64,000 bases of DNA from Pseudomonas cannabina (GTDB lineage: Bacteria; Pseudomonadota; Gammaproteobacteria; Pseudomonadales; Pseudomonadaceae). Both the position numbers and the translations under genes were made by a program. Location of the stretch: contig NZ_FNKU01000001.1 in NCBI RefSeq assembly GCF_900100365.1, positions 2,852,001-2,916,000 of the forward strand. Direction: 5' to 3'. The stretch's first letter is position 1; every line of letters starts with the position of its first letter. The notes under the pieces were generated by a model. The model did not search any database and was not told where the DNA came from. It saw only the letters and a list, made by a program, of their open reading frames with translations. This document shows, piece by piece, positions 1 through 64,000 of the stretch.

Positions 1-1466
1 TCGATGACAAGGATCAGGCGCGCATTCTCATGGAGACTGATCGCCGAATCATGCAAAACAACGCCAGTGAACAGATTGAAGAACGCGTCAATCTTCCTGA
101 CGGTTCTGCAGCCATCTGGCTATCGACCAAAGCACCGATGGTTGATGACAACGGAAAAGTGATCGGTGTGATCGGCTCCTCCGTCGACGTGACCGCCCGA
201 AAGAAAGCCGAAGAAGCGGTCCGCGAACTCAATCAAACGCTGGAGCAGCGCATCGAACAGGCTGTGCTGGAACGCGAACAGGTCGAAGATGCCTTGCGCC
301 AGTCGCAGAAAATGGAAGCCGTCGGCCAACTGACGGGCGGCATCGCCCATGACTTCAATAACCTGCTGGCCGGCATATCGGGCAGCCTGGAACTGATTAC
401 CAAACGACTCTCGCAAGGGCGTGTTGGCGATGTCGACCGCTACGTCTCGGTGGCGCAGAGCGCCGTGCGCCGCGCGGCTTCGCTGACTCACCGCTTGCTG
501 GCCTTCTCACGGCGCCAGGCGCTGTCGCCGAAAGTGACCGATGTGAATGCGCTGATCGGGGACATGGAAGAGCTGATTGCACGCACGGTCGGTCCGGAAA
601 TCGACATCAAGGTCGTTGCTCAACCTGACCTGTGGCCCGCGCTGATCGATCATGCGCAGCTGGAAAGCTCGCTGCTGAACCTGTGCCTGAACGCGCGCGA
701 CGCGATGCCGAATGGCGGGCGCATCATCATCGAGACCGCAAACGCTTCGCTGGATGAATGCGTCGACCCGGATCACGGTGTCGCAGCGGGCGAACACTTG
801 AGTATCCGCGTTACCGACACCGGCAGCGGCATGAGCCCGGAGGTGGTGGCGAAGGCTTACGAACCGTTCTTCACCACCAAACCGATCGGTGCTGGCACCG
901 GCCTCGGGCTGTCGATGGTCTACGGTTTCGTGCGCCAGTCCGGCGGGCAAATCAAGGTCGAATCAGCCGTAGGCCAAGGCACTAGCGTGGTGATGCACCT
1001 GCCGCGTCATACCTCCGCGCTCGCGCCTCTCGACGCCGAGCCGCAGAGCGTGGAAGAGCCTGCCCACCGCTCGGGCGAAACCGTGCTGGTGGTCGATGAC
1101 GAACCGTCCGTGCGCATGCTGGTCACCGAAGTGATCACCGGCCTTGGCTACACCTGCCTGGAAGCGTCCGACGCGCAGTCCGGCCTGCAGATTCTCAAGT
1201 CGGACGCTCGCATCGACCTGCTCATCAGTGACATCGGCCTGCCCGGCGGCATGAACGGCCGGGAAATGGCCGATGCCGCCTGCGACTATCGCCCCGGGCT
1301 GCCGACGCTGTTTATCACCGGCTACGCCAAGACCTCGGTGCTGGACGGCTGCCATCTGCGCCCGTGCACTCAGGTGCTGACCAAACCCTTCGGGCTGGAC
1401 ACCCTGGCCGGGCGGGTGACCGGGCTGATCGGCGCGGCCGACGTGATGACGCGAAGCGCGCGCTGA
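1..1466 (+). CDS. Hybrid sensor histidine kinase/response regulator, 5' end outside window
   Basis: The reading frame is open from the first complete codon (base 3), so the N-terminus lies outside the window. Visible order: end of a PAS/PAC sensor domain (with GVIGSSVDVTARK just before a coiled coil), a HisKA dimerisation domain with the phospho-acceptor His in GIAHDFNNLL, a HATPase_c domain with N, G1 and G2 boxes (NLCLNARDAM, DTGSGMS, GTGLGLS), and a C-terminal receiver domain with VVDDE and the acceptor Asp in LLISDIGLP. It is a PAS-HisKA-HATPase-REC hybrid kinase, probably cytoplasmic in this part, relaying to an unseen regulator. The signal sensed cannot be told from this fragment. Confidence 0.9.
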   Translation, partial: DDKDQARILMETDRRIMQNNASEQIEERVNLPDGSAAIWLSTKAPMVDDNGKVIGVIGSSVDVTARKKAEEAVRELNQTLEQRIEQAVLEREQVEDALRQSQKMEAVGQLTGGIAHDFNNLLAGISGSLELITKRLSQGRVGDVDRYVSVAQSAVRRAASLTHRLLAFSRRQALSPKVTDVNALIGDMEELIARTVGPEIDIKVVAQPDLWPALIDHAQLESSLLNLCLNARDAMPNGGRIIIETANASLDECVDPDHGVAAGEHLSIRVTDTGSGMSPEVVAKAYEPFFTTKPIGAGTGLGLSMVYGFVRQSGGQIKVESAVGQGTSVVMHLPRHTSALAPLDAEPQSVEEPAHRSGETVLVVDDEPSVRMLVTEVITGLGYTCLEASDAQSGLQILKSDARIDLLISDIGLPGGMNGREMADAACDYRPGLPTLFITGYAKTSVLDGCHLRPCTQVLTKPFGLDTLAGRVTGLIGAADVMTRSAR

Positions 1467-1783
1467 GCACAGCAAGATAAATCGGCGCACGCCTGATAGC
1501 CGAGAGTTGTACCACCGCGATCTCCACTCTGAACCAGCAAGGAGTGGAAAACCTCGATGCCACGCTGGATGCTCAAAAACCAGAACATCGCTCAAGGAAA
1601 CCTGACACACGACCCTGTGCAGAGTTAACCATCACTAAGGAGACGCTGAACAATTAACCCGTTCGCACCGTCCCCATTTCCAAGCCGGTTTTTTTCAACC
1701 TGCCGGCCTTATTTTACGTTTCTCGAGCAGATTTCTGCCCTCATTTTGCTGAAAGGCGGGCCAGTCCCGCCTTTCAGACGGAT

Positions 1784-2761
1784 TTATCCTGCCGTCTGTT
1801 GTAAATACCGCTTGGCCAGCATCAGATTGGCCAACCCAAACAAACTGAACAACTGCGCTGTATTCTTTTCCAGCCCACGGTAGCGAACCTTGCGATGATT
1901 GAAGCGCACCTTGATTACCTGGAAGGGGTGCTCGACCTTGGCACGCAGTTGCGCCTTGGCATATTCAATTTTGCGCTTGACCCGATACAGCACGCTGCCT
2001 TCGCCGTGCTGCTTGTAACTGCTTGGCCGTTCTGCAATCGACCAGATAACGTCCCGTTCAGCATGCTCCGGTCGCTTGGCCGCACCGGTGTATCCAGCGT
2101 CACCCGAAACATAGGTTTCGTCACCGTGAAGCAACTGGCCAACCTGGGTGACATCCGCCACGTTAGCGGCCGTCCCTACTACGCTGTGCACCAGCCCCGA
2201 CGTGGCGTCTACACCAATGTGGGCCTTCATCCCAAAGTGCCATTGATTGCCTTTCCTGGCCTGATGCATCTCAGGATCACGCTTGCCTTCTCGGTTCTTG
2301 ACCGAGGGCGGCGCGGCGATCAGAGTAGCGTCGACGATAGTGCCTTCCTTGAGCAGCAGCCCCCGGCTGGCCAGATGCTGGTTAATCGTTTCAAACAGCA
2401 GCCGGGTTAGCTGATGGACTTCCAGCAAGCGGCGAAAACGCAGCAAGGTGGTGGCATCCGGTGCAGACTCGCGACCCAGGTCGATACCCATAAAACCGCG
2501 GATGGCCTGGCTGTCGTAGACGGCATCTTCGCAACCTTCATCGGAGAAACCGAAACACTGCTGCACGACGTACATGCGCAACATGCGCGACACCCCTATC
2601 GCAGGGCGTCCGCGCTTGCCTGCGGTGTTGCTATAAAACGGCGCCACTTGCGCCTCCAGCAGGGCCTAGGGCACCAACTGTTCAAGGTCAGCCAGGAAGC
2701 GATCTCGGCGAGTCTGCTTTTTCTTGCCGGTATATTCGAGTTCGGAGAAGGTCTTCTGCAC
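1784..2761 (-). pseudogene. IS5-family transposase, interrupted by an in-frame amber codon
   Basis: DDE transposase of the IS5 group. The catalytic triad is visible: D in TIVDATLIAAP, D in VSGDAGYTG, E in KVEHPFQVIK, with the IS5-like block GNQWHFGMKAHIGVDA. The frame opens at GTG 2761, but codon 2668-2666 is TAG between QLVP and ALLEAQ, where IS5 itself has Trp (LPW). The rest is a 287-residue ORF that could start at GTG 2647, lacking the first ~38 residues. Identical at protein level to the copies at 4626-5603 and 7168-8145. Functional only with amber readthrough or the internal start. Confidence 0.85.
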
Positions 2762-2804
2762 GCGCGTAACGCTCACGGAGAGGGAGGCTGTTGAAGGAAC
2801 TTAG

Positions 2805-2903
2805 GGAGACGCTGATTTATTCTAAAACCCAGCTGTTGCCCCCAGATAAATCAAGGCCTCCAGAGCGTTGCAGGGACGAAAAATCGAATAAATCAGCGCC
2901 TCC
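2805..2903 (-). mobile_element. MITE copy 1 (99 bp)
   Basis: 99-bp non-coding element with ~18-bp terminal inverted repeats (GGAGACGCTGATTTATTC at one end, the complement of GGAGGCGCTGATTTATTC at the other). Orientation is opposite to the other copies. Left flank TTAG (2801-2804, IS sequence), right flank CTAA (2904-2907). The outer ten bases equal the ends of the neighbouring IS5-family element. Confidence 0.85.
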
Positions 2904-2907
2904 CTAA

Positions 2908-3305
2908 GGCACAGCAATTCTTATATCGCCAGCCGTACATAGCCAAAAATAATAAACCCGCAGACTCGCACACCCTTCAAAGCGATAGCACTCATTCAAT
3001 CAATGACAATGTTCTATATGAAATATGAGCATAAGTGCTGAGTCATGAAAAGCTGTAAACATCAACTATCATATTAGTACTTTACGCCTCGTTTTATTTT
3101 TCAGAATGACAACTCATGGATGATATAGTTATTACCGTGAAACCGTCGGATCGGTTTTTACACCGCGTGCGTCTAAGGCCTGAAAGGAGACCTGTCAGAC
3201 AGACCCGTCATCTATGGGTTTCGAACTATAGAACCTGTCCCGAAGTACGTCGACAGTTATATGCACCATCCAGCCAGACGTTCACCATCAGCGGGAGACT
3301 CTGAA
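2908..3305. other. Gene-free AT-rich stretch
   Basis: About 400 bp of visibly lower GC than the flanks, between IS copy 1 and the truncated homospermidine synthase gene. Only short ORFs without ribosome-binding sites were seen. No Hrp box (GGAACC...CCAC) was recognised. It presumably contains the promoter of the downstream gene. Confidence 0.5.
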
Positions 3306-4388
3306 ATGAACAGCGACACTACATCCTCTGTGAAACTGGTGTTTATCGGTTTCGGCTCTATCACCAAAGCCACTATCGGGTTGCTTGGCACGGCCCTGAC
3401 ATTCGACATGTCGCGGATTGTAATAATCGCACCAGACATCAAGGACTCCGAGCCGTTCGTCGCGTACGGGGTGACGTTTATCGATCAAGCGCTGACGCCA
3501 GACAATCTGGAGGGCGAGCTGGGCAACGTCGTAGCGCGCGGCGACTTCATCGTTAATCTTTCAGTCAATGTCTCCAGCGCAGACCTGATCAGATTTGCCC
3601 ATGCCCACCAAGCGCTGTATCTCGATACCTGCATCGAGCCTTGGGAGGGCACGTATATCTCACCCAATCTGACGGCCTCGCAACGCTCCAACTATGCGCT
3701 TCGTGATCAGTTGCTCACGCTGGGTGCAGAACTGGGTACAGGGCCAACCGCAGTGGTGACCCATGGTGCCAATCCGGGCCTGATATCACATTTTTTGAAG
3801 TGTGCGTTATCCGAGCTGGCTGCAAAACTCTCGGTTCCTGTACCTCGGCATCAAGGCCACATAAATTGGGGCGTTTTGTCGATGGAGCTGAACGTCAAGG
3901 TCATCCACATTGCAGAGCGTGATACTCAACGCTCTGCGCGTATCAAGTCCGATGGCGAATTCGTCAACACCTGGTCAGTCGATGGATTTGTCAGCGAGGC
4001 GGGACAACCGGCCGAACTTGGCTGGGGCACCCACGAAAAAACCTGGCCGCCCTTCGCTCACCATCATCTTTTTGGCTCTGACAACGCTATCTACCTTGAT
4101 CGGCCCGGCGCTTCAGTGTCAGTCAAGACCTGGACCCCCAACGGCGGACCTTGTAACGGAATGTTGATCACTCACAACGAGGCGATATCCATCCCTGAAT
4201 TGTTGACAGTCAGGGACGACGGAGCGCTGCGATACCGCCCAACCGTGCATTACGCCTACCATCCTTGTGACGATGCACTGCTTTCAATCAACGAATATAC
4301 CGGTCGAGGGTGGCACGCGCAGGACAGTAAACGGATCATGCTGGATGAAATTACCTCAGGCGGTATTGATGCGCTAGGGAGGCGCTGA
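3306..4388 (+). pseudogene. hss: Homospermidine synthase, 3' end cut off by a MITE
   Basis: Resembles bacterial homospermidine synthase of the saccharopine dehydrogenase-like superfamily, which joins two putrescine units to make sym-homospermidine. Seen: N-terminal Rossmann motif FIGFGSITKATIGLL, the stretch LYLDTCIEPWEGTY, THGANPGLISHFLK and ISINEYTGRGWHAQDS-type residues near the end. ATG 3306 is preferred over 3261 because GGGAGA lies 8 bases upstream. The native frame ends at ...GGIDAL at about 4376; the last residues and the stop come from the MITE at 4378. The family is usually ~470 residues, so ~110 C-terminal residues are missing, and no continuation exists beyond the transposon nest at 8295. 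Probably inactive. Confidence 0.8.
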
Positions 4389-4476
4389 TTTATTCGATTT
4401 TTCGTCCCTGCAACGCTCTGGAGGCCTTGATTTATCTGGGGGCAACAGCTGGGTTTTAGAATAAATCAGCGTCTCC
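4378..4476 (+). mobile_element. MITE copy 2 (99 bp)
   Basis: Terminal inverted repeats GGAGGCGCTGATTTATTC / GAATAAATCAGCGTCTCC, flanked by CTAG at 4374-4377 and 4477-4480. It truncates the homospermidine synthase gene and abuts IS5-family copy 2. Confidence 0.9.
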
Positions 4477-4480
4477 CTAG

Positions 4481-5689
4481 GGAGACGCTGAACAATTAAC
4501 CCGTTCGCACCGTCCCCATTTCCAAGCCGGTTTTTTTCAACCTGCCGGCCTTATTTTACGTTTCTCGAGCAGATTTCTGCCCTCATTTTGCTGAAAGGCG
4601 GGCCAGTCCCGCCTTTCAGACGGATTTATCCTGCCGTCTGTTGTAAATACCGCTTGGCCAGCATCAGATTGGCCAACCCAAACAAACTGAACAACTGCGC
4701 TGTATTCTTTTCCAGCCCACGGTAGCGAACCTTGCGATGATTGAAGCGCACCTTGATTACCTGGAAGGGGTGCTCGACCTTGGCACGCAGTTGCGCCTTG
4801 GCATATTCAATTTTGCGCTTGACCCGATACAGCACGCTGCCTTCGCCGTGCTGCTTGTAACTGCTTGGCCGTTCTGCAATCGACCAGATAACGTCCCGTT
4901 CAGCATGCTCCGGTCGCTTGGCCGCACCGGTGTATCCAGCGTCACCCGAAACATAGGTTTCGTCACCGTGAAGCAACTGGCCAACCTGGGTGACATCCGC
5001 CACGTTAGCGGCCGTCCCTACTACGCTGTGCACCAGCCCCGACGTGGCGTCTACACCAATGTGGGCCTTCATCCCAAAGTGCCATTGATTGCCTTTCCTG
5101 GCCTGATGCATCTCAGGATCACGCTTGCCTTCTCGGTTCTTGACCGAGGGCGGCGCGGCGATCAGAGTAGCGTCGACGATAGTGCCTTCCTTGAGCAGCA
5201 GCCCCCGGCTGGCCAGATGCTGGTTAATCGTTTCAAACAGCAGCCGGGTTAGCTGATGGACTTCCAGCAAGCGGCGAAAACGCAGCAAGGTGGTGGCATC
5301 CGGTGCAGACTCGCGACCCAGGTCGATACCCATAAAACCGCGGATGGCCTGGCTGTCGTAGACGGCATCTTCGCAACCTTCATCGGAGAAACCGAAACAC
5401 TGCTGCACGACGTACATGCGCAACATGCGCGACACCCCTATCGCAGGGCGTCCGCGCTTGCCTGCGGTGTTGCTATAAAACGGCGCCACTTGCGCCTCCA
5501 GCAGGGCCTAGGGCACCAACTGTTCAAGGTCAGCCAGGAAGCGATCTCGGCGAGTCTGCTTTTTCTTGCCGGTATATTCGAGTTCGGAGAAGGTCTTCTG
5601 CACGCGCGTAACGCTCACGGAGAGGGAGGCTGTTGAAGGAACTTAGTGTGCCAAGGGTGGGGACAGTTGGCTATTTTTGCAGCGCCTCC
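4481..5689 (-). mobile_element. IS5-family element copy 2 (1209 bp, intact ends)
   Basis: Ends GGAGACGCTG (4481) and CAGCGCCTCC (to 5689), flanked by CTAG direct repeats at 4477-4480 and 5690-5693. The YTAR-type 4-bp target duplication and the DDE transposase place it in the IS5 subgroup. It resembles what is annotated as ISPsy19-like in P. syringae, from memory and not verified. Both ends are complete, in contrast to copy 1. Confidence 0.9.
4626..5603 (-). pseudogene. IS5-family transposase copy 2, same amber codon
   Basis: Same 326-codon frame as at 1784-2761: GTG start at 5603, TAG at 5510-5508, long downstream ORF from GTG 5489 to the stop at 4626. DDE residues are intact. The predicted protein is indistinguishable from copies 1 and 3, so it has not decayed beyond the shared amber codon. 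Confidence 0.85.
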
Positions 5690-5693
5690 CTAG

Positions 5694-6871
5694 GAGGGTG
5701 TAGACAAAATAAATTAAACTTTCACTCCCTTGTCTGAATAGCCCTCAAGCCATGCCTAAAACCGGACGTCCTCGCTCGATTGCCGCCGAGCACTATCCCG
5801 TGCTGGTGAAACTCGCTCATGCACAGCCCTATTCCAGCCAGGCCGAATTGGCGCTCGTATTCTTCGCCGAAACCGGTATCACTGCGCATCCCGACACCTT
5901 TGCAAAAGCGTTGAAAATGGCAGGGATTACGCGTGTAAAGCAGCGGGCCAAGGGAAGTTTTCAGTCACCTGAACCTAATAAAGCCTATGGCTACAATGAA
6001 ACCCACCGCCGCCAACTGCCGGAGCAGCTATATCCGAGTTGCTTGACAGATACCGAGTGGGCACTGGTCGCCGACCTGTTTGAAAGCCAGGGCGGACGAG
6101 GAGTGCCACCGCTTCACTCTCGGCGCACGTTGCTGGAAGCCTGTTGCTATGTCGTACGCACGGGGTGCTCATGGCGAATGCTACCCCGCGATTTTCCTCA
6201 TTGGGACAATGTCTACAAAACGTTCCGCCGGTGGAGCGCTCAAGGCAAGTTCGAGCAAATGCATGATCGCTTGCGAGCTCAATGGCGTGAGCGGGAAGAA
6301 CGCGCTGACAGCCCGTCAGCAGCGATCCTGGATTCACAGTCGACCCGCAGTTCTCCTCAAGGCGGTGACAGCGGCTACGACGCAGGCAAAAAAGTGAAGG
6401 GGCGTAAACGAAGTCTGATTGTCGATACATTGGGCCTGCTGCTGGCTGTCAGTATCAGTGCTGCAAGCGTGCAGGATCGTGACGCGGCGGATGATGCGGT
6501 GGCGTACTCGAAGGAAAAATATCCGTCACTGAGCACGCTTTTTGTTGATAGTGCGTACGCAGGAAAATGGGCACAGCGCACCCATCAACTGCACGCTATC
6601 GATGTTCAAGTGATCCGTGGCCCGAATAACAGAAGAACAGGGCAATGGCACTCTGAACAAGGCGATCTATTTTCCGTGGAGCCTGTTCAGACTGGATTTG
6701 TGGTCATGCCCAAGCGATGGGTAGTGGAGCGAACTCATGCCTGGAATGAGAGAGCTCGGCGACTGATCATGCATCATGATCGCCTTTTTGCGGTAAGCGA
6801 GGCATGGGTTTGGTTGGCCGAGGCTCGAATACTCGCGCGCCGACTCACTACATGATTTTGTCTACACCCTC
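5694..6871 (+). mobile_element. IS5-family, IS427-type element (1178 bp)
   Basis: Perfect 17-bp terminal inverted repeats, GAGGGTGTAGACAAAAT at 5694 and its complement ending at 6871, flanked by TAG at 5691-5693 and 6872-6874. A 2-3-bp TA-containing duplication fits the IS427 subgroup. It is inserted in the CTAG junction next to IS copy 2. Confidence 0.88.
5752..6855 (+). CDS. IS427-type (IS5-family) transposase with N-terminal helix-turn-helix
   Basis: 367-residue transposase. Residues ~1-75 form a homeodomain-like helix-turn-helix (KTGRPRSIAAEHY...), followed by a DUF4096-type block (YPSCLTDTEWALVADLF) and the DDE catalytic domain: D in AAILDSQSTRSS, D in TLFVDSAYAGKW, E in RWVVERTHAWNERARRL. 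Many IS427 transposases need a programmed frameshift; here the frame is single and uninterrupted. The gene fills its element and appears intact. Confidence 0.9.
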   Translation: MPKTGRPRSIAAEHYPVLVKLAHAQPYSSQAELALVFFAETGITAHPDTFAKALKMAGITRVKQRAKGSFQSPEPNKAYGYNETHRRQLPEQLYPSCLTDTEWALVADLFESQGGRGVPPLHSRRTLLEACCYVVRTGCSWRMLPRDFPHWDNVYKTFRRWSAQGKFEQMHDRLRAQWREREERADSPSAAILDSQSTRSSPQGGDSGYDAGKKVKGRKRSLIVDTLGLLLAVSISAASVQDRDAADDAVAYSKEKYPSLSTLFVDSAYAGKWAQRTHQLHAIDVQVIRGPNNRRTGQWHSEQGDLFSVEPVQTGFVVMPKRWVVERTHAWNERARRLIMHHDRLFAVSEAWVWLAEARILARRLTT

Positions 6872-6874
6872 TAG

Positions 6875-6974
6875 GGAGCCGCTGATTTATTCGATTTTTC
6901 GTCCCTGCAACGCTCTGGAGGCCTTGATTTATCAGGGGGGCAACAGCTGTGCTTTAGAATAAATCAGCGTCTCC
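6875..6974 (+). mobile_element. MITE copy 3 (100 bp)
   Basis: Starts GGAGCCGCTG (one base off the consensus GGAGGCGCTG), ends CAGCGTCTCC. One extra G in the internal G-run makes it 100 bp. Flanks CTAG 6871-6874 (shared with the IS427-type element end) and 6975-6978. Confidence 0.88.
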
Positions 6975-6978
6975 CTAG

Positions 6979-7077
6979 GGAGGCGCTGATTTATTCGATT
7001 TTTCGTCCCTGCAACGCTCTGGAGGCCTTGATTTATCTGGGGGCAACAGCTGGGTTTTAGAATAAATCAGCGTCTCC
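6979..7077 (+). mobile_element. MITE copy 4 (99 bp)
   Basis: Same consensus as copy 2, with CTAG on both sides (6975-6978 and 7078-7081). It lies in direct tandem with copy 3 and against IS copy 3. Confidence 0.9.
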
Positions 7078-7081
7078 CTAG

Positions 7082-8290
7082 GGAGGCGCTGCAAAAATAG
7101 CCAACTGTCCCCACCCTTGGCACACTAAGTTCCTTCAACAGCCTCCCTCTCCGTGAGCGTTACGCGCGTGCAGAAGACCTTCTCCGAACTCGAATATACC
7201 GGCAAGAAAAAGCAGACTCGCCGAGATCGCTTCCTGGCTGACCTTGAACAGTTGGTGCCCTAGGCCCTGCTGGAGGCGCAAGTGGCGCCGTTTTATAGCA
7301 ACACCGCAGGCAAGCGCGGACGCCCTGCGATAGGGGTGTCGCGCATGTTGCGCATGTACGTCGTGCAGCAGTGTTTCGGTTTCTCCGATGAAGGTTGCGA
7401 AGATGCCGTCTACGACAGCCAGGCCATCCGCGGTTTTATGGGTATCGACCTGGGTCGCGAGTCTGCACCGGATGCCACCACCTTGCTGCGTTTTCGCCGC
7501 TTGCTGGAAGTCCATCAGCTAACCCGGCTGCTGTTTGAAACGATTAACCAGCATCTGGCCAGCCGGGGGCTGCTGCTCAAGGAAGGCACTATCGTCGACG
7601 CTACTCTGATCGCCGCGCCGCCCTCGGTCAAGAACCGAGAAGGCAAGCGTGATCCTGAGATGCATCAGGCCAGGAAAGGCAATCAATGGCACTTTGGGAT
7701 GAAGGCCCACATTGGTGTAGACGCCACGTCGGGGCTGGTGCACAGCGTAGTAGGGACGGCCGCTAACGTGGCGGATGTCACCCAGGTTGGCCAGTTGCTT
7801 CACGGTGACGAAACCTATGTTTCGGGTGACGCTGGATACACCGGTGCGGCCAAGCGACCGGAGCATGCTGAACGGGACGTTATCTGGTCGATTGCAGAAC
7901 GGCCAAGCAGTTACAAGCAGCACGGCGAAGGCAGCGTGCTGTATCGGGTCAAGCGCAAAATTGAATATGCCAAGGCGCAACTGCGTGCCAAGGTCGAGCA
8001 CCCCTTCCAGGTAATCAAGGTGCGCTTCAATCATCGCAAGGTTCGCTACCGTGGGCTGGAAAAGAATACAGCGCAGTTGTTCAGTTTGTTTGGGTTGGCC
8101 AATCTGATGCTGGCCAAGCGGTATTTACAACAGACGGCAGGATAAATCCGTCTGAAAGGCGGGACTGGCCCGCCTTTCAGCAAAATGAGGGCAGAAATCT
8201 GCTCGAGAAACGTAAAATAAGGCCGGCAGGTTGAAAAAAACCGGCTTGGAAATGGGGACGGTGCGAACGGGTTAATTGTTCAGCGTCTCC
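7082..8290 (+). mobile_element. IS5-family element copy 3 (1209 bp, intact ends)
   Basis: Inverted relative to copies 1 and 2. Ends GGAGGCGCTGC (7082) and GCAGAGGAGA-type complement CAGCGTCTCC (to 8290), with CTAG at 7078-7081 and 8291-8294. Same length as copy 2. Confidence 0.9.
7168..8145 (+). pseudogene. IS5-family transposase copy 3, same amber codon
   Basis: GTG start at 7168 (VQKTFSELEYTGKKKQTRR...), TAG at 7261-7263 in place of the family's Trp codon, then an open frame from GTG 7282 to 8145. DDE residues are as in the other copies. That two element copies with complete ends share the stop suggests it was present in the transposing ancestor. Confidence 0.85.
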
Positions 8291-8302
8291 CTAGGAACTA
8301 GC

Positions 8303-8917
8303 TCACTCTTTATGGCTGGTGACTTTCACACCGTTGCGTTTTAGGGTCTCAATCGTCCCCTGAACAAAAACCTCCATCTGATCCATATACTTTTTGTCCG
8401 TCTGCGGCCCGAGCAGCTCCCGCTTCGGGGGATTCCGGTTAAGCGGTACATACGCGCATTTCGGCTTGTCTTTTAGCTTCTTGGCCAATCCGAAGGTCTG
8501 CACTGGCGGTGAGGGTATATGGAAAGTTGGAGAGCCTGGAGGCAATTGATCAAGCCTATGGTGGGCTTGATAGAAAGCAGCTAAATAAGTCCAACCTAGA
8601 GCGGTAAACGAAAGGATCCCGTAATCACTGCCACTCTGCGTAGTTATCCACACGCTATCGCCACGAGCATGAATCTGCACAATTTCGGATGTCTCAATCC
8701 GGTGACCGTCGCCAAACGTCCCGAATCCGTCGGCGCAGACATGGGCCCAAACCTCACCCGTCAAAATCGCGAGAGGCTCAGGCTGAATATGCGCGTTCGT
8801 GACAAAGCCCGTGAATACGACGCCCTCAGCGTCTGCTTTCAGCTTTAATATTGCTGCGCTGATTTTTTCATTCATCTCATAGCACTCATCGCATAAGGAT
8901 AAAACGATCCAAGACAC
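8303..8917 (-). CDS. Hypothetical protein, unrecognised
   Basis: 204-residue ORF with no family I recognise. It starts at GTG 8917, preceded by AAGGG five bases upstream; an alternative start is ATG 8875 (MNEKISAAIL). No signal peptide or membrane segment is seen. The C-terminal half is rich in Lys/Pro, suggesting a cytoplasmic protein. It is transcribed away from the XRE regulator at 9073 and ends 8 bp from the CTAG at the right edge of the transposon nest, so its true 3' end could have been altered by insertion. Accessory gene; function unknown. Confidence 0.55.
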   Translation of the reverse strand: MSWIVLSLCDECYEMNEKISAAILKLKADAEGVVFTGFVTNAHIQPEPLAILTGEVWAHVCADGFGTFGDGHRIETSEIVQIHARGDSVWITTQSGSDYGILSFTALGWTYLAAFYQAHHRLDQLPPGSPTFHIPSPPVQTFGLAKKLKDKPKCAYVPLNRNPPKRELLGPQTDKKYMDQMEVFVQGTIETLKRNGVKVTSHKE

Positions 8918-9072
8918 TTTCGCCCTTACAACTTAGGGGAATATGCGCGTAACTGGCTCGTCACCATGAAAACAAAAAGACATTAAGATATATCTTAACT
9001 TCGCTGATCGTTGATTCCAAAATACCGCAAGCGTCGATCCAATGCTAGCTCTGTGATTCTAGGATAAGAGCG

Positions 9073-9375
9073 ATGGATTTCAACGAGGCCGTCGGCCTTG
9101 CAGTGCAGGCGTTACGTCTCAGCAAAGGGCTCACACAAAAAGATTTTCTTGGCGTGCTGTCGATACAGTATTTGTCTGATATTGAGCGGGGAAAGCGCAC
9201 CCCTTCGATTGCGGTACTGGCTCAGATTTGTGAACGATTGGAGGTGCATGAAGCAGTGCCTGTGATCATGGCTAAGCATTTCATGCGCCCATTGGAAACT
9301 CTCACTCATACATTGCAGGAGATAGAGAGACAGCTATATGTGGCGGGATTCATCGATCCAGGCTCCTATGCCTGA
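9073..9375 (+). CDS. XRE-family helix-turn-helix transcriptional regulator
   Basis: 100-residue protein with a Cro/C1-type HTH at residues ~5-60 (VQALRLSKGLTQKDFLG, then IQYLSDIERGKRTPSIAVL), the usual XRE layout with the conserved ERGKRTPS turn. No C-terminal effector domain beyond ~40 residues is seen. It is divergent from the unknown gene at 8303-8917 across 155 bp, so it may control that gene and itself. Confidence 0.8.
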   Translation: MDFNEAVGLAVQALRLSKGLTQKDFLGVLSIQYLSDIERGKRTPSIAVLAQICERLEVHEAVPVIMAKHFMRPLETLTHTLQEIERQLYVAGFIDPGSYA

Positions 9376-10095
9376 GTACCTTGGGAGCGCGGTTTCGTTT
9401 CTGCCTTTATAAAGCACGACTGTCTAGGGCCTATGACGAGACAGAAATAAGCCATATTGGACGCGTTAATGGACAGACTATCTACTTACCGTATGGAGGC
9501 TAGCGCGATCCAGATTCGGCTTGATACAGCAGCGCTCGCTTAGTAGTCGTGCGCACGATCCCATCGTCAGTATCCAGCCTGCACGCTTCTCCGCCCCATA
9601 TACATTGGTGAATTTACTCTTTCCGTAACTCGATTTTTTTACGTAACACTACGCATGTTACGTAAAATTTTCGCGTTACGACGGGACAAGGCAATCGTAT
9701 TTGTAAACCATAATCGTCCCCATTATTCGTAAGCGTCCGGCCAACACACCTTCCTGCCCCCAACGCTTAGGGAGGCGCTGATTTATTCGATTTTTCGTCC
9801 CTGCAACGCTCTGGAGGCCTTGATTTATCAGGGGGCAACAGCTGGGTTTTAGAATAAATCAGCGTCTCCTTAGGGCGATTCCCGCGCAAGCTATATCCTT
9901 CGCACGTTTACTGCTGAACTGAGTTGCGCGAGGTAAAATTGTAAGCGTCTTGCTAAAACACCTTCGATGCTGTTGTGTAAGCCGTAGATTTTCACGGCTT
10001 AGGGCTGACCTTTCCGAACCCCTGCGTAAAAAACAGTTTCCGGCCAGCCCTGCTTTCAAATGCTACATTCACATTTTTCCTGGCAGGCCGTCTTC
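9376..10095. other. Gene-free accessory region with IS66-type ends
   Basis: 720 bp without a convincing gene. It contains two sequences like IS66-family terminal repeats, GTAAGCGTCCGGCC at 9729 and GTAAGCGTCTTGC at 9941, both pointing right, and a MITE at 9771-9869. The AT-rich stretch at 9610-9690 has a repeated TTACGTAA-like motif (inverted TTACGTAA around 9640-9665). No transposase frame is associated with these ends. Confidence 0.5.
9771..9869 (+). mobile_element. MITE copy 5 (99 bp), solitary
   Basis: Terminal repeats as in copies 2 and 4. The target duplication is TTAG (9767-9770 and 9870-9873), a second YTAR variant. This copy is away from the nest and shows the element moves on its own. 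Confidence 0.92.
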
Positions 10096-10587
10096 ATGCA
10101 CATCAATCCTGATCATTTTCTACAGACGGAGAATGGCCGCATTATTAATGCTGAGCTAAATAGACTGGCTTGGCAGAGGGCTCACCTTGCCCTATCAGAG
10201 GCTCTGCTAGCGACTCCAAAGCCTTCTCGTCTGTATTTGTTGATAGGCGCTCAGGGTGCAGGAAAAAGCACTTGGGCCAAATCGACGCTCTTAGTTGAGC
10301 CTGGCGCTGTAATCTTTGATGCCATCCTGGTTCAGCGCTGTGAGCGTGAATCGCTCATAAAGGCAGCCAAGAAGCATGGGGTAGATGTGGTAGCTACTTG
10401 GTTCACTACTTCGCTGGAAGACTGTTTGGCACGTAATCAATTGCGCCCTGATGATGAGATGGTTCCTGAGAATGCCATTAGAAACGTTTTTAAAGCACTT
10501 CAGCCTCCACGCTTGAGCGAGGGGTTCACCGAAATTTTAGTCGTTGATGCACAGGCTAGCGAGAACGCTCAGTCTTCTAAAGACTGA
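10096..10587 (+). CDS. P-loop kinase (polynucleotide kinase/zeta-like AAA ATPase)
   Basis: 163 residues from ATG 10096; an upstream in-frame ATG at 10060 is less likely. The Walker A motif is LIGAQGAGKSTWAK, followed by a short linker to AVIFDAILVQRCERESLIKAAKKHGVDVVATWF and TSLEDCLARNQLR, the pattern of T4 polynucleotide kinase-type and related small-molecule kinases (Asp of the DA motif, Arg-rich lid, PE.I....LQPP). The substrate is unknown. No antitoxin-like partner is adjacent. The last codons overlap the antisense end of an IS66 TnpC remnant, so the native C-terminus may have been replaced. Confidence 0.65.
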   Translation: MHINPDHFLQTENGRIINAELNRLAWQRAHLALSEALLATPKPSRLYLLIGAQGAGKSTWAKSTLLVEPGAVIFDAILVQRCERESLIKAAKKHGVDVVATWFTTSLEDCLARNQLRPDDEMVPENAIRNVFKALQPPRLSEGFTEILVVDAQASENAQSSKD

Positions 10588-10689
10588 ATCGACTTCCAGT
10601 TATGCGGCAACAGCTCGGCGATCTCGCTCGCCCGTTGCGTCTGCAAGGTGCACGGTACGAGGTGCATCTGTGCGAGGCCTGCTTCTTCG
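10569..10689 (-). pseudogene. IS66-family transposase (TnpC) C-terminal remnant
   Basis: On the minus strand the frame ends ...RASEIAELLPHNWKSIQ then SLED and TGA at 10571-10569. The LLPHNW box is the hallmark of the IS66 C-terminal domain. Only about 40 codons remain before the IS66-type end at 10690 interrupts the frame. No other part of this transposase is in the window. Confidence 0.6.
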
Positions 10690-11133
10690 GTAAGCGTCCA
10701 GCCAATGCACCTTGCCTAGTCTAGATATGCCCAGCTATCGGCACCATCGAAATGGCGTACGGGTGTTGTTCCGACCAATTCCTGATCGAAATTATTAATA
10801 TCCACCCCAACACCAGCACCTGCCCCCGGGAGGATCGCTTCCCAGTGAGTGGCGCACCCACAATTACTACAACGGATCGTCCTCAGGGTTTCCTGACCCC
10901 AAACATACGATAAGGTATTTTGAGGGTGTCCCTCGAACTTTACTGCGCTCAGCCATAGCCTTAACGCTAAACCTCGTCCAAAAATGGATTCGGGTGCAGG
11001 CGCAGAGAAGCACCGTGCTGCAACCTGCATTTATTCCATTACCCATTCCGTTGACCGGTGTAAGTTAGCTCGCAACGTCGTCGGCTGGCTGGGCATATCT
11101 AGGCTAGGCAAGGTGCACTGGCTGGACGCTTAC
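10690..11133. repeat. 444-bp segment bounded by ~45-bp inverted repeats with IS66-type tips
   Basis: The left arm begins GTAAGCGTCCAGCCAATGCA at 10690 and the right arm is its complement ending at 11133. The arms match over about 45 bp with about two differences. The GTAAGCGTC tip is an IS66-type terminus. No 8-bp target duplication is found (CTTCTTCG versus GTTTACCG). Both arms include the codons for the WAYL tail of the GFA-family fragment inside, so they look like two inverted copies of one element end. Confidence 0.65.
10716..11030 (-). pseudogene. GFA/CENP-V family protein fragment
   Basis: The C-terminal ~75 residues match the glutathione-dependent formaldehyde-activating (GFA) fold: NTLSYVWGQETL, the zinc-ligand pair in RCSNCGCATHW, and the usual ending RHFDGADSWAYLD. 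The N-terminal half with its CxC and CxxC zinc motifs is absent; the first ~25 residues of this ORF are unrelated filler. It lies entirely within the 10690-11133 inverted-repeat segment. Enzymatic activity is unlikely. Confidence 0.6.
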
Positions 11134-11344
11134 GTTTACCGTAGCGCATGCATATCAAGACAAAAACATCTGTATGAGGCCGTAAGGCGTACGGAAAACT
11201 ACTGAGATGTGAGTCAGCTAGATATTTTTTTGGAAACGGACGTTTCGCGATGGCGATCTAGCCTGGCAGGGGCGGCAGAGAAGGTTCCGTAGCGCAAAAA
11301 ATCACAGGCCTACACCTAAAGTCTATCACTCGCCGGAAGGGTAT

Positions 11345-11416
11345 TGCTCTCTGCTGGAGTCGAACCAGCATCTAACCCTTAGGAGGGGCTTGTTCTATCC
11401 ATTGAACTAAGAGAGC
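11345..11416 (-). tRNA. tRNA-Arg (CCT), no encoded CCA
   Basis: Cloverleaf on the minus strand: acceptor GCTCTCT/AGAGAGC, D-stem GTTC/GAAC, anticodon loop CTCCTAA (CCT), T-stem GCTGG/CCAGC with TTCGACT loop, discriminator A. The genome follows with ATA, not CCA, unlike its neighbour at 11561. It reads the rare AGG codon. It is closer in sequence to the 11561 gene than to the usual Pseudomonas tRNA-Arg(CCT). Confidence 0.88.
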
Positions 11417-11560
11417 ACATGGGAGGATATTTTCCGGTTTTCAGGCACAGCTATCAAGCATTTTTCAAATTTATCATCGGCTTACACTCCCCATCAGACA
11501 CAGCCTCCAACCTAGAGCTTTCACTGTAGCGGTCGTCCTCTGCTGATGGCGAGGCAAAAA

Positions 11561-11635
11561 TGGTGTCCCTTGCTGGATTCGAACCAGCATCTAACCCTTA
11601 GAAGGGGTCTGTTCTATCCCTTGAACTAAAAGGAC
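11561..11635 (-). tRNA. tRNA-Arg (TCT)
   Basis: Acceptor GTCCTTT/AAGGGAC, D-stem GTTC/GAAC, anticodon loop CTTCTAA (TCT), T-arm GCTGG-TTCGAAT-CCAGC, discriminator A and encoded CCA. Reads rare AGA codons. Its body differs from the typical pseudomonad tRNA-Arg(TCT), consistent with a horizontally acquired gene. Confidence 0.88.
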
Positions 11636-11719
11636 ATAGCATCACTAGGGCTGCGCTTATCAGTGGTTAGGTCCACCGCAAAGCAAAGGCAGTGTAGGGT
11701 TGCGCACCCAATACGTACC

Positions 11720-11784
11720 ACAGATAAGAACCTGCAACCTTCCCCTTAGGAGGGGGATGCTCTATCCAATTGAGCTACTGAGAC
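11720..11784 (-). pseudogene. tRNA-Arg (CCT) gene broken in the T-arm
   Basis: From 11784 leftward, acceptor 5' strand GTCTCAG, D-arm GCTC...GAGC, anticodon arm TCCCC-CTCCTAA-GGGGA and T-stem 5' strand GCAGG-TTC follow the pseudomonad tRNA-Arg(CCT) pattern. After TTC the sequence diverges (TTATCTGTGG): the T-stem 3' strand, acceptor 3' strand and CCA are missing. The break lies where tRNA-targeting integrases typically recombine. Confidence 0.7.
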
Positions 11785-12099
11785 ACTGCGTGCCGACACA
11801 CCGATCGGTGCCAGCGAGGACGGCGTGCATCTTAGCGAGATGCGCCGCTCTTGTCATGTTGTCATTGCCCTCCAGAGCTGTAGCCGATTTCGCTGAAAGA
11901 CACCGACCGGTGAACCATCATGCATTTTGCAATGCGCCAAAAAGCCATCATTGCAAAACGCACTGCCAGCACGTTTTTTATGATATTTAACTCATTGATT
12001 TATAAGGTATTTATTACAATCTATCGTTGGCATGCAGACTGCATTACCAGTAGCAGTGAACACATCTCATCCCAAACGGTCGGGCACAGGTACTGGAAA
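11785..12099. other. Intergenic region, no gene recognised
   Basis: 315 bp between the broken tRNA and the small secreted-protein gene. It shows a direct repeat of a CACCGA(T/C)CGGTG palindrome (11798-11811 and 11901-11914), which could be an operator pair. It has an AT-rich part at 11970-12020. Nothing else was identified. Confidence 0.4.
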
Positions 12100-12339
12100 A
12101 TGAACAAGACTCTCACAGCGTTGAACGCGGCGGCTCTGGTGGCTCTGGTTGCGTTCCATTTTCAGGATTCCGGTGCTCAGAGCGCTCAGGTGAGCGTACA
12201 GACGTCCGTGCAGCATCACATCAGTCACGCGCCAAAGCTTGCAGTGATGACTGACCGTAACGCAAGCGCGGCTATTCTGGCGACTGAAGACGCAGCCGAT
12301 CTGCAGGCACCACGTGCCGAGCAACGCTGGGTTTTTTAA
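12100..12339 (+). CDS. Small exported or membrane-anchored hypothetical protein
   Basis: 79 residues from ATG 12100 (GG...GGAAA just upstream). Residues 1-25 look like a signal peptide or single membrane anchor (MNKTLTALNAAALVALVAF). The remainder is polar and Ala/Gln-rich, with no recognised domain. Followed after 47 bp by another small membrane protein gene in the same direction, perhaps co-transcribed. Confidence 0.5.
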   Translation: MNKTLTALNAAALVALVAFHFQDSGAQSAQVSVQTSVQHHISHAPKLAVMTDRNASAAILATEDAADLQAPRAEQRWVF

Positions 12340-12386
12340 GAACGTTTCGCCTGACCCTTATCAAACTCTGAGAGAAGAAAGTCGCC

Positions 12387-12572
12387 ATGTCCAAAACCGC
12401 ATTGTCATTTCTTGTTCTGACGGTCATGGCCTTGGTCGTCGATTTCCTGTTGCCCCCGCAAGCACAGGCGGTGAGCGTCGTCACTACTATCGTTGCAGGT
12501 CTGTTCGCCAGCCTTTTTGTGGTTGCCCTGTTCGTCGGCCGCCGCTTCAAGTTCGATCCGGTCTTGCGTTGA
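12387..12572 (+). CDS. Small two-helix inner-membrane protein, hypothetical
   Basis: 61 residues, with two hydrophobic segments: about 6-24 (LSFLVLTVMALVVDFLLP) and 30-50 (VTTIVAGLFASLFVVALFVG), then a basic tail GRRFKFDPVLR, predicting a hairpin in the inner membrane. AGAGAAGAAAG precedes ATG 12387. It looks like a conserved Pseudomonas small protein but no function is known to me. Confidence 0.6.
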   Translation: MSKTALSFLVLTVMALVVDFLLPPQAQAVSVVTTIVAGLFASLFVVALFVGRRFKFDPVLR

Positions 12573-13017
12573 GTCGTGCTTAGACCCAATCGTCATTTGC
12601 AGATATTCCGCTAGACCCACCAGTCAGTTTCCGCTCTCGTCAGCTCCCTGCGAGCTATTTTTTCACCTGCCAGCATAACGCTGGTCGGCTTCTGCCTGCC
12701 CTTGTTGAATTAGCGCCTAAACTTGGACTCACATAGCCATGACAGCCGAAAGCCTGTCAGGTAGCCGTTCTTCGTCTGTGGCTGAGCAAAAACGGGTTAT
12801 TTGCAAAGCCGATCGCATTTCTGATCATTGGTGCTGGCAAATAGCCTCTACCTGAGTCAATATTTGTCACAGAATTGGCGCCAAGGATTCGACGGATTAC
12901 GGCATTATGTCGGCCCTTGGATTCGCGGTTGAACATTTGGCCAAAACGATTGTCTGAGAATCACAATCTTGCGGCCACTTGCTAGAACCGCTTCCCCTGA
13001 ACTAACCGGTTAAATAT
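12573..13017. other. Upstream region of amrZ
   Basis: 445 bp without an ORF of note. A short stem (AGCTC-CCTGC-GAGCT followed by ATTTTTT, 12642-12664) may terminate the upstream small-protein transcript. Around 12898-12915 the sequence GGCATTATGTCGGCCC resembles AmrZ operators, which contain GGC...GCC motifs; autoregulation of amrZ is known in P. aeruginosa. That assignment is inference. Confidence 0.4.
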
Positions 13018-13341
13018 ATGAGCCCTATGAAACAGGCTATCTATTCCAGCCGCACGGCTGACAAGTTCGTCGTTCGCCTACCAGACGGCATGCGTAATCG
13101 CGTGCAAGAAGTAGCCAAAAATCATCACCGCAGCATGAACTCGGAGATTATTGCTCGTCTTGAGCAGAGTCTGATCCAGGAAGGTGCACTTGGCGATGAG
13201 CCAAACCTGCGCCTTGATAGCCCTGAGCTGTCTCTGAACGAGCGCGAGCTGCTGCAACGTTTTCGTCACCTTTCGCATCGTCAACAGAACGCTCTTGTTT
13301 CACTGATTGCTCACGACACGGAAATGGCTTCCGAAGACTGA
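13018..13341 (+). CDS. amrZ: Ribbon-helix-helix transcriptional regulator AmrZ
   Basis: 107 residues, the usual AmrZ length. Flexible N-terminus, then the RHH DNA-binding domain with the beta-strand [19 protein letters not shown] and [14 protein letters not shown], and a C-terminal tetramerisation helix ([26 protein letters not shown]). AmrZ of the Arc/MetJ superfamily controls alginate, motility, exopolysaccharide and c-di-GMP genes in pseudomonads. ATG 13018 is used; ATG 13027 is an alternative. Monocistronic, with its own terminator 18 bp downstream. Confidence 0.9.
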
Positions 13342-13358
13342 ACGTTAGTGGTAAAGAC

Positions 13359-13386
13359 CAAGGCCAGCGAAAGCTGGCCTTTTTAT
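13359..13386 (+). terminator. Rho-independent terminator of amrZ
   Basis: GGCCAGC-GAAA-GCTGGCC stem-loop with a GAAA tetraloop followed by TTTTTA, starting 18 bp after the amrZ stop. Confidence 0.85.
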
Positions 13387-13509
13387 TTGCGTCCGTTTTC
13401 TACGCTGTTATGAGCCAGTGATAACCGAGACAAAAATGAAGATTAATTCATCAATAAAAAACCGCCGGTCAACAGACTGTGTGAAAACACACTGATGAAG
13501 GCCCAAGCA

Positions 13510-13541
13510 AACGCCCCGACTTGTTCGGGGCGTTTTTTTTG
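13510..13541 (+). terminator. Inward-facing terminator inside the IS1182 end
   Basis: AACGCCCCGA-CTTGT-TCGGGGCGTT with a run of eight T on the plus strand, 22 bp inside the left IR. It would stop transcription entering the element from the amrZ side, antisense to the transposase gene, which ends at 13571. Confidence 0.8.
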
Positions 13542-13570
13542 TATTGGCAGCAGACGAAAAAAATGTCCGC

Positions 13571-14995
13571 TCAGCCCATCAAAGCCATCAGATGGCGCAC
13601 ACCGAGCACTTTAATCGCTCGTTTCAGGTTATAGGCATTCACCGCCAAGGCCATTTCAGCTTTTGTACCCTCCAGTTGTCGCAGCAAGAAACGGCCATTA
13701 CCAAATAGCCATTGCTTGAGGTTGCCGAAGGGGTGCTCAACGATGGATCTTCGGTTGGCCATCATCTCAGGATGCGCCTGCATTCTTTGCTCCATCCGCT
13801 CGAAAGCCTCTTCATGGGCATGTCGTGAGACATAACGGCGCCGGGCTCGAGTGCATTGCGTTTTCAGCGCGCAGTTGGCGCAGTCATCGACCTCAGCCTG
13901 ATAGATCCGATCACCTTTGTTGTGCTGTTTTAGCGTTAACCATTTGCCTGCCGGACACTGGAAACGATCGTGTCCGGTCTCATAGATAAAGTCTTTTCGC
14001 TCAAAGAGCTGCTCTTCCTGACTGCCAGGGTTTTTCGAACGATTGGGCGGTACATAGGCCGTAATCGAAGCATCCTCGCAGGCCTGAAACTGCTTGCCAT
14101 TGGAGTAGCCGGCATCGGCAGTGACCGTCAGATCATCTTGCTGTAACTCTGCTTTGGCGGCCTTGGCCATCGGCTCCAGTTGCTTTCGGTCATCGCCATC
14201 TTGGGTGACCTCATGATGCAAAATCAGGCAATGCTCGGCGTCCACGACGGTTTGCACGTTGTAGGCCACACGTGGCCCTTTGGCCGTGCGCATCATTCGG
14301 GCATCGCTTTCATGGGTGTTGAACTGCTCGATGCCCATCGAACGCATCAGTGCCTGGCAACTCTGATTATCCTGTTGTCGAGCCTCAAGCTGTGCCAGGG
14401 CTACCTTGATTGCGCTGCGATCAATTGAATCTGTGGTTTCAGCCTTGTCGGCCTCATCCAGCTCGGCCAGATACTGAGCGATGCGCTTATCCAGTTTTTC
14501 TTCCTGGCGCTTGAGCTGCTTCAAATTCACATGACGCCGTGAGGATGCGACCGCCTGAAACTTGCTGCCGTCGATGGCCACCAACTCACCGGCGATCAAG
14601 CCTGCCGTGCGACAAAACCGAACGAAAGCACGGCAGGTCGCGATGAAGGCGGGTTTATTGTTCTTGCGAAAATCGGCGATGGTCTTGAAGTCGGGCTTGA
14701 GCCGGTTGATCAGCCACATCACTTCGATGTTGCGCTGACACTCGGCTTCAAGACGTCGCGATGAGCGAATCCGCTGAAAATAGCCGTAGAGGTAGAGTTT
14801 TAGCTGATCGGCGGGATCATAAGCAGGGCGCCCCGTGCTTTTTGGAATCGCTTTATCGAAGCCCAGTTGCACCAGATCGAGCCTGGCAACGTACAGGTCA
14901 ATGACACGAACGAGGTGATCCTCGGGGATCAACTCTTCCAGCGAGACCGGGAATAGGCTGGTCTGGCTGCGGGACTCACCTTGGATGTAGGCCAT
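13571..14995 (-). CDS. IS1182-family transposase
   Basis: 474 residues from ATG 14995 (MAYIQGESRSQTSLFP); the longer in-frame start at 15031 is less likely. The N-terminal DUF772-type domain has LIPEDHLVRVIDLYV and GRPAYDPADQLKLYLYGYF. The DDE domain has D in LVAIDGSKFQA, D in TVTADAGYSNGKQF and E in RSIVEHPFGNLKQW, with a CxxC-type insertion DDCANCALKTQCTRARRRYVSRH typical of the family. The frame is intact. Single copy in this window. Confidence 0.93.
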   Translation of the reverse strand: MAYIQGESRSQTSLFPVSLEELIPEDHLVRVIDLYVARLDLVQLGFDKAIPKSTGRPAYDPADQLKLYLYGYFQRIRSSRRLEAECQRNIEVMWLINRLKPDFKTIADFRKNNKPAFIATCRAFVRFCRTAGLIAGELVAIDGSKFQAVASSRRHVNLKQLKRQEEKLDKRIAQYLAELDEADKAETTDSIDRSAIKVALAQLEARQQDNQSCQALMRSMGIEQFNTHESDARMMRTAKGPRVAYNVQTVVDAEHCLILHHEVTQDGDDRKQLEPMAKAAKAELQQDDLTVTADAGYSNGKQFQACEDASITAYVPPNRSKNPGSQEEQLFERKDFIYETGHDRFQCPAGKWLTLKQHNKGDRIYQAEVDDCANCALKTQCTRARRRYVSRHAHEEAFERMEQRMQAHPEMMANRRSIVEHPFGNLKQWLFGNGRFLLRQLEGTKAEMALAVNAYNLKRAIKVLGVRHLMALMG

Positions 14996-15075
14996 AACGA
15001 AAAATGCTCTGTATCTTTCGATACGGAGCATTTTCTTTGAGCGCTGCGCAGATTGCTAGGTTTTCACACAGTCTG

Positions 15076-15092
15076 GGTCAAGGCGGTTTTTT
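15076..15092. terminator. Right half of a terminator split by IS1182 (left half 13456-13472)
   Basis: GGTCAA-GGCGG-TTTTTT here and AAAAAA-CCGCC-GGTCAA at 13456-13472 form, without the IS, a bidirectional terminator (5-bp GC stem, A-tract before and T-tract after) between amrZ and mgtE. The insertion separates the arms by 1.6 kb, removing mgtE's original terminator. Confidence 0.75.
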
Positions 15093-15112
15093 ATGTGTAG
15101 CCCTTTGCAGGC

Positions 15113-16555
15113 CTAGAGCAGAAAGATCGTTGCAAGACCAAGAAAGATGAAGAACCCCCCGCTGTCTGTTACGGCGGTGATCATCACGCTGGCCCCCATC
15201 GCCGGATCGCGCCCCAGGCGTGCCAGCACCATGGGGATGGAAACCCCCATCAAGGCAGCGAGCAGCAGGTTGAGCGTCATTGCGGCGGTCATCACCACAC
15301 CCAGCGACCAACTACCATAAAGCAGGTAGGCGACCACACCGATCACCCCACCCCAGATCAGGCCGTTGATCAGCCCTACCGCCAGCTCTTTACGCAACAA
15401 TCGCGAGGTGTTGCCGGTATTGACCTGATCCAGCGCCATGGCGCGAACAATCATGGTGATGGTCTGGTTACCTGAGTTGCCGCCAATGCCCGCAACGATC
15501 GGCATCAGTGCGGCGAGCGCCACCAGCTTCTCGATCGAGCCTTCGAACAGGCCGATCACGCGCGATGCCAGAAACGCTGTCACCAGGTTGACTGCCAGCC
15601 AGGCCCAGCGGTTACGTAGCGAGCGCCAGACCGAGGCGAAGATATCTTCCTCTTCGCGCAGACCAGCCATGTTGAGGACTTCGTTTTCGCTTTCCTCACG
15701 AATCAGGTCGACAATTTCATCGATGGTCAGGCGACCGATCAGTTTGCCGTTCTTGTCCACGACAGGCGTGGAAATGAGGTCATAACGCTCGAAGGCCTGG
15801 GCGGCTTCGTAAGCGTCGTCTTCAGGATGGAAGCTGACCGGATCGTTGGCCATGACTTCGCCAACCTGCTTCTCCGGGTCATTGACCAGCAGACGCTTGA
15901 TGGGCAGCACGCCCTTGAGCACGCCTTCAGAATCGACCACAAACAGTTTGTCGGTATGCCCCGGCAGCTCTTTGAGCCGGCGCAGGTAGCGCAATACCAC
16001 TTCAAGGCTGACATCCTCACGGATCGTCACCATCTCGAAGTCCATCAGCGCACCTACCTGATCCTCGTCGTAGGACAAGGCAGACCGCACACGCTCGCGC
16101 TGCTGTGAATCCAGCGCTTCCATCAGCTCATGAACAACGTCGCGGGGCAATTCGGGAGCAAGGTCGGCCAGTTCGTCGGCGTCCATGTCCCGTGCCGCCG
16201 CGAGCAACTCGTGATCGTCCATGTCGGCGATCAGGGTTTCACGAACGGAATCGGATACTTCGAGAAGAATGTCGCCATCGCGATCAGCCTGGACCAGCTG
16301 CCAGACCGTCAAACGATCTTCCAGAGGAAGGGCTTCGAGGATGTAAGCGACGTCGGCGGAGTGGAGGTCATCGAGCTTGCGCTGCAATTCGACGAGGTTC
16401 TGCCGATGAACCAGGTTTTCGACCCGATCCTGGTGCTGACCTTCCTGACGATGAGTCAGGTCTTCAACAATACGCTGGCGCTGCAGCAGATCGACAACCT
16501 GAGCCAGGCGATCCTGCAAGCTTTCCTGCGTTTTTTTTACTTCTCTTTCGGTCAT
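15113..16555 (-). CDS. mgtE: Magnesium transporter MgtE
   Basis: 480 residues from ATG 16555 (MTEREVKKTQESLQ); a 10-residue longer start is possible. Domain order: an N-terminal helical superhelix domain (~30-165, with repeated LLEALPLEDRL-type and ELADLAPELPRD motifs), two CBS domains (~165-290, MDFEMVTIRED and MANDPVSFHPEDD), a plug helix and five transmembrane helices including the pore motif MPIVAGIGGNSGNQT. Passive Mg2+ uptake in the inner membrane, gated by Mg2+ binding to the cytosolic domains. The gene is monocistronic. Its original terminator is split by IS1182. Confidence 0.95.
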   Translation of the reverse strand: MTEREVKKTQESLQDRLAQVVDLLQRQRIVEDLTHRQEGQHQDRVENLVHRQNLVELQRKLDDLHSADVAYILEALPLEDRLTVWQLVQADRDGDILLEVSDSVRETLIADMDDHELLAAARDMDADELADLAPELPRDVVHELMEALDSQQRERVRSALSYDEDQVGALMDFEMVTIREDVSLEVVLRYLRRLKELPGHTDKLFVVDSEGVLKGVLPIKRLLVNDPEKQVGEVMANDPVSFHPEDDAYEAAQAFERYDLISTPVVDKNGKLIGRLTIDEIVDLIREESENEVLNMAGLREEEDIFASVWRSLRNRWAWLAVNLVTAFLASRVIGLFEGSIEKLVALAALMPIVAGIGGNSGNQTITMIVRAMALDQVNTGNTSRLLRKELAVGLINGLIWGGVIGVVAYLLYGSWSLGVVMTAAMTLNLLLAALMGVSIPMVLARLGRDPAMGASVMITAVTDSGGFFIFLGLATIFLL

Positions 16556-16879
16556 AGGCGAACTCCAATCCCAGCAGCGGAGCACGACGGGAGATCAATC
16601 AGTTAAGTCATGATTGTCAAAAAACACTATTGAGTAACGACTGGGTAAGTCCATGGAGGTTTTCCACAAGCCCCGGCGAGGCTGACGGGCGCAATGATAC
16701 ACCGCTTTGGGCGAAGCGCACGCGAGAAATTCGGCTTATAACAATCGTTTGCAACGCAAAGCTGCAAGGTTAAATGAAGCGATAAAGGTTCGACGTCACA
16801 TCCCGCCAAGAAAACACGCTCGCCTGCGCAAAAGACCGCAGTTAGGCTCTCACGACACCCCGTCATGGAGGACTCGATC
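16556..16879. other. Divergent intergenic region mgtE / DUF4124 gene
   Basis: 324 bp that must hold both promoters. No Mg2+-sensing (M-box) riboswitch or other structured leader was recognised. Confidence 0.4.
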
Positions 16880-17377
16880 ATGCGTTTGATCATTCATTTA
16901 CCCTTGTTCAGCGCCCTGCTCTACCTGCCTGCTCACGTCGCGGCCAGCACCGTGCAGCGTTGCGAGGATGCGGCAGGAAAAGTCACCTTCACCACCCTTG
17001 GCTGCCCCGAAGGCCACAGCACCCAGATGCTAAGAGCTTTCAACGCTCCGCCCGGAACGCACATCGGATTGCTGCCGCCTGCGCCTGCCCATAGCCGAGA
17101 GGCCGAACGGCGAAAAACCTTGCCCAGAGAACTGGTCGTGGTCGGCACACGCGACGACGGCTGCGGCAATCGTCTCAGCGCAGAGCAGCGACGAGCAGCA
17201 ATCATCAACCATCGTACCCCGCCAGGCATGACAAAACGTGATGTGGAAAGCCTGCTGGGCCGCCCGGACAAGATCAGCAATCGCAACGGCGAATTGCGCT
17301 ATGTCTACGAGCAGAAAAAAGGCCGCAGCAACAGCGTGACATTCGATGAAGACGGATGCGTTAAAGGAAAACGCTAG
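16880..17377 (+). CDS. DUF4124-type exported protein
   Basis: 165 residues from ATG 16880 (GGAGG eight bases upstream decides the start over 16865). A signal peptide covers residues ~1-22 (MRLIIHLPLFSALLYLPAHVAA). The mature N-terminus has the DUF4124-like pattern VQRCEDAAGKVTFTTLGCPEGH. The C-terminal part has RTPPGMTKRDVESLLGRPDKI, similar to the SmpA/BamE-type motif, then YVYEQKKGRSNSVTFDEDGCV. Probably periplasmic, with paired cysteines; specific role unknown. Confidence 0.7.
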   Translation: MRLIIHLPLFSALLYLPAHVAASTVQRCEDAAGKVTFTTLGCPEGHSTQMLRAFNAPPGTHIGLLPPAPAHSREAERRKTLPRELVVVGTRDDGCGNRLSAEQRRAAIINHRTPPGMTKRDVESLLGRPDKISNRNGELRYVYEQKKGRSNSVTFDEDGCVKGKR

Positions 17378-17385
17378 AAAAGCAA

Positions 17386-17414
17386 AAAGCCCACATCTTT
17401 CGATGTGGGCTTTT
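17386..17414 (+). terminator. Rho-independent terminator
   Basis: AAGCCCACATC-TTTC-GATGTGGGCTT followed by TT, 8 bp after the DUF4124 gene and just before the tRNA-Arg genes. Strong 11-bp stem, short T-run. Confidence 0.75.
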
Positions 17415-17421
17415 CGATGTA

Positions 17422-17498
17422 TGGTGCACTCGACAGGATTCGAACCTGTGACCGCTCGGTTCGTAGCCGAGTACTCTATCCAGCTGAGCTACGAGTGC
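17422..17498 (-). tRNA. tRNA-Arg (ACG), copy A
   Basis: 77 nt with encoded CCA. Acceptor GCACTCG, anticodon arm CTCGG-CTACGAA-CCGAG (ACG, read as ICG), T-arm ACAGG-TTCGAAT-CCTGT. Identical to the copy at 17587. Confidence 0.95.
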
Positions 17499-17586
17499 AA
17501 TGGTATTTTTAGACCAGATCACCTCTGGTTGTTGCCAGTTGTCTGAAACGCTGTAATTGCTTACTGAGCCTCAATCAACCTTCAAA

Positions 17587-17663
17587 TGGTGCACTCGACA
17601 GGATTCGAACCTGTGACCGCTCGGTTCGTAGCCGAGTACTCTATCCAGCTGAGCTACGAGTGC
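17587..17663 (-). tRNA. tRNA-Arg (ACG), copy B
   Basis: Identical 77-nt sequence to copy A, 88 bp away, same strand. Likely one transcript with the tRNA-Ser gene at 17773. Confidence 0.95.
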
Positions 17664-17772
17664 ATGTGTTGGTGCCGCGCATTATAGGTCGTCAGATTGT
17701 TTAGTCAAGCACTTTATCTAGTAAATTCAACAACTTACAGGACAAGCCCAATCTGACGCACTACATAAATAA

Positions 17773-17863
17773 TGGCGGAGAACGGGGGATTCGAACCCCC
17801 GACACCCTTTTGAGGTGTACTCCCTTAGCAGGGGAGCGCCTTCGGCCACTCGGCCAGCTCTCC
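17773..17863 (-). tRNA. tRNA-Ser (GCT)
   Basis: 91 nt, class II with a long variable arm. Acceptor GGAGAGC/GTTCTCC, discriminator G, encoded CCA. Anticodon arm CTCCC-CTGCTAA-GGGAG (GCT). Reads AGC/AGU. Confidence 0.95.
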
Positions 17864-17925
17864 GCAACACGGGGCGTATAATAACCACCCTTTTCCCCGT
17901 TTGCAAACCAAAAATTCAATAAAAA

Positions 17926-18114
17926 TTAATGGCTTGGTTCTTCGTCCTTCTCTTTCTTGATCCGCAGGTAAATCTCTTCACGATGAACCGCGACTTCCTT
18001 GGGCGCATTGACACCAATACGCACCTGATTACCCTTCACACCCAGCACGGTGACGGTGATTTCACCGTCACCGATGATCAGGCTTTCTGCGCACCGACGA
18101 GTCAGAATCAGCAT
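17926..18114 (-). CDS. rsmA: Post-transcriptional regulator RsmA/CsrA
   Basis: 62-residue homodimeric RNA-binding protein. It begins [16 protein letters not shown] and has the [17 protein letters not shown] core and the RNA-contacting VHREEIY segment. It binds GGA-containing leaders and represses translation, antagonised by RsmX/Y/Z-type sRNAs. AAGGAG lies five bases before ATG 18114. Gene order lysC-rsmA-tRNA-Ser is typical of Pseudomonas. P. syringae has several CsrA paralogues; this position is the classical rsmA one. Confidence 0.93.
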
Positions 18115-18286
18115 ACTTTTCTCCTTACGCCTTTATTCAGGGACAACAGTCTGCAAAACCTATAGGCAATAGCCAGTGGCAAAACGCCATAGCCATTACC
18201 TATGTATCGACTTACGCAAAGAAAACATCAGCCTTTCTGCGCAGTATCCAGAAAACACGGTCAGACCGCGTCTTCAGACGACAGGG

Positions 18287-19519
18287 TCATTCACCCTGCC
18301 GAGGAGCATCCAGCTCGAATGCCGTGTGCAGTGCGCGCACAGCCAACTCCAGATACTTCTCCTCGATGACCACCGAGACCTTGATCTCCGATGTGGAGAT
18401 CATCTGGATATTGATGCTCTCCTTGGCCAGTGCTTCGAACATGCGGCTGGCAACGCCTGCATGAGAGCGCATGCCAACGCCGACGATCGATACCTTGGCA
18501 ATCTTGGTGTCGCCGGACACTTCACGGGCGCTGATCTCGCGCGCGGTCGTCTCCAGCACCTGCAAGGCCGCCTGGTAGTCGTTGCGGTGAATCGTGAAGG
18601 TGAAATCGGTGGTGTTATCGTGCGAAACATTCTGCACGATCATGTCCACTTCGATGTTTGCGGCACTGATCGGGCCGAGAATCTTGAACGCCACACCGGG
18701 GGTGTCTGGCACACCACGGATGGTCAGCTTGGCCTCATCGCGGTTGAAAGCGATGCCGGAAATGATCGGCTGTTCCATGGTTTCCTCTTCATCAATGGTA
18801 ATAAGGGTGCCCGGCCCCTCTTTGAAGCTGTGCAGAACGCGCAGCGGGACGTTGTATTTGCCGGCGAACTCGACCGCCCGGATCTGCAGCACCTTGGAAC
18901 CGAGGCTGGCCATTTCCAGCATCTCTTCAAAGGTGATCTTGTCCAGCCGCCGAGCCTGCGCCACGACACGCGGATCGGTGGTGTAGACGCCATCGACGTC
19001 GGTGTAGATCTGGCACTCGTCCGCCTTCAGCGCAGCGGCCAGCGCCACACCGGTGGTATCAGAGCCGCCACGACCGAGCGTGGTGATGTTGCCGTTCTCG
19101 TCGACGCCCTGGAAACCGGCAACCACCACCACACGACCTGCTTTCAGGTCGGTGCGGATTTTCTGATCGTCGATTTGCAGGATGCGCGCCTTGTTGTGCG
19201 CGCTGTCGGTGAGGATCCGCACCTGGTTGCCGGTGTAGGACACCGCAGGCACGCCACGCTTGATCAGCGCCATCGCCAGCAGCGCGATGGTGACCTGCTC
19301 GCCCGTGGAGACAATGACGTCCAGCTCACGGGGAACCGGCTGATCACTGATCTGCCTGGCCAGTTCGATCAAACGATTGGTTTCGCCGCTCATGGCCGAC
19401 AGCACGACCACCAGATCGTCGCCCGCCTCGCGGAATTTCTTGACCTTGTCGGCCACCTGCTCGATGCGCTCTACGGAGCCCACGGAGGTGCCGCCAAATT
19501 TCTGTACGATTAAAGCCAT
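18287..19519 (-). CDS. lysC: Aspartate kinase
   Basis: 410 residues. Phosphorylates L-aspartate, the first step to lysine, threonine, methionine and diaminopimelate. The N-terminal kinase domain starts with VQKFGGTSVGSVERI and includes VVAGFQG and TLGRGGSDTTGVALAAAL. Two C-terminal ACT domains follow (LTIRGVPDTPGVAFKIL and VSIVGVGMRSHAGVASRMF) for feedback control, known to be lysine/threonine in pseudomonads. It follows alaS by 96 bp and precedes rsmA. Confidence 0.96.
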   Translation of the reverse strand: MALIVQKFGGTSVGSVERIEQVADKVKKFREAGDDLVVVLSAMSGETNRLIELARQISDQPVPRELDVIVSTGEQVTIALLAMALIKRGVPAVSYTGNQVRILTDSAHNKARILQIDDQKIRTDLKAGRVVVVAGFQGVDENGNITTLGRGGSDTTGVALAAALKADECQIYTDVDGVYTTDPRVVAQARRLDKITFEEMLEMASLGSKVLQIRAVEFAGKYNVPLRVLHSFKEGPGTLITIDEEETMEQPIISGIAFNRDEAKLTIRGVPDTPGVAFKILGPISAANIEVDMIVQNVSHDNTTDFTFTIHRNDYQAALQVLETTAREISAREVSGDTKIAKVSIVGVGMRSHAGVASRMFEALAKESINIQMISTSEIKVSVVIEEKYLELAVRALHTAFELDAPRQGE

Positions 19520-19615
19520 CTCAAAGCCGCCTCAGAACCCGTTAAGAGCACCCATTGATATTCGAATCCGTCGCCGGGCTGCCCTTGATAATCGCAGCAG
19601 CCCGGCGGACTCGAC

Positions 19616-22240
19616 TCAGATTCCTTGCTCTACAAAAGGAACGGTCAGTGCCAATGCAGCATCCAGTGCACCTGCATCGACACCACCGCCTTGAGCCATA
19701 TCAGGACGACCACCGCCTTTACCACCGACTGCGGCGGCCGCCTGCTTCATCAAATCACCGGCTTTGAGTTGGCCAGTCAGGTCCTTGGTCACGCCTGCGA
19801 CCAAGACAACCTTATCTTCATGAACACTGCCGAGCAGGATCACTGCGCGGCCGAGCTTGTTCTTCAACTGGTCGACAAGCGCCAGAAGCGCTTTGCCGTC
19901 CTGGCCATCCAGGCGCGTGGCCAGAACCTTGACCCCTTTGACATCCTGCGCGGCCGATGACAGATCGTCGCCGGCAGCACTGGCTGCCTTGGCTTGCAGC
20001 TGTTCCAGTTGTTTTTCCAGCAGACGATTGCGCTCGAGCACCGCCGTCAGCTTGTCCAGCAGGTTGTCGCGATTGCCTTTGACCAGCGTCGCGGCTTCCT
20101 TGAGTTGATCTTCGGCCGAATTCAGCCAGGCCAGCGCCGCTGCGCCGGTTACCGCTTCGATGCGGCGCACGCCGGCAGCGACGCCGCCTTCACTGACGAT
20201 CTTGAACAACGCGATATCACCGGTGCGGCTGGCGTGAATACCACCGCACAGCTCGACGGAAAACTCGCCGCCCATGCTCAGCACCCGAACACTGTCGCCG
20301 TACTTCTCGCCAAACAGCGCCATAGCGCCCTTCTTTTTGGCAGTTTCGATGTCGGTTTCTTCGGTGACCACCGGCGTATTTTTGCGAATTTCGGCGTTGA
20401 CGATATCTTCCAGCGCACGCAACTGCTCAGGCTTGATGGCCTCGAAGTGGCTGAAGTCAAAGCGCAGACGCTGACTGTCGACCAACGAGCCTTTCTGCTG
20501 AACGTGATCGCCCAGCACTTGGCGCAGTGCCGCGTGCAGCAAGTGAGTGGCCGAATGGTTCAATGAGGTTGCATTGCGCACTTCATCGGACACTTGTGTT
20601 TCCACCTGGGCACCCACGCTCAGGCTGCCAGCGGCGACCACGCCGTGGTGCAGGAACGCGCCGCCGGTCTTGGTGGTGTCGCTGACGTCAAAACGTGTGT
20701 CACCGGCCAGCAGGAAGCCGCTGTCACCGATCTGGCCACCGGATTCCGCATAGAACGGCGTGGTGTCGAGGATCACAACGCCCTCCTCGCCTTCGTTCAG
20801 GTGCGTAACCGACTGGCCTTCTTTATACAGAGCAACGACGGTGGCGCTGCCAGTGGTCGCCGAGTAACCGGTGAACTGCGTGGCCACATCGACCTTGACC
20901 AGGCTGTTGTAGTCCATGCCGAACGAGCTGGCCGAACGGGCGCGCACGCGCTGGGCGTTCATTTCGCGCTCGAAACCCTCTTCGTCCAGGGTCAGATTAC
21001 GCTCGCGGGCGATGTCGCCGGTCAGGTCCATCGGGAAACCGTAGGTGTCATACAGTTTGAACACGATTTCGCCGGGAACCACAGTGCCCTGAAGATCCGC
21101 CAGGTCCTGTTCGAGAATTTTCAGCCCCTGCTCAAGGGTCTTGGCGAACTGCTCTTCTTCGCCTTTGAGCACACGTTCGATGTGCGACTGCTGTTGCACC
21201 AGCTCAGGGAACGCAGAACCCATCTCGGCAACCAGCGCGGCCACGATCTGATAGAAGAAGCTGCCTTTGGCTCCGAGCTTGTTGCCGTGACGGCAGGCGC
21301 GACGAATGATGCGGCGCAGCACGTAGCCACGGCCTTCGTTGGACGGCAGCACACCGTCAGCGATCAGGAAGCCGCACGAGCGGATGTGGTCAGCCACGAC
21401 TTTCAGCGAAGCCTGGTTATCGTTGCTGCAGCCGATGGCCTTGGCCGAAGCAGCCAGCAGGCTCTGGAACAGGTCGATTTCGTAGTTGGAATGCACGTGC
21501 TGCAGAACGGCACTGACCCGCTCAAGGCCCATGCCGGTGTCAACCGACGGCGCTGGCAGCGGGTGAAGCACACCATCGGCAGTGCGGTTGAACTGCATGA
21601 ATACGTTGTTCCAGATTTCGATGTAACGGTCGCCGTCTTCTTCCGGCGAACCCGGTGGGCCGCCCCAAATTTCCGGACCGTGATCGAAGAAGATCTCGCT
21701 GCAAGGACCGCACGGGCCGGTGTCGCCCATGGTCCAGAAGTTGTCGGAAGCGTATGGCGCGCCTTTGTTATCGCCGATACGCACCATACGCTCGGCAGGC
21801 ACGCCGATGTCTTTGGTCCAGATATCGTAGGCTTCATCGTCAGTCGCGTAGACCGTGACCCAGAGCTTTTCCTTGGGCAGGTTCAGCCACTTTTCGGAGG
21901 TCAGGAAGGTCCAGGCGTAGGTAATGGCGTCACGCTTGAAATAGTCACCAAAGCTGAAATTACCCAGCATTTCGAAAAAAGTGTGGTGACGAGCGGTATA
22001 GCCGACGTTTTCCAGGTCATTGTGCTTGCCACCGGCGCGCACGCATTTCTGACTGGTGACTGCGCGGGTGTAGGCGCGTTTTTCCTGGCCCAAAAAGCAG
22101 TCCTTGAACTGGTTCATGCCTGCGTTGGTGAACAGCAGGGTCGGGTCATTGCCCGGAATCAAGGAGCTTGAAGCAACACGGGTGTGGCCTTGCTCTTCGA
22201 AGAAGCCAAGGAAGGCTTCACGGATTTCTGCGCTTTTCAT
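19616..22240 (-). CDS. alaS: Alanyl-tRNA synthetase
   Basis: 874 residues from ATG 22240 ([20 protein letters not shown]). Class II aminoacylation domain at the N-terminus ([31 protein letters not shown]), then the editing domain with the zinc-binding set [15 protein letters not shown] and [18 protein letters not shown], a coiled coil (~700-760) and the C-Ala domain ending [15 protein letters not shown]. Charges tRNA-Ala in the cytoplasm and clears Ser/Gly mischarging. The long plus-strand ORF opposite is an antisense shadow. Confidence 0.97.
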
Positions 22241-22384
22241 AGGTTCTTCCACGGAGACTGCGGCCAGAGGCTAGTGCATGACGTCAACTGACGTCGCAAC
22301 GGCAAAGGGCCGCATTATATAGGCGTTGCGCCCTCGGTACAGTGTGTTTGTGCGATAGAAACAAGTAACTGGATTATCGGCATG

Positions 22385-23398
22385 TCATGGGTGTTCAAAG
22401 GCTGCGAATGCTGCGATCACCTGCTCTGCCTGAGCACGTGAAACATTCAGGTGCGTGACCATGCGCAGTCGCGGCGCTGCGGTGAGCACGATGCCACGCC
22501 CGGTGCAAAAAGCCCTGAGCGCTGCGGCGCGGTCACCAACTTGCACATAGACCATGTTGGTCTGTACCGGCTCGACGCTATAACCCAGCTCGCTCAGGCC
22601 CGCAGCCAGAAATGCTGCGTTGGCATGATCGTCCGCCAGCCGCTCGACCTGATGATCCAGCGCGTAGAGCCCTGCCGCCGCAAGGCTGCCAGCCTGACGC
22701 ATGCCGCCGCCAAGCATTTTGCGCAGGCGGCGCGCCTTGGCGATCAGCGACTGCGAACCGCACAACACCGAACCGACCGGCGCACCCAGGCCCTTGGACA
22801 GGCACACGGACACGGAATCGAAGTGCCGGGTAATCTCGCGCGCGTCGACGCCCAGTTTGACCACTGCGTTATACAGCCTGGCACCGTCGAGATGCAGCGC
22901 GATGCCCTTATCCCGCGTCAGTTTGCGCGCGGCGGCCAGATAAGCCTGAGGCAGCACTTTGCCTTGCATGGTGTTTTCCAGTGCCAGCAAGCGTGTGCGG
23001 GCAAAGTGAAAATCATCGGGCTTGATGGTGTCGAGTACATGCTGAAGGTCGAGCGAACCGTCGGCCTGCACTTCCAGCGGCTGTGGCTGGATCGATCCCA
23101 GCACTGCAGCGCCACCTCCTTCATATTTATAGGTGTGCGCCTGCTGGCCGACGATGTATTCATCACCGCGCTCACAATGCGCCATCAGCGCCATCAGCGC
23201 CAGCAGATTGCTCATGGTGCCGGAAGGCACGAACAGCGCGGCGTCAAACCCGAGGCGTTCGGCCAGCGTCGCTTCGAGCAGGTTGACCGTCGGGTCTTCC
23301 CCGTACACATCATCGCCCACGGGCGCATTCGCCATGGCGTCAAGCATGCCCGGCGTAGGCAGAGTCACTGTGTCGCTGCGCAGATCGATGACATTCAC
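22385..23398 (-). CDS. ltaE: Low-specificity L-threonine aldolase
   Basis: 337 residues, PLP-dependent, cleaving threonine or allo-threonine to glycine and acetaldehyde. It starts at GTG 23398 ([18 protein letters not shown]) because AGGGAG is seven bases upstream and homologues begin there. Key features: [20 protein letters not shown] and [18 protein letters not shown], with the PLP lysine in LSKGLGAP. Divergent from the FMN riboswitch and ribH-like gene. Confidence 0.93.
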
Positions 23399-23611
23399 AA
23401 GAAAGCTCCCTGAATTCGAAGGTCGATAATGCATGCAACCTTTGGCTTGCAACAAGGCATTACTCAAGCCGCAGGACATGATAATCAAGCGCCGCCGCTG
23501 CCGATACACCGTTCCCTTAGAAGAAAAAGGCAGGTGCACCGTACGAAAGTGTCCATGCATGTAACGAGGATCTGTGATAAAAATCCTCCGCCGGCCACGT
23601 AACGTGACGGC

Positions 23612-23775
23612 AACGTTCTCAGGGCGGGGTGCAATTCCCCACCGGCGGTAATGACGCGCAATGCGTCTAGCCCGCGAGCGCTTGGAGGTCGCGGCTTTGG
23701 CTGGCGATCGGCAAGGTCAGCAGACCCGGTGTGATTCCAGGGCCGACGGTCATAGTCCGGATGAAGAGAGAGCGG
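23612..23775 (+). promoter_or_regulatory. FMN riboswitch (RFN element)
   Basis: Conserved RFN blocks in order: TTCTCAGGGCGGGGTG, AATTCCCCACCGGCGGTAA, AGCCCGCGAGCG, GGTCAGCAGACCCGGTG, AATTCC-like GATTCCAGGGCCGACGGT, then CATAGTCCGGATGAAGAGAGA closing P1. It lies in the 5' leader of the lumazine synthase gene at 23905 and should repress it when FMN is abundant. Confidence 0.95.
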
Positions 23776-23870
23776 GATTGGTGTCTGCAAGAACGTCTGC
23801 AAAACCTCATCATGAACGACATCGTTCAGGAGGCTTTCCTACGCGACTTGAATCCCTTTCGATCCAAAAT

Positions 23871-23895
23871 GCCCTGTTTTTTTCATAAACAGGAG
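23871..23895 (+). promoter_or_regulatory. Hairpin covering the ribH ribosome-binding site
   Basis: CCTGTTT-TTTTCAT-AAACAGG, overlapping the start of the AGGAG Shine-Dalgarno (23891-23895) that precedes GTG 23905. It could be the translation-control part of the FMN riboswitch, sequestering the RBS in the FMN-bound state. The hairpin is seen; the switching role is inference. Confidence 0.5.
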
Positions 23896-23904
23896 TCAGA
23901 ACAC

Positions 23905-24417
23905 GTGCAACCTACTGCAATCGACAGCAAAAGCAAAAGCCATTCGAACGAACGCGTCGCTTTCATCCAGGCCTGCTGGCACAAGGATATTGTCGACCAG
24001 AGCCGTAAAGGCTTCATCGCTGAAATGGCCAATCAGGGCTATGCCGAAAGTGACATCGACATCTTTGAAGTCGGCGGCGCCTTCGAAATCCCGCTGCACG
24101 CAAAACTACTTGCCAATACCGGTCGTTACGCAGGCATCGTTGGCGCCGCGCTAGTGGTGGACGGTGGGATCTATCGTCATGAATTCGTTGCGCAATCGGT
24201 CGTCAGCGCGTTGATGCAGGTCCAGCTGGAAACCGAAGTACCGGTCTTCTCGGTAGTCCTGACACCACACCACTTCCACGCAGGCGAAGAGCACCAGAAA
24301 TTCTTCTTCGATCACTTCGTGCACAAAGGTGAAGAAGCGGCCAAGACTTGCGCGGATACCCTGAACAAGGTACGCAGCCTGCGTCGCCTGGAAGCACAGC
24401 ACAAAGCGGCCTGCTAA
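23905..24417 (+). CDS. ribH: 6,7-dimethyl-8-ribityllumazine synthase, RibH2-type
   Basis: 170 residues from GTG 23905 with AGGAG nine bases upstream. Joins 5-amino-6-ribitylaminouracil with 3,4-dihydroxybutanone phosphate in riboflavin synthesis. The short, divergent form resembles the type II (RibH2) enzymes of rhizobia and Brucella: RVAFIQACWHKDIVDQSRKGF, VGGAFEIPLHAKLL, GAALVVDGGIYRHEFVAQSV, with LTPHHFHAGEEHQKFFFDHF near the C-terminus. It stands alone, outside a rib operon, under its own FMN riboswitch, so it is probably a second, FMN-controlled copy. Confidence 0.9.
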   Translation: MQPTAIDSKSKSHSNERVAFIQACWHKDIVDQSRKGFIAEMANQGYAESDIDIFEVGGAFEIPLHAKLLANTGRYAGIVGAALVVDGGIYRHEFVAQSVVSALMQVQLETEVPVFSVVLTPHHFHAGEEHQKFFFDHFVHKGEEAAKTCADTLNKVRSLRRLEAQHKAAC

Positions 24418-24853
24418 GGTATCGACCCTGCGCGCTCGTCGGTATGCACAATTCCAGATGAGCGCGCAGAGCGGGGCTTCTGCCCGAAGGGCGTGGGAGA
24501 TTCAGGAGTTTACGACGGCTGCGAAGCGGCCCTGAAACAGGTCATTTCGGCTGTACCTGTTGGACCGTATGTGCTGGCTTTGCTGCCGGTTCCCGGCAGT
24601 TCGCGGACAAGTCCGCTCCCACTTTAACGTTCGCACCTGTGGGAGTGGACTTGTCCACGAAGACTGACTATCAAACACCGACTGGGTCATTGAAGAGACC
24701 TGTTCAGGCATAAACCCAGAAACATATTGCTCACATGCTGCGCAGCAGAGGGCGCCAGGCCGGACCTCTTCGCGGACAAGTCCGCTCCCGCTAAAACAGG
24801 CAGTTCGCGGACAAGCGGAACGTCGCCCGGTCAGCTCCCACACAGGCGAAGCG
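24418..24853. repeat. REP-type palindromes between ribH and aruE
   Basis: No gene. At least four copies of the GCGGACAAGTCCGC palindrome or a variant (around 24598-24617, 24644-24662, 24772-24790, 24805-24818) in both orientations. Also contains the module TTCTGCCCGAAGGGCGT (24478-24494) seen again at 46317. REP/BIME elements of this kind are common between pseudomonad genes. Confidence 0.8.
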
Positions 24854-25861
24854 TCAGCCAAGCCCATTCGCATCAGCCGGCACAATCACGATCCCCGCCC
24901 GCAGGCCGTTTTTGACCTTCGGGTTGGGGAAGATGATTCGCGCGCCCTCTTCTTCCACCACCCAGCGTGAATCACTGACGTCTTCGGCCAGCACGTAGCC
25001 TTTTTGCAGTTCGGAAAAGTTTTCCACGTCATCGGCCAGGTTAAAGGTGAACGCGTCACTGCGCTTGATCACTTCCCGGGCGACGCTGAACAATTGCAGC
25101 CCCTCCAGACACTCATCCAGCTCAGGCTCGGTGCCTTCTATGATCTGCTCCAGACGCATACGCAACGGCGCGAGGTTGACTTGCTGGTTCTGGCCGAACG
25201 GCCGCGCCTTGCCAAGCTCCAGCGTGAACGCCTCGGCCCCCAACTGCTCGTAGGTGTAGGCGCTGAACACGATGGACGGCTTGTTCTGCAACAGCACCGC
25301 GCTCATGCCCGCAGCGCGCAGCCGCGCCAGTTCGCGACGCGAGTGCTGGCGCCCCTCTTTCCACGGGTACAGCGCAAACTGCTCGATCTTCGAGCCACGA
25401 ATCGCGGTGTGCAGGTCGTAATGCAGGCGATAACGATCCGGCACGCTGAAAAAACTCGCCGCCAGGCGTTCCAGTTCGCCAGCGCGCAGGGCTTCCGCAC
25501 CATCACTTTGCTCGTGCCGACCGTTGAACAGCCGGTTGACGTCCTGCTCGACATACCGTGTGCCAGCCCGCATGGCGGCAGGGTTGCCGAACAGGAATAG
25601 AATACGTGCGCGCGGTTTCAGATCTCCGCGCGCGATGCTGCGGATCAGTTCGTCCAGCAGCTCGACAGGTGCAGTCTCGTTGCCATGAATACCGGCCGAC
25701 AGCAGCAGATCAGTGCCATTGCCACGAGCTTCTGGCGGGCGGACTTCCAGAGCCCCCTCTCCCAGCCAGCGCATCCGCACGCCGTCGACGGTCAGTTGAG
25801 TCTTTTCCGCTGGCTCACGTCCAGCCAGGGTCAGTTCAAGCAGTTTGCCGAGGGCGAGCAT
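24854..25861 (-). CDS. aruE: Succinylglutamate desuccinylase
   Basis: 335 residues. Last step of the arginine succinyltransferase (AST) pathway: N-succinylglutamate to glutamate plus succinate. Zinc carboxypeptidase-like fold with the metal ligands in [16 protein letters not shown] (His and Glu) and [13 protein letters not shown] (His), and the catalytic Glu in [13 protein letters not shown]. It ends the aru gene run, 11 bp after the small conserved gene. Also called astE. Confidence 0.95.
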
Positions 25862-25872
25862 GCTGGGTTTCC

Positions 25873-26160
25873 TCAGTGATTGCAGTCAGGACCGTGGACG
25901 TGACCGTCTTCTTCAGCGCCGATATCGGCCGGTTCCATTTCCAGCTGCAGGCTGACCAGATTGGTCGCCAGCGGGCGCAACAGCAGGTTGGCGTATTCGG
26001 CGTCGTCTTCCTCGACGTCAACACCGATCAGCAACTGGCCACGGCCGTCCTGCTGAATCCACAGTTCCTTGCCCTGCCAGATGATGGCAACGCGGGTGCA
26101 GGATGTTTCCAGCTGGGTGCCGTCGGTGTCTTCAAGGATCAGTTGCAGGGCGTCGCTCAT
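25873..26160 (-). CDS. Conserved small protein of the aru cluster
   Basis: 95 residues with a very acidic composition and a C-terminal histidine/cysteine tail ([13 protein letters not shown]) that could bind a metal. Homologues sit between aruB and aruE in other pseudomonads (PA0900 position). No domain of known function was recognised. It is co-directional, 61 bp after aruB and 11 bp before aruE, so part of the operon. Confidence 0.75.
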
Positions 26161-26221
26161 ATCGGAATGCTCTCTATCAAGAAAATCGTGCGCCGGACAG
26201 CTGCCCGACGCGCAGGGTGTT

Positions 26222-27568
26222 TCAATTCAGTTGAAACGGATAAACGGCGCCCAGTTTAAGGATTTGCGTCAGTTCATCCAATGCCGTCCGGCATTCCGTC
26301 AACAATCGCGGGTCAGCCAGATCGTTTTCACTCATGCGATCACGGTAATGCCGGTCCACCCATTGCGTCAGGGTTTCGTACAACGGTGCAGTCATAATCA
26401 CGCCCGGATTCACTGCCGCCAGCTCGGCTTCATTGAGTGCCACACGCAAGCGCAGGCACGCCGGACCGCCACCGTTCTGCATGCTTTGCTTGAGGTCAAA
26501 TACCTTGACCTCGGCCACCGGGCTTTCATCGGCGATCAAACGTTGCAGGTAGCCCCAGACAGTGGCGTTGGCCTGGCATTCCTGCGGCACGATCAGCAGC
26601 ATCGAACCATCGGCGCGCGACAGTAACTGACTGTTGAACAGGTACGAACGCACTGCATCCTGAACCGAGACGTCGGCACGCGGCACGCAGATCGCCCGCA
26701 ATTGCCCGCCCACCCGGCCGAGTTTATCGCGCAGCTCGCCGAGCATTTTCTCGGTATGGAGAAACGCATCCTCGTGATAGAACAGCACCTCGCCATTACC
26801 GACCGCGATCACGTCGTTGTGAAATACACCCTGATCGATAACCGCAGGGTTCTGCTGGCCGTAGACCACGCCCTCGTCACTCAAACCGTGCAGGCGCGCG
26901 ACGGCTCGTGACGCCTCGAGTGTCTGGCGCGCGGGATACTTCTGCGGCGCGGGGTAACGGGTGTCGAAAGCACTGCGGCCAAACACGAAAAACTCCACAC
27001 CGGCCTGACCGTAGTCCTGACAGAAGCGCGTGTGGTTGGCCGCACCTTCGTCGCCAAACTGCGCCACGGGCGGCAACGCCGGGTGATGGGCAAAATGCCG
27101 CGCATCGGCAAACATCGCCCCCAGCACGCGGCTGGTGGTCGGGTGCTCGATGCTGCGGTGGTATTTGCAATTGAGGTTGGCGGCGGTGAAATGCACGCGA
27201 CCATCAGCAGTGTCGGCGCTGGGGCTGACCGTCGCCGCATTGGCCACCCACATGCTCGAAGCCGAGCAACTGGCGACCAGCAACGGCATGTCCTGACGGG
27301 CCGCTTTTTCGATCACCTGCGCATCGCTACCGGTGAAACCCAGTTGCCGCAGACCGGCAACGTCGGGGCGCTCCTGCGGCGCGAGCACACCCTGAGTAAA
27401 ACCCAGGTCCATCAGCGCTTTCATTTTTGCCAGGCCTTGCAGCGCCGCCTCGCGCGGGTTCGCACTCTGCTGGCTGTTACTCTGGGAGGCGACGTTACCG
27501 TAGGACAACCCGCCGTAGTTATGGGTTGGCCCGACCAGACCGTCAAAATTCACTTCACAGGACTTCAT
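26222..27568 (-). CDS. aruB: N-succinylarginine dihydrolase
   Basis: 448 residues from ATG 27568 ([20 protein letters not shown]; the M two codons earlier is less consistent with homologues). Second AST step: succinylarginine to succinylornithine, CO2 and ammonia. Amidinotransferase (pentein) fold with [45 protein letters not shown] and the C-terminal catalytic region [16 protein letters not shown], which carries the nucleophilic Cys. Also called astB. Confidence 0.96.
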
Positions 27569-27617
27569 CGGCAAGGCTCCGTGGATCTGTTTTTATAAGC
27601 AATCGTGGCGCGCACTG

Positions 27618-30109
<2,492 letters not shown>

Positions 30110-30172
30110 GGTATCTCCTCAGCGGCTCATCGAGAGCCTTGAAACTGGCTAATCAGCAATCGAACGTCAGGC

Positions 30173-31204
30173 TCAGACCGCGACGATCCGCACACTGGCA
30201 CCTTCACCGACACCCAGTGCGTCGGCAGCTTGCAGGCTCAGCACCACCGGTCGGCCGGGCGCCCAGTCGAGTTCCAGCAGCACGGCGCGGTAATCCTGCA
30301 GCAGGCCATTGGCGACCAGATACAGCCGCCCGCCTGTGCCGACGTCGCTGCTTTTCGCAGTCTCGATCTTGACTGGCACCAGACGGCTCTGCGCAATGGA
30401 ACGAATCCCCGACACCTTGGCATGCAGGGTCGGGCCGCCGTCAAAGATGTCGATGTAATGATCGGTTTCAAAACCTTCGCGCATCAGGATGTCGAAGGTG
30501 ATCTGCGCACGCGGATGCACCTGGCCCATGGCCTCCTGCGCAGCATCGGGCAGCAAGGGCACGTAGATGGGGTAATGCGGCATCAGCTCGGCGAGAAAGG
30601 TCCGGCTTTTCAGCCCGCACAAGCGCTCGGCGGCGGCGTAATTGAGGTCGAAGAAGTTGCGCCCGATGGCGTCCCAGAACGGCGAATCGCCCTGCTCGTC
30701 GCTGTACCCGACAATCTCGGTCACCACCGAATCGGCAAAGCGCTCCGGGTGACTGGCAACAAACAGCAGACGGCCGCGCGAATTGAGTTCCGACCAGGAC
30801 GTGCCCACCAGCTCCGGAACCACGTAGAAGCTGGTCAGCAGACTGTTGCCGGTCAGGTCGTGGCACTGGGAGAGCACGTGGATCTTGTTATGGATTTTCA
30901 GCTCGCGAGATGCATGCACGAAGGTTTCGTTGCGAAAACTGTAGAACGGCTCGGAATAGCCCGCCGACGCGACGATACCCGAACAGCCCACCAGCTTGCC
31001 GCTTTCGCTGTCTTCTAAAACGAAGAAGTAGGTTTCTTCGCCGTTGAAGCTGACCTCGGCGGCGAACGAGGCCTCCGACGAGCTGATTTTGTCGGTCAGG
31101 CGGCCAGCATCGTCGGGCAAGGACGTGACACCGATAGGGCTGTCGGCAGCGAGGCGTTGGACCTCGGCCAGATCAGCCATTTGCGCAGGGCGCATTACCA
31201 GCAT
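30173..31204 (-). CDS. aruF: Arginine/ornithine N-succinyltransferase, alpha subunit
   Basis: 343 residues from ATG 31204 (MLVMRPAQMADLAEVQRLA); the in-frame ORF extends upstream without homology. Shares PFYSFRNETFVHASRELKI, DLTGNSLLTSFYV and HYIDIFDGGPTLHAKV with AruG. Starts 132 bp after the aruC stop and leads into aruG 63 bp further on. Also called astA (alpha). Confidence 0.95.
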   Translation of the reverse strand: MLVMRPAQMADLAEVQRLAADSPIGVTSLPDDAGRLTDKISSSEASFAAEVSFNGEETYFFVLEDSESGKLVGCSGIVASAGYSEPFYSFRNETFVHASRELKIHNKIHVLSQCHDLTGNSLLTSFYVVPELVGTSWSELNSRGRLLFVASHPERFADSVVTEIVGYSDEQGDSPFWDAIGRNFFDLNYAAAERLCGLKSRTFLAELMPHYPIYVPLLPDAAQEAMGQVHPRAQITFDILMREGFETDHYIDIFDGGPTLHAKVSGIRSIAQSRLVPVKIETAKSSDVGTGGRLYLVANGLLQDYRAVLLELDWAPGRPVVLSLQAADALGVGEGASVRIVAV

Positions 31205-31336
31205 GGTGCCACTCCTTGTAGATCGACCGGACGCTACGACCGCTTTGATAAACGCGCCATGCAGCGTCAGGCTGCACAGCACAGAAAAATGTCCGGTGCC
31301 GCCCGATGAGGCAGGCACCGGAATACAACCGATGAA

Positions 31337-32653
<1,317 letters not shown>

Positions 32654-32683
32654 TTACAGCGCAAAACCGGGTTTTTTCAAGGT

Positions 32684-32699
32684 TTTCGGCAATGCGACA
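32684..32699 (-). promoter_or_regulatory. Candidate ArgR half-site upstream of aruC
   Basis: On the minus strand TGTCGC-N8-AA (TGTCGCATTGCCGAAA), 130 bp before the aruC start. Matches the P. aeruginosa ArgR half-site TGTCGCN8AA. A near-identical copy lies before aotJ. The motif is seen; the binding is inference. Confidence 0.5.
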
Positions 32700-32789
32700 T
32701 ATTGCGTCACAAAGGCGCAGTTTAAACAGATTGAGCGTGGGTGTCTGGACCTGCGCTGCCGAGGCAACGCATCTGTTACAACGGCGAAA

Positions 32790-33782
32790 TCAACCGCGCT
32801 CGGCAGGCACCGGCGAAAGCTCGAACGGGCTGCTGCTGCGTCGCTGATTGCGGTCTTCACGCGGTGTGGCGCCGAAGAAGTTGCGGTAGGCGCTGGAGAA
32901 ATGCGGTCCTGACGAGAATCCGCAGGACAGGCCGATCTGGATGATCGATTTGCTGGTCTGCATGAGCATCTGGCGCGCCTTGTTCAGGCGCAGTTCCAGG
33001 TAGTACTGGCTGGGCACGCGGTTGAGGTACTGCTTGAAGATCCGCTCCAGTTGACGGCGCGATACGCACACGTGCTGGGCAATTTCGTCGGTGGTCAGCG
33101 GCTCTTCGATGTTGGCTTCCATCAGCAGCACGGCCTGGGTCAGCTTCGGATGGCTGGAGCCGAGGCGATTCTGCAGCGGAATGCGCTGGCGCTCGCCGCC
33201 TTCGCGAATGCGCTCGACCACCAGTTCTTCAGACACTGCACCGGCCAGCTCCGCGCCATGATCGCGAGACAATACCGCCAGCAGCAGGTCGAGCACCGAC
33301 ATGCCACCGCAGGCGGTGAGGCGGTCGCGATCCCAGTCGAACAGATGGCTGGTGGCAATGACTTTCGGGAAACGCTCGGCGAAGTCATCCTGCCAGCGCC
33401 AGTGCACGGCAGCGCGATAGCCATCCAGCAAGCCCAACTGCGCGAGCGGATAAACCCCCGCCGACAGTCCGCCAATCGAACAACCTGCGCGCACCAATTG
33501 CTTGATCGCACTGCCCAGCGCCGGGGCCACCGAAGCGGGTGGCTCGTCGGCCAGCAGAAACAGTTTTTGAAAGCCGTCCAACTGGCCTGCCCAGGGTTTG
33601 CCCGGCAATTGCCAGGCACCGGCATCCGCCGCAGGTTCACCCGCCTCGGCTTGCAGAAACGCCAGCTCATAGACCACCTCAGGATGAACCCGCTGAGCAA
33701 CGCGCAAGGCTTCCTCGGCAAGCGCCAGGGTCAGGGCTTTGGTGCCGGGCCAGACAAGGAAACCGATTCGATGGGCAGTCAT
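32790..33782 (-). CDS. argR: AraC-type arginine regulator ArgR
   Basis: 330 residues from ATG 33782 (MTAHRIGFLVWPGTKALTL). The N-terminal DJ-1/PfpI-like (glutamine amidotransferase-like) domain has KQLVRAGCSIGGLSAGVYPLA. The C-terminal AraC double HTH has TTDEIAQHVCVSRRQLERIF and ISCGF-like IQIGLSCGFSSGPHFSSAYR. Pseudomonad ArgR, unrelated to E. coli ArgR, activates aru and aot genes and represses biosynthesis in response to arginine. It lies at the end of the aot run, as in P. aeruginosa. Confidence 0.95.
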   Translation of the reverse strand: MTAHRIGFLVWPGTKALTLALAEEALRVAQRVHPEVVYELAFLQAEAGEPAADAGAWQLPGKPWAGQLDGFQKLFLLADEPPASVAPALGSAIKQLVRAGCSIGGLSAGVYPLAQLGLLDGYRAAVHWRWQDDFAERFPKVIATSHLFDWDRDRLTACGGMSVLDLLLAVLSRDHGAELAGAVSEELVVERIREGGERQRIPLQNRLGSSHPKLTQAVLLMEANIEEPLTTDEIAQHVCVSRRQLERIFKQYLNRVPSQYYLELRLNKARQMLMQTSKSIIQIGLSCGFSSGPHFSSAYRNFFGATPREDRNQRRSSSPFELSPVPAERG

Positions 33783-33918
33783 TGGGACATCCGCTACGTA
33801 TTGCCGCAAAAGCCAAGCCCGCAATAAAGGGCTCGATCTGGAACATCCAGGTCAGGTTGCGCGCCGCGCAGCATGCCCTGTTCTGCTGTAAAAAGGCACC
33901 GCCCGGCGATGCCGATCG

Positions 33919-34683
33919 TCACTTGAGGCTGCCGGACAGAAACTGTTGCAAACGCTCGGTTTGCGGGTTGGCCAGCACTTCACGCGGATCGCCACGCTCC
34001 AGCACCACACCCTGATGCAGAAACACCAACTGGTTGGACACTTCGCGGGCAAAGCCCATTTCGTGGGTCACCACCACCATGGTCCGGCCTTCCTGCGCCA
34101 GGCCCTGCATGACCTTGAGCACGTCACCGACCAGCTCCGGGTCGAGCGCCGAGGTCGGCTCGTCGAACAGCATCACTTCGGGCTCCATCGCCAGCGCGCG
34201 GGCAATCGCCACACGCTGCTGCTCGCCACCGGACATGTGCCCTGGGTAAGCATCTTTGCGATGCGAGACACCGACCTTGGCCAGATAGTGCTCGGCCTTT
34301 TCCAGTGCTTCCTTCTTCGAAACGCCCAGAACGTGAACCGGCGCTTCAATGATGTTTTGCAGCGCGGTCATATGCGACCACAGATTGAAGTGCTGAAACA
34401 CCATGGACAGCCGCGAACGCATGCGCTGCAGCTGTTTGGCATCGCCAGCCTTGAGGCCGCCGTCCTTGTTCGGCACCAGCTTCAGCTCTTCGTTGTTGAG
34501 CAGAATCTTGCCGGCATGCGGCTGCTCGAGCAGATTGATGCAGCGCAGGAAAGTGCTTTTCCCCGAACCGCTGGAGCCGATGATACTGATGACATCGCCA
34601 GCCCTGGCAGTCAGGGACACGCCTTTGATCACTTCGTGACTGCCATAGCGCTTGTGCAGGTCCTGCACTTCCAGTTTGTTCAT
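33919..34683 (-). CDS. aotP: Arginine/ornithine ABC transporter, ATP-binding protein
   Basis: 254 residues from ATG 34683 (MNKLEVQDLHKRYGSHEVIKG). Walker A IIGSSGSGKSTFLRC, Q-loop VFQHFNLWSHM, signature MSGGEQQRVAIARAL, Walker B VMLFDEPTSALDPEL, H-loop VVTHEMGFAREV. HisP-type ATPase powering basic amino acid import with AotM and AotQ at the inner membrane. Follows aotO by 22 bp. Confidence 0.96.
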   Translation of the reverse strand: MNKLEVQDLHKRYGSHEVIKGVSLTARAGDVISIIGSSGSGKSTFLRCINLLEQPHAGKILLNNEELKLVPNKDGGLKAGDAKQLQRMRSRLSMVFQHFNLWSHMTALQNIIEAPVHVLGVSKKEALEKAEHYLAKVGVSHRKDAYPGHMSGGEQQRVAIARALAMEPEVMLFDEPTSALDPELVGDVLKVMQGLAQEGRTMVVVTHEMGFAREVSNQLVFLHQGVVLERGDPREVLANPQTERLQQFLSGSLK

Positions 34684-34705
34684 GCTTTCGGTTCTCATAG
34701 AACGG

Positions 34706-35818
34706 TCAGTCACTGAGCAGACGCCCATGACGCAACGCGGTGCGCCCCGCCACTTTGGCCAGCCAGAAACCGGGTTGAGCGTAGCGAAGCCGCTCGATGG
34801 CGAACAACACCCCGGCGGTATTCGCGCAAATGGTACTGACCTGATCGGACAGCGGATCGATGACCTCGAACAACGGCTCGCCGACTTCCACAGAGTCGCC
34901 GGCAGCACGCAGGAACGTCACCACACCGGGATGCGGCGCATAAAGCAATTCAGTGCCTTCGAACGGCATGCCTTCGCAGGCTTCGTGCGCGGGCTTTGGC
35001 CAGTCGCCACTGATGAAGCCCTGTTCGGCCAGAAACGCCAGAATGCCCTCGGCATGCGCTTGCGCCTGCGGCTTGCCGGTATCGGCCTGACCGCCCAGCT
35101 CGATGGTGGTCGACAGGCAGGCCAGCGGAATCTGCGCTTGCGGAAAAATCCGCGACAGACGCAGCCACGGCAGCGAGCAGGCTTCATCGAACGAGCTGCC
35201 GCCGGAATCCTCGGCCAGCAACGCCACTTGAATATTCAGGTGCGCCGACAGCGAACGCCACTGCGGCCAGTGCTGTGGCAAGGCGTACATGTGCAATGCG
35301 GCGTCGGCATCGCAATGCAGGTCGAGCACCACATCGGCGATACAGGCGTGCTTGAGCAAAATGCGCTGCATGCCTTGCAACTCGGATTGCGCTGCGGGCA
35401 GATTTTCCAGCGCAGTGGTCATCGCCTGACGAATCAACCGGGTGTTGGCGCGCAGGTCATCGCCCAGTTGGCCTTCCAGCAATTCGGCGACCGGCTCGCT
35501 CAATTCGGTGAAGTCACGGTTGAAGTTCTTGCCGCTGCCGAACTCGAAGCGTCCTTGATGCGCGCCTTGCAGCAACTGGCCCAGGCCCAGCGGATTGGCG
35601 ACCGGTACCAGCTCGATCACACCCTTCAGCGCACCCTGCTGCTCCAGCCGGGTCAGGCGTTTTTTCAGTTCCCAGGCGGTGCGCATGCCCGGCAACTCGT
35701 CTGCATGCAGGCTGGCCTGAATGTAGGCTTTGCGCTCGCCGGTACCAAATCGAAAGACACTGAGTGTGCGCTCGGTGCCAAGGGTACTCCACGGCAATAC
35801 ATGATCGATTCTTTGCAT
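34706..35818 (-). CDS. aotO: Succinylglutamate desuccinylase/aspartoacylase family protein AotO
   Basis: 370 residues from ATG 35818 (MQRIDHVLPWSTLGTERTL). M14/AstE-AspA-like zinc hydrolase fold: ASLHADELPGMRTAWEL (His/Glu ligand region), DVVLDLHCDADAALHMY (His) and the late Glu in STTIELGGQAD. The C-terminal ~90 residues form a barrel-sandwich-like domain (GTELLYAPHPGVVTF...VGEPLFEVIDPLSD). It sits between permease and ATPase genes but is not a transporter subunit. P. aeruginosa aotO is in the same place, with an unresolved role. Confidence 0.9.
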   Translation of the reverse strand: MQRIDHVLPWSTLGTERTLSVFRFGTGERKAYIQASLHADELPGMRTAWELKKRLTRLEQQGALKGVIELVPVANPLGLGQLLQGAHQGRFEFGSGKNFNRDFTELSEPVAELLEGQLGDDLRANTRLIRQAMTTALENLPAAQSELQGMQRILLKHACIADVVLDLHCDADAALHMYALPQHWPQWRSLSAHLNIQVALLAEDSGGSSFDEACSLPWLRLSRIFPQAQIPLACLSTTIELGGQADTGKPQAQAHAEGILAFLAEQGFISGDWPKPAHEACEGMPFEGTELLYAPHPGVVTFLRAAGDSVEVGEPLFEVIDPLSDQVSTICANTAGVLFAIERLRYAQPGFWLAKVAGRTALRHGRLLSD

Positions 35819-35819
35819 G

Positions 35820-36518
35820 TCAGGCCTTTCTTGGGGCGAGGTAGCCCAGCCAGCGGCGTTCGGCAATCTTGAACAGCCGCACCAGAATGAAGGTCAGGCA
35901 CAGATAGAAAACGCCTGCGGTGACGTAGGCCTCGAACGGCAGGTAGAACTGCGCGTTGATCGTCCGCGCCGCGCCGGTGATATCGATGAGGGTCACGATG
36001 GAGGCCAGACTGGTGGTCTGCAACATCATGATCACCTCATTACTGTACTGCGGCAGCGCCCGGCGCAAGGCCGACGGCAGCAGAATGCGGCGATACATCT
36101 TGGCTTTCGACATGCCCATGGCCCGCGCCGCCTCGATCTCGCCCGCCGGCGTGGCCTTGAGGCTGCCGGCGATGATTTCGGCGGTGTAAGCGCTGGTGTT
36201 GATGGAAAATGCCAGGCAGGCGCAAAAAGTTGCGCTAGACAGCCACGGCCAGAGGAAGCTTTCACGTACCGCGTCGAACTGCGCCAGCCCGTAATAGATC
36301 AGGAACAGTTGCACCAGCATCGGCGTGCCGCGAATCACGTAGGTGTACAGCCAGGCCGGCAGGTTCACCCACGGGTTTTTCGAGACGCGCATCAGGCCCA
36401 GCGGCAACGCGGCCAGTAACCCGAAGGCGAGGGAAATCGCCAGCAGCTTGAGGGTGGTCAGCAAACCGCCGAAATACAGCGGCAGGTTTTCCCAGATCAT
36501 GTTGTAGTCGAAGATCAT
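35820..36518 (-). CDS. aotM: Arginine/ornithine ABC transporter permease AotM
   Basis: 232 residues, HisM-type inner-membrane permease with about five transmembrane segments. The EAA loop is EIEAARAMGMSKAKMYRRILLPSALRRALPQYSNE. The start overlaps the aotQ stop by four bases and the stop is next to aotO. Confidence 0.95.
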   Translation of the reverse strand: MIFDYNMIWENLPLYFGGLLTTLKLLAISLAFGLLAALPLGLMRVSKNPWVNLPAWLYTYVIRGTPMLVQLFLIYYGLAQFDAVRESFLWPWLSSATFCACLAFSINTSAYTAEIIAGSLKATPAGEIEAARAMGMSKAKMYRRILLPSALRRALPQYSNEVIMMLQTTSLASIVTLIDITGAARTINAQFYLPFEAYVTAGVFYLCLTFILVRLFKIAERRWLGYLAPRKA

Positions 36519-37204
36519 AGGTCAGCCGCCCTGACGCCTACCGAGTAGCGTTTTTCCAGATAACGCAAAGCGAGCAGCGACACACTGGTAATCACCAGGT
36601 ACATCGCTGCAACCGCCAGAAAGAAGGTGAAGGGTTCGCGGGTGGCATCGGCCGCCTGCTTGGCCTTGAACATCATGTCCTGCAAGCCGACCACGGAAAT
36701 CAGCGCGGTGGCCTTGGTCAGCACCAGCCAGTTGTTGGTGAAGCCGGGTATCGCCAGACGGATCATCTGCGGCACCAGAATGCGGAAAAACACTTTGCCG
36801 CTGCTGAGACCGTACGCCATGCCTGCCTCGGCCTGACCTTTGGGGATCGCCATGAAAGCACCGCGAAATGTCTCCGACAGGTACGCACCAAAGATAAAGC
36901 CCAGGGTGCAGATACCGGCCAGCAACGGATCGAGGTCGATGTAGTCGTCGAAACCCAGCAACGGCGCGACGCGGTTGAGCAAGTCCTGACCGCCGTAGAA
37001 AATCAGCAGGATCAGGACCAGATCCGGTATTCCGCGAATCACCGTGCTGTACAAATCGCCCAGCCAGGCGATCCAGCGCACCGGCGACAGACGCAGCGCC
37101 ACGCCGATCAGACCGAGAACGATCGCCAGAGCCATCGACGACAGGGCCAGCTGCAATGTCAGCCATGCACCTTCGAGGATGACAGCCCCGTAACCTTTCA
37201 ACAT
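36515..37204 (-). CDS. aotQ: Arginine/ornithine ABC transporter permease AotQ
   Basis: 229 residues, HisQ-type permease. First part MLKGYGAVILEGAWLTLQLAL, conserved RGIPDLVLILLIFYGGQ, and EAA loop GQAEAGMAYGLSSGKVFFRILVPQMIRLAIPG. Forms the membrane channel with AotM. 73 bp downstream of aotJ. Confidence 0.95.
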   Translation of the reverse strand: MLKGYGAVILEGAWLTLQLALSSMALAIVLGLIGVALRLSPVRWIAWLGDLYSTVIRGIPDLVLILLIFYGGQDLLNRVAPLLGFDDYIDLDPLLAGICTLGFIFGAYLSETFRGAFMAIPKGQAEAGMAYGLSSGKVFFRILVPQMIRLAIPGFTNNWLVLTKATALISVVGLQDMMFKAKQAADATREPFTFFLAVAAMYLVITSVSLLALRYLEKRYSVGVRAADL

Positions 37205-37277
37205 GATGTGCGGTCCTCAAGCGTGGAATAAAAATGGCGCAAGCCAGGGTCTGCTTGCGCCATCTCGTTGCAGCGAA

Positions 37278-38054
37278 TTACTTGCCGTAGATATCGAAGT
37301 CGAAATACTTGTCCTGAATAGCCTTGTACTTGCCGTTGGCGCGAATCGCGGCAATCGCAGCGTTGAGGCGGTCAAGGTTGGCCTTGTCACCTTTGCGCAC
37401 GGCGATACCGATGCCGTCACCGAAGTATTTCGGATCAGCGAACGACGGGCCGACAAATGCATAGCCTTTGCCTGCGTCGGTTTTCAGGAAACCGTCCTGC
37501 AGCAGCGTGGCGTCAGCGATGGTGCCGTCCAGACGACCTGCACCGATGTCCAGGTAGATTTCGTTCTGCGAACCGTAAGGGGTCACAACGACACCCTGCG
37601 GAGCCAGCACTTCACGGGCGAAACGCTCGTGGATCGAACCACGCTGCACGCCGATCTTCTTGCCCTTGAGTTCAGCCAGGCTGTCGCTGACCGTGGTGCC
37701 GTCCTTCATCACCAGACGCGCTGGAGAGTTGTAGTACTTGCCGGTGAAATCCACCGATTTCTTGCGGTCGTCGGTGATGGACATCGACGACAGGATGGCG
37801 TCGATCTTGCGCACTTTGAGCGCCGGGATCAGGCCGTCGAATTCCTGCTCGACCCAGGTGCACTTGACCTTCATTTCTTCGCACAGCGCATTGCCGATGT
37901 CGTAGTCGAAACCGACGATGCTGCCATCCGGGGCCTTGGAGGCGAATGGAGGGTAAGCCGCTTCGATACCGATTTTCAGCGGTTTTTCGTCAGCGAAAAT
38001 CGGCTGGGCAAGCACGGACAACGCCAGCGCGCCAATAAGCATGAGCTTTTTCAT
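37278..38054 (-). CDS. aotJ: Arginine/ornithine periplasmic binding protein AotJ
   Basis: 258 residues from ATG 38054 ([21 protein letters not shown] signal peptide, cleaved near residue 21). Class II solute-binding protein (SBP_bac_3): [64 protein letters not shown]. Delivers arginine/ornithine to AotQM. First gene of the aotJQMOP-argR run; a candidate ArgR half-site lies ~165 bp upstream. Confidence 0.95.
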
Positions 38055-38219
38055 TTCAAGAACTCCATCGGTGAAGCACGACAAGTGGCAAAGTGAGCAA
38101 GCGCCCAATGTGCGAAAGGACTATCTCGGAGAGAACGACGCCAGACGTGGGACAGCACATTGGCAGTCCGCAGCCCTCGGCGAATGAGGGGCATTTTAAC
38201 GACAGGCTCGAAGTCGATA

Positions 38220-38235
38220 TTTCTTCAATGCGACA
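38220..38235 (-). promoter_or_regulatory. Candidate ArgR half-site upstream of aotJ
   Basis: Minus strand TGTCGC-N8-AA (TGTCGCATTGAAGAAA), sharing 14 of 16 bases with the site before aruC, including much of the unconstrained spacer. Supports co-regulation of uptake and catabolism by ArgR. Confidence 0.5.
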
Positions 38236-38531
38236 ACTAGTTACAGAACCACGGGAAAAGCCACTTTACCCTATTGACGGTAAAGGTTTCACCTGATCTT
38301 TGAGCGATGACTTAACCGGCTGATGCAGCAAGAAGCGCGCCCATTATTGGCAAACCCTTCTGATCCGGCAAGCCCGGCCTTTCGCCTGCCAAAAATTCAC
38401 CTGGATTCGACGTATTTTCGCGCACGAAACGAGGAACACGTCCTACAAGGAAGCACTCCTTGTCCACACCGTGTAAACCCGTAACAACCCGATATATATC
38501 TCGTTTTCCGGCCAGCGCCGCGCCCGGATAC

Positions 38532-38568
38532 AAAAACGCCCCGCCCGGCTTTCACCGGACGGGGCGCA
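38532..38568 (-). terminator. Rho-independent terminator of acsA
   Basis: On the minus strand GCGCCCCGTCCGG-TGAAA-GCCGGGCGGGGCG followed by TTTTTG, 17 bp after the acsA stop. Long GC-rich stem with small imperfections. Confidence 0.85.
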
Positions 38569-38584
38569 ACTGACGCTGAATGGA

Positions 38585-40540
38585 TCAGGCAGCGTTCATG
38601 GTTTTGTGCGTTTCGATCAAGTGCTGCACCACACCTGGATCGGCCAGGGTGGAGATGTCGCCCAGCGCATCGTATTCCGAGGTCGCGATCTTGCGCAGGA
38701 TGCGGCGCATGATCTTGCCCGAGCGGGTTTTCGGCAGGCCAGGGGCCCACTGAATGAAGTCCGGCGAAGCAATAGGGCCGATTTCCTTGCGCACCCAGTT
38801 GCGCAGTTCAGTGCGCAGTGCGTCGCTCGGCTCTTCGCCAGCGTTGAGGGTGACGTAAACGTAGATGCCCTGCCCCTTCAGATCATGCGGCACGCCGACC
38901 ACTGCAGCTTCGGAGACTTTCGGGTGGGCGACCATCGCACTTTCGATCTCGGCCGTGCCCATACGGTGGCCGGAGACGTTGAGCACGTCGTCCACGCGCC
39001 CGGTGATCCAGTAGTAGCCATCTTCGTCGCGACGCGCTCCGTCACCGGTGAAATACATGCCACGGAAGGTCTTGAAGTAGGTGTCGACGAAACGGTCGTG
39101 ATCGCCGTACAGCGTGCGCGACTGGCCCGGCCAGGAATCGAGAATCACCAGGTTGCCTTCGGCTGCCCCTTCGATCAGGTTGCCCAGGTTGTCCACCAGC
39201 GCCGGAATCACGCCGAAGAACGGCCGGGTGGCCGAGCCCGGTTTCAGCGCGGTAGCGCCCGGCAGCGGGCTGATCAGAATGCCACCGGTTTCGGTCTGCC
39301 ACCAGGTATCGACAATCGGGCAGTTCTGCTTGCCGACCGTGTTGTAGTACCAGCCCCAGGCCTCCGGGTTGATCGGCTCACCAACCGAACCCAGCAGACG
39401 CAGACTGGAACCGTCCGCGCCTTCGACGGACTTGGTGCCTTCGGCCATCATGGCGCGAATCGCGGTCGGGGCCGTGTAGAGGATATTGACCTTGTGCTTG
39501 TCGATGATTTTCGACACGCGGGTGATGTCCGGGTAGTTCGGCACGCCTTCGAACAGCAAGGTGGTCGCGCCGTTGGCCAGCGGCCCATAAACGATGTAAC
39601 TGTGCCCGGTGACCCAGCCGACGTCAGCGGTGCACCAGTAGATTTCGCCGGGTTTGTAGTCGAACACGCGCTCGTGAGTCAGCGCGGCGTACAACAGATA
39701 GCCTGCTGTGGTGTGCAACACGCCCTTGGGTTTACCGGTCGAGCCGGAGGTGTAGAGAATGAACAGCGATTCTTCAGCGCCCATTTCCTTCGGTGCGCAG
39801 GTGCTGGAAGCCACTTCGAGCAACGCGTGATACCAGATGTCACGGTGACGGTTCCACTCGATCTCGCCGCCGGTGCGCTTGCAGACAATGACCTTCTGCA
39901 CGCTGCTGGTTTCCGGGTTGGTCAGCGCGCGGTCGACGTTGGCCTTGAGCGCGGTCTTCTTGCCGCCACGCAGGCCTTCGTCGGCCGTGATGACGACTTT
40001 GGAACTGCAATCGATGATGCGGCCCGCCAGTGCTTCCGGCGAGAAACCACCGAATACCACCGAGTGAATGGCACCGATCCGGGCGCACGCCAGCATGGCG
40101 ACCACAGCCTCGGGGATCATCGGCATGTAAATAGTCACAACGTCGCCACGGTGCACGTCCTGACCACGCAGGGCGTTGGCGAATTTGCAGACTTCTTCGT
40201 GCAGCTCGCGGTAGGTGATTTCACGATGCTCGGAGGGGTCGTCGCCTTCCCAGATGATCGCGATGCTGTCGCCGCGCTCGGCCAGATGGCGGTCAAGGCA
40301 GTTATAGGCAACGTTCAGCGTGCCATCGGCAAACCATTTGATGTCGACACGGTGATCGTCGAACGAGGTCTGTTTGACGACGCTGAAGGGTTTGATCCAG
40401 TCGAGTCGCTGAGCCTGCTCACGCCAGAAACCATCCGGGTTGACCACCGACTGCTGGTACATGGCCTTGTAGGTCGCCTCATCCGTCAGCGTAGTCGCTG
40501 CGACTTCTGGGCGGACGGGGTACAGGGAAGCTGCACTCAT
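38585..40540 (-). CDS. acsA: Acetyl-CoA synthetase
   Basis: 651 residues from ATG 40540 ([17 protein letters not shown], with GAGGT upstream). ATP + acetate + CoA to acetyl-CoA + AMP + PPi via acetyl-AMP. Adenylate-forming enzyme: [52 protein letters not shown], and the C-terminal [17 protein letters not shown] containing the lysine that Pat/CobB-type acetylation controls. Monocistronic. The 651-codon ORF on the opposite strand is a codon-bias shadow. Confidence 0.97.
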
Positions 40541-40885
40541 CTTGGTTACCTCGGTGGATAGTTGTTGTTTTATGCACACGTTGTATCCCGCCCCCCCCCG
40601 AGGAACCATTCGACGTTGGTATTACCGGGCGGGGCCGGGGCGGCAAGCTAGTGAACTGTGAGCTGCAAGCTGCTCCCCGATTATTACCGTTTTGATGAAA
40701 GCGCTTATCCAAAGCCTTTATAGATGCAGTCTTGCAACAGGCATAGAATTCGTTCCGCCAGCAAGGCAAACATCAGTTGCCCCCACGCAGCGTTGTTCTG
40801 GATCAGAAAACTTATCAGACAGAGTTCGCACATGACGTCAAAAACGTGATGCGGCCGCGCTCACTTTCAAAAAGGTAAAAACGCA
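40541..40885. other. Intergenic acsA / DUF2790 gene
   Basis: 345 bp with the divergent promoters. It includes a run of nine C at about 40591-40599 close to the acsA start, a possible slippage tract. No operator was recognised. Confidence 0.4.
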
Positions 40886-41152
40886 ATGAAAGCTTCATTA
40901 GTGATATTGGCACTGTGCGGTATCAGCAGCCTGGCGATGGCCGAAGAATCGCAGACCAAAGTGGCTGCGCAACAGGCCCGGGTCGAGCAATATACTTACG
41001 GCACTCATCTGGACATCGCCCGAGTGATCTCCACCAGCCAGATCCCCAGTGTCTGCGCAGTGGTGCCGGCGCGCATGATCTATGAAGACTCGCAAGGCGC
41101 GCGGCACATCATGAGCTATCAGGTAATGGGCAACGGCTGCAGCAACGGTTGA
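40886..41152 (+). CDS. DUF2790-family small periplasmic protein
   Basis: 88 residues. Signal peptide ~1-19 (MKASLVILALCGISSLAMA). Mature part with the DUF2790 pattern VEQYTYGTHLDIARVISTS and CAVVPARMIYEDSQGARHIMSYQVMGNGC, including two cysteines that may form a disulfide. These proteins are numerous in pseudomonads, often induced by copper or two-component systems; no activity is established. AAAAAGGT upstream of ATG. Confidence 0.85.
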   Translation: MKASLVILALCGISSLAMAEESQTKVAAQQARVEQYTYGTHLDIARVISTSQIPSVCAVVPARMIYEDSQGARHIMSYQVMGNGCSNG

Positions 41153-41281
41153 TGGTTCGCACCGTTGTAACGGATGCACGACGCCTCGCAGATCCAGCGG
41201 CGAGGCGCATGCCGGGCGCTGTTTGTCATGTATTCGACTGACAGTCTGCTTATCCGTTTTTTCTTCTTTGCGTGATTCGGC

Positions 41282-42841
41282 TTATTTGGCTTCCTGGCTT
41301 ATTTGATAGGCGCGCAACTTATTGGCAATCGTTGTATGAGACACGCCCAGGCGTTTTGCCAATTGGCGACTGCTGGGGTGCTGTGCATATAACTGCTTCA
41401 GCACCGACCTTTCAAAACGCCCGACAATCGCGTCGAGATCCCCGTCCAGAGAAACATCGGCCAGCCCCGGGCGCACGCCGTAATCCGGCAGCCGAATGTG
41501 CTCGGCCTGCACCTTGCCGCCCTCGCACAGTGACACGGCCTGAAACAATACGTTTTCCAGTTGCCGGACGTTGCCGGGCCAGTGGTATTGGCTCAGGCGT
41601 TTGATGGCCGCAGGTACTATGCCCGGCAGCGGGCAACCGATCTGGCGGCTGGCGTGATCGAGAAAATGCTCCACCAACGGTTCCAGGCCGTCCAGGCAGT
41701 CGCGCAACGGCGGTATGTGCAACGACAACACGTTGAGCCGATGGTAAAGATCCTGCCTGAACTCGCCTCGGGCGCACAGCTCCGACAGATCGACCTGGGT
41801 CGAACACACCACCCGCACATCGAGAAACATGTCTTCGTCGCTGCCCACGCGACGAAAGCTGCCGTCCTGAATGAAACGCAGCAGCTTGGCTTGCATGCGC
41901 GCACTCAATTCGCCCACGCCGTCCAGAAACAGCGTCCCGCCTGCAGTCAGCTCCAGCAGCCCGAGCCGGCCTTCCAGCCGCGCGCCCTCGAAAGCCCCCG
42001 GGTCATAGCCGAACAGCTCGATCTCGGCCATCGACTCCGACAGCCCGGCGCAGTTGAGCGCCATCAGCGGTGACTGACCGCGCGGGCTGGCGAGGTGACA
42101 GGCGCGAGCCAGCAGCTCCTTGCCGGTGCCGGTTTCACCTTCGATCAGCAACGGAGCGTCCAGCGGTGCCATACGCCGCGCTTCGCGAACCACGGAAGCC
42201 ATGACTTTCGAACTCTGAAAGATGCTGTCGAAGCCGCGCAGCTCTTGCTTGCGCACATGATAGATGCGCTCGCCGACCCGATCAGCGCGATGCAGGGTCA
42301 AAACAGCACCAGCCATGGCCTCGCTGTCATCGTGCTCCGATTGCAACGGCGCGATGTCGGCCAGAAACACATCACCACGCACCTTGACCCGCAGGCCATT
42401 GATGCGCGACTTGCTGGCGCGCACCAGCTCGGGCAGGTCGAAGTCCTCGGCGTAGCGCGACAGCGGAATCCCCGGCACTTCATCGACCCGCACGCCCAAC
42501 AACTGCGCAGCGGCGCGATTGGCAGCCACGATGGCGCCGGCCATGTCGATGGACAGCACCGGAAATTCCAGCGCACCGAGCAAGGCATTCAGCTCCATAT
42601 GCCGCCGCTCGCTGGGCATCAGCCCGACGCGCTTGACCCCGAACACGCCGGTGATCGCTTCGAACTTCGGTCGTAAGGCCTGGAATTGCAGGTTGATCAG
42701 ATTCGGGCAGTGCAGATAGATCGCATCGCCATGTTCGCCGCCCACCTCGCCGCACGCCACATTGACGCCATAGGCGACCAGCAGATCGAGGATGTCGCGA
42801 AGGATGCCGATCCGGTTTTGACAATGCACCTTGATGCGCAT
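41282..42841 (-). CDS. phhR: TyrR-like aromatic amino acid regulator PhhR
   Basis: 519 residues. ACT domain 1-~70 (MRIKVHCQNRIGILRDILDLL), PAS ~80-190, AAA+ domain ~205-430 (Walker A IEGETGTGKELLARA, Walker B TLFLDGVGELSARMQ), C-terminal HTH (SRQLAKRLGVSHTTIANKLR). The sigma-54 contact motif GAFTGA reads GAFEGA, as expected for TyrR-like proteins that act with sigma-70. Activates phhAB with phenylalanine/tyrosine; divergent from phhA across 249 bp. Confidence 0.95.
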   Translation of the reverse strand: MRIKVHCQNRIGILRDILDLLVAYGVNVACGEVGGEHGDAIYLHCPNLINLQFQALRPKFEAITGVFGVKRVGLMPSERRHMELNALLGALEFPVLSIDMAGAIVAANRAAAQLLGVRVDEVPGIPLSRYAEDFDLPELVRASKSRINGLRVKVRGDVFLADIAPLQSEHDDSEAMAGAVLTLHRADRVGERIYHVRKQELRGFDSIFQSSKVMASVVREARRMAPLDAPLLIEGETGTGKELLARACHLASPRGQSPLMALNCAGLSESMAEIELFGYDPGAFEGARLEGRLGLLELTAGGTLFLDGVGELSARMQAKLLRFIQDGSFRRVGSDEDMFLDVRVVCSTQVDLSELCARGEFRQDLYHRLNVLSLHIPPLRDCLDGLEPLVEHFLDHASRQIGCPLPGIVPAAIKRLSQYHWPGNVRQLENVLFQAVSLCEGGKVQAEHIRLPDYGVRPGLADVSLDGDLDAIVGRFERSVLKQLYAQHPSSRQLAKRLGVSHTTIANKLRAYQISQEAK

Positions 42842-42954
42842 GAGTGATTCGCTCTGGCTTTTTGTCGTGCGCTGAAGTTTAGCGTCAACATTACGTTACA
42901 GCACAGCTCAATGCAGGGCTGCTCGGCTAAGGATCCGATCCTCAAGAAAAACAT

Positions 42955-42974
42955 TCGTAAAGTTTTCGTTACGA
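42955..42974 (+). promoter_or_regulatory. Candidate PhhR/TyrR operator before phhA
   Basis: Perfect inverted repeat TCGTAA-AGTTTTCG-TTACGA. Aligned as CGTAAA-N6-GTTACG it resembles the TyrR box TGTAAA-N6-TTTACA. It lies ~117 bp before phhA and ~114 bp before phhR, so it could serve both. Assignment is by pattern only. Confidence 0.5.
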
Positions 42975-43090
42975 AATTGAGTGCCATGAAGCTGATCCAA
43001 AAGCCTCTGCACGCTGAAGCCCCGCCCAAAGTAGGTTATTTCTACGTTCAGGCCTTACCAGAACAACACCCTTGATCGAGGATCATCAGC

Positions 43091-43888
43091 ATGGCCCAGA
43101 CGCACTACGTGGCACGCGAGCCGGACGCCTCGGGTTTCATTGATTACCCTGCGGCAGAGCACGCGGTCTGGAACACCCTGATTACCCGGCAGATGAAGAT
43201 CATCGAAGGCCGCGCCTGCCAGGAATACCTGGACGGCATCGAGCAACTGGGCTTGCCTCTTGATCGCATCCCGCAGCTGGGCGAAATCAATGCAGTGCTG
43301 GGCGCAGCCACGGGCTGGCAGGTAGAGCGAGTGCCCGCGCTGATTCCGTTTCAGACATTCTTCGAACTGCTGGCCAGCAAGCGCTTTCCAGTGGCGACGT
43401 TCATTCGCAGCGAAGAAGAGCTGGATTACTTGCAGGAGCCGGACATCTTTCACGAAATCTTCGGCCACTGCCCGCTGCTGACCAACCCATGGTTTGCCGA
43501 ATTCACCCACACTTACGGCAAACTCGGATTGAGCGCGACTAAAGAGCAACGGGTCTATCTGGCGCGGCTGTACTGGATGACCATCGAGTTCGGCCTGGTC
43601 GATACTCCCCAAGGGCGGCGAATCTACGGCGGTGGCATTCTTTCTTCACCGAAAGAGGCAGTCTACAGTGTGTCTTCAGCGCCGGAGCATCAGCCCTTCG
43701 ATCCGCTGGAAGCCATGCGCACGCCCTATCGGATCGATATTCTGCAGCCCGTGTATTTTGTCCTGCCAAACCTGAAGCGCCTGTTCGATCTGGCCCAGGA
43801 AGACATTATGGCGCTGGTCGAACAAGGGATGCAGTCGGGTTTGCACGCGCCCAAATTTCCACCGAAAACCAATAGCCACGCGGCCTGA
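43091..43888 (+). CDS. phhA: Phenylalanine 4-hydroxylase
   Basis: 265 residues, the short bacterial form without a regulatory domain. Converts phenylalanine to tyrosine with tetrahydropterin and O2. Non-heme iron ligands are in [14 protein letters not shown] (two His) and WMTIEFGL (Glu). Followed 34 bp later by phhB, which regenerates the cofactor. Regulated by PhhR. Confidence 0.97.
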
Positions 43889-43922
43889 CCGCAGCCAGGT
43901 ATCTGAAAAGGACCCCCTGTTT

Positions 43923-44279
43923 ATGAGCACCTTGAATCAAGCCCACTGCGAAGCCTGTCGCGCCGATGCCCCGCAGGTCAGCGAAACCGAACTGCCGGCG
44001 TTGCTCAAGCAGATCCCGGACTGGAACATCGAAGTTCGCGACAGCGTGATGCAACTGGAAAAAGTATTTCTGTTCAAGAATTTCAAGTGTGCACTGGCGT
44101 TCACCAATGCCGTCGGAGCAATCGCTGAAGCAGAAGGCCATCACCCAGGCCTGCTCACCGAATGGGGCAAAGTGACCGTGACCTGGTGGAGCCATTCGAT
44201 CAAAGGGCTGCATCGCAACGACTTCATCATGGCCGCGCGCACCGATGAAGTGGCCAAGGACGCAGAAGGCCGAAAATAA
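43923..44279 (+). CDS. phhB: Pterin-4a-carbinolamine dehydratase
   Basis: 118 residues. Dehydrates the 4a-hydroxy-tetrahydropterin formed by PhhA, recycling the cofactor. Core motif [36 protein letters not shown] carries the catalytic HHP. AAAAGGA precedes ATG 43923. Operon with phhA. Confidence 0.96.
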
Positions 44280-44495
44280 TTTTTTCAGCGCAATGAGCCG
44301 TGCTCAAGCGGGCCAGCCCAATAGAATCAAGCTGTACAGCACCTCGCAAGGTGAAAGCCGGGACAGTGAAAACTAGATTTTGTTTCCCGACAGGCGCAAT
44401 CAGGGTAAAAAAATATCCTGATTGTCATTTTCAGTGGGGTATCCTGCCCCTGCTTTTTAAAGCACGGTTCTTTCTGCACTACCTTGCGAGGAGCG

Positions 44496-44642
44496 ATGAC
44501 GATGCACGAAATTCCAAACTTCCCACCAAGCCAACAGGAACCACAGCAGTCGATTCTGGCTCAGCAAGAGCTCGGTCAACCTGCCGCAATGAAAACAGCA
44601 CCCTCGGCTCAAGACAGCCAGAAAGCCGGCAGCAAAGACTGA
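44496..44642 (+). CDS. Small polar hypothetical protein
   Basis: 48 residues, MTMHEIPNFPPSQQEPQQSI and a Gln/Ala/Ser-rich remainder ending KAGSKD. GAGGAG ends one base from the ATG of 44496, or lies well placed for ATG 44502. Probably disordered; no homologue recalled. The good ribosome-binding site is the main support. Confidence 0.4.
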   Translation: MTMHEIPNFPPSQQEPQQSILAQQELGQPAAMKTAPSAQDSQKAGSKD

Positions 44643-44652
44643 CGGCGATTGT

Positions 44653-44701
44653 TTTCAGGCGTATCGAAAAACGGTTTTGCCGATTTTCAATACGCCTGAA
44701 A
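44653..44701. repeat. Long inverted repeat between two small ORFs
   Basis: TTTCAGGCGTAT (44653-44664) and ATACGCCTGAAA (44690-44701), with a further inner CGAAAA...TTTTG-type pairing. It would form a long hairpin in RNA or a cruciform. It lies immediately after the 48-residue ORF and before the 59-residue ORF, possibly a terminator or processing signal. Confidence 0.6.
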
Positions 44702-44728
44702 CACCAGCAACAGGCAAACCGCAGATTT

Positions 44729-44908
44729 ATGACTGACTTCACTGAAACCCAAGCCAATGCCCTGATTGGCACTGCCGAGAAAATGATCGAAATCTGGTCA
44801 CGCCTCAGCCCGGAAAAACAGAGCGCCCTGCTCGCACGTTTCGGGACGCAGGAAAACGCTCTTGCCGCACTCGTGACCACACAGCTCGTGGCGCCAGCGT
44901 CTGAATAA
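44729..44908 (+). CDS. Small conserved-looking hypothetical protein
   Basis: 59 residues from ATG 44729: MTDFTETQANALIGTAEKMI, then EIWSRLSPEKQSALLARFGTQENALAALV. Predicted largely helical, with no membrane segment. The ribosome-binding site is weak, and the gene follows a long inverted repeat. Codon use is like the neighbours. No function recognised. Confidence 0.5.
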   Translation: MTDFTETQANALIGTAEKMIEIWSRLSPEKQSALLARFGTQENALAALVTTQLVAPASE

Positions 44909-45057
44909 CCCCTCGCTCATCGAGCCTCTTCAGGTTTATTTCCGTCTGTAGCACCTGCACCGCTCGATGCGTCGGTATGATAAGCACTTCGAGAGCTTGC
45001 TAAGGGTTTCCCCTGCCCGCTCGAAAGCCATGCGTACACAGAACGAAAGCCTGCCCC

Positions 45058-46257
45058 ATGCCCGAGACACAGCACACCGCGCCGCAAACCCCGATGGCCG
45101 TTACCCGAACCGTCGTTTCCATCGTGATGTTTACCTTCATCGGCTATCTGAACATCGGTATTCCGCTCGCCGTTCTGCCCGGCTATGTGCACAGCGATCT
45201 GGGCTTCGGCGCGGTGATCGCCGGGCTGGTGATCAGCGTGCAATACCTGGCGACGCTGATCAGCCGGCCATGGGCGAGCCGCATCATCGACAACCTGGGC
45301 AGCAAGAAAGCCGTGCAGATCGGCCTGACCGGATGCGGGGTGAGCGGCGTGTTCATGCTGGTGCCGATCTGGCTGGAAAGCTGGCCAATGGCGAGCCTGG
45401 TGATTCTGCTGATCGGTCGGGTGATTCTCGGCAGCGCGGAAAGTCTGGTCGGTTCGGGCTCGATTGGCTGGGGCATCGGTCGGGTCGGCGCGCAGAACAC
45501 CGCCAAAGTGATTTCCTGGAACGGTATTGCCAGCTACGGCGCACTGGCCATCGGCGCGCCATTGGGCGTGTGGATGGTTGACTCGCTCGGCCTTTGGACC
45601 GTCGGCGTGAGCATTATGCTGCTGTGCGCACTGGGGCTTTATCTGACTTGGCACAAGCAAGCCGCGCCCATCGTGCAAGGCGAACGGCTGCCGTTCATGC
45701 ACGTGCTGGGGCGGGTGTTTCCGCATGGCATGGGCCTGGCGCTGGGCGGTATCGGGTTCGGTACAATCGCGACGTTCATCACCCTGTATTACGCCAGCAA
45801 TCACTGGCCGAATGCGGCGCTGTGCCTGACCCTGTTCGGTGGCAGTTTTATTGCCGCACGCTTGCTGTTCGGCAACCTGATCAACCGCCTGGGCGGTTTT
45901 CGGGTAGCGATTGTCTGCTTGTCGGTGGAAACGCTGGGGCTGCTACTGCTGTGGATGGCACCGACGCCCGGCCTGGCGCTGGCCGGCGCAGCACTGACCG
46001 GCTTTGGGTTCTCGCTGGTGTTCCCGGCGCTGGGCGTGGAAGCGGTGAACCTGGTCCCGGCCTCCAGTCGCGGCGCGGCAGTAGGCGCGTACTCGCTGTT
46101 CATCGACCTGTCACTGGGCATCACCGGCCCGCTGGCCGGCGCAATTGCCGCCGGCTTCGGCTTTGTGTCGATCTTCCTGTTCGCGGCGCTCGCATCACTC
46201 ACCGGGCTGGGGTTGAGCGTTTATCTGTACAAGCAGGCGCAGGCGTTGCGCCAGTGA
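45058..46257 (+). CDS. MFS transporter, YhhS-like
   Basis: 399 residues with twelve predicted transmembrane helices. Early motifs [20 protein letters not shown] and [22 protein letters not shown] (MFS loop 2-3 A-motif variant), and [20 protein letters not shown] in helix 4. The YhhS/arabinose-exporter-like subgroup is typical. Substrate unknown. Monocistronic; followed by REP elements. Confidence 0.9.
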
Positions 46258-46571
46258 TGCCTCATACTCATAGTCATACAGGTCCTGAAGAGCCCGGAAA
46301 GCGGAGTTTTTCAGGTTTCTGCCCGAAGGGCGTAGGAACAACCGGGCGACGCTTAGCTTGTGTGCGAGCGGACTTGTCCGCGAAGGCTATGGTGGGAGCG
46401 ACAAGTTTTTTGAGAATGTACCACCCTCTTCGCGGACAAGTCCGCTCCTACAAAACACACAGCTCGCGGACAAGCGAAGCGTCGCCCGGTCCGCTCTACA
46501 CCGTCTCTAAGCTTGTCAGGACCTGTGTATCACGCTGAGCGCTCCGGAGTGGCACGAGGCTGAAAAACACC
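46258..46571. repeat. REP-type palindromes after the MFS gene
   Basis: 314 bp without a gene. GCGGACTTGTCCGCGAAG (46368-46385) and its complement CTTCGCGGACAAGTCCGC (46429-46446) form a divergent pair (BIME), with a third half at 46464-46477. The stretch also carries TTCTGCCCGAAGGGCGT (46317-46333) and CTGTGTATCACGCTGA (46524-46539); the latter recurs at 50563. Confidence 0.8.
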
Positions 46572-46985
46572 TCAGAAATCCACTTTCCCGCGCCCGGCCT
46601 TGATCGAGCCGCGTTTGCTCTTGGATTCCAGCCGACGGGTCTTGGAGCCCAGGGTCGGGCGGGTCGGGCGGCGTTTCTTTTCGACTTTGGCAGCGTTGAC
46701 GATCAGTTCGCTCAGGCGCAGCAACGCATCGGCGCGATTCTGCTCTTGAGTCCGGTATTGCTGGGCCTTGAGCACAATCACGCCATCGCTGGTAATCCGG
46801 CTGTCGCTCAACGCCAGTAGCCGTTCTTTGTAGAACGGCGGCAGCGACGAAGCGTTGATGTCGAAGCGCAGGTGCACGGCACTGGAAACCTTGTTGACGT
46901 TCTGTCCACCCGCACCCTGAGCACGGATGGCAGTCAATTCGATCTCGGCGTCCGGCAAATGGACATTGTTGGAAATCACCAGCAT
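46572..46985 (-). CDS. arfB: Alternative ribosome-rescue factor ArfB
   Basis: 137 residues from ATG 46985 ([20 protein letters not shown]). Peptidyl-tRNA hydrolase with the release-factor GGQ motif in [21 protein letters not shown], and the basic C-terminal tail ([24 protein letters not shown]) that enters the empty mRNA channel of stalled ribosomes. Starts 31 bp after the amino-acid permease gene ends. Confidence 0.94.
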
Positions 46986-47016
46986 CAGCGCATCTTCTTT
47001 TCTGGAACAGACGTGT

Positions 47017-48426
47017 TCACCTGCCGGAACCGGCAGGCAGAACAACGCTACGCCTGTTTTTGGCCCGATAACAGATCCACATCACCGCCAGCCATACCGG
47101 TATCGCATAAACCGAGATCTGAATGCCGGGGATCATCAGCATGATACCGAGGATGAACACCACGAACGCCAGACACACGTAGTTGCCATACGGATACCAC
47201 AATGCTTTGAACAGCGGCACTTGCCCGGTGCGGTTCAGGTGCTGACGGAATTTCAGGTGCGAGTAGCTGATCATTGCCCAGTTGATCACTAGTGTGGCGA
47301 CCACCAGCGACATCAACAGCTCCAGCGCCTGATGCGGCACGAAATAGTTGAGCAGCACGGCCACCAGCGTCACGGCGGCAGACGCGAATATCGCCTTGAC
47401 CGGCACGCCGCGCTTGTCGACCTGCGCCAGCGTCTTGGGCGCATCGCCCTGCTCGGCCATGCCCACCAGCATGCGGCTGTTGCAATAGGTGCCGCTGTTA
47501 TAGACCGACAGCGCGGCCGTCAGCACTACGAAGTTGAGAATGTGCGCCGCCGTATCGCTGCCGAGCATCGAGAACACCTGCACGAACGGGCTGCCACTAT
47601 AGGAATCACCCGAAGCGTTGAGGCTGGCCAGCAGGCTGTCCCACGGTGTCAGCGACAACAGCACCACCAGCGCACCGATGTAAAAAATCAGGATGCGGTA
47701 GATGACCTGATTGATCGCCTTGGGAATCACGGTCTTCGGCTGTTCGGCCTCGGCAGCGGTAAAGCCGAGCATCTCCAGACCACCGAACGAGAACATGATG
47801 ATAGCCAGCGCCATCACCAATCCGCTGACACCATTGGGGAAGAATCCGCCATGCTCCCAGAGGTTGCTGACCGACGCCTGCGGGCCACCGCTGCCGCTGA
47901 CCAGCATGTAACTGCCCAGCGCGATCATGCCGATGATCGCCACCACCTTGATAATCGCGAACCAGAACTCGGTCTCGCCGAACACCTTGACGTTGGTCAG
48001 ATTGATGGCATTGATCAGGATGAAAAAGGCTGCTGCCGACACCCAGCTCGGGATGTCAGGCAACCAGTAATGGATGTATTTGCCGACCGCGGTCAGCTCC
48101 GACATGCCCACCAGAATGTACAACAGCCAGCAGTTCCAGCCCGACAGAAAGCCGGCGAAACCGCCCCAGTAGTTATGAGCGAAATGGCTGAACGATCCGG
48201 CCACTGGCTCTTCGACGATCATCTCGCCAAGCTGGCGCATGATCATGAAGGCGATGAAGCCGCAGATGGCGTAGCCGAGAATCATCGACGGCCCGGCAGA
48301 TTTCAATACGCCCGCCGAGCCGAGAAACAGGCCAGTACCGATGGCACCACCCAAGGCGATCAACTGGATGTGTCGATTCTTCAGGCCGCGTTTCAATTCG
48401 CCCGATGGTGCGGTTGTTTCAGTCAT
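47017..48426 (-). CDS. aroP: Aromatic amino acid / proline-type APC permease
   Basis: 469 residues, amino acid-polyamine-organocation family with twelve transmembrane helices. Signature: [68 protein letters not shown]. The place near phhAB matches aroP2 (PA0866 region) of P. aeruginosa, so aromatic amino acid uptake is favoured, but proline permease ProY is very similar and cannot be excluded. Confidence 0.85.
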
Positions 48427-48693
48427 TCAATAGCCACCTGATTGTTCTTGTTCTGTGAATAGAACCTGCTGTGCTCGTGGCACAACAGAATTGCAGCACC
48501 CGAGGCGTTTGGCCCAAGGCGTTGAACAGCAATGATTCACAGAAAAAAGCGCAGTATTGTACACCTGCATCCAGATTGAGGTTCAAAACAGAGAGCTGGA
48601 TGCGCGACGGCTGTGTGACAACGCTTTTCACGTTGCCGGAAACGACAACGCCAGCCCTGAGGACTGGCGTTGCTGTTCATTCACACCACGCAA

Positions 48694-49920
48694 TCACTCA
48701 GGCTTGCGACGACCGAAGCCGGGACGCTGACCTGAACCGGCCGGAGGACCGCGACGCTTGCCTGACGGCGCGTCATCGTTGACCAGCTTGATGCCGACAC
48801 GTTTCGGCCCAGGCTTGGCCGGACGCTTGTTCATGTCGCTCGGACGCTCGGCGACCGGGGTGCCACGGCTGTTGTCGGCCGGGCGCGGGGCACGTGATCC
48901 AGGTTTGCCCGAATCCTTGCGCGGCAAAGGACGCTGAGTCGAATCGCCGCCACGCGGACGGTCGCGCTCGCTGCCGGTGATCTGCGGTTGACGCGGTGCG
49001 CGCTCGCCAGTCGGGGCTCCCGCAGCAGGACGCAGGGTACGAACAACGCGCTCGCCCTTGCCCAGCGGCCGCGACGATTGACGTTGCAGACGCTCCATCT
49101 TGTCCTTGGTCTTGGCATTCATCTGCGGCTGAGCCACAGGTTGCAGACCGACTTCGGCAGACAGAATGTCGACTTCGTACTGGCTCATTTCGCGCCAGCG
49201 GCCCATCGGCAGATCGGAATTGAGAAACACCGGCCCGTAGCGCACACGCTTCAGACGGCTGACCACCAACCCCTGGGATTCCCAGAGACGACGTACTTCA
49301 CGGTTACGGCCTTCCATCACCACGCAGTGATACCAGTGGTTGAAGCCTTCGCCGCCCGGCGCCTGCTTGATATCGGTAAAACGGGCAGGCCCGTCTTCGA
49401 GGATCACGCCGTTCTTGAGGCGCAGCAGCATGTCGTCATCCACTTCGCCACGCACACGAACCGCGTACTCACGGTCCATCTCGAACGACGGGTGCATCAA
49501 GCGGTTGGCGAGTTCACCGTCGGTGGTGAACATCAGCAGACCGGTGGTGTTGATGTCGAGACGACCGATATTGATCCAGCGACCTTCTTTAGGGCGCGGC
49601 AGACGGTCGAATACGGTCGGACGGCCTTCAGGGTCGTCACGGGTGCAGATTTCGCCATCGGGCTTGTTGTACATGATGACGCGACGGACTGTTTCAGCCG
49701 CTTCTTCGCGCTTGATGACGCGACCATCGACACTGATGGCGTCATGCAGGTCGACGCGTTGACCGAGGGTCGCGTCCTTGCCGTTGACCTTGATACGGCC
49801 TTGGGTAATCCAGGCTTCTACGTCACGGCGTGAACCCACGCCAATACGCGCCAGAACCTTCTGCAGCTTTTCGCCTGCGGGTCCGATTTCCTGGCTGTCC
49901 TGCTTGTCTTTTTCACTCAT
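48694..49920 (-). CDS. rluB: 23S rRNA pseudouridine(2605) synthase RluB
   Basis: 408 residues. S4 RNA-binding domain ~15-65 (EKLQKVLARIGVGSRRDVEAWI), then the RsuA-type catalytic domain with the active-site Asp in INIGRLDINTTGLLMFT and the RRLWESQGLVVSRLKRVRYG block. The last ~140 residues are a disordered, Arg/Pro/Gly-rich basic tail, longer than in E. coli RluB, likely helping RNA binding. Confidence 0.93.
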   Translation of the reverse strand: MSEKDKQDSQEIGPAGEKLQKVLARIGVGSRRDVEAWITQGRIKVNGKDATLGQRVDLHDAISVDGRVIKREEAAETVRRVIMYNKPDGEICTRDDPEGRPTVFDRLPRPKEGRWINIGRLDINTTGLLMFTTDGELANRLMHPSFEMDREYAVRVRGEVDDDMLLRLKNGVILEDGPARFTDIKQAPGGEGFNHWYHCVVMEGRNREVRRLWESQGLVVSRLKRVRYGPVFLNSDLPMGRWREMSQYEVDILSAEVGLQPVAQPQMNAKTKDKMERLQRQSSRPLGKGERVVRTLRPAAGAPTGERAPRQPQITGSERDRPRGGDSTQRPLPRKDSGKPGSRAPRPADNSRGTPVAERPSDMNKRPAKPGPKRVGIKLVNDDAPSGKRRGPPAGSGQRPGFGRRKPE

Positions 49921-50104
49921 CTGGGCACCTCCCGGTGTGTCGAATCAGGGCTGACCGAGAACCGGTGAGACCTGTGCCCGGCGCGCTGTGGAGAGCGGCA
50001 AGGCGAAATACTTGATAGCCCGCGCGACCACTGATCGCTGAGGGTCGGCCATCATACGCCCCTGCGGCGGATTAAGCATCACGCAGCAGCGGCAATAGCC
50101 GGAA

Positions 50105-50296
50105 TCACTTCTTTTTTTTGCGACGGGCGGCCTTGAGCTTCGCCAGGCGCTTGGCTGATTCTTCAAGCACCGTGCGCTTGTCGTCCTTCTCCAGCTTCTT
50201 CCAGGCTTTGATTTCCCGCTTGCTGCGACCGCAACCCAGGCAAATATCATCATCGAATTTGCACAGGCTGATGCAGGGGTTCTTGGTCGAACTCAT
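50105..50296 (-). CDS. DUF1289-family small protein
   Basis: 63 residues. The cysteine motif PCISLCKFDDDICLGCGRSKREI is the DUF1289 signature (four Cys, metal binding likely), followed by a strongly basic C-terminus (RLAKLKAARRKKKK). Function unknown. It lies between rluB and scpB, with REP elements upstream. Confidence 0.9.
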   Translation of the reverse strand: MSSTKNPCISLCKFDDDICLGCGRSKREIKAWKKLEKDDKRTVLEESAKRLAKLKAARRKKKK

Positions 50297-50599
50297 GGGC
50301 AGCGGATCTCATGGCGGGTGGTATCAGATGTGACCGTGGGGTGGCGTATGAATTCGACCGAAGTGCGCGGAGCGTTGGCACGATAGTCAGAGAACATCGT
50401 TCCGCACGCGTCAGGACGAGGTATCAAGAGGACAAGAGCGCTCATGTTTATACATAGGTCTTGTGGGAGTCGAGCTTGCTCGCGAACGGGCCCGTACAGA
50501 CTCCGAAAAGCGCGCGCCTGCACCATCGCCTTCGCGAGCAAGCTCGCTCCTATAAGACTTGTGTATAACGCTGAACTCTCCAGCGTGGGAGATAATCAG
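50297..50599. repeat. REP pair upstream of scpB-DUF1289 junction
   Basis: 303 bp without a gene. GTGGGAGTCGAGCTTGCTCG (50464-50483) and the inverted CGCGAGCAAGCTCGCTCCTA (50533-50552) form a BIME of a different REP class than at 24.5 and 46.4 kb (AGCTTGCTCG core). Followed by TTGTGTATAACGCTGA (50560-50575), shared with 46524. Confidence 0.8.
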
Positions 50600-51367
50600 T
50601 CAGACCTCATCGTCGCCTTTGCCGGCTTCAGCCTCCGGCTCCGCGCGCAACAGGTCGTCGAAATCGGTCTTCAGGCCTTCTTCCATCGAGTCCAGTTCCA
50701 CCAACAGGGTACGGAAGCTGGTTTCGTCGCGGGGGGCTTCGGGCTCGGCGTCGGGGTCGAGGCTGGCGTCGGCGAGGGCTTGCAGGTGTGCGGGCACAGG
50801 GGCCTCTTCGAAATCCATGACCGGTTCTGTTTCCATCTCGCGCAGGTCGGCCAGTGGTGGCAGTTCGTCCAGGCTCTTGAGATTGAAATGGTCGAGAAAG
50901 CCTTTGGTGGTCGCGAACATTGCCGGTTTGCCCGGCACGTCGCGGTAGCCCACCACGCGAATCCACTCGCGCTCCAGCAGGGTCTTGACGATGTGGCTGT
51001 TCACCGCCACGCCGCGCACGTCTTCGATTTCGCCACGGGTGATTGGCTGGCGATAGGCAATCAATGCCAAGGTCTCCAGCATCGCGCGGGAGTAACGCTG
51101 CGGGCGCTCTTCCCACAGCCTTCCAACCCATGGCGAAAACCGGTCGCGAATCTGCAGGCGATAGCCCGACGCCACTTCCTTGAGCTCGAACGCACGGCCT
51201 TCACAGGATTTGCGCAGTACGTCCAGCGCCTTCTTGAACACTGGCGGCTCGGGACGTTCGCCTTCCTCGAACAGTTCGTAAAGCCGCTCCAGCGTCTGCG
51301 GCTTTCCGGAGGCCAGCAGAAATGCTTCGAGCAACGGGGCCAGTTCGCGAGGTTCGTTGAGGTTCAT
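50600..51367 (-). CDS. scpB: Segregation and condensation protein B
   Basis: 255 residues. Winged-helix kleisin-interacting subunit of the SMC-ScpAB condensin: LAPLLEAFLLASGKPQTLERL, YSRAMLETLALIAYRQPITRGEIEDVRGVAVNSHIVKTLLEREWIRVVG. Acidic C-terminal extension from ~190. Follows scpA by 15 bp. Confidence 0.95.
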   Translation of the reverse strand: MNLNEPRELAPLLEAFLLASGKPQTLERLYELFEEGERPEPPVFKKALDVLRKSCEGRAFELKEVASGYRLQIRDRFSPWVGRLWEERPQRYSRAMLETLALIAYRQPITRGEIEDVRGVAVNSHIVKTLLEREWIRVVGYRDVPGKPAMFATTKGFLDHFNLKSLDELPPLADLREMETEPVMDFEEAPVPAHLQALADASLDPDAEPEAPRDETSFRTLLVELDSMEEGLKTDFDDLLRAEPEAEAGKGDDEV

Positions 51368-51382
51368 GGGTGTGTTCTTGCT

Positions 51383-52201
51383 CTACTCGGCTCGCGCCCG
51401 GACATGGATCGCCGCAAAGGGCTCGTTTTGGACCAACTCGACCAGCGACTCTTTGACCAGCTCCAGCACAGCCATGAATGTCACGACCACACCCAAACGC
51501 CCTTCTTCTGCGGTAAACAGCTCGGCAAACGGCACGAAACCACCGCCTTTGAGGCGTTCCAGCACGTCACTCATGCGTTCGCGGGTGGACAATGCCTCGC
51601 GACTGACTTGATGGCTTTCGAACATGTCGCCACGGTGCAGCACTTCAGCCATGGACATCAACACCTCTTCAAGGCTGACATCCGGCAACAATTTGCGCGC
51701 ACGGGCTTCGGGAGCGTCGAGTTTCGGCACGATGACGTCGCGGCCGACCCGCTTCAAGCCATCGATGCCTTCGGCGGCGGCCTTGAAACGCTCGTACTCC
51801 TGCAGGCGACGGATAAGCTCGGCACGCGGGTCGCCCTCTTCCTCTTCGATTTCCGCCGAACGCGGCAGCAACATGCGCGACTTGATTTCGGCCAGCATGG
51901 CGGCCATGACCAGGTATTCCGCCGCCAGCTCCAGGCGCACGGTCTTCATCAGCTCGACGTAACCCATGTACTGCTTGGTGATTTCCGCCACCGGGATGTC
52001 GAGGATGTCGATGTTCTGTTTACGAATCAGGTACAGCAGCAGGTCGAGCGGCCCCTCGAACGCTTCGAGAAAAACCTCGAGCGCATCCGGCGGAATGTAC
52101 AGGTCCAGCGGCATCTGCGTGACCGCACGCCCATAGACCAGCGCGAACGGCAGTTCCTGCTGGGCATCGGCCTGGCTGTCTGCGGCCTCGACGACGGTCA
52201 T
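51383..52201 (-). CDS. scpA: Segregation and condensation protein A
   Basis: 272 residues. Kleisin: FEGPLDLLLYLIRKQNIDILDIPVAEITKQYMGYVE, EYLVMAAMLAEIKSRMLLP, and a C-terminal winged helix (VVTFMAVLELVKESLVELVQ). Bridges SMC heads with ScpB. The ATG overlaps the stop of the upstream YciO gene (TAATG), suggesting translational coupling. Confidence 0.95.
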   Translation of the reverse strand: MTVVEAADSQADAQQELPFALVYGRAVTQMPLDLYIPPDALEVFLEAFEGPLDLLLYLIRKQNIDILDIPVAEITKQYMGYVELMKTVRLELAAEYLVMAAMLAEIKSRMLLPRSAEIEEEEGDPRAELIRRLQEYERFKAAAEGIDGLKRVGRDVIVPKLDAPEARARKLLPDVSLEEVLMSMAEVLHRGDMFESHQVSREALSTRERMSDVLERLKGGGFVPFAELFTAEEGRLGVVVTFMAVLELVKESLVELVQNEPFAAIHVRARAE

Positions 52202-52830
52202 TAAGCGCGGTCACCGAATGGCGTCGGATCGCCGCAGCCGACCCGCACGATCTGCGGCTCACCTTCGGAGAGGTTGATGACGGTGGACGCCGAAATGCCG
52301 CCGATACCGCCATCAATGATCAGGTCGACATGGTGCTCGAGAATCTGGCGCATTTCATAAGGATCGCTGAGCGGCACGCTGTCGCCGGGCATGATCAGGC
52401 TGACGCTCATCAGCGGCTCGCCCAGTTGCTCCAGCAGCGCCTGGGCGATGGGATGGCTCGGCACCCGCAGGCCGATGGTGCGGCGCTTGGGGTGCAGGAC
52501 CAGACGCGGCACTTCGCGGGTAGCGATGAGAATGAAGGTGTACGGCCCCGGCGTGTGCGCCTTGAGCGCGCGGAACGCGCCAGTGTCGACTTTGGCAAAC
52601 AGACCCAGTTGCGAAAGGTCGCAGCACATCAGGGTGAAGTTGTGTTTGTCGTCCAGCTGGCGCAGGCGGCGAATGCGCTCAATGGCGCTCTTGTCGCCGA
52701 TCTGGCAACCCAGCGCGTAGGACGAATCTGTCGGGTACACCACCAGCCCGCCGGCTTTTATGATTTCTGCGGCCTGTTTGATCAGGCGCGGCTGCGGGTT
52801 TTCCGGATGGACCTGGAAAAATTGACTCAC
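52201..52830 (-). CDS. YciO/TsaC-family L-threonylcarbamoyladenylate synthase-like protein
   Basis: 209 residues from GTG 52830 (VSQFFQVHPENPQPRLIKQ). YrdC/Sua5 fold: GGLVVYPTDSSYALGCQIGDKSAIERI, KHNFTLMCCDLSQLGLFA, TPGPYTFILIATREVPRL, SASTVINLSEGEPQIVRVG. More like YciO than TsaC, so a role in tRNA t6A formation is possible but not certain. First of an operon-like run with scpA and scpB; follows the PHP gene by 13 bp. Confidence 0.88.
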   Translation of the reverse strand: MSQFFQVHPENPQPRLIKQAAEIIKAGGLVVYPTDSSYALGCQIGDKSAIERIRRLRQLDDKHNFTLMCCDLSQLGLFAKVDTGAFRALKAHTPGPYTFILIATREVPRLVLHPKRRTIGLRVPSHPIAQALLEQLGEPLMSVSLIMPGDSVPLSDPYEMRQILEHHVDLIIDGGIGGISASTVINLSEGEPQIVRVGCGDPTPFGDRA

Positions 52831-52843
52831 GGTAACTTCCTGT

Positions 52844-53707
52844 TCAGACGGCGGCGGTAGGCTGTTCATGTTTGAATCTGCACGACAAAAGCGGTAGATC
52901 CTCGGGCACCGGGCGGTACGTGCCGATCTCGCCCCAGGTGCCGGGGCCGTGGAAGTCACTGCCGGCACTGACCAGCAGACCGAACTCACGCGCCAGGATG
53001 GAGAGGGTTCCGACCTGATCGGCAGGCTGCATGCCATTGACCACTTCGATGGCGTGCCCGCCGGCCTGGACGAAATCGCCGACCAGTTTACGCCGTTTAC
53101 TGCGCGTAAAGTCATAATGCGAAGGATGCGCGAGGCTGACCCACGCGCCGGAGGCACGCAAGGTTGCAACGGTGTCTTCCAGGGTCGGCCAGTGCTGCTT
53201 GACGTCACCCAATTTGCCCGCACCCAGCCATTTGCGAAACGCCTCGCCGCGATCCTTGACGAAACCGGCACGCACCATGAAATCGGCGAAGTGCGGTCGC
53301 GCCGGCGCGTTGCCGCTGTCGCCCAGCTCCTGCTGGATCGCGCGAGCACCTTCCAGCCCGCCAGGCATACCTTTGATCGCCAATTTCCGGCTGATTTCTT
53401 CGGCCCGCAACCAGCGTCCTTCATGCAATCGGGCGATGGCTTCGGTCAGCGCCGGGGCCTGAGTGTCGAACCCGTAGCCCAGAACGTGGATGGTCGCGCC
53501 GCCCCAGGTGCAGGACAACTCGACGCCGTTGACCAGCTGCATGCCCAATGAATGCGCCGCCGCGCGGGCTTCTTCAAGCCCTTCGAGGGTGTCGTGATCG
53601 GTCAGGGAAAGGACGCGCACGCCGTTTTCATGAGCACGGGCAACCAGCGCCGTGGGCGAGAGTGCCCCGTCGGAAGCGGTGCTGTGGCAATGCAGGTCAA
53701 CATTCAT
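52844..53707 (-). CDS. rnm: PHP-domain phosphoesterase (RNase AM/YciV-like)
   Basis: 287 residues. PHP metal-binding motifs: DLHCHSTASDGALSP, LSLTDHDTLEGLEEA, VNGVELSCTWGGATIHVLGYG, WVSLAHPSHYDF and SAGSDFHGPGTWGEIG. Homologue of E. coli YciV/Rnm, a 5'-3' exonuclease that matures 5' ends of rRNA. The gene neighbours yciO and yciB-like genes as in enterobacteria, which supports this identity. Confidence 0.88.
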   Translation of the reverse strand: MNVDLHCHSTASDGALSPTALVARAHENGVRVLSLTDHDTLEGLEEARAAAHSLGMQLVNGVELSCTWGGATIHVLGYGFDTQAPALTEAIARLHEGRWLRAEEISRKLAIKGMPGGLEGARAIQQELGDSGNAPARPHFADFMVRAGFVKDRGEAFRKWLGAGKLGDVKQHWPTLEDTVATLRASGAWVSLAHPSHYDFTRSKRRKLVGDFVQAGGHAIEVVNGMQPADQVGTLSILAREFGLLVSAGSDFHGPGTWGEIGTYRPVPEDLPLLSCRFKHEQPTAAV

Positions 53708-53772
53708 AGTGGTGCTTTCGTGTTCATTGATGTTTGTTATTATGCCGTCACATCCTGCTTCTGGCTGCCATT

Positions 53773-54369
53773 GTGAAACAATTCATCGACTTCATCCCGC
53801 TGCTGCTGTTTTTCATCGTCTACAAAACCGAGCCACGTGCCGTGGATATCCTCGGCAACAGCTACACGTTCGGTGGCATATTCAGTGCAACAGCCATGCT
53901 CATCATCAGTTCGGTGGTGGTCTACAGCATTCTTTACATCAAGCAGCGCAAACTGGAAAAGAGCCAATGGCTGACGCTGGTCGCCTGTCTGGTGTTCGGT
54001 AGCCTGACGCTGGCTTTCCATAGCGAAACCTTCCTCAAGTGGAAAGCCCCGGTAGTCAACTGGCTGTTTGCCGTGGCGTTTGCCGGCAGTCATTTTATCG
54101 GTGATCGCCCGCTCATCCAGCGCATCATGGGCCACGCGCTGACCCTGCCGGCGGCCATCTGGACAAAACTGAACATCGCCTGGATCATTTTCTTCCTGTT
54201 TTGCGGCGCGGCCAACCTGTACGTGGCGTTCACTTATCAGGAATTCTGGGTCGACTTCAAAGTATTCGGCAGCCTGGGCATGACCCTGCTGTTCCTGGTC
54301 GGCCAGGGCATCTACTTGTCACGCCACCTGCACGATACCGCCCCCAATACGACCAAATCCGAGGACTGA
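53773..54369 (+). CDS. yciB: Inner-membrane septation protein YciB
   Basis: 198 residues from GTG 53773 ([21 protein letters not shown]), the start seen in homologues. Five to six transmembrane helices, with [26 protein letters not shown] and [20 protein letters not shown] segments. Intracellular septation protein A family, involved in envelope/cell-wall synthesis. Divergent from the PHP gene. Confidence 0.93.
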
Positions 54370-54370
54370 C

Positions 54371-54670
54371 ATGCTCTACGCAATCATTGCCACTGACGTC
54401 GAAAACTCGCTGGAAAAACGCATGAGCGTCCGGCCTGCGCACCTCGAGCGTCTGAACGCGCTCAAGGATGCAGGCCACCTGGTCCTGGCTGGCCCGCACC
54501 CTGCGGTCGACAGCAACGACCCCGGCGCTGCCGGTTTCAGCGGCAGCCTGATTGTCGCCGAGTTCGAATCACTGAGCGCCGCCAAAGCCTGGGCCGAAGC
54601 CGACCCGTTCGTTGCGGCGGGCGTCTATGCCAATGTCGTGGTCAAACCGTTCAAGCAAGTCCTGCCCTGA
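54371..54670 (+). CDS. yciI: YciI-family protein
   Basis: 99 residues. YCII fold: [66 protein letters not shown]. Conserved His-Asp pair suggests an enzyme; the activity is unclear. Starts one base after the yciB stop, so co-expressed. Confidence 0.93.
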
Positions 54671-54758
54671 TCTCAGCCTGACCAAACCCTACGCAGCTCT
54701 GCTTCCTGATCGAGGCAGGGCTGTGCTGCATGAAGGCAGTGGCCAAAATGAGTGAATC

Positions 54759-55436
54759 ATGAGCGAGCTGTTACTGATCGACGATGACCAGGAGCTCTGC
54801 GAGCTGCTAAGCAGTTGGCTGAGTCAGGAAGGTTTTCAGGTGCGTGCCTGCCACGATGGCTCCAGCGCGCGCAAGGCGTTGGCCGATTCAGCGCCGTCTG
54901 CGGTGGTGCTGGACGTCATGCTGCCCGATGGCAGTGGTCTGGAGTTGCTCAAGCAGTTGCGTTCCGAACACCTGGACCTTCCGGTAGTGATGCTGTCAGC
55001 ACGCGGCGAGCCGCTTGACCGCATTCTCGGGCTGGAACTGGGCGCTGACGATTACCTGGCAAAACCCTGCGACCCGCGTGAACTCACCGCCCGCCTGCGC
55101 GCGGTACTGCGCCGCAGCCATCCGGTTGCGTCGTCCACCCAGCTCGAGCTGGGCGACCTGACCTTCAGCCCGATGCGTGGCGTGGTCAGCGTCGATGAAA
55201 AGGAATTGACCCTTACGGTGTCCGAGAGTCGCCTGCTGGAAGCGCTGATGCGTCAACCCGGCGAGCCGCTGGACAAGCAGGAACTGGCGCAATTGGCACT
55301 GGGCCGCAAACTGACGCTTTATGACCGCAGCCTCGACATGCACGTCAGCAACCTGCGCAAGAAGATCGGACCGCACGCTGATGGCCGGCCGCGCATCGTC
55401 GCCCTGCGCAGTCGCGGGTATTATTATGCTCTTTGA
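54759..55436 (+). CDS. cpxR: OmpR-family response regulator, CpxR-like
   Basis: 225 residues. Receiver with LLIDDDQELCELL, phospho-acceptor Asp in SAVVLDVMLPDGSGLEL and Lys in DYLAKPCDPREL. C-terminal winged helix ending RIVALRSRGYYYAL. Corresponds to the PA3204-type CpxR of P. aeruginosa, with a Spy/CpxP-like protein and sensor kinase downstream. Envelope-stress control is inferred from that family. Confidence 0.9.
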   Translation: MSELLLIDDDQELCELLSSWLSQEGFQVRACHDGSSARKALADSAPSAVVLDVMLPDGSGLELLKQLRSEHLDLPVVMLSARGEPLDRILGLELGADDYLAKPCDPRELTARLRAVLRRSHPVASSTQLELGDLTFSPMRGVVSVDEKELTLTVSESRLLEALMRQPGEPLDKQELAQLALGRKLTLYDRSLDMHVSNLRKKIGPHADGRPRIVALRSRGYYYAL

Positions 55437-55587
55437 GCAGCGGCAAGCGGCAAGCAAAGCGCTTCTAGCTGACAGCTTGTACCTGCCCCCTTACACAAGC
55501 TTTACCAAGCGCTGACCGCGCTTGACCTTGTTCTCCCTAAACTGGGCTCATCGGCATCGAGCCGCACTAGAGACAAGGAGATACACC

Positions 55588-56067
55588 ATGCGCAAGACCC
55601 TGATCGCTTTGATGTTCGCAACTGCCCTGCCTGCCATCGCCATGGCCGCTCCGCCAGCGCCACCCGCCGGTGGCCCTGATGCAGACGCACCCGGCATGCA
55701 CATCGAGCGTGATGACCGGGGCCCAGGCCCAGGCATGCATCGCGGTCCAGGCCCGAAAGGACCAATGGCCGAGCTGGACCTGACACGTGAACAGCGTCAG
55801 CAGATCGACCGTCTGATGCGCGAACAAATGCACGAACGCCGCGAAATCACGCAGAGCTACCTGGAAAAAATGCCGGCGGCGGACCAAAAAGCAATGCGCG
55901 ACGAAATCGAAGCCAAGCGCTCCAAGACCGACAGCGAGATTCGTGCACTGCTCAAGCCTGATCAGCAGAAGCAGTTCGACGAAATCAAGAAGAAGCAGGA
56001 CGAGCGTCGCGCCGAATGGGCCGAGTTCAAAGCCTGGAAAGCGGCAAAAACTGCAAAAACGCTGTAA
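55588..56067 (+). CDS. Spy/CpxP-like periplasmic protein
   Basis: 159 residues from ATG 55588 (AAGGAG nearby). Signal peptide ~1-22 (MRKTLIALMFATALPAIAMA). Gly/Pro-rich linker, then a helical LTXXQ-type domain (ELDLTREQRQQIDRLMREQM, EIRALLKPDQQKQFDEIKKK). Likely a chaperone or sensor-modulating protein. It lies between response regulator and kinase and ends at a terminator. Confidence 0.88.
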   Translation: MRKTLIALMFATALPAIAMAAPPAPPAGGPDADAPGMHIERDDRGPGPGMHRGPGPKGPMAELDLTREQRQQIDRLMREQMHERREITQSYLEKMPAADQKAMRDEIEAKRSKTDSEIRALLKPDQQKQFDEIKKKQDERRAEWAEFKAWKAAKTAKTL

Positions 56068-56102
56068 TCGTCAGGCCTTCTGGCCTGATGAGTTGAACCG
56101 AA

Positions 56103-56133
56103 CCCGGCATGCACACGCATGCCGGGCTTTTTT
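56103..56133 (+). terminator. Terminator between the Spy-like gene and the kinase
   Basis: CCCGGCATGC-ACAC-GCATGCCGGG followed by CTTTTTT, 36 bp after the stop at 56067 and 20 bp before the kinase start. Strong stem; kinase expression must come from readthrough or its own promoter. Confidence 0.85.
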
Positions 56134-56153
56134 ACTAGGATCGAGGAAATCCC

Positions 56154-57506
56154 GTGCGTTCATTGTTCTGGCGAATCCTGGCCAGCTTCTGGCTGGCGAT
56201 TGCCCTGGTCGGCGGCTTGTCGGTCCTCATGGGGCACATGCTCAATCAGGACGCCTGGATCCTCAACCGCCATCCGGTGCTCAACGTGCTGCCGGAACAA
56301 TGGACGCAGCGCTTCGAAGAACAGGGCGCGGATGACGCCCAGGCATTTCTTCAGGACATCAAGCGGCGCAACCGCATCGACGTTCAGGTGCTGAGTGACA
56401 GCGGTGAGCCTGTGGTGCGCGGCACCTTTCCACCTCGCGCCGCCGCATTTGAAGCCCGCCAGCAGGAAGATGCCGATGACAACGGCCGGAAGTTGCCCTG
56501 GAGGCGTCTGGCCACGGAGTACACGAGCCCGAAAACCGGCGAAACCTACCTGTTCATCTACCGTGTCCCCCACCCGGAACTTGACGCGTGGCATCGCCAG
56601 AGCCTGATGTGGCCACTGAGTGCGCTGGGCATCGCGTTGGTGGTGCTGACCCTGTTCAGCCTGTTCGTGACGCTGTCGATCACCCGTCCGCTGAATCGTC
56701 TGCGCGGCGCAGTGCATGACCTGGGGCAAACCAGTTATCAACAGCACAGCCTCGGGCAGCTAGCCAACCGGCGTGACGAGTTCGGCGTGTTGGCCACAGA
56801 CTTCAACCGCATGGGTGCACGCCTGCAAAGCCTGATCGGCAGCCAACGCCAGTTGTTACGCGACGTTTCCCACGAGTTGCGTTCGCCGCTGGCTCGACTG
56901 CGCATCGCCTTGGCGCTGGCCGAGCGTGCGGAGCCTGCCGAACGCGAAAAGCTGTGGCCAAGACTGAGCCGCGAATGTGACCGCCTGGAAGCGCTGATCA
57001 GCGAGATTCTGGCGTTGGCGCGGCTGGATGCTGATTTTGGCCACCCTGAACCAGTGCATCTTGACGAATTGCTACAACGCCTGAAGCACGACACGCATCT
57101 GGACGGCGCCGAGCAAAACATTCGGGTCGAGGTTCAGAACGGTCTGCAATTGCAAGGCTGGCCGGACATGATCGAGCGGGCGCTGGACAATCTGCTGCGC
57201 AATGCCCTGCGTTTCAATGCGCCGGGGCAGAGTATCGAGTTGCAGGCCGTTCAGGTCGGCGATCATATCCGTCTGAGCGTCCGTGATCACGGCCCGGGGG
57301 TTGCCGCAGAACACCTGGCGCAACTGGGCGAACCGTTTTACCGCGCCCCCGGCCAGACCACACCGGGTCACGGCCTGGGCTTGGCAATTGCCAGGCGGGC
57401 AGCGGAGCGGCATGGCGGAACCCTGATGCTCGGCAACCACCCGGACGGTGGCTTCGTCGCCACACTGGACCTGCCGCTGGAACCGGTGACGCCCGCTTCG
57501 GCCTAG
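56154..57506 (+). CDS. cpxS: Sensor histidine kinase, CpxS/CpxA-like
   Basis: 450 residues from GTG 56154 (MRSLFWRILASFWLAIALVGGL). Two transmembrane helices (~8-28, ~160-185) around a periplasmic sensor region, HAMP (~185-235), HisKA with His in LLRDVSHELRSPLARLRIAL, HATPase_c (RALDNLLRNALRFNAPG, DHGPGV, GHGLGLAIARRAAERHGG). Partner of the response regulator at 54759. The stop overlaps the tail of the nitroreductase pseudogene on the other strand. Confidence 0.92.
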   Translation: MRSLFWRILASFWLAIALVGGLSVLMGHMLNQDAWILNRHPVLNVLPEQWTQRFEEQGADDAQAFLQDIKRRNRIDVQVLSDSGEPVVRGTFPPRAAAFEARQQEDADDNGRKLPWRRLATEYTSPKTGETYLFIYRVPHPELDAWHRQSLMWPLSALGIALVVLTLFSLFVTLSITRPLNRLRGAVHDLGQTSYQQHSLGQLANRRDEFGVLATDFNRMGARLQSLIGSQRQLLRDVSHELRSPLARLRIALALAERAEPAEREKLWPRLSRECDRLEALISEILALARLDADFGHPEPVHLDELLQRLKHDTHLDGAEQNIRVEVQNGLQLQGWPDMIERALDNLLRNALRFNAPGQSIELQAVQVGDHIRLSVRDHGPGVAAEHLAQLGEPFYRAPGQTTPGHGLGLAIARRAAERHGGTLMLGNHPDGGFVATLDLPLEPVTPASA

Positions 57507-57866
57507 CCCTGGCCCTGCCACTCGCTGACGAACTCACAGCTGCTCCGCACGCGGGACCTTGAAATGATCCTGCAGGCGGGCGATCACCACTACGACCAGC
57601 GGCGCACGCAATGGGCCGAGCCGGGCCTTTTCCAGTGCCTTCGGGGTGACTTCTGCACCGCTCTGTTGCAGCGCTTCGACCAGCATTTCGCCCATACGCT
57701 CACGGGCCGAACCTTCAACCGTCAGAAAGCGATACGGCTTCAGCTGACCGTGATCAGGCGAGCGCAACGCTGCGCCAAACATGATTTCCCGCTGCGCAGC
57801 GTCCGGGGCCGGGTCGACCAGTCGCGGAACCGATACGCGATTGAGCAAAGCGTCGAGCGCCTGCAT
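57503..57866 (-). pseudogene. Nitroreductase-family gene with internal deletion
   Basis: From ATG 57866 (MQALDALLNRVSVPRLV, AAGGAG upstream) the frame matches a YdjA-type FMN nitroreductase (AALRSPDHGQLKPYRFLTVEG) for ~110 residues, then stops at TGA after KVPRAEQL (57536-57534). Right after, in another frame, come the typical last residues FVSEWQGQG and TAG at 57505-57503. A normal protein is ~185 residues, so a ~60-65-codon stretch is missing and the frame is lost. Probably inactive. Confidence 0.8.
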
Positions 57867-58039
57867 GGGCTTTCTCCTTGAAAGATGGGCTGGATATTCT
57901 AGAGCCTGTTGACTGTCAATAACGAGCCTGGCGGACAAATCCTTACCTGCCTTGTCGAAACGCCCCACGTCTGCACTGGTTTACATGCCCCCAAGCGCAG
58001 GTAGAATGGCGGCTTTCCTTACGCCAGCCAGAGTCTTTC

Positions 58040-59494
58040 ATGTCGTTGCCGACCTTTCGCATTATCGGTTTCATCATCGGCATCTTTTTGATCACTCTGG
58101 CGGTGGCCATGGTTGTGCCCATGGCAACACTGGTCATCTACGACCGCTTCGAAGACTTGCGCGAGTTTCTGTGGGCCAGCGCGATCACGTTTATCGCCGG
58201 GCTGGCGCTGGTGGTGCCCGGCCGCCCGGATAATGTTCAATTGCGCCCCCGCGACATGTACATGCTTACGGTGTCCAGCTGGATCGTGGTGTGCATCTTC
58301 GCCGCCCTGCCCTTTCTGCTGACCCAGCACATCAGCTACACCGACTCGTTCTTCGAGAGCATGTCGGGCATTACCGCCACGGGCTCTACAGTGCTCAGCC
58401 ACCTGGACAGCATGTCGCCGGGCATTCTGATCTGGCGCTCGATGTTGCACTGGCTGGGCGGCATCGGCTTTATCGGCATGGCGGTGGCGATTCTGCCGTT
58501 GCTGCGCATCGGTGGCATGCGCCTGTTCCAGACCGAGTCCTCGGACCGCTCGGAAAAGGTCATGCCGCGCTCGCACATGGTGGCCAAGTTCATCGTGCTG
58601 GCCTATGTCGGCTTTACCGCACTGGGCAGCCTGGCGTTCTGGGCGGCAGGCATGAGCCTGTTCGACGCGATCAACCACGCAATGTCGGCCATTTCCACCG
58701 GTGGTTTCTCCACGTCCGACCTGTCGCTGGCCAAATGGCCACAGCCTGCGGTGCACTGGGTCGCCATTGTGGTGATGATTCTCGGCAGTCTGCCGTTCAC
58801 GTTGTACGTTGCCACTTTGCGCGGCAATCGTGGCGCGCTGATCAAGGACGAACAGGTGCAGGGGCTGATCGGCTTGTTGCTGGTGACCTGGCTGGTGATG
58901 ACCGTCTGGTACGCCAACACCACTGATCTGCCGTGGACCGAGGCGTTGCGCCATGTTGCGCTGAACGTCACGTCCGTAGTGACGACTACCGGCTTTGCGC
59001 TTGGCGATTACAGCCTGTGGGGCAACTTTTCGCTGATGCTGTTTTTCTATCTGGGTTTCATCGGCGGTTGCTCCGGCTCGACAGCCGGCGGGGTGAAGAT
59101 TTTCCGCTTTCAGGTCGCTTACATTCTGCTTAAGACCAACCTCAATCAATTGATCCACCCGCGTGCGGTAATGAAGCAGAAGTACAACGGCCATCGGCTG
59201 GACGACGAAATCGTTCGCTCGATTCTGACCTTTTCGTTCTTTTTCACCATCACCATCTGCCTGATCGCGTTGATGCTGTCGCTGCTCGGGCTGGACTGGA
59301 TGACGGCACTGACGGGTGCGGCCAGTACGGTTTCCGGTGTCGGGCCCGGGCTAGGCGAGGTCATCGGTCCGGCCGGCAATTTCTCGACTCTGCCAGATGC
59401 GGCCAAGTGGATTCTGTCCGGCGGCATGCTACTCGGCCGGCTGGAGATCATTACTGTGCTGGTCCTGTGTGTGCCAGCGTTCTGGCGACATTGA
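58040..59494 (+). CDS. trkH: Trk/Ktr potassium uptake protein TrkH
   Basis: 484 residues, with multiple membrane-pore-membrane repeats. Pore motifs: SMSGITATGSTVLSHLDSM, NHAMSAISTGGFSTSDLSLA, VTSVVTTTGFALGDYSLWG, STVSGVGPGLGEVIGPAGN; the regularly spaced STGG/TTTGF-type selectivity-filter Gly are visible. Imports K+ with TrkA, which is not in this window. Confidence 0.96.
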   Translation: MSLPTFRIIGFIIGIFLITLAVAMVVPMATLVIYDRFEDLREFLWASAITFIAGLALVVPGRPDNVQLRPRDMYMLTVSSWIVVCIFAALPFLLTQHISYTDSFFESMSGITATGSTVLSHLDSMSPGILIWRSMLHWLGGIGFIGMAVAILPLLRIGGMRLFQTESSDRSEKVMPRSHMVAKFIVLAYVGFTALGSLAFWAAGMSLFDAINHAMSAISTGGFSTSDLSLAKWPQPAVHWVAIVVMILGSLPFTLYVATLRGNRGALIKDEQVQGLIGLLLVTWLVMTVWYANTTDLPWTEALRHVALNVTSVVTTTGFALGDYSLWGNFSLMLFFYLGFIGGCSGSTAGGVKIFRFQVAYILLKTNLNQLIHPRAVMKQKYNGHRLDDEIVRSILTFSFFFTITICLIALMLSLLGLDWMTALTGAASTVSGVGPGLGEVIGPAGNFSTLPDAAKWILSGGMLLGRLEIITVLVLCVPAFWRH

Positions 59495-60160
59495 GGCCTG
59501 ATGCCACCCACTTGGGTCATACGCCAGTCCCGAAGGTTCCAAAAGCGTGCTTTGACCGTATTCGCGATGTGAATAAAGCTCCCTGTGGGAGTGAGCTTGC
59601 TCACGAAGAGGCCAGTATGATTATCGTGCCGATGCTCCGCGTCGGCATGCCGTTCTGGACGCTCTGCGTCCGATCTTGAGTGTGCGGTGCAGACCGGTGA
59701 CGCTCCGCGTCACTCAGCGGTTCTGCGGTGGCAGTGATGTTTGTTTATGGCTCAGGGCACCTTTTCGCCCCTCGGCGACCTACTTTGATGGGGCCAAATT
59801 AGGCAAATCCCTTGGCTCCGTTTCCGGCCCGACTTCGTCGGGTTCCTTCGCCCTGACACTGATCCGGGGGCCGCCGCAACGGGCCATCCTTGGCCCGGAT
59901 GCGGCTTGCTCGGCGTCCTGCCTCGCATCCCCCGGATCAGCGCCAGGACTCAGCCGTCACTTACGTCGCACTCTGCGTCGCCAGTGCCATCGTGATAAAA
60001 AAGCGCTTTCTTTTATGTGCAGTGATTGCGGGCAAGGCATTACACCGTGCCGCAGTTGCTGCGTTACGCAGAGCGTCACGAACTGCATGCCAACGCGGAG
60101 TAGCACGATAATCGGCCAAATTTGTGTATAACAACAAGAACCAACACGAGGGTGCGCGCC
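59495..60160. repeat. Repetitive region with DUF1534-like and REP sequences
   Basis: 666 bp after trkH. Contains a REP (GTGGGAGTGAGCTTGCTCAC, 59586-59605); then GATGCTCCGCGTCGGCATGC and GACGCTCTGCGTCC repeats at about 59632-59671 with translation MIIVPMLRVGMPFWTLCVRS, as in P. syringae DUF1534 ORFs; then a GGGCCAAATTAGGC..CCGGATCAGCGCCAGG stretch (59780-59952) that encodes no recognisable protein in any frame. Interspersed repeats are typical of P. syringae; I call no gene here. Confidence 0.6.
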
Positions 60161-60472
60161 GTGGATACGATCAAGCGTTTCTCAAGCTTTGCCGAGTTTT
60201 ATCCTTTCTATCTTGCCGAGCACAGCAGTAGTTCGAGTCGGCGCTTGCATTTTTTCGGTACGTCGCTGGTGATCTTTTTGTTGGCGTTTGGGGTGGGCAG
60301 TGGCCGCTGGGAGTTGTTGTGGTGGTTGCCGGTTGCGGGCTACGGGTTTGCATGGGCCGGGCATTTCTTTTTCGAGAAAAACCGGCCGGCCACGTTCAAG
60401 CATCCGTTTTACAGCCTGCTCGGTGATTTCGTCATGTACCGTGACATGTTGTTGGGCAAGGTTCCTTTTTAA
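60161..60472 (+). CDS. Mpo1-like (DUF962) membrane protein
   Basis: 103 residues from GTG 60161 (VDTIKRFSSFAEFYPFYLAEHS), GAGGG eight bases upstream. Conserved family features: YLAEHSSSSSRRLHFFGTSLVI with the His, GYGFAWAGHFFFEKNRPATFKHPFYSLLGDFVMY. Two to three membrane helices. Yeast Mpo1 is an Fe2+ dioxygenase for 2-hydroxy fatty acids; bacterial function is inferred only. Confidence 0.9.
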   Translation: MDTIKRFSSFAEFYPFYLAEHSSSSSRRLHFFGTSLVIFLLAFGVGSGRWELLWWLPVAGYGFAWAGHFFFEKNRPATFKHPFYSLLGDFVMYRDMLLGKVPF

Positions 60473-60490
60473 GGAGCGCTTTTCCGCCGC

Positions 60491-61312
60491 TCAGGCAACC
60501 GGCTCGCTGACAGGCTCCTGCACCACCACCTGTTGTGCCTTCAAATGCGCATCGGCCAGGCGGAACAGTTCGATGTTGCCGTCCAGGTGCTCGATCAGGG
60601 CGGTGCAGGATTCAACCCAGTCGCCGCAATTGAGGTATTCCACGCCGCCCACCTGACGGATTTCTGCGTGGTGGATGTGCCCGCATACCACGCCGTCCAG
60701 CCCGCGCTTCACGCATTCGTGAGCAATGGCTTCCTCGAAGTCGCTGATGAAGTTCACCGCACTCTTGACCTTGTGCTTCAGATACGCCGACAGCGACCAG
60801 TAGCCATAGCCGTACCTGGCGCGCCAGTGGTTCAGCCAGCGATTGAGGGTCAGGGTGAACTCGTAGGCCGAGTCGCCGAGAAAGGCCAGCCAGCGGTGAT
60901 AGCGGGTAATCACGTCGAACTGGTCGCCGTGAATGACCAGCAGTCGACGGCCGTCGGCGGTCACGTGTTCGGCTTCGTCCACCAACTGGATATTGCCCAG
61001 CACCAGTTTCGAGTAACGGCGCAGAAATTCGTCGTGATTGCCGGTGACATAAATCACTTCGGTGCCACGTTTGCTCATCGTCAGCAGGCGGTGAATCACG
61101 TTGGTGTGCGCTTGCGGCCAGTACATGCCGCCGCGCAGTTTCCAGCCGTCGATGATGTCGCCGACCAGGTACACCTTGTCCGCCTGATAGCGCTTGAGAA
61201 ATGCAGACAAGTGCTCAGCCTGGCAATCACGCGTGCCGAGGTGGACGTCGGAAATCCACAAGGTCCGCACACGTTGTTTGCGGCTGGGTGTGGCGAGCTG
61301 AGCACTGCTCAT
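60491..61312 (-). CDS. LpxH-like metallophosphoesterase
   Basis: 273 residues from ATG 61312 (MSSAQLATPSRKQRVRTL). Calcineurin-like motifs: LWISDVHLGTRDC, VGDIIDGWKLRG, VTGNHDEFLRRY, LVIHGDQFDV, VVCGHIHHAEIRQ. Resembles UDP-2,3-diacylglucosamine diphosphatase-like enzymes of pseudomonads, but the true LpxH is a separate gene in many species; substrate not certain. Confidence 0.9.
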   Translation of the reverse strand: MSSAQLATPSRKQRVRTLWISDVHLGTRDCQAEHLSAFLKRYQADKVYLVGDIIDGWKLRGGMYWPQAHTNVIHRLLTMSKRGTEVIYVTGNHDEFLRRYSKLVLGNIQLVDEAEHVTADGRRLLVIHGDQFDVITRYHRWLAFLGDSAYEFTLTLNRWLNHWRARYGYGYWSLSAYLKHKVKSAVNFISDFEEAIAHECVKRGLDGVVCGHIHHAEIRQVGGVEYLNCGDWVESCTALIEHLDGNIELFRLADAHLKAQQVVVQEPVSEPVA

Positions 61313-61406
61313 GGGACGACCTCCGGCATGGTTTTTAAAAGAGTGGAGCATGCCGGTTAACTGAATGTGACACGCGCGTGGCGATGTCGTGACAATACGC
61401 CTCGTA

Positions 61407-61709
61407 TTACTGCGGACCGGCGGGTGCGGGTCGGTCGTTGTGGCCCAGATCACGCGCCGGGTCAATCTGGTCACGGATGCGCTGCTTGAGTACCTTGGCC
61501 TCGGGAAAGCCGCCGTCTGCCTTGCGCTCCCAGATCTGCACGCCGTCGCAGGTAATGCGAAACGCGCCGCCAGTGCCCGGTTGCAGGGACACCTTGCCAA
61601 GGTCGTCACTGAAGGTGCTCAACAGTTCCTGAGCCAGCCAGGCCGCGCGCAGCAGCCACTGACATTGAATGCAATAGGTGATGATAACTTCGGGTTTTTC
61701 GGCAGGCAT
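61407..61709 (-). CDS. SelT/SelW/SelH-family thioredoxin-like protein
   Basis: 100 residues. Redox motif CxxC in IITYCIQCQWLLRAAWLAQEL, followed by GGAFRITCDGVQIWERKADGGFPEAKVLKQRIRDQI, the Rdx family pattern. Cys replaces selenocysteine. Redox role is inferred from the family. Confidence 0.92.
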   Translation of the reverse strand: MPAEKPEVIITYCIQCQWLLRAAWLAQELLSTFSDDLGKVSLQPGTGGAFRITCDGVQIWERKADGGFPEAKVLKQRIRDQIDPARDLGHNDRPAPAGPQ

Positions 61710-61951
61710 GGATGCCCCTCCAGCAAATACAGACGAACATGATACTCATCATATGGCGAATCAACGAGGGTTGATGATGCCCTGCCCTGTACAGAATGTC
61801 TTCGCACAAAACTTTAATTATCAGCCAATTTAATAATGCATATTTTTTATAATTAACTTAGACCGAAATCGAATTTCACAGCACCTGCCGATTGCCTTTA
61901 TGGTGCTTCTCGACACGGTCGAACGGACCTCAACCATTGGCAGGAGTTTTC

Positions 61952-63040
61952 ATGAGCATTGAATTCATTGGCTATATCGCCACTCAACCCGGTTCTGAAA
62001 TTCATCCCCGCAGTGGCGCGACCATTCAGCCCGACTACGTGCAGAAGGTGGCCAGGGCTCATGAAGACGCAGGCTTTGATCGAGCACTGATCGCTTACCA
62101 CTCCAACAGCCCGGACAGCACGCTGGTTGCGGCGCAGGCTGCCAGTGTCACCAGCAAACTGAAATTTCTCGTCGCACATCGCCCCGGTTTTATTTCGCCG
62201 ACCGTCGCTGCCCGGCAGTTTGCGACGCTGGACGTGTTCAATGGCGGACGCACTGCGGTGCATATCATCACCGGCGGCGATGACAAGGAACTGCGCGCTG
62301 ACGGCAGCCACATCGGCAAGGACGAGCGTTACGCCCGCAGCGACGAATACCTCAGCGTGGTGCGCCAGGAATGGACCAGCGACACGCCGTTCGATCACCA
62401 AGGCACTTACTACCAGTTCGAGGGCGCACACTCATTGGTCAAATCGCCACAACAGCCGCATATCCCGCTGTACTTTGGTGGCTCTTCGGCAGCAGCGATT
62501 GCCGTGGCCGGCAAGCATGCGGATGTCTACGCGCTGTGGGGCGAGACCTACGAACAGGTGCGCGACGTGGTCAAACAGGTGCGCGCCGAAGCCGCCAGAC
62601 ATGGCCGCACCATTCGCTTCAGCCTGTCACTGCGACCGATTCTGGCCGATACCGAAGAGCAAGCCTGGGCACGCGCCGACAGCATTCTGGAACAGGCCAA
62701 AGCCTTGGCAGACAGCAACGGCTTTGTACGCCGTGAACCACCGAATGAAGGATCGCGCCGCCTGCTGGCCGCCGCTGCGCAAGGCTCGCGGCTGGACAAG
62801 CGCCTGTGGACCGGGATTGCCGGCCTGCTCGGCGCGCAGGGCAATTCCACGTCGCTGGTCGGCACCCCGGAACAGGTGGCCGAAGCGTTGCTGGATTACT
62901 ACGACCTGGGGATCACCACCTTCCTGATTCGCGGTTTCGACCCGCTGGAAGATGCCATCGATTACGGTAAAAAGCTGATCCCGCTGACTCGCCAACTGGT
63001 CGCCCAGCGCGAACAGCAGGCACGCGAGCAGGTTGCCTGA
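61952..63040 (+). CDS. LLM-class flavin-dependent monooxygenase (SsuD-like)
   Basis: 362 residues from ATG 61952 (MSIEFIGYIATQPGSEIHPR, GGAG upstream). Bacterial luciferase-like TIM barrel: KVARAHEDAGFDRALIAYHSNSPD, FLVAHRPGFISPTVAARQFATLDVF, HIITGGDDKELRADG, PLYFGGSSAAAIAVAGKHADVYALWGE, TSLVGTPEQVAEALLDYYDLG. The closest known groups act on alkanesulfonates or sulfones. Next to a divergent-convergent LysR gene, possibly its regulator. Confidence 0.88.
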   Translation: MSIEFIGYIATQPGSEIHPRSGATIQPDYVQKVARAHEDAGFDRALIAYHSNSPDSTLVAAQAASVTSKLKFLVAHRPGFISPTVAARQFATLDVFNGGRTAVHIITGGDDKELRADGSHIGKDERYARSDEYLSVVRQEWTSDTPFDHQGTYYQFEGAHSLVKSPQQPHIPLYFGGSSAAAIAVAGKHADVYALWGETYEQVRDVVKQVRAEAARHGRTIRFSLSLRPILADTEEQAWARADSILEQAKALADSNGFVRREPPNEGSRRLLAAAAQGSRLDKRLWTGIAGLLGAQGNSTSLVGTPEQVAEALLDYYDLGITTFLIRGFDPLEDAIDYGKKLIPLTRQLVAQREQQAREQVA

Positions 63041-63098
63041 CAGACGGCAACGCGGAACGGCTGACTTGATTCAAGGCAGCCCGCCCGCGATGTCAGCC

Positions 63099-64000
63099 TC
63101 AGGCGGCAGCCGAGACCGGCTTGAGGGATCGAGCCACCAAGGCACCAAACGCGTCGACCGGCGCTTGCAGGTTGCCCAGAAAGCGCGGGTAGAACAGCCA
63201 CAAATCCATGACCGGTTTGAAGTCTTTCAGGGGCAGCGCTATCAGTTGCTCGCGGTGCGCGCTGCGTTCGAGCAGCGGCCTCGGCACCAGGCCCAGCCCC
63301 ATACCGTCAGCCACCAGCCCCAATTGCAACTCGGTGCCAAAGGTTTCCAGGTTGACCTTCATGCTCAGGCCCTGATCGGTCAGGGTGCGCTGCAAACCTG
63401 CGCGAAACCCGCAGCCATCCGGGTTGAGCACCCAGCCCTGCTCATAGCAATCCGCCAGCTTGCCGGGCTTTTTCGGCGCCGAGCCTTTGGCGCACACCAC
63501 CACCAGCTCCATCTTGCCGATGGACTGCCCGATGATGTTGTCCGGGAAAATCTTGCCTGCCGGGAACAACGCCGCTGCAGCGTCCAGTTCACCGTTTTCG
63601 ATTTTGCCGATCAGGTGGCTGCCCCAGCCGGTGCTGACCTGCGCACGCAACTCCGGGAATCCACCGCGCAGTTGCTTGAGCGCATCCAGCAACACGACAT
63701 CGCCGATGGTTTGCGGCACACCAACGCGCAGCAAACCGCTGGGCGGCGTGTCGCTGGCCACCAGCTCACGCAGCGAATCCATCTCGCGCAGGATCGCCAG
63801 GCATTTCTGATACACCTGAATCCCCATCGGCGTTGGTTTGAGCGGCTTGGTGTTGCGATCGAACAACTCGACGCCAAGGGCCTGCTCGAAATTCTGTACC
63901 CGGCGCGTGATGGCCGGCTGGGTCAGGTCGAGTGATTCAGCCGCGTGGCTGATCGACTGACAGCGGATGACTGCAACGAACGCATCGATATCATCAATTT
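63099..64000 (-). CDS. LysR-family regulator, 5' end outside window
   Basis: The frame is open from the stop at 63099 to the window edge (codons read IDDIDAFVAVIRCQSISHAAESLDLTQPAITRRVQNFEQALG). The winged HTH is thus almost complete, with the recognition helix in AAESLDLTQPAITRRVQ, followed by the effector domain (PSGLLRVGVPQTIGDVVLLD). The start lies just beyond 64000. The shorter ORF beginning at TTG 63866 is not the real start. Convergent with the LLM monooxygenase gene. Confidence 0.92.
   Translation of the reverse strand, partial: IDDIDAFVAVIRCQSISHAAESLDLTQPAITRRVQNFEQALGVELFDRNTKPLKPTPMGIQVYQKCLAILREMDSLRELVASDTPPSGLLRVGVPQTIGDVVLLDALKQLRGGFPELRAQVSTGWGSHLIGKIENGELDAAAALFPAGKIFPDNIIGQSIGKMELVVVCAKGSAPKKPGKLADCYEQGWVLNPDGCGFRAGLQRTLTDQGLSMKVNLETFGTELQLGLVADGMGLGLVPRPLLERSAHREQLIALPLKDFKPVMDLWLFYPRFLGNLQAPVDAFGALVARSLKPVSAAA

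Follow-up and report, generated by a model that had tools for sequence, protein, structure and literature searches.

How do six transposable elements come to lie edge to edge at one chromosomal position, with the same short word at every joint? The question is raised by a locus of Pseudomonas cannabina on contig NZ_FNKU01000001.1, within a stretch of 64,000 nucleotides that was analysed as a whole (the window), in which the initial annotation had described six elements joined end to end through CTAG or TAG. Direct reading and script annotation agree on these coordinates: from 4378 to 8290 a MITE, an IS52-like element, ISPsy19, two further MITEs and a second IS52-like element abut one another, with CTAG throughout, read as C plus TAG where ISPsy19 adjoins. 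The features of the region are as follows.

1639-2903: truncated IS52-like copy (minus strand) near the array; its broken edge is occupied by a MITE (2805-2903)
3261-4373, plus strand: saccharopine-dehydrogenase-like gene, interrupted by the array
4374-4377: left outer CTAG, within this gene; the uninterrupted gene of a pv. cilantro relative (L001) has a single CTAG there
4378-4476, plus strand: MITE 1, 99 bp, tips GGAG...CTCC, followed by a CTAG spacer
4481-5689, minus strand: IS5-type element, 1209 bp, longest transposase ORF of 287 aa at 4626-5489
5690-5693: CTAG spacer between the IS5-type element and ISPsy19
5694-6871, plus strand: ISPsy19, 1178 bp, 367-aa transposase at 5752-6855
6872-6874: TAG between ISPsy19 and the 100-bp MITE variant
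6875-6974, plus strand: MITE variant, 100 bp, followed by a CTAG spacer
6979-7077, plus strand: MITE 3, 99 bp, followed by a CTAG spacer
7082-8290, plus strand: IS5-type element, 1209 bp, transposase ORF at 7282-8145
8291-8294: right outer CTAG; the DNA beyond does not continue the left flank
8295-11727: island-like DNA without a pv. cilantro counterpart at this place, with a tRNA-Arg gene at its end

MITE 1 and MITE 3 are identical and represent the commonest form of this MITE (94 of 132 sampled copies), the sequence of the 100-bp variant was seen once in the sample, and the two complete IS5-type copies are exact reverse complements. The word at the joints is scarcer in the window than chance would have it, with 48 CTAG observed against 104 expected from shuffles. 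The 3-bp target of the array's ISPsy19 is TAG, drawn from a CTAG spacer; this element sits within a pre-existing junction and hence is younger than the junction it split, which is the one step in the order of insertions, proposed earlier as readable from the junctions, that they do reveal. Around the truncated IS52-like copy and its MITE the target words differ, being TTAG on one side and CTAA on the other.

The IS5-type copies are putatively IS52-like, a name that goes with a length of 1209 bp and a TTAG target. Their transposase, scored on the copy at 7282-8145, which is identical to its sister in the 4481-5689 element, belongs to the IS5 family (NCBIfam NF033581, 318.7 bits with a cut-off of 140, and Pfam DDE_Tnp_1). 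YTAR flanks both sides of 59 of 60 IS52-like copies and the two words are equal in 47 of them, a count that takes in one copy from the repeated end of contig C3; likewise, YTAR stands on both sides of 132 of 139 MITE copies, seven of these 139 coming from that same repeated end. The 99-bp MITE is too small for a transposase and has the tips GGAGRCGCTG in common with the IS52-like element, whose transposase is its presumed partner and may move it. The element first labelled IS427-type keeps its position and is now identified as ISPsy19 by its length of 1178 nt, its perfect ends of 17 nt, a transposase of 367 aa and a 3-nt target; the excerpted description of ISPsy19 in P. syringae pv. phaseolicola 1448A agrees in all of these, with GAGGGTGTAGACAAAAT as the ends (PMC3189936), and plasmid copies of the element carry the ISPsy19 annotation. 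The MITEs of the window are not MITEPsy1, because their ends read GGAG[G/A/C]CGCTGATTTATTC and those of MITEPsy1, as quoted in the excerpt, GGAAGGTCTGAAAAAGCC / GTATCCTCTGAAAAAGCC (PMC3189936); genuine MITEPsy1 copies are present elsewhere in the same genome.

Stacking is common in this genome. In a sample of about 1.25 Mb, partly chosen for and thus enriched in junctions, at least two elements of the four kinds (IS52-like, 99-bp MITE, MITEPsy1, ISPsy19) touch in 67 of 159 clusters, and the maximum of six is reached by the window array and two other clusters. The genome contains the junction word CTCCYTARGGAG 49 times and the reversed word twice. Dropping four occurrences, two in the repeated C3 end and two on contig C7 that both show the same MITE edge next to other DNA, leaves 45 junctions, 44 of which resolve into pairs of known elements. 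Another element adjoins 50 of 88 IS52 left-end copies (MITEPsy1 neighbours uncounted) and 39 of the 49 sampled ISPsy19 copies; in 39 spaced 20-kb stretches the touching copies were 7 of 26 MITEs, 5 of 10 IS52 and 6 of 6 ISPsy19. Two YTAR insertions inside elements were found in the sample, which is only a hint, since this interior-site control used the window IS52, a rare variant with an extra CTAG inside it, and a partly junction-chosen sample.

The spacers tell more about how such stacks arise. Among the 32 clear segments, which contain only MITE, IS52 and MITEPsy1 and none beside ISPsy19, every spacer equals both outer words in 20, equal outer words enclose a differing inner word in two, and the outer words are unlike in ten; three drawn target words would agree by chance in 9% of cases, and CTAG accounts for 68 of 181 matched target pairs. 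Segments beside ISPsy19, where the outer word may take an ISPsy19 base, agree in 9 of 14 and disagree in 5. Some plasmid stacks have their empty site on record. Where C3:9371-10889 has four elements with five TTAG copies, both P. ficuserectae pZJDX2 and DC3000 pDC3000B have just one TTAG, and the three elements with four TTAG copies at C2:87293-88708 likewise correspond to one TTAG in pv. morsprunorum p2_tig3. In pv. aesculi the C2 site is filled in part, but not cleanly, since past the IS52 it has another target word, CTAG, and another flank. At C4:5499-6914 three plasmids have a single empty TTAA, and the inner spacer between the outer TTAA copies is CTAG, which suggests a composite unit. 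For the C6 plasmid query, none of the plasmid records searched spans most of the query. Together, the uniform spacers and the empty plasmid sites leave insertion into an earlier target duplication well supported as a general process, and the segments with unlike outer or differing inner words indicate that recombination or composite units are common among stacks. The proposal that each insertion reused the duplication left by the previous one is thus supported in general, but not for the window array as a whole.

For this array the flanks are decisive. In the pv. cilantro relative the place of the left flank is an empty CTAG within an intact gene, but the right flank is unrelated to the continuation of that gene. 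The 3' part of the saccharopine-dehydrogenase-like gene was searched for in this genome and not found, the first 10.0 kb of L001 past the site are absent from it save for matches of 69-70%, about 16.6 kb of pv. cilantro DNA between the array flanks are missing here where tested, and synteny with this relative returns only at window position 11728. When relatives of the right flank were sought, matches came from 8 of 57 genomes, including this genome, the others over short stretches only; in the genus 4 of 398 genomes matched, among them this genome itself and another with a match of 1 kb at 69%. The plasmid matches to the right-flank query, 15 of 37 listed, span the MITE alone, and a tandem 18-mer is present in this genome only among the 398 genus genomes. 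With a foreign right flank, the relative's DNA missing and synteny resuming late, at least one deletion or recombination united two sites at the array. The array borders a large deletion, by a route that we infer. In addition, the three IS52 copies of the window carry one rare variant found at five places in the genome, three in the window and two on C7, the latter probably one locus because C7 repeats its own end; this shared allele suggests that gene conversion or copying took place locally. The array is consequently neither a nest grown at a single site nor, as had also been proposed, a product formed without recombination.

It may even be asked whether the array was built chiefly by homologous recombination, through deletion, inversion or gene conversion among elements that lay apart, and whether the uniform CTAG is in part fortuitous, no other target word being as common. 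This is quite possible, if somewhat short of an even chance. The foreign right flank with its missing DNA, the allele that the window's IS52 copies share with the C7 places and the unequal outer words of ten clear segments all favour it. Against it stand the two plasmid stacks in which both flanks are present, the empty site is single and the spacers are uniform, the 20 uniform clear segments, and the improbability of drawing six CTAG in a row when the word makes up only 68 of 181 matched pairs.

The frequency of junctions raises the different prospect of a transposase that actively targets element ends in the manner of IS30, over and above the usual target preference. YTAR type alone predicts 12-13 IS52/MITE junctions, nearly four-fold fewer than the 45 observed, and ISPsy19 mostly adjoins other elements. 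However, a target model without end recognition, trained on 45 isolated insertions with unique flanks (14 with repeated flanks were left out), already gives 43 junctions for 349 elements (bootstrap 24-80) and 41 for 340. In these 45 insertions 39 of 90 half-sites have C at -1, an enrichment (p 3e-6), and the tip CTCC receives a weight of 2.4, although the C that the tip has at -4 counts against it (weight 0.67); the modelled count comes near the observed one in part through the favoured flanking bases on the element tips. An earlier model (68 sites, 55 junctions expected) was replaced, its training set having included MITEPsy1 neighbours. The context preference is modest and derives from those 45 sites. 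Nor is the fit unique, since forbidding half or three quarters of the background sites by selection raises the expectation to 71 or 113, above the 45 found. Under the model there would be no need for self-recognition to account for the number of junctions. As the spacers are full target duplications and four kinds of element are involved, two of them with different tips, end targeting is unlikely.

Still less likely is that stacks generally travel as ready-made composite units by means of their outermost tips. The plasmid stack with TTAA on both outer sides and CTAG between MITE and IS52 would fit such a unit, and C1:3103978 resembles it, but equal outer words around a different inner word occur in only two of the 32 clear segments. 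Collapsed or misjoined repeats are a very improbable source of the array, for although identical repeats of 1.2 kb are present and the contig ends are not clean, C3 (99.9%, 6243 bp) and C7 (99.8%, 5648 bp) repeating their own ends, the window is interior to one 5.8-Mb contig, one MITE variant of the array has no second copy in the sample, named plasmids (L213) also have elements of these kinds in contact, and IS52-ISPsy19 was matched as one piece in pPla107-1.

The explanation that we consider probable as a whole combines reuse of YTAR, helped by the context of the tips, with deletion or recombination and local IS52 copying at the array. The four small elements would insert at the palindromic YTAR or part of it, and the IS52-like element, the MITE and MITEPsy1 would duplicate all four bases, so that each insertion leaves two YTAR copies in place of one. 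Since the outward tips CTCC of the IS52-like element and the MITE resemble the bases favoured beside YTAR at isolated insertions, each copy may be somewhat more favourable as a target on the inner side. Elements would therefore pile up edge to edge with identical spacers, each insertion copying and slightly improving the word sought by the next, without specific self-recognition, and ISPsy19, with a target made up of three of these four bases, could enter the same spacers. At the window array, in the order of events that we infer, a further deletion or recombination would have linked the gene-side stack to DNA of other origin, and IS52 copies would have been locally copied or converted.

Parts of this picture have precedents. 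According to the excerpted text of PMC3189936, MITEPsy1 duplicates CTAG or YTAA, and strain 1448A has a tandem ISPsy19 and MITEPsy1 insertion as well as 12 insertions of ISPsy19, complete or degenerate, next to ISPsy2 or MITEPsy1; this strain is without IS52, the 99-bp MITE of P. cannabina has other ends than MITEPsy1, and the excerpt does not attribute adjacency to reuse of target duplications, to which the P. cannabina stacks are attributed here. IS30 beside its own inverted repeats likewise combines a passenger with a preferred target and yields edge-to-edge copies, but by a separate end-targeting reaction with 2-bp joints, unlike the full 3-4 bp duplications of P. cannabina (excerpt of PMC9333248). 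IS5 has the same conserved four-base YTAR duplication, stacking being undiscussed in the available part of that report (PMC10359306). IS-associated deletions and lost target duplications are described from laboratory evolution, for IS movements rather than stacks (PMC11708052, in excerpt). Plant PIF/Harbinger elements and their MITEs have an IS5-similar transposase, 3-bp TTA/TAA duplications and nested insertions, but they are eukaryotic and their nested insertions fall inside elements, unlike edge-to-edge stacks (PMC2213677, in excerpt). Targeted literature searches, with sources available in part, found no published account of stacking by this explanation, and one may exist.

In all, the clumping of transposable elements receives a simple numerical account, in which a target word copied by each insertion is combined with tips that mimic its favoured neighbourhood. 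Stacking may divert insertions from fresh genes to already-used sites, and equal target words at the edges of a stack are no proof that its flanks belong together. With close to an even chance, in our estimate, unlike-tipped elements share a YTAR niche in which tips of favoured bases create self-renewing landing pads, making stacking predictable and stacks deletion-prone edges. If this is true, stacking would be a quantitative outcome of target chemistry, and neighbouring DNA would be lost at the edges of the stacks.

Direct reading of the sequence and annotation confirm that six elements lie edge to edge at window 4378-8290, in the order MITE, IS52-like element (minus strand), ISPsy19 (plus strand), MITE variant, MITE and IS52-like element (plus strand), with CTAG as the spacer throughout except at ISPsy19, which is bordered by CTAG at one end but by TAG at the opposite end. 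NCBIfam and Pfam place the IS5-type copies in the IS5 family, and their length of 1209 bp and target word suggest the name IS52. The element initially annotated as IS427-type is indeed a third kind, but its identity is now ISPsy19, as its length, ends, ORF and 3-base target match the description in PMC3189936. Plasmid copies of the same element are annotated ISPsy19. MITEPsy1 was rejected as the identity of the window's MITEs, which have their outer ten bases in common with the IS52-like element.

Such contacts are frequent in this genome (6.39 Mb, 9 contigs), which contains 698 ends of the IS52/MITE kind (YTAR plus tip, at most one mismatch), 91 IS52 left ends and 117 ISPsy19 ends. The junction word has 49 matches versus 2 for its reversed control; discounting four (two in the repeated C3 end, two on C7 that represent one MITE edge adjoining other DNA) leaves 45 junctions, 44 of which were resolved as element pairs. 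With MITEPsy1 neighbours left out, 50 of 88 IS52 left-end copies genome-wide touch another element. A sample of about 1.25 Mb, window included and repeated C3 end removed, was annotated with 132 MITE, 59 IS52, 49 ISPsy19 and 38 MITEPsy1 copies; 67 of its 159 clusters hold at least two touching elements and three hold six, the presence of junctions or ISPsy19 having been one criterion for choosing stretches. Restricting the count to the 39 spaced 20-kb stretches, before MITEPsy1 was included, gives contact with another element for 7 of 26 MITEs, 5 of 10 IS52 and 6 of 6 ISPsy19 copies. Among 398 sampled genus genomes, the 18-base tandem word was found in this one only. At C1:4168313-4168515, MITEPsy1 and a MITE stand in tandem, and the tail of another MITE forms their right flank, i.e., an insertion at an inner TTAG. 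Contigs C3 and C7 each carry a repeat of their own end (in the stretches compared, 99.9% across 6243 bp and 99.8% across 5648 bp, respectively), as if circular plasmids were read round more than once.

The search for empty sites in relatives proposed in the initial annotation succeeded on plasmids, where three stacks correspond to a single YTAR word:

C3:9371-10889, four elements between five TTAG copies; one TTAG and no element in P. ficuserectae pZJDX2 and DC3000 pDC3000B
C2:87293-88708, three elements between four TTAG copies; one TTAG in pv. morsprunorum p2_tig3
C4:5499-6914, outer TTAA copies with an inner CTAG between MITE and IS52; one TTAA in three plasmids (B13-200, P. coronafaciens X-1, 1448A)

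Because an inner spacer at C4 is CTAG, a MITE-IS52 pair probably arrived there as one unit. A neighbouring C2 site has a lone MITE here and in p2_tig3, and in pv. aesculi pCOR2250 the MITE is followed by TTAG and IS52, but the target word (CTAG) and flank beyond that IS52 both differ. On P. tremae plasmid p1 (L214 4715-4760), the TTAG of this C2 site, which holds the 99-bp MITE in this genome's plasmid, precedes different, IS5-like tip letters (GGAAGCTCTGAAG).

If each element inserted into the target copy left by the one before, every spacer at a site has to match the two outer words. Among 32 clear segments (MITE, IS52 and MITEPsy1 only, not adjoining ISPsy19), all words agree in 20, the outer words agree with differing inner ones in 2, and the outer words differ in 10; chance agreement of three words, sampled according to their observed frequencies, is 9%. 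Beside ISPsy19, from which a target word may borrow a base, 9 of 14 segments agree and 5 differ. Insertion into the previous target copy is supported genome-wide, as well as by the empty sites at the plasmid stacks.

The number of junctions was compared with a target model trained on 45 isolated insertions whose two target words match and whose flanks are unique, another 14 being set aside because their flanks are repeated. Read towards YTAR, the favoured neighbourhood is A/T, T, A/C, C (p = 0.003, 0.03, 0.01 and 3e-6). The element tip, CTCC, has a weight of 2.4 in this neighbourhood, its outermost C being disfavoured, and about 7% of background half-sites score at least as high. For 349 elements, 12.7 junctions are expected from YTAR type alone and 43 from type plus neighbourhood (bootstrap 24-80); for 340 elements, 12 and 41 are expected and 45 observed. 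Since the neighbourhood model, trained on a small set (45 sites), expects 41-43 junctions versus 45 observed, recognition of element ends would not be required for stacks to form. Were selection to bar half of the background sites, the model would predict 71 junctions, and with three quarters barred, 113.

The window's array does not behave as a single-site nest. The protein of the gene cut at its left edge is 97% identical in P. syringae pv. cilantro 0788_9, where the gene continues across a single CTAG without any element, but the window's right flank is not the same DNA as that continuation. The relative's first 2.4 kb past the site has no match in this genome, the next 7.6 kb has matches of 69-70% only, and the following 6.6 kb was compared with the window alone; synteny returns at a tRNA-Arg gene (window 11728), some 16.6 kb further along in the relative. 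The 3.4 kb that separates the array from this gene is island-like. The empty CTAG, the unrelated right flank and the missing DNA together place a deletion or recombination between the two outer CTAG copies, whose agreement therefore does not prove one site. The island-like stretch (window 8295-11786), absent at that place in pv. cilantro, ends at tRNA-Arg (cct) and has two more tRNA-Arg genes. At window 1639-2903, a truncated IS52-like copy has a MITE at its broken edge with differing target words (TTAG, CTAA), which points to a further deletion next to an element. At window 13473-15075, an insert of ~1.6 kb with a 486-aa transposase-like ORF is absent from the relative (L222), where the matching ends share a 6-base overlap.

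Independent arrival of the window's IS52 copies from the genome's pool is unlikely. The two full copies are identical, copy 1 matches across 1166 bases, and all three have a variant with a shorter, 287-aa ORF that occurs five times across the genome; the two occurrences outside the window, on C7, are probably one locus. A 330-aa ORF with a common start position is present in 52 of the 60 full-length copies sampled (one of them a C3 repeat), and only the two full window copies have the 287-aa form. Local transposition or gene conversion is the better reading.

Repeated reuse of an element's own target duplication, originally proposed to have built the array without recombination, thus stands as one ingredient, with deletion (foreign right flank, missing DNA) and local copying (shared IS52 variant) also involved. 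ISPsy19 beside ISPsy2 and MITEPsy1, plus one tandem insertion, is already reported in PMC3189936, and insertion next to an element's own ends is known from IS30 (PMC9333248). What the present analysis adds is the quantitative link among target duplication, tip sequence and junction number.
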